A program made the translations under genes and the position numbers. A stretch of DNA of 12,499 nucleotides from an uncultured Eggerthellaceae bacterium. Lineage in GTDB: Bacteria > Actinomycetota > Coriobacteriia > Coriobacteriales > Eggerthellaceae. The stretch is taken from the NCBI GenBank assembly GCA_946618265.1, contig CAMOLA010000060.1:1-12499 (forward strand). The letters run 5' to 3'. Position 1 is the first letter of the stretch. Each line of letters begins with the position of its first letter. The notes beneath the pieces were generated by a model. That model worked only from the letters and a program-made list of their open reading frames with translations, had not been told where the DNA came from and ran no database searches. Positions 1 to 12,499 of the stretch are shown here, in pieces.

Positions 1-52
1 CTTGGCTTCGGCTAAACCTAAATGGTTCTTCAAGCACTGGAAGAATGCACGG

Positions 53-72
53 GGGCAAGCTAAAGCTTGCCC
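53..72. repeat. Short perfect hairpin (8-bp stem, TAAA loop)
   Basis: GGGCAAGC (53-60) and GCTTGCCC (65-72) are exact reverse complements around the loop TAAA. There is no T-run after it on either strand, so it is not a standard intrinsic terminator. It lies next to a second palindrome at 82-106 and downstream of the 14-base motif shared with the mobile element at 4308-4468. It may be part of a related element cut by the window edge. Confidence 0.6.
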
Positions 73-81
73 GGTCTCGCT

Positions 82-106
82 GAAAACGAGCCACTGGCTC
101 GTTTTC
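82..106. repeat. 25-bp perfect palindrome
   Basis: Twelve-base arms GAAAACGAGCCA (82-93) and TGGCTCGTTTTC (95-106) flank one central C at 94. Short outer complementarity, CCCGG at 70-74 with CCGGG at 106-110, would extend the stem across a small bulge. Its role is unknown. It lies outside any gene and could be a REP-like element or the remains of a terminator for a gene to the left of the window. Confidence 0.6.
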
Positions 107-221
107 CGGGCGCTCGACCCCTGCAGAATCGCTCACGCGCATGGGTCCCGCCGGCTTGGCGTAATGGCATCAACCCCGGAGACCCGCTTCACTCGTCATG
201 CGGTTCTGTTAACAGGTTCGG

Positions 222-250
222 CGATGTGTTACCTTGCGCGTTTCACATCG
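222..250. promoter_or_regulatory. Candidate operator: CGATGTG-N15-CACATCG
   Basis: Seven-base arms at 222-228 and 244-250 are exact reverse complements, with centres 22 bp apart, about two helical turns. That fits a dimeric regulator reading one face of the DNA. The site lies about 180 bp upstream of the molybdoenzyme start. Catechol dehydroxylase operons in Eggerthellaceae are known to be substrate-induced, so an activator site is plausible, but no regulator gene is visible and the match may be chance. Confidence 0.3.
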
Positions 251-428
251 GGGGGAAAGTCCCGAATCGAGGTCAAAAGGAAGCGTTTCGAAAATTGTCC
301 GCACGCTCTGAGGCCGATAACCTTTCATGCTAGAGGGATTCGCGGGCTCTGGCGCGCTTGTGCGCTGTTTGTCCTGCGAAAACGGGGGTGAAACCCCCTT
401 CAACGAGCGAGAGAGAGGAGATCGGGGC

Positions 429-3116
429 ATGAGTGCTATGGATGGATTGACCACCACCACACAAAGCATCGCGAGCGGCGGCACGGGCGGCGATCCGACT
501 GCGGTAGACAGCAAGGACGGCAAGATCGTTCGCATCCGCCCGATGCACATCGACGAGCACTATACCGAAGAAGAGCTCGCCGAGTCCATGTGGGAGCTAG
601 AGGTCGATGGGAAGAAGCTGCGTCCCGAGATGAAGGCGGCGCCGAACTATATGGCGCTGGCCTACAAGCAGCGCGTCTACTCCAAGAACCGCGTAATGAA
701 GCCGCTGAAACGCGTCGACTGGGAGCCGGGTGGCGATCCGGCCAAGATCAACGCGGCCAACCGCGGCAAATCGAAGTTCGTTGAGATTAGCTGGGACGAG
801 GCGCTCGACATCATGGAAAGCGAGCTGCGCCGCGTCATCGACAAGTACGGCCCCTACACGGTGCTCTGCGTTGGCGAGGATGGTCATCGCGAGTCCAAGG
901 ACTTGCATGCGGGCGGCGGCATGCATGCGACCGTCATGGACAAGCTGGGCGGTTACACGCGCGAGACGCGCACCCCCGACTCGGTCGAGGGCTGGTACTG
1001 GGGCGCTAAGCATTTCTGGGGTTCGGGCTTCAACCATGGGGGCGGTCTGATCGCGCCCCCGCAAAACAACTATTCCAACTGGAACGTCGTGAAGGACGTC
1101 ACCGAGAACGCCGACCTGCTGTTGTTCGACGCGGGCGACTGGGAGCTCACGCAGAACTACGGCTCGATGTTCTTCTCGCGCCTGCTGAAGTACTGGGAGC
1201 AGCTCGGAAAAGAGTTCGTGTCGGTCGACCCGTTCTGCAACTACACGGCCGTGTGCCACAAGGACGTCAAGTGGATTCCAATCCTGCCGAACACCGACGC
1301 AGCGTTTAACTTCGGCGTCATGTACACGATGATCGACGAGGGCATCTACGACAAGGATTTCATCGACACGCACTCGATCGGATTCGACAAAGTCGTCGAT
1401 TACATCATGGGTAAAGAAGACGGCGTGCCGAAAGACCCGAAGTGGGCGGCCGAGCGCTGCGGCGTTCCGGCGCATACCATCAAGGCGTTCGCGCGCAATA
1501 TCTGCAAGAAGCGCGCCTCGCACGTCATGTACAGCTCGGGCGCCATCAAGACGCCGTACAGCCACGAACCCGGCCGAACGGCCGCCTACATGCTGGCCAT
1601 GCAGGGCATGGGCAAGCCTGGCGTGCAGCAGCTGCACCTCGAGGCCACGAGCATGGGCAAGGAGCGCATTGCTGCGTCGTCGACCCGTCCGTTCAGCATG
1701 CTCAACCACTGCCGCATGTTCTTCCCGACCGCCCAGTCGCTGCCGCGCACCGAGATCGCCACCGCGCTCACGAAGGGCGAGGTCAAGTGGTGGGGCAGCC
1801 CCTGCATCGTCTACGTTACCACCGAAGAGCAGTTTCAGGAGTTCAACTACCCGGCCGACCCGCAGAAGGCGCTCGCCATGCAGCAGGCCATGGCCGCTCG
1901 CATGGGCGTGGAGCCGCCGACCGAGGCCCCCAAAATCTCCAAGGTGCACATGCTGTGGTCTGAGAAGCCCTGCAATATGAACTGCTGGAACGGCGGTTTC
2001 GAATTCCAGGATGCCATCCGCACCGACGAGGTGGAGTTCTTCGTGACCAATCACCAGTGGATGGAGAACGACTCGCTGTTCGCCGACCTCGTGCTGCCCG
2101 TGACCACGTGCCTGGAAGATGACGATACCATGGGCGCATCGATGACCGTGCAGCTGCGCTATGCCGCCTACACGCCGCATGCGTGCGACCGCGTGGGCGA
2201 GTCGAAATCCGACTGGGAGATCGCACTCGACGTGCTCGATCGGTTCGGCAAACGCGAAGAGCTCGATCGCGGCCTCACCACCGAGGAATGGCTGAAGTTC
2301 GGGTTCGACCAGTCGCGCCTGACCGAGGAAACGACCTGGGAGAACTTGAAGGAGAAGGGCTTCTATTACCCGAAGCTCGAGGAAAACTGGCGCGACGAGC
2401 TGCCCGGCATGCGCGGCTTTTATGACGACCCCGAGAACTATCCGCTCGACACGCCGTCTGGCAAGCTGGAATTCTATTCCGAGGCCCTCGCAACGAACTT
2501 CCCCGATGACAAGGAACGCCAGCCCATCGCCAAATGGATCGTCGGCGGCCCAGCCGAGGAAGGTTGGACGCACGACGAGAGCCTGTGGGGCGAGCGCTGC
2601 AAGACCTATCCGCTGCTCGTGACTGCCAACCCGGCGCGCTTCCGCGTGCACGTGCAGGGCGATGACATCGCCTGGTACCGCGAGATCGAGACGACGAAGG
2701 TCAAGGGGCCGGACGGCTACCTGTACGAGCCGCTGTGGATCAGCCCCGAAGATGCCGATGCGCGCGATATCAAGCAGGGTGACATCGTGAAGTTGTACAA
2801 CGAGCGCGGCATCATCCTGACAGGCGCCTACATCTCCGAGCGCGTCATGCCCGGCTCGGTCGTGGTGGCCAAGGGCTCGCGCGTCGACCCGATTGCCCCG
2901 CACATCGACCGCGGCGGTGCCATCAATCTAATCAGCCCGCAGGCCACCGTTTCGAAGCACTGCAAGGGCTTCGCCGTCACCGGTTATCTGGCCGAAGCTG
3001 AAAAGCTTTCCCAGGAAGAGTACGACAGCTGGAAGCGAGAGTATCCCGAGGCGTTCGAGCGCGACTACGACCCCGGCGCGGGCATCACGCGCGATGCGTG
3101 GGTAGTCAAACAGTAG
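429..3116 (+). CDS. Molybdopterin oxidoreductase catalytic subunit, pyrogallol transhydroxylase / catechol dehydroxylase-like
   Basis: This 895-residue protein is a DMSO-reductase-family molybdenum enzyme. It resembles the large subunit of Pelobacter acidigallici pyrogallol-phloroglucinol transhydroxylase and the catechol dehydroxylases of gut Eggerthellaceae, which remove or move ring hydroxyls. The segment PDSVEGWYWG places Asp184-Ser185 where the transhydroxylase has its catalytic Asp and Mo-ligating Ser. His153 lies about 32 residues earlier, near the position of its active-site His. MQGMGKPG and the C-terminal cofactor-binding domain (about 770-880) also fit. There is no N-terminal cysteine Fe-S motif, as in transhydroxylase, and no Tat signal, so the enzyme should be cytoplasmic. 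The start at 429 follows AGGAG by 8 bases; an in-frame upstream extension to 327 lacks a ribosome site. The family call is strong; the substrate is unknown. Confidence 0.88.
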   Translation: MSAMDGLTTTTQSIASGGTGGDPTAVDSKDGKIVRIRPMHIDEHYTEEELAESMWELEVDGKKLRPEMKAAPNYMALAYKQRVYSKNRVMKPLKRVDWEPGGDPAKINAANRGKSKFVEISWDEALDIMESELRRVIDKYGPYTVLCVGEDGHRESKDLHAGGGMHATVMDKLGGYTRETRTPDSVEGWYWGAKHFWGSGFNHGGGLIAPPQNNYSNWNVVKDVTENADLLLFDAGDWELTQNYGSMFFSRLLKYWEQLGKEFVSVDPFCNYTAVCHKDVKWIPILPNTDAAFNFGVMYTMIDEGIYDKDFIDTHSIGFDKVVDYIMGKEDGVPKDPKWAAERCGVPAHTIKAFARNICKKRASHVMYSSGAIKTPYSHEPGRTAAYMLAMQGMGKPGVQQLHLEATSMGKERIAASSTRPFSMLNHCRMFFPTAQSLPRTEIATALTKGEVKWWGSPCIVYVTTEEQFQEFNYPADPQKALAMQQAMAARMGVEPPTEAPKISKVHMLWSEKPCNMNCWNGGFEFQDAIRTDEVEFFVTNHQWMENDSLFADLVLPVTTCLEDDDTMGASMTVQLRYAAYTPHACDRVGESKSDWEIALDVLDRFGKREELDRGLTTEEWLKFGFDQSRLTEETTWENLKEKGFYYPKLEENWRDELPGMRGFYDDPENYPLDTPSGKLEFYSEALATNFPDDKERQPIAKWIVGGPAEEGWTHDESLWGERCKTYPLLVTANPARFRVHVQGDDIAWYREIETTKVKGPDGYLYEPLWISPEDADARDIKQGDIVKLYNERGIILTGAYISERVMPGSVVVAKGSRVDPIAPHIDRGGAINLISPQATVSKHCKGFAVTGYLAEAEKLSQEEYDSWKREYPEAFERDYDPGAGITRDAWVVKQ

Positions 3117-3144
3117 TCGGGCTTATAACGAGAGAGGACGAGAA

Positions 3145-3948
3145 ATGAAGGGATTCCTGATCGATGTCAGCAGGTGCGTCGGATGTCATGCTTGCCAGAT
3201 TGGCTGCAAGGACGAGCACTGTGGGAACTGCTGGATGCCCTATGCGCAAGAGCAGCCCAACTCCGGTCAGTTCTGGCTGAAGGTGAACCAGAAGGAGCGC
3301 GGCCAGCGCCCGCAGGTCAAGGTGAGCTATATTCCCACGCCGTGCATGCACTGCGAGAACGCGCCATGCGAGAAGGCGGCCAAGGACGGCGCGGTCTACC
3401 ATCGCGAGGACGGGCTGGTCATCATCGACCCGGTGAAAGCCAAGGGCCAAAAGCAAATCGTGGATGCGTGCCCCTATCACAAGATTTTCTGGAACGAGGA
3501 GCTCGAGATTCCGCAGAAGTGCACCGGTTGCGCGCATCTGCTCGACGACGAGGATTCGCCGATCCGCGTGCCGCGCTGCATGGACAACTGTCCAGTCGGC
3601 GTCATCCAGTTTGGCGAGCTCGACGAGCTTGACCTCGAAGGAGCCGAGGTGCTGCACCCCGAATATGGCACCAGCCCGCACGTGTACTACAAGGGCCTGC
3701 CGAAGAAGTTCATCGCCGGCACCGTGTACACGCCCGAAGACGACGAGATCGTCGAAGGTGCCACGGTCGTGGCCGAGGCAGACGGTAGTCGTTTCGAGGC
3801 GACGACGAACAGTTGGGGAGATTTCTGGATTGACGATCTGCCGGACGCCGAGTTTACGGTGACCATCGCCAAGGACGGCAAGGAGAAGGTGCTTTCCGTT
3901 AGCACGATGGATGCGGACAGGGGCCTCGGCGACATCGCGTTCGCGTAA
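3145..3948 (+). CDS. Iron-sulfur electron-transfer subunit with C-terminal beta-sandwich domain, transhydroxylase small-subunit-like
   Basis: This 267-residue protein is the partner of the molybdenum subunit, starting 28 bases after its stop behind an AGAGG ribosome site. Cysteines at 11, 14, 17 and 21, then 67, 70, 75 and 109, then 126, 129, 145 and 149 make twelve ligands, enough for three [4Fe-4S] clusters, as in the transhydroxylase small subunit. Two extra cysteines sit at 26 and 29. Residues from about 190 to the end (GTVYTPEDDEIVEGATV and onward) form a carboxypeptidase-regulatory or transthyretin-like beta-sandwich, a diagnostic feature of the transhydroxylase small subunit that ordinary DMSO-reductase B subunits lack. 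No signal peptide or membrane anchor is present, so electrons probably come from a soluble donor. Confidence 0.9.
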   Translation: MKGFLIDVSRCVGCHACQIGCKDEHCGNCWMPYAQEQPNSGQFWLKVNQKERGQRPQVKVSYIPTPCMHCENAPCEKAAKDGAVYHREDGLVIIDPVKAKGQKQIVDACPYHKIFWNEELEIPQKCTGCAHLLDDEDSPIRVPRCMDNCPVGVIQFGELDELDLEGAEVLHPEYGTSPHVYYKGLPKKFIAGTVYTPEDDEIVEGATVVAEADGSRFEATTNSWGDFWIDDLPDAEFTVTIAKDGKEKVLSVSTMDADRGLGDIAFA

Positions 3949-3953
3949 GGCTG

Positions 3954-4238
3954 ATGGCTTCCGGGTCTGACAGGCAGCTGGAAGAGTGTCGGGGGGCTGA
4001 TTTCCCCCGGCGCTTTCCGACCGTGCACATCTGCTCGGTCGATTACGCGTGCCAAATACTCGTTGGCGAGGATGGACGCGAATATCGCGAGCTGCCCGAC
4101 AGCTCTTGGATCGAGATCGGTCCCGTGCGCGATGGCAGCGTGCGCTACTGGGGCAGCGGCTCGCATGCGGGCCACATCAATTTGCTGCCGCTCGCCTATT
4201 ACTCCGATGGAACATGGATTGACGTGCTGGGCGAATAG
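3954..4238 (+). CDS. Uncharacterised 94-residue protein, third gene of the molybdoenzyme operon
   Basis: The ATG lies 5 bases after the stop of the iron-sulfur subunit. AAGG overlapping that stop codon (3947-3950) can serve as ribosome site, implying coupled translation. A strong terminator follows 25 bases after the stop, so the gene belongs to the operon. The product is small, soluble and mildly acidic, with a central beta-rich pattern (YACQILVGEDGREYREL, then SSWIEIGPVRDGSVRYWG). It has no cysteine cluster motif, no membrane segment and no family I recognise. Position suggests an accessory role such as enzyme maturation, stability or substrate binding, but this is inference only. Confidence 0.65.
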   Translation: MASGSDRQLEECRGADFPRRFPTVHICSVDYACQILVGEDGREYRELPDSSWIEIGPVRDGSVRYWGSGSHAGHINLLPLAYYSDGTWIDVLGE

Positions 4239-4263
4239 CGTCTCCGTCACACGAAGCTGCTGA

Positions 4264-4307
4264 AAAACATGGGACGGCAATCAAAGACCCGTCCCATGTT
4301 TTGTTTT
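4264..4307 (+). terminator. Rho-independent terminator closing the molybdoenzyme operon
   Basis: AAAACATGGGACGG (4264-4277) pairs perfectly with CCGTCCCATGTTTT (4289-4302) across an 11-base loop, and the T-rich run TTTTGTTTT ends at 4307. It starts 25 bases after the stop of the 94-residue gene. The end of its T-run is also the left copy of the 7-bp direct repeat flanking the inserted element at 4308-4468. Confidence 0.88.
4301..4307. repeat. Direct repeat TTGTTTT, left copy (candidate target-site duplication)
   Basis: TTGTTTT at 4301-4307 recurs exactly at 4469-4475, immediately outside the 51-bp terminal inverted repeats. A short direct repeat bracketing an inverted-repeat element is the usual scar of transposition. 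The motif is low in complexity, so a chance match cannot be excluded. Confidence 0.55.
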
Positions 4308-4468
4308 GCTCTATGTTAAACCGACGTTGACACGGAACCGCCCCTGGCAGGTGGGGCGTTCGCTTGGCTTCGGCTAGCCTAGATGAATGGTTGAAGTTTG
4401 TGCCTGCAGGATCGTTCACGCCCCACCTGCCAGGGGCGGTTCCGTGTCAACGTCGGTTTAACATAGAG
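4308..4468. mobile_element. MITE-like element with perfect 51-bp terminal inverted repeats
   Basis: The arms 4309-4359 and 4418-4468 are exact reverse complements over all 51 positions, separated by a 58-base non-coding core. Each arm also contains a small internal hairpin (CGCCCC, 8 bases, GGGGCG). TTGTTTT lies directly outside both ends. No transposase is encoded, so the element would be non-autonomous and mobilised in trans. The core carries CTTGGCTTCGGCTA (4363-4376), identical to bases 1-14 of the window, which implies a repeat family. As RNA it would form a very stable 51-bp hairpin, so a processed or regulatory RNA is an alternative reading. Confidence 0.7.
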
Positions 4469-4475
4469 TTGTTTT
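4469..4475. repeat. Direct repeat TTGTTTT, right copy (candidate target-site duplication)
   Basis: This is the second copy of TTGTTTT. Joining the flanks without the element gives CATGTTTTGTTTTACAATTG, an intact terminator T-run running straight into the lipoprotein promoter region. Confidence 0.55.
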
Positions 4476-4480
4476 ACAAT
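4475..4480 (+). promoter_or_regulatory. Candidate -10 box TACAAT for the lipoprotein gene
   Basis: TACAAT lies 39 bases upstream of the ATG at 4520. A matching -35 would fall inside the right arm of the inserted element, where only a poor hexamer is present. If this is the promoter, the insertion replaced its original upstream sequence. Confidence 0.35.
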
Positions 4481-4519
4481 TGGCATCGAGCGGATGCTTC
4501 GTTAGAAAAGGAACGCGAC

Positions 4520-4993
4520 ATGAAAGAGCTCTTTACTCTGATGACGTCATTGGCGATGGCTGTTTTGCTGAGCGCTTGCACCCTGAGCTCGTTTGGAGTG
4601 ACGAACGAGGACAATGGCGTGCATGCCGTGGCCAAGGGCGGTGCGGATGGCGCGAGCGCCGGGAAGGTCGTCGTCGGCGACGGCGAGGGGCTGTGCATCA
4701 ACCACATTGTCAACAGGGGGTCGTTCCATGTGATGGCGACCGATGATATGGGCCGGGTTGTTTTCGACGAGGTCGTTACGGACAACGTCGCCGACTTGGT
4801 CGACGTCCAGGGCGAATTCGATGTCGAGATCAGCGCTGACAAGGCTGACGGCACGGTTGATGTCATCACCTACGACAAGGAAGCCCAGGCGCAAGCAGAC
4901 GCCACGCTCGACGATGCCGTGAAGAGCGCGACGGGCAAGACCGCCGAAGAGCTGGGGCTTTCGTCGAAGTCGTCGGATTCTGCGGCGAAGTAG
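4520..4993 (+). CDS. Small putative lipoprotein, function unknown
   Basis: The 157-residue product begins with a lipoprotein signal: a short charged start, a hydrophobic stretch, and lipobox LSAC with Cys20 as the lipidation site. The mature part is hydrophilic and acidic, with a beta-rich middle (about 55-120, containing VVGDGEGLCINHIVNRGSFHV) and an Ala/Ser/Lys-rich tail. It should be anchored on the outer face of the cytoplasmic membrane. I do not recognise a family. The start at 4520 follows AAAAGGAA by a normal spacing; an in-frame extension to 4364 would run through the inserted element's inverted repeat and displace the signal peptide, so it is rejected. Confidence 0.75.
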   Translation: MKELFTLMTSLAMAVLLSACTLSSFGVTNEDNGVHAVAKGGADGASAGKVVVGDGEGLCINHIVNRGSFHVMATDDMGRVVFDEVVTDNVADLVDVQGEFDVEISADKADGTVDVITYDKEAQAQADATLDDAVKSATGKTAEELGLSSKSSDSAAK

Positions 4994-5190
4994 CGGGCCA
5001 GTCCTCGCTTTTGGCAAGCCGCCGTGCAAGTTTTGCGCTCGTTTGCGTTTTCGGAATTGCCGAGCTGGGGAAATGTTCTTCAACGTGTAAAACAAGTGCA
5101 AAACGCATCGCGGCAGGGTTTGTTGCGCGATGGTGGTCGTGCGTTCGGGGTGCTTTCCTGCGATGTGCGCGATAGCGCGCGTGGTGCGCA

Positions 5191-5958
5191 TCAAGCGTCC
5201 TTGCGCATCCAATCCAAATCGTCGGGAATCGCGGGAGGCAGGCCGATCCGCCGTCTCACGTCGGTGGCCGTGCACCTTCCGCCATCGGCCTCGATCTGCC
5301 GCCACGCCAAAAGCCACGTCGAAAGTCGCTCGTCGCAAGCCTCGAACACATCGGTCAGCCATTCGGCGTTGAGCACCTGATAGCCGCCATCGCCTGCGGG
5401 GAGCAGCCCGCCGTCTCGCACGATCGTTTGCGCTACGGCAACGGTGCGTCGCACGTCATCGGCCAAGATGCGATACGGGCGGAACGTGTAGGCCGCTTCG
5501 AGCAGCTCGGGCGTCGCTTCGACGAGCATCGAAATGCCCAGCGTGCGTCCGAACAGGTCGAAGTCGCCCTGTTTTCCCTCGCGCAGCTCATCGCCTGTGG
5601 GGAGGTCGTGCGTTTGCCAATACGCGCGGAAGTTGCCGTTGTACACGCGGTCTGTCACCAGATGCGCCCACGCCCCGAGGACAAGGCTTTTGCCGACCGG
5701 CGACGAGGGGCTTCGTCGGGCGATGTACAGGTCCCAGAACCGATCGGCTTCGGGAATGGGTATCAAGTTGGCCGGCGCTGCATGCGTGATGCAGTAGTCG
5801 ATGCGAAACGAGGCGTCGGGAACCATGAATCCCACGTACACGTCAGGGACGTAGTTGCCGAAGAGGAACGCGTTTGCATCCTCGATGCCGAGCGCGCGGC
5901 CCTCATGCGCCTCAAGGAGTCGCTCGACGTGCGCGGTATGTATGTTCCAACTTGGCAT
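5191..5958 (-). CDS. Zinc-dependent phospholipase C-fold protein
   Basis: This 255-residue protein fits the zinc-dependent phospholipase C / S1-P1 nuclease-like fold found in many uncharacterised bacterial proteins. Candidate metal ligands are His7 and His10 near the start, GNYVPD (34-39), His59 in ITHAAP, and GAWAHLVTDRVYN with His99 and Asp103. No signal peptide is seen, so it is probably cytoplasmic, unlike secreted phospholipases. The real substrate is unknown. It is transcribed toward the lipoprotein gene and has no operon partner. A -10-like TATGAT lies on the minus strand at 5967-5972, only 8 bases before the ATG, which would give a nearly leaderless message if real. Confidence 0.75.
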   Translation of the reverse strand: MPSWNIHTAHVERLLEAHEGRALGIEDANAFLFGNYVPDVYVGFMVPDASFRIDYCITHAAPANLIPIPEADRFWDLYIARRSPSSPVGKSLVLGAWAHLVTDRVYNGNFRAYWQTHDLPTGDELREGKQGDFDLFGRTLGISMLVEATPELLEAAYTFRPYRILADDVRRTVAVAQTIVRDGGLLPAGDGGYQVLNAEWLTDVFEACDERLSTWLLAWRQIEADGGRCTATDVRRRIGLPPAIPDDLDWMRKDA

Positions 5959-6021
5959 GATGGCCTATCATACTCCATTCCCGTGCTTTTCCCGACGCTT
6001 CGTCTGCGGAAAGCATGAGGC

Positions 6022-6092
6022 CCGATGCGCGCGGGGGCGCACCGACCGAAAGGGAGACTCCCTTTCGGTCAGCGCGCCCCCGCGCGCATCGG
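6022..6092. repeat. 71-bp near-perfect palindrome with GGGA-GAC-TCCC core (REP-like)
   Basis: The dyad is centred on 6057. Arms 6022-6056 and 6058-6092 pair at all but two positions (6041/6073 and 6043/6071). The inner part GACCGAAAGGGAG / CTCCCTTTCGGTC belongs to the same family as the palindromes flanking nrdG. The outer part, rich in CG alternation (6024-6040 with 6074-6090), is unique to this copy. It lies between two minus-strand genes, just beyond the terminator of the upstream one. Confidence 0.85.
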
Positions 6093-6105
6093 CGGTTTTC
6101 GCCAC

Positions 6106-6131
6106 AAAAAAGGCCGTCCCGGAAGACGGCC
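6106..6131 (-). terminator. Rho-independent terminator of the small membrane protein gene
   Basis: On the minus strand GGCCGTC (6131-6125) and GACGGCC (6118-6112) form a 7-bp GC-rich stem with a 6-base loop, followed by six T (6111-6106). It ends the minus-strand gene that stops at 6158. Confidence 0.85.
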
Positions 6132-6157
6132 TCAAGCTTGTTGTTGGAATCGGGTCG

Positions 6158-6391
6158 TTAGGCGCTGGCGCCGCCGACGCGACGGAAGGTGCCCACCGTC
6201 GCGTAATCCGGCGTGCGAGGCTCTTCCTCGACCGTCCAGGATTCTGCCAGGGCTGCGTCTTCCTCGCGGGCGCTTGCCCAGCTGAAGGAAGCGCAATCCG
6301 CGACAAGCTCGTCATGCGTTTTCGCGATCGAAACCGCCTTGAGCGCAAAGACTACTACAAGCACTGCTACGAGTCCGATAATCTCTATCAT
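6158..6391 (-). CDS. Small single-pass membrane protein, function unknown
   Basis: The 77-residue product starts with one hydrophobic segment (about residues 3-22, IIGLVAVLVVVFAL and onward), then a polar, acidic tail (KTHDELVADC, then EEDAALAESWTVEEEPRTPDY). The start at 6391 follows AAGGAGG at good spacing; a longer frame to 6481 would include promoter sequence. It has its own promoter and terminator and is divergent from the LysR gene. I recognise no family. Confidence 0.7.
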   Translation of the reverse strand: MIEIIGLVAVLVVVFALKAVSIAKTHDELVADCASFSWASAREEDAALAESWTVEEEPRTPDYATVGTFRRVGGASA

Positions 6392-6431
6392 GAGGGCCTC
6401 CTTCTGTTGTCTGCCCGTTCCTGTGGCTCGT

Positions 6432-6460
6432 ATAGTAGCGTGTGGAAATATCATTTCCAA
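6432..6460 (-). promoter_or_regulatory. Sigma-70-type promoter for the small membrane protein
   Basis: On the minus strand, -35 TTGGAA (6460-6455) and -10 TACTAT (6437-6432) are separated by exactly 17 bp. The transcript would begin near 6425, giving a leader of about 35 bases with the AAGGAGG ribosome site. Confidence 0.65.
6443..6459. promoter_or_regulatory. 17-bp palindromic candidate operator between divergent genes
   Basis: TGGAAAT (6443-6449), ATC, ATTTCCA (6453-6459) is a perfect 7-3-7 palindrome. It overlaps the -35 box and spacer of the minus-strand promoter. LysR regulators usually bind dyad sites in the interval between their own gene and a divergent target, so this is a good candidate. 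It is G-N11-C rather than the classic T-N11-A at the matching positions. Confidence 0.45.
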
Positions 6461-6470
6461 ACTGTTATTA

Positions 6471-6500
6471 TTGGTACTCATTACAGGGAGTTTTTGTAAT
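6471..6500 (+). promoter_or_regulatory. Candidate promoter for the LysR gene
   Basis: TTGGTA (6471-6476) and TGTAAT (6495-6500) are separated by 18 bp, matching the sigma-70 consensus at 4/6 and 5/6. The transcript would start near 6507, about 60 bases before the ATG at 6566. Confidence 0.4.
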
Positions 6501-6565
6501 AGCGCAACCTGATGTTTTACGGGCCCATGACCCGCAAAGTCTCTGATTGCGAGAACGGTGGTGCC

Positions 6566-7498
6566 ATGAATTTCTCGTCACTCGCGTATTTCGAGACGCT
6601 TGCCCATGAACGCAGCTTCACGCGCGCTGCACAGCGCCTGCACATCACGCAGCAGTCGTTGAGCTCGAACATTGCCAAAATGGAACAGGAACTTGGCTGC
6701 CAGCTGGTGGTCAGGCACGTGCCGCTCGAACTGACCTACGCCGGCGAGGTGCTGCTTCGCTACGCCGCGTCGTTCCGCGAGGGCTATGCCGCCATGCAGC
6801 AGGAGTTTTGCGATATCACGCAAAACCAGAGCGGCGTGCTGCGCATCGGCGTCACCTACACGCGCGGCCGCACCATCCTGCCCGAAATCATCCAGGAATT
6901 CCAGAAGAGCTATCCGGCGATTCGCATCAACCTCGTCGAGGAGACGAACGACGTGCTGCGCCGCATGCTCGTCGATGGCGAAACCGACCTGGCCATCGCG
7001 AGTTTCCCCGATGCAATTCCCGGTATCACCGTGCACGAGTTCTACCGCGAGGAAGTGGTCATGCTGGTCGCGCGCGACCTGTTCGAAACGCTTTACGGCG
7101 ACGAGGCAGAGGCGCGCGCGCAGCGTTTCGAGAGCGGCGAGTTCGAGGCCATCGTGGGGTGCCCGCTCGTGTTGAACAGCATCGACGACATCGGCGGGCA
7201 CGTCGAGCGCAATCTGCTGAAACGCGCTGGCATCACGCGGCCCAACATCGTGGCCACCTCGAGCAACGCCGAGACGTTGCTCGCGCTGTGCGTCCGCGGC
7301 GTCGGCGCGTGCTTCTGTCCGGAAATCCTGGCCCGTTCGGCGCTCACCGAAGAACAGCTCTCGTCGCTCATGATCCTGCGCCTCGGCGACACGGCCCGCT
7401 ATCCCATCAGCTTCGGGCACCAGGACAAAAGCTACCAGTGGTCCATCATCGACTCGTTCATGACCATCGCCCGCGAGGTCATGGAGCGACGCCTGTAG
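6566..7498 (+). CDS. LysR-family transcriptional regulator
   Basis: The 310-residue length is typical for LysR. Residues 1-60 form the winged helix-turn-helix (MNFSSLAYFETLAHERSFTR, with AAQRLHITQQSLSSNIAKME as the recognition region). A linker helix follows, then the two-lobed periplasmic-binding-protein-like effector domain from about residue 90 (GVLRIGVTYTRGRTILP, then LVDGETDLAIASFP). The chosen start gives the standard LysR N-terminus; an upstream ATG at 6512 adds 18 atypical residues. Its likely target is the divergent small membrane protein or itself; the effector is unknown. Confidence 0.9.
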   Translation: MNFSSLAYFETLAHERSFTRAAQRLHITQQSLSSNIAKMEQELGCQLVVRHVPLELTYAGEVLLRYAASFREGYAAMQQEFCDITQNQSGVLRIGVTYTRGRTILPEIIQEFQKSYPAIRINLVEETNDVLRRMLVDGETDLAIASFPDAIPGITVHEFYREEVVMLVARDLFETLYGDEAEARAQRFESGEFEAIVGCPLVLNSIDDIGGHVERNLLKRAGITRPNIVATSSNAETLLALCVRGVGACFCPEILARSALTEEQLSSLMILRLGDTARYPISFGHQDKSYQWSIIDSFMTIAREVMERRL

Positions 7499-7501
7499 CT
7501 C

Positions 7502-7532
7502 TATCCATTTGGGGACTGTCCCCAAATGGATA
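7502..7532. repeat. 31-bp perfect palindrome, GGGGA-CTG-TCCCC core (REP-like)
   Basis: Arms 7502-7516 and 7518-7532 are perfectly complementary around T7517. The core GGGGACTGTCCCC is extended by ATTT/AAAT and then TATCC/GGATA. It starts three bases after the LysR stop and could stop transcription or protect the 3' end, though no T-run follows. Confidence 0.85.
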
Positions 7533-7535
7533 ATT

Positions 7536-7590
7536 CGCTCGCAAGCGGCGATCTAGGCAGCGGCGTCGCCCAGATTAGTGCTTGCGAGCG
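7536..7590. repeat. Nested inverted repeat, possible structured RNA
   Basis: CGCTCGCAAGC (7536-7546) pairs with GCTTGCGAGCG (7580-7590). Directly inside, GGCGA (7547-7551) pairs with TCGCC (7566-7570), leaving a 9-base bulge. A third copy of the stem motif, TTGCGAG (7614-7620), could compete for CTCGCAA. The sequence is non-coding and lies between the LysR and PCC-domain genes. It matches no riboswitch I recognise. Confidence 0.4.
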
Positions 7591-7771
7591 GATCACGTTG
7601 CCCGGATCGCCATTTGCGAGTGACTATGTCCGCCTCATTGCAAGGCCGCAGAAAGAGCTGATTGAAATTCGCCTTTCTGCGTATAGGAGCCATTCCTAGC
7701 AGACGTTAGGCGTTTCTCGCGATGCGAAGCTATCAAGCATGAAAGGCGGGGGCTGCCCCCGTTGTCTCCTG

Positions 7772-7777
7772 GTATAG
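7772..7777 (+). promoter_or_regulatory. Candidate -10 box TATAGT for the PCC-domain gene
   Basis: TATAGT lies 34 bases upstream of the ATG at 7812. A -35 at standard spacing would fall in the GC palindrome at 7747-7761 and is not recognisable, so an activator or another sigma factor may be needed. Confidence 0.4.
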
Positions 7778-7811
7778 TGTGCGTTGGAAACACGAGTGAA
7801 AGTTGGCGGAC

Positions 7812-8252
7812 ATGGATTATCGAAACTACGGCGGCTGCTACTACGTGCGGCTCGATCGAAACGATGAGGTCATCGCCTCGATTCGCGAGGTGTGCGAGCG
7901 TGAGGGCGTGCGGTCGGCGACGTTTTCGGGGGTTGGCGGCTGCGACGCCGCGGAAATACAGGTATTCGACCCCGAAGCCGGCTCGTTCAGGACCGAGCGC
8001 TACGAAGGCCTCCTCGAGCTGGTATCCATCACGGGCAACGTCATCTCGTGCGACGACGGCAGCCTATCGCATCACGCGCACGCGCTTTTCGCGTACCAGG
8101 ATGCCGGCGAGCAGCGCATAGCGGCGGGGCATCTGAAGTCGTCGACCGTTCGCTACACCGCGGAAATCGAGTTGCGTCCCGTTGCGGGCGGCGTGATCGG
8201 CGCCGAGCGCAATGCCGAAACGGGCACGAATTTCTGGAAATTCGAAGACTAA
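7812..8252 (+). CDS. PCC/DUF296 domain protein
   Basis: The whole 146-residue protein is one PPC/PCC domain (DUF296), a fold that forms trimers and occurs in plant AT-hook proteins and stand-alone bacterial proteins. Family features are the early FSGVGGCDAAEIQVFDPE segment, the His cluster SHHAHALFAYQD, and AAGHLKSSTV, whose histidines may bind a metal as seen in bacterial PCC structures. The cellular role of bacterial PCC proteins is poorly known. The ATG at 7812 is preferred over a TTG at 7803, though the ribosome site is weak. A REP-like palindrome begins directly after the stop. Confidence 0.8.
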   Translation: MDYRNYGGCYYVRLDRNDEVIASIREVCEREGVRSATFSGVGGCDAAEIQVFDPEAGSFRTERYEGLLELVSITGNVISCDDGSLSHHAHALFAYQDAGEQRIAAGHLKSSTVRYTAEIELRPVAGGVIGAERNAETGTNFWKFED

Positions 8253-8281
8253 TCATGAAAAGGGACAGTCCCTTTTCATGA
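8253..8281. repeat. 29-bp perfect palindrome, GGGA-CAG-TCCC core (REP-like)
   Basis: Arms 8253-8266 and 8268-8281 are complementary around A8267. The core AGGGACAGTCCCT is flanked by AAA/TTT and then TCATG/CATGA. It begins at the base after the PCC-domain stop codon. It has the same core design as 7502-7532 but different outer arms. Confidence 0.85.
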
Positions 8282-8338
8282 CGTGGCTCCGATGGCAGGA
8301 AGGGGAGGACCCGTTCCCGCCATCTTGCATGCGCTGGT

Positions 8339-8815
8339 TTAGGATATCGGTTCGGCCGCTTCAGGCGCGGCTTCGGCCGGCTGTGCGGGCGGCTCTGCGG
8401 CCGGTGCCGCTGCGCTGTTCTGCTCGCGCCATTCAGCAAACGCCTTGAGCTCCGGCTCGTTGATGGCCATGGCGATCGTGGCGACGGCGATGTCGTCTGC
8501 GAAGCCGATGATGGGGGTGTCGTCGGGGATGAGGTCCTTCTGGGCGACCAGGTACAGGAACGTGCTGACCAGCGAAATCACGACCTTGGGGGAAACCTCG
8601 GTGTATTCGCGCGTTACGTAGCTCTTGACCATCGAAGCCATGAGCGGAACGTTGGAGAACGCCGTCGCGACCGTGTCGGGGATGGTCTTCAGTTTCTCCT
8701 GCAAGTCCTGCAGCAGCCCGTTGATTTGCTCCGGGTCGTTCATGAGGCTCTGCGCCTTTTCCACGCCGTCGTCGATGATGCCGCGCGCCCACTCGGCGCT
8801 GAACTGCTCCGCCAT
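8339..8815 (-). CDS. DUF1232 (YkvA-type) protein
   Basis: The 158-residue protein carries a DUF1232 domain at about residues 70-125 (EVSPKVVISLVSTFLYLVAQ, KDLIPDDTPIIGFADDIAVA). The LIPDD and GFADD acidic motifs and the hydrophobic stretch are typical of this group. It begins with a helical region (EWARGIIDDGVEKAQSLMND) and ends in a low-complexity Ala/Pro/Glu tail. The function of DUF1232 proteins is not established; membrane association is likely. The start at 8815 follows AAGGA; an upstream extension to 8893 lacks a good site. The gene is convergent with the PCC-domain gene, with an imperfect hairpin (8291-8324) between them. Confidence 0.8.
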   Translation of the reverse strand: MAEQFSAEWARGIIDDGVEKAQSLMNDPEQINGLLQDLQEKLKTIPDTVATAFSNVPLMASMVKSYVTREYTEVSPKVVISLVSTFLYLVAQKDLIPDDTPIIGFADDIAVATIAMAINEPELKAFAEWREQNSAAAPAAEPPAQPAEAAPEAAEPIS

Positions 8816-8952
8816 GATGCCGTCCTTCCTCGTAGGGGTCAACGAGTACATTGTACTGGATTTCAAAGATGGGCCGTGTCGACGTCGCGGCAAGAGAGCC
8901 GGTTGGAGGGCTCGAGACGGCCATTTGGCGAGCTACGGTGCAAGCGCCGAGA

Positions 8953-8974
8953 GGGACGGTTCGCAAATGTATAA
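8953..8974. repeat. Degenerate copy of the adjacent palindrome
   Basis: Bases 8953-8974 match 8999-9020 at 19 of 22 positions with an offset of 46. CAAATGTATAA (8964-8974) is also an exact inverted match to TTATACATTTG (8988-8998), so two alternative hairpins are possible. This looks like an eroded second unit of a REP pair. Confidence 0.6.
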
Positions 8975-8975
8975 T
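8970..8975 (+). promoter_or_regulatory. Candidate -10 box TATAAT for the TPR/DUF4037 pair
   Basis: A perfect TATAAT lies 73 bases upstream of the chosen GTG start, inside the degenerate repeat copy. There is no clear -35 at 16-18 bp. A transcript from here would begin near 8982, so the palindrome at 8989-9019 would be its first structure. Confidence 0.4.
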
Positions 8976-8988
8976 CATTGGCAGCGGT

Positions 8989-9019
8989 TATACATTTGGG
9001 GACTGTCCCCAAATGTATA
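8989..9019. repeat. 31-bp perfect palindrome, GGGGA-CTG-TCCCC core (REP-like)
   Basis: Arms 8989-9003 and 9005-9019 are perfectly complementary around T9004. The core and ATTT/AAAT flanks equal those of 7502-7532, while the outermost bases differ (TATAC/GTATA instead of TATCC/GGATA). It ends about a dozen bases before the ribosome site of the TPR gene. Confidence 0.85.
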
Positions 9020-9048
9020 GTCTTAGCGCTCGAGGAGAGGGGGCGAAT

Positions 9049-9843
9049 GTGCAGTCGATACCGCAGCAGCGGATCGTCGAGAAGCTCGACGACTACATGA
9101 GCCGACGCGATTATGCGGGGGCTGAGCGCCATCTGCTCTACTGGCTGGAAGAAGCGCTCGCGGTGGGCGATGCGCGCGGCGAGCTGATGGTGCGCAACGA
9201 GTTGGTGGGGCATTTCCGCAAGACCGGCGACAAGGAACGTGCCCTGCTGCACGGCGGCGAGGCGCTCCGGCTCGTCGACGAGCTCGGCTTCGGTAGCACG
9301 ATAAGCGCGGGCACGACCTACACCAACGTTGCGACGGCCTGCAACGCCTTTGGCGAAAACGAGCGCTCGCTCGATCTGTTCCGCCAGGCCGCCGCGCTCT
9401 ACGAAGGCAGCGACGGCACCGAGCCGCGGCTTCTCGGCGGGCTGTACAACAACATGGCGCTGACCTGCGTGTCGCTCGGACGATTCGACGAGGCCGATAG
9501 GCTGTACGCCAAGGCGCTCGCGGTCATGGGGGATGTGCCCAACGGCGAGCTCGAGCAGGCCATCACGTACCTGAACATGGCCGACGCCGCAGTTGCGCGG
9601 GCCAATGCGGAGGCGGGCGGCAGCGGGGATGCCGCGCTGCAGGACGGCTACGAAGCCTGCGAGAAAATGGTCGAGACGTGCTTGGATACCGCGTTCGAGC
9701 TCCTCGATGCGCCGGGGCTTCCCCGCGACGGCTACTACGCGTTCGTGTGCGAGAAATGCGCGCCGGCGTTCGCCCATCACGGCTACTTCCTGGTGGATGC
9801 GGATTTGAAGGAACGGGCGAAGGCCATTTATGAACGGGCTTGA
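9049..9843 (+). CDS. TPR-repeat protein paired with the DUF4037 protein
   Basis: This 264-residue, largely helical protein contains tetratricopeptide-type repeats. Examples are residues about 50-85 (VRNELVGHFRKTGDKERALL) and 130-165 (GLYNNMALTCVSLGRFDEAD, RLYAKALAV). TPRs mediate protein contacts. The GTG at 9049 is chosen because the purine-rich AGGAGAGGGGG (9033-9043) lies just before it; the ATG at 9013 lies inside the palindrome and has no ribosome site. The stop overlaps the next gene by 14 bases, so the two are translated together. TPR proteins next to DUF4037 genes recur in Gram-positive anaerobes. Function is unknown. Confidence 0.78.
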   Translation: MQSIPQQRIVEKLDDYMSRRDYAGAERHLLYWLEEALAVGDARGELMVRNELVGHFRKTGDKERALLHGGEALRLVDELGFGSTISAGTTYTNVATACNAFGENERSLDLFRQAAALYEGSDGTEPRLLGGLYNNMALTCVSLGRFDEADRLYAKALAVMGDVPNGELEQAITYLNMADAAVARANAEAGGSGDAALQDGYEACEKMVETCLDTAFELLDAPGLPRDGYYAFVCEKCAPAFAHHGYFLVDADLKERAKAIYERA

Positions 9844-10771
9844 GATTTCCGAGGCATATTTCGAGGCCTACGGCATGCCGATGCTGCAGCGGGACTTCGC
9901 GTCGCTTCTGCCGCACGTCGCCGCCGGGCTGTTCGGGAGCGGTTCCGAGTGCTTCGGATTCGATGACGAGCTGTCGCGCGACCACGACTTCGACCCCGGC
10001 TTCATGCTGTTGCTGCCCGGCGAAGACGTCGTGGACCGCAAGCAGGAGTTCGCCTTGGAGCGGGCGTATGCGGCGCTTCCCCGGGAGTTCGAGGGGGTGG
10101 CGCGGCCGAAGATGGCGCCGGTCGGCGGGCCGCGGCGCGGCGTCATGCGCATGGCCGATTTCCTCGCCGAGAAGACGGGGAGCGCAGATGGGACGTTGAC
10201 GGTCGACCAGTGGCTGGCCGTACCTTCCTTCGCGTTGGCCGAGGCGGTCAACGGCAAGGTGTTCTACGACGGGTCGGGCGATCTTTCGCGCGCCCGCGAG
10301 CGGCTTGCCCGCTATCCCGAAGACGTTCGGCGCAAGAAGCTGGCGGGGCATCTCCTGCTCGCGGCCCAGGCGGGGCAGTACAACTATGCGCGCTGCCTGC
10401 GCCATGGCGAGACGGCAGCCGCGCAGCTGGCGGTCATCGCTTTCGCGGACAACGCCATGGCGGCCATTTTCTTGTTGAACGACGTTTACCGTCCGTTTTA
10501 CAAATGGCAGTTCCGCGCGATGCGCGCCCTTCCGCGGCTCGCCCTCGATGCGGAGCTTCTCGAATACTTGATCACCACCAGCAACGATGGCCAGCTCGCC
10601 TGCGACAAATACGAGGTGGTGGAGGGGATAGCCGCCGACTTGATAGACGAGCTCGAGATACAGGGGCTGACGAGGGTCCAAAGCGGCGAGCTGGAGAAGC
10701 ATGCATATTCCGTCAACGACGGGATTGCCGACGCGACGCTCCGCAATCGGCACGTCCTCGCCGGCGTGTGA
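9830..10771 (+). CDS. DUF4037 nucleotidyltransferase-like protein
   Basis: The 313-residue protein matches DUF4037, whose N-terminus resembles the nucleotidyltransferase fold. GSGS (36-39), an Asp pair (45-46) and SRDHDFDPGF (49-58) form a GS-plus-acidic pattern able to bind metal and nucleotide. The C-terminal helical domain carries RKKLAGHLLLAAQAGQYNYA and LLNDVYRPFYKWQFRAM. This layout resembles aminoglycoside or minimal nucleotidyltransferases, but the substrate is unknown. The ATG at 9830 follows GAAGG and overlaps the TPR gene, so the proteins are probably made in matched amounts and may interact. Confidence 0.8.
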   Translation: MNGLEISEAYFEAYGMPMLQRDFASLLPHVAAGLFGSGSECFGFDDELSRDHDFDPGFMLLLPGEDVVDRKQEFALERAYAALPREFEGVARPKMAPVGGPRRGVMRMADFLAEKTGSADGTLTVDQWLAVPSFALAEAVNGKVFYDGSGDLSRARERLARYPEDVRRKKLAGHLLLAAQAGQYNYARCLRHGETAAAQLAVIAFADNAMAAIFLLNDVYRPFYKWQFRAMRALPRLALDAELLEYLITTSNDGQLACDKYEVVEGIAADLIDELEIQGLTRVQSGELEKHAYSVNDGIADATLRNRHVLAGV

Positions 10772-10810
10772 TCGGTTTCTGTTCCGTCCGGCGACTCGCT
10801 TGAAATTGGG

Positions 10811-10816
10811 TACTAT
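10811..10816 (+). promoter_or_regulatory. Candidate -10 box TACTAT upstream of nrdG
   Basis: TACTAT is preceded by no convincing -35 at standard spacing. It is the best promoter-like sequence in the gap before nrdG. If used, it places the 65-bp palindromic pair at 10869-10933 inside the nrdG leader. Confidence 0.3.
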
Positions 10817-10868
10817 AGGTGGCGCCGGCCAGGCGAAGGCGCACGGGCGTAAGCGGTGCACGCTGGGC

Positions 10869-10933
10869 GACTGACCGAAGGGGAGCCTCCCTAACGGTCA
10901 GTGACCGAAAGGGAGTCTCCCCTTCGGTCAGTC
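10869..10933. repeat. 65-bp REP-doublet palindrome upstream of nrdG
   Basis: The dyad is centred on 10901. The outer 17 bases GACTGACCGAAGGGGAG (10869-10885) and CTCCCCTTCGGTCAGTC (10917-10933) pair perfectly; the inside pairs with few mismatches. It can also be read as two adjacent units, each close to TGACCGAA-GGGAGNCTCCC-TTCGGTCA; the left unit has AA where TT is expected. It ends 30 bases before the nrdG start. Confidence 0.85.
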
Positions 10934-10963
10934 GTAGATGCGGACGGCGGAAGGGAAAGAACG

Positions 10964-11659
10964 ATGAAGATACAGGGACTGCAGAAGATGACGCTGCTCG
11001 ACTACCCGGGGCGCGTGGCGTGCACGGTCTTTCTGGGCGGGTGCGATTTCCGCTGCCCGTTTTGCCACAACTTCGAGTTGGTGGAAGGTCCGATGCCCGA
11101 CGCGATCGACGAGCAGGAATTCTTCGCGTTCCTGGAGAAGCGCCATAGCCTTTTGGACGGCGTGGCCGTCACGGGCGGGGAGCCGTGCTTGAGGGGCGAC
11201 CTTCCCGAGTTTTTGGCGAACATCAAGGCTGCGGGGTTCGCCGTCAAATTGGACACCAACGGCTATAGCCCCCGGATGCTCGAGCGCGTGCTTGCGGAAG
11301 GGCTCGTCGACTACGTGGCGATGGACATCAAGAATTCGCCCGGAAAATACGCTCGAACGGTGGGTCTTGCCGACATCGACCTCGCACGAATCGAGGAGAG
11401 CATCAAGCTCCTGATGGATTCGGGCGTGGCTTACGAGTTTCGTACGACGGTCATCGACGAATACCACGAAGCGCGCGATTTCGAGGAAATCGGCGTCTGG
11501 ATCGCGGGAGCCGACCGGTATTTTCTCCAGGCGTTCGCGGACAGGGATGCGGTTCCCGACCATGCCCTCACGGCGCCGGACCCCGCCGACATGCGGGCGT
11601 ACCGGGACATCGTCGCCGCTTACGTGAAGCACGCCGAGGTGCGGGGCGTCGAGGAGTAG
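10964..11659 (+). CDS. nrdG: Anaerobic ribonucleoside-triphosphate reductase activating protein (radical SAM)
   Basis: The 231-residue radical-SAM enzyme uses a [4Fe-4S] cluster and S-adenosylmethionine to install the glycyl radical on the class III ribonucleotide reductase. The cluster motif is Cys27-x3-Cys31-x2-Cys34 (GGCDFRCPFCHN), with GGEP at 71-74 and the N-terminal signature LQKMTLLDYPGRVACTVFLG, typical of the NrdG2-type subgroup. The ATG at 10964 follows GGAAGGGAAAG; a longer GTG frame from 10901 would be read out of the palindrome and is rejected. It lies upstream of nrdD with a 389-base gap, whereas many genomes have nrdD first. A pyruvate-formate-lyase-type activase is the main alternative; the adjacent nrdD decides. 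Confidence 0.9.
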   Translation: MKIQGLQKMTLLDYPGRVACTVFLGGCDFRCPFCHNFELVEGPMPDAIDEQEFFAFLEKRHSLLDGVAVTGGEPCLRGDLPEFLANIKAAGFAVKLDTNGYSPRMLERVLAEGLVDYVAMDIKNSPGKYARTVGLADIDLARIEESIKLLMDSGVAYEFRTTVIDEYHEARDFEEIGVWIAGADRYFLQAFADRDAVPDHALTAPDPADMRAYRDIVAAYVKHAEVRGVEE

Positions 11660-11667
11660 CAGACCCG

Positions 11668-11682
11668 CGGGCGAAACGCCCG
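11668..11682 (+). other. Short hairpin after nrdG, possible weak terminator
   Basis: CGGGCG (11668-11673), AAA, CGCCCG (11677-11682) is a perfect 6-3-6 stem 8 bases after the nrdG stop. No T-run follows, so termination here would be inefficient or rho-assisted. Confidence 0.4.
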
Positions 11683-11742
11683 ACCAGGGTGTGCGCGAGG
11701 TGCCGGGCGCTGTGCGCGAGAACGCATGCGGTGCACCGAACG

Positions 11743-11799
11743 GACCGAAGGGGAGTCTCCCCAATGGTCACAGACCATTGGGGAGACTCCCCTTCGGTC
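11743..11799. repeat. 57-bp REP-doublet palindrome between nrdG and nrdD
   Basis: Arms 11743-11769 and 11773-11799 are perfect 27-bp complements around the 3-base loop ACA. Each arm contains a smaller palindrome GGGGAGTCTCCCC (or GGGGAGACTCCCC) with GACCGAA outside and AATGGTC inside. This is two REP units facing each other, the layout of a REPIN. Confidence 0.88.
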
Positions 11800-11913
11800 A
11801 GTGTGCCAGGTCAGTGCTCGGCAATGCCGTGGGCGCCTGTTTGCCCAGATTTGTGTCTCGGGAATACAACCGTCGGCGTGACCTTGCATTTTAGGCGCGA
11901 CGGTCGGTTAATG

Positions 11914-11961
11914 GCACAATATATATGGAGATTGCCGTGGAATCAACACTACATATTGATA
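11914..11961. promoter_or_regulatory. Tandem NrdR boxes upstream of nrdD
   Basis: Two 16-bp sites, GCACAATATATATGGA (11914-11929) and ACACTACATATTGATA (11946-11961), each match the NrdR consensus ACACWATATATWGTGT at 12 of 16 positions. Their starts are 32 bp apart with a 16-bp gap, the three-turn phasing typical of NrdR pairs. NrdR is the ATP/dATP-sensing repressor of ribonucleotide reductase genes. The downstream site overlaps the -35 of the predicted nrdD promoter, which fits repression. Confidence 0.75.
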
Positions 11962-11984
11962 TGAATCGGATATGGTGGTACATT
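11956..11984 (+). promoter_or_regulatory. Promoter of nrdD
   Basis: -35 TTGATA (11956-11961) and -10 TACATT (11979-11984) are separated by exactly 17 bp. Transcription would start near 11991, giving a leader of about 58 bases. The -35 box lies inside the second NrdR box. Confidence 0.6.
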
Positions 11985-12048
11985 ATGCCGCACGCGGAAA
12001 ACGCGCTTTTGACCACTAAACGAAGCCATTTTACCCGGGAGGAATTGC

Positions 12049-12499
12049 ATGTACCAGGTAGTGAAACGAGACGGTAAAGTCGTCGATTTCTCGATCGATA
12101 AGATCAGCGCAGCTATCACGAAGGCGTTCGACGCCATCGAGAAGCAGTACCATCCGAGCGTCATCGAGCTGATCGCGCTTCACGTCACGTCCGATTTCGA
12201 GAGCAAGATCCACGACGGCCAGATCACCGTCGAGGACATCCAGGACAGCGTCGAGAAGGTCCTCTCCGAATCCGGTTACGCCGACGTCGCCAAGGCCTAC
12301 ATCCTGTACCGCCGTCAGCGCGAAAAGGTCCGCAACGTCAACTCGGCGCTGCTCAACTACAAGGACCTCGTCGACAACTACCTCAAGATCAACGACTGGC
12401 GCGTCAAGGAGAACTCTACCGTCACCTATTCCGTGGGCGGCCTCATCCTGTCCAACTCCGGCGCCATCACGGCCAACTACTGGCTGTCCGAGGTCTACG
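12049..12499 (+). CDS. nrdD: Anaerobic ribonucleoside-triphosphate reductase, N-terminal part
   Basis: The frame is open from the ATG to the window edge (150 codons), so this is the start of a gene cut by the window. GGGAGGA (12037-12043) precedes the start by 5 bases. Residues about 3-95 form an ATP-cone allosteric domain (YQVVKRDGKVVDFSIDKISA, then GYADVAKAYILYRRQREKVR). The catalytic entry follows (NSTVTYSVGGLILSNSGAIT), typical of class III NrdD. The enzyme makes deoxyribonucleotides without oxygen and is activated by NrdG. The glycyl-radical C-terminus is not in the window. A class I/II reductase also carrying an ATP-cone is unlikely given NrdG next door. Confidence 0.92.
   Translation, partial: MYQVVKRDGKVVDFSIDKISAAITKAFDAIEKQYHPSVIELIALHVTSDFESKIHDGQITVEDIQDSVEKVLSESGYADVAKAYILYRRQREKVRNVNSALLNYKDLVDNYLKINDWRVKENSTVTYSVGGLILSNSGAITANYWLSEVY

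What the first reader, a model, noticed from the sequence alone, without database searches (positions are those of the whole stretch)
4301..4475. MITE-like insertion with perfect 51-bp inverted repeats and a 7-bp target duplication
Both arms (4309-4359, 4418-4468) are exact complements over 51 bp around a 58-base non-coding core, and TTGTTTT lies directly outside each end. Perfect identity of arms suggests recent insertion or gene conversion. Removing the element restores a terminator T-run joined to the TACAAT of the lipoprotein gene. The element therefore sits exactly between a terminator and a promoter and may have changed expression of the lipoprotein.
Basis: partly seen in the sequence, partly recalled or inferred. 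Interest (0 to 1): 0.72.

Follow-up and report, generated by a model that had tools for sequence, protein, structure and literature searches.

The report
Long-hairpin repeat family in Coriobacteriia
A striking perfect hairpin between two genes of a gut bacterium is one copy of a scattered repeat family, apparently not described before, whose folded tip is conserved while its long arms change freely and together, so it looks like a new variant of the known palindromic repeats of bacterial genomes.

Summary
The 51-bp perfect inverted repeat is real. It is not a lone MITE but one copy of a dispersed hairpin family in Coriobacteriia-like genomes. Conserved is the folded tip: an asymmetric internal loop (GCTTGGCTTCG / TGCAGAATCGC in most near relatives) capped by a short covarying helix. 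Arms differ between copies yet pair within each: of 174 places picked by the tip alone, 156 have pairing arms, against 2 of 172 when arms of different copies are combined. In 608 kb of one relative there are 60 copies, and its 18 close pairs all face each other. In orthologous copies both arms changed together; one copy lies in frame inside murF. No Rfam family fits; six paper searches listed no description. TTGTTTT flanks are real but one base off on the left. Flanking 9-mers agreeing in 8 or more positions exceed chance in the window's subfamily (3 of 28, 0.19 expected; the window itself is not among them), not in others (1 of 67, 0.83 expected). Best reading: a non-autonomous, REP-like mobile hairpin read by its tip, arms kept perfect by template switching or selection. 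Its mobilising enzyme is unknown.

The parts
4309..4359 (+). left (5') arm of the long stem, 51 nt
   Evidence: exact reverse complement of 4418-4468
4418..4468 (+). right (3') arm of the long stem, 51 nt
4351..4427 (+). family-defining part: model R2 matches here with 73.8 bits, E 2.6e-20 (this sequence is one of the 36 used to build R2); no other R2 match in the window up to E 10
   Evidence: independent of the model, BLAST with the element found its core in a related genome
4362..4374 (+). 5' side of the conserved tip: GC, internal loop TTGG, CT, T, CGGC
   Evidence: invariant or nearly invariant columns of A1 and A3
4402..4415 (+). 3' side of the conserved tip: GCC, bulged T, G, C, AG, internal loop GATC (AATC in most copies), GT
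   Evidence: pair counts
4301..4307 (.). left direct repeat TTGTTTT, in the T-run of the terminator-like hairpin; separated from the arm by G4308
4469..4475 (.). right direct repeat TTGTTTT, flush with the right arm
4264..4302 (+). terminator-like hairpin upstream of the element
   Evidence: fold
3954..4238 (+). upstream 94-aa ORF; homologues follow the ferredoxin-like gene in L001-L005
4520..4993 (+). downstream lipoprotein-like ORF, 157 aa from the ATG (lipobox reading LSAC recalled, not from a tool)
   Evidence: no Pfam match

Best explanation
The feature is one copy of a dispersed, non-autonomous long-hairpin element of Coriobacteriia. The family is defined by a folded tip: a conserved asymmetric internal loop and a bulged base below a short covarying helix. 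SHOWN: many copies at unrelated loci, conserved tip, self-complementary but copy-specific arms, mutually facing pairs in one genome, presence/absence differences at matching gene neighbourhoods, joint change of both arms in orthologous copies. INFERRED: the element spreads as a single-stranded or cruciform DNA hairpin. A trans-acting enzyme, not identified, would recognise the tip and, in several subfamilies, short unpaired end tags (TGTCC, CGTCCC or TCCC before the stem; TACGCT or TGCGTTT after it). INFERRED: the arms stay perfect because template switching in replication copies changes from one arm to the other, with or without selection for the stem. The tip stays asymmetric because it is what is recognised. 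The window copy would be an insertion at the T-run of the terminator of the upstream gene.
For: Copies: 9 BLAST matches in G001, one of them a 25-nt remnant and two probably one copy cut by contig ends; 12 of 15 genus genomes and 20 of 138 family genomes with model R1 (at most 26 candidates scored per genome, so copy numbers are lower bounds); 60 in 608,091 bp of G007. Arms: 156 of 174 places chosen by the tip alone have arm score 12 or more, against 2 of 172 re-paired arms. Structure: 251 two-sided cells against 84 in shuffles, 88.6% paired against 64.5% (A1, 38 copies); class-wide A3 143 against 51. Tip helix variants GGC/GCC, GCC/GGC, GCT/AGC, GGT/ACC, GAC/GTC. Pairs: 18 of 42 units in 608 kb of G007 are pairs, all 18 in + - order. 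Presence/absence: murF of G013 and G014 carries the element in frame, murF of G007 does not. Flanking 9-mers agreeing in 8 or more: 3 of 28 in the G001/G008/window set, 0.19 expected. Joint arm change: murF copy 77 of 110 identical between G013 and G014, 200-nt flanks 175 of 191 and 163 of 185 aligned positions. Template switching as maker and keeper of perfect stems: PMC8794818 (abstract and opening seen).
Against: No transposase, integrase or other mobilising gene was found with the element: 10 of the 28 Y1_Tnp matches were fetched as loci and gave no convincing hairpin (best 11.5 bits, E 0.83); G008, G017 and G135 carry many hairpins without a Y1 match (genomes may be incomplete). Tagged subfamilies show no flanking-repeat excess (1 of 67, 0.83 expected), G007 has 0 of 31 exact repeats of 6 bp or more, and the window does not enter the 9-mer list. 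Not all pairs face each other: on another G007 contig (L053) two copies stand in the same orientation. Direction of the presence/absence differences (gain or loss) was not tested, and the non-murF sites were too diverged to place a junction. The faster change of the element is clear for one orthologous pair only. Template switching is inferred from pattern, not observed.
Confidence: 0.6

Rival explanations
1. A structured RNA (or 3' UTR element) carried in many transcripts: the tip binds a protein and the long stem blocks nucleases or is an RNase III substrate; dispersal is secondary.
For: Strong covariation including the tip helix; conserved internal loop; a few copies start shortly after a stop codon (L286, L287, by eye). 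In G007 the strand opposite to the one I read folds better (28 of 31 copies) and turns 64 of 74 transition-type mismatches into G.U, as an RNA of that strand would.
Against: Outside G007 no polarity: G.U 31 and A.C 41 on the tip-reading strand (81 copies), and that strand folds better in 12 of 25. The G007 bias is mostly one inherited site (38 of 64). Copies stand in both orientations and, by crude ORF calls, in all gene arrangements. No Rfam match.
Confidence: 0.22
2. A classical MITE: deletion derivative of a transposon with long terminal inverted repeats and a 7-9-bp target duplication.
For: Perfect terminal repeats, TTGTTTT flanks, flanking repeats in L153, L011 and L015 and L013; outer arm ends of several G001/G008 copies look alike by eye (about CARTGTCRTTC).
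Against: Arms are not shared across the family and fit only their own partner; the conserved part is internal; no parent transposon seen; no duplication excess in the other subfamilies.
Confidence: 0.12
3. An old, no longer mobile REP-like family now inherited vertically, with arms kept perfect by template switching alone.
For: Same-locus copies in several genomes (G013/G014, G001/G008; L200, L201 and L206 with near-identical surroundings); CGTC-tagged REPs also lack a dedicated transposase (PMC3733652, passages).
Against: 60 copies in 608 kb of G007 with alike tags and tips suggest amplification in that lineage; G020 and G022 of the same family show none.
Confidence: 0.2

Closest known systems
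REP / REPIN / BIME repeats (GTAG- and CGTC-tagged palindromes; PMC3733652)
   Same: Many dispersed, mostly intergenic palindromes; inverted pairs; unpaired tag at one end in several subfamilies (CGTCCC in G016, TGTCC in G012/G017); copies inside genes known; no dedicated transposase found, as reported for CGTC REPs.
   Different: Stems of about 20-51 bp instead of 5-13; conserved asymmetric internal loop at the tip; arm sequence free but paired; the window copy has no tag.
Rickettsia palindromic elements (RPE; two of them are named as CGTC repeats in PMC3733652; their in-frame coding nature is recalled)
   Same: Hairpin element sitting in frame inside a protein gene (murF of G013/G014).
   Different: No sequence comparison was made; one intragenic case was examined here.
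Bacterial MITEs such as ERIC, Correia, RUP (recalled)
   Same: Short, non-autonomous, inverted repeat, some with flanking duplications.
   Different: Those families have conserved terminal repeats (recalled); here the arms vary and the inside is conserved.
Template-switch maintained hairpins (PMC8794818)
   Same: Perfect stems with multi-base compensatory changes.
   Different: That paper treats RNA genes; here a dispersed repeat with an exempt, conserved tip.

Membership tests
REP (GTAG/CGTC-tagged) | many dispersed palindromic copies per genome | tested here: met
   60 copies in 608 kb of G007; 24 matches in G001, 31 in G016
REP (GTAG/CGTC-tagged) | stem 5-13 bp, unit 20-40 bp (values from PMC3733652) | tested here: not met
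   arms 51 bp in the window, about 20-45 nt in most others
REP (GTAG/CGTC-tagged) | unpaired GTAG or CGTC (also TGTC, CCTC) tag at one end | tested here: inconclusive
   before the stem: TGTCC in 10 of 12 G012/G017/G002 rows, CGTCCC in 7 of 8 G016 rows, TCCC in 12 of 15 G207/G413 rows; absent in the window and not seen as a rule in G001/G008
REP (GTAG/CGTC-tagged) | inverted dimers | tested here: met
   18 of 18 pairs in 608 kb of G007 in + - order; one same-orientation pair on another contig (L053); the window copy is single
REP (GTAG/CGTC-tagged) | RAYT gene flanked by the repeats (GTAG class) | tested here: not met
   10 of 28 Y1_Tnp matches fetched, no hairpin better than E 0.83; Y1_Tnp in 15 of 20 carriers and 56 of 118 others of the family
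MITE | family-wide conserved terminal inverted repeats | tested here: not met
   arm 22-mer 0 matches; arms fit only their own partner
MITE | target site duplication of fixed length | tested here: inconclusive
   3 of 28 (0.19 expected) in the window's subfamily, 1 of 67 (0.83 expected) in the others
MITE | a full transposon sharing the ends | not tested
   no whole-genome search for a gene between two hairpins was made; the window's genome is not held
structured non-coding RNA | covarying secondary structure | tested here: met
structured non-coding RNA | strand polarity (G.U favoured over A.C on the RNA strand) | tested here: inconclusive
   31 against 41 outside G007; 10 against 64 in G007, 38 of them at one site
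structured non-coding RNA | match to a curated family | tested here: not met
   Rfam 15: none at gathering score in the window; over the element in relatives only hits far below cut-off, nearly all microRNA models
intrinsic terminator | hairpin followed by a T-run | tested here: not met
   TGCGTTT follows in 10 of 15 G207/G413 rows, TACGCT or other non-T-runs in G012/G017; in the window the right arm is followed by TTGTTTT, the direct repeat

The most novel reading that the evidence does not exclude
A class-wide mobile element addressed by fold rather than by sequence. Its identity lies in a conserved asymmetric tip, while its long arms are a free, self-correcting stretch that template switching keeps perfect. 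The element can therefore diversify its DNA almost without limit, perhaps avoiding recombination between copies, and still be recognised and moved. It may depend on a hairpin-recognising enzyme not yet linked to any repeat.
Probability: 0.3. Interest if true: 0.82.

Novelty: new variant of a known kind. Interest (0 to 1): 0.62.

Why it matters
The family offers many natural copies, within single genomes and at some orthologous loci, of a hairpin whose two arms evolve together. That makes the old question of how perfect stems are kept (selection on each compensatory change, or template switching in replication) directly testable in bacteria. It also points to an unknown factor that reads the tip. 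And it shows that searches by arm sequence or for short stems would miss such repeats: a 22-mer of the window's arm has no exact match in one genome each of 84,980 species, although relatives with the same tip are numerous.

Tried and rejected
Lone MITE with conserved terminal repeats: rejected, because arms are not shared while the core is. Plasmid or phage origin: no match to the element in plasmids or phages. Two tip patterns in viral contigs gave 37 and 25 stretches; with model R2 the best reached 31.3 bits (14 matches in the 62 loci at E 0.1 or less), none of three that were folded showed a long perfect stem around the tip, and the two that pass a stricter tip pattern have no pairing arms, so they are read as chance. 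Known RNA family: none. RAYT/REP pair: Y1_Tnp matches in 12 of 15 genus genomes, but of 10 loci fetched 5 carry other palindromes and none a convincing hairpin of this family. Conserved regulator of the lipoprotein gene: rejected, since the G008 homologue lacks it and L001-L005 have no lipoprotein match near the 94-aa ORF. Strand polarity as proof of RNA: tried twice, not decisive. Empty sites other than murF: too diverged to place. The gene-context test in G007 used crude ORF calls; 14 of 42 units fell 'inside' ORFs, many probably spurious, so no bias is claimed. A looser scan for flanking repeats found exact repeats of 7 or more in 10 of 29 (2.2 expected) and of 8 or more in 2 of 29 (0.5 expected), but several lie away from the ends. 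Alignment A2 had one row on the wrong strand (L083) and was replaced by A3.

Selection and dropped rows: the copies had passed a filter for pairing next to the tip (at least 9 of 12), and the 38 rows of A1 were picked by hand mostly from these; this raises the share of paired cells, which is why (no condition on arms) was made. Copies without arms exist: L022 has one pair and 6 of 174 places score under 9. Two chance regex hits (window 9903, L064 633) and two duplicate L053 rows were left out; copies with arms under 20 columns or too little flank were left out, and copies with too little flank; six weak R1 matches in G007 (26-31 bits) were left out of the 60. L016/L017 are probably one copy cut by contig ends and both stand.

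Full report
OBSERVATION. The two arms (4309-4359, 4418-4468) are exactly complementary over 51 bp around a 58-nt core. Nothing near this size appears in 20 shuffles of the window (longest 12-20 bp), and the fold has z = -16.8. TTGTTTT flanks both sides; on the left a G stands between repeat and arm. The element sits between a terminator-like hairpin and a lipoprotein-like ORF. The window's own genome is not held. Relatives of its ferredoxin-like protein place it among Eggerthellaceae and other Coriobacteriia.

IT IS A FAMILY, AND THE CORE IS WHAT IS SHARED. A 22-mer of the arm has no exact match in genome contigs or viral contigs. The whole element used as a BLAST query against six related genomes found nine matches, all in G001 (the genome of L001, a goat-ileum MAG). 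All run through the core and at most the innermost 17 arm bases (query 43-133). One is a 25-nt remnant and two are probably one copy cut by contig ends. Among the 15 genomes of that genus nine had matches; two of these (G017, G018) matched by arm pieces only, so seven share the core by BLAST. A covariance model (R1, from 38 copies) found copies in 12 of the 15 genus genomes and 20 of 138 family genomes, and in 38 of 396 genomes drawn from the class. Copy numbers there are lower bounds because only 26 or 9 candidates per genome were scored with strict filters. A shorter class-wide model (R2, 36 copies) gave 24 matches in G001, 31 in G016, 16 in G135, 15 in G394, and 0 in G020, G022, G140 and G141, four genomes that R1 had left without a match (14 of 18 chosen genomes positive). 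It matched 10 of 396 genomes drawn from the phylum. Nine of the ten carry handles first given in the family or class searches; the tenth (G625) has nearly the same tip. The family thus looks confined to Coriobacteriia as far as this sampling goes. Not every match was looked at: that of G090, for example, was not.

ANATOMY. Near relatives have a long stem, one or two pairs (GC/GC), an internal loop of four by four (TTGG, TTGT, TGGT or TAGT opposite AATC; GATC in the window), and two pairs (C-G, then T-A or C-G). Then follow a T.C mismatch, a C-G pair, a bulged T, and a helix that covaries (GGC/GCC, GCC/GGC, GCT/AGC, GGT/ACC, GAC/GTC, GCGC/GCGC), capped by a loop of variable length. G012-type copies have a shifted version (CGGCGTCCTCG / TGCGGAAGCGG), and two G002 copies (L173, L177) depart further. 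In alignment A1 88.6% of cells pair against 64.5% in shuffles, with 251 two-sided cells against 84. In A3 it is 85.3% against 63.1% and 143 against 51. There the numbers of pairs with a two-sided change (13 against 12.0) and of further pair types (43 against 38.8; 35 of 500 shuffles reach it) do not clearly exceed the shuffles. The alignments were made by MAFFT without the structure. A1's structure was derived from it and A3's was drawn by me, and A1's rows had passed a pairing filter, all of which favours the structure. The freest test is: of 174 places in the held bacterial loci chosen by the tip alone, 156 have arm score 12 or more, 12 have 9-11 and 6 less; left and right arms taken from different copies reach 12 in 2 of 172. 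Those loci had been fetched because of matches, apart from the contig stretches of G007 and G008.

ENDS AND PAIRS. Before the stem stand TCCC(A/G)CC in most G007 copies, TGTCC in 10 of 12 G012/G017/G002 rows, CGTCCC in 7 of 8 G016 rows and TCCC in 12 of 15 G207/G413 rows; after it TGCGTTT in 10 of 15 G207/G413 rows and often TACGCT or TTCGTT elsewhere. In 608,091 bp of G007 there are 60 copies (49 bits or more) in 42 units. Eighteen units are pairs and all 18 are + -, among tandem as well as convergent genes by crude ORF calls. On another G007 contig (L053) two copies stand in the same orientation. Facing dimers are also described for REPs (PMC3733652: abstract, found passages and section 14 read).

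PRESENCE AND ABSENCE. murF of G013 and G014 carries the element in frame (stop-to-stop frames of 513 and 515 aa with three Mur ligase families). The G007 orthologue (485 aa) lacks it and is about 37 residues shorter between SFT(L/M) and L(E/A)LRG. At three more places one genome has a copy and another none between matching neighbours (L194 of G009 against G007, L012 of G001 against G008, L068 of G008 against G007), but the sequence between is too diverged to place a junction. Gain and loss were not told apart. In the window's subfamily flanking 9-mers agree in at least 8 positions in 3 of 28 copies (L153, L011, L015) against 0.19 expected from re-paired flanks; in the tagged subfamilies 1 of 67 against 0.83. 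The window's own repeat does not enter that list; as an exact 7-mer it does (2 of 22, window and L013, null rate 0.36%; G007 0 of 31 of 6 bp or more). A duplication is thus likely for some copies and not seen in others.

ARMS EVOLVE TOGETHER. Three orthologous pairs were compared. Between G013 and G014 the murF copy is 77 of 110 identical while 200-nt flanks are 175 of 191 and 163 of 185 aligned positions (18 and 30 gap columns). Both arms changed over the same stretch and each still pairs, and the tip helix turned from GGC/GCC to GCC/GGC. Between G008 (L141) and G001 (L015) the copy is 80 of 106 identical, BLAST flanks are 84-87%, both arms changed and both differ by one base in length; here the 200-nt flanks aligned less well on one side (161 of 198; 86 of 130 with 140 gap columns). 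Between G008 (L138) and G001 (L016/L017) the arms also differ, and G008 lacks about 30 nt of the outer left arm, so decay occurs too. Two-sided multi-base changes in a short time are what replication template switching predicts (PMC8794818, abstract and opening seen); selection for pairing could also act. The asymmetric tip is not homogenised, which argues that it is under selection.

DNA OR RNA? If the stem were kept as RNA, G.U should exceed A.C on one strand. Outside G007 the counts are 31 and 41 (81 copies, 2072 arm columns). In G007 they are 10 and 64, of which 38 are one site (51 copies). Folding energies agree: the tip-reading strand is lower in 12 of 25 copies outside G007 and in 3 of 31 of G007 (counted). 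G007 thus leans to the other strand and the rest to neither. A DNA-level element is preferred because copies lie in both orientations, in various gene arrangements and once inside a coding sequence. The point is open.

MOBILISER. Y1 (IS200-type) transposase matches are in 12 of 15 genus genomes and 71 of 138 family genomes. Carriers of the hairpin have them in 15 of 20 cases, the others in 56 of 118, a weak association. Ten of the 28 genus matches were fetched; five of these loci carry other palindromes and none a hairpin of this family better than E 0.83. The mobiliser is unknown.

NOVELTY. No Rfam family fits. Paper searches on Eggerthella/REP, Collinsella/REP, Coriobacteria/RNA motif, Rickettsia elements, Coriobacteriia/repeats and Eggerthellaceae/stem-loop listed 6-20 papers each out of 47 to several thousand; none of the titles or abstract starts shown describes this family. 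In PMC3733652 the words Eggerthella, Slackia, Coriobacter and Cryptobacterium do not occur, in PMC12306157 not Eggerthella, Coriobacter, Adlercreutzia or Gordonibacter. Subscription papers and preprints were not searched. The family works like a REP but fails REP's stem-length definition and its tags are only partly REP-like. I file it as a new variant of dispersed palindromic repeats, not as a REP or MITE.

Confidence in the best explanation was lowered slightly (0.62 to 0.60) and the RNA rival raised (0.20 to 0.22). The reasons are the G007 fold and mismatch lean towards one strand, the same-orientation pair in L053, and the window's absence from the 9-mer list.

Noticed in passing
window 6040-6078, 10869-10937, 11739-11807: Five copies of a 39-nt palindromic repeat (about GACCGAAAGGGGAGTCTCCCC...), four of them in two close couples; a similar palindrome lies near a Y1 transposase gene in G007 (L094 481-537), so these may be ordinary REP-type repeats of this lineage.
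   Followed up: partly
window 7502-7532 and 8989-9019: Two 31-nt palindromes TAT(C/A)CATTTGGGGACTGTCCCCAAATG(G/T)ATA, 94% alike.
   Followed up: no
L153 392-506; L119 2781, L126 11737, L114 3657, L124 3596, L101 17272: A second, weakly matching hairpin group (26-31 bits with R1) with a related tip (L153...GTAGCTGCGCAAGCGG), alike at several G007 places.
   Followed up: partly
L182 295-1833, L178 297-1841: murF carrying the hairpin element in frame (about residues 281-320 of the L182 frame), at the end of the middle Mur ligase domain.
   Followed up: partly
L200 1501-1883: In this genome one hairpin lies beside the small SRP RNA gene (RF00169 at 1622-1717), with another hairpin-like stretch at 1793-1883.
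   Followed up: no
window 327-3948: Molybdopterin oxidoreductase plus ferredoxin-like subunit with a carboxypeptidase-regulatory domain, resembling pyrogallol hydroxytransferase-type enzymes, followed by a 94-aa ORF with homologues in L001-L005.
   Followed up: no
L197 / L073 (G129), around the copy: Self-matches of 77-211 bp in the flanks of this copy, that is, direct duplications.
   Followed up: no
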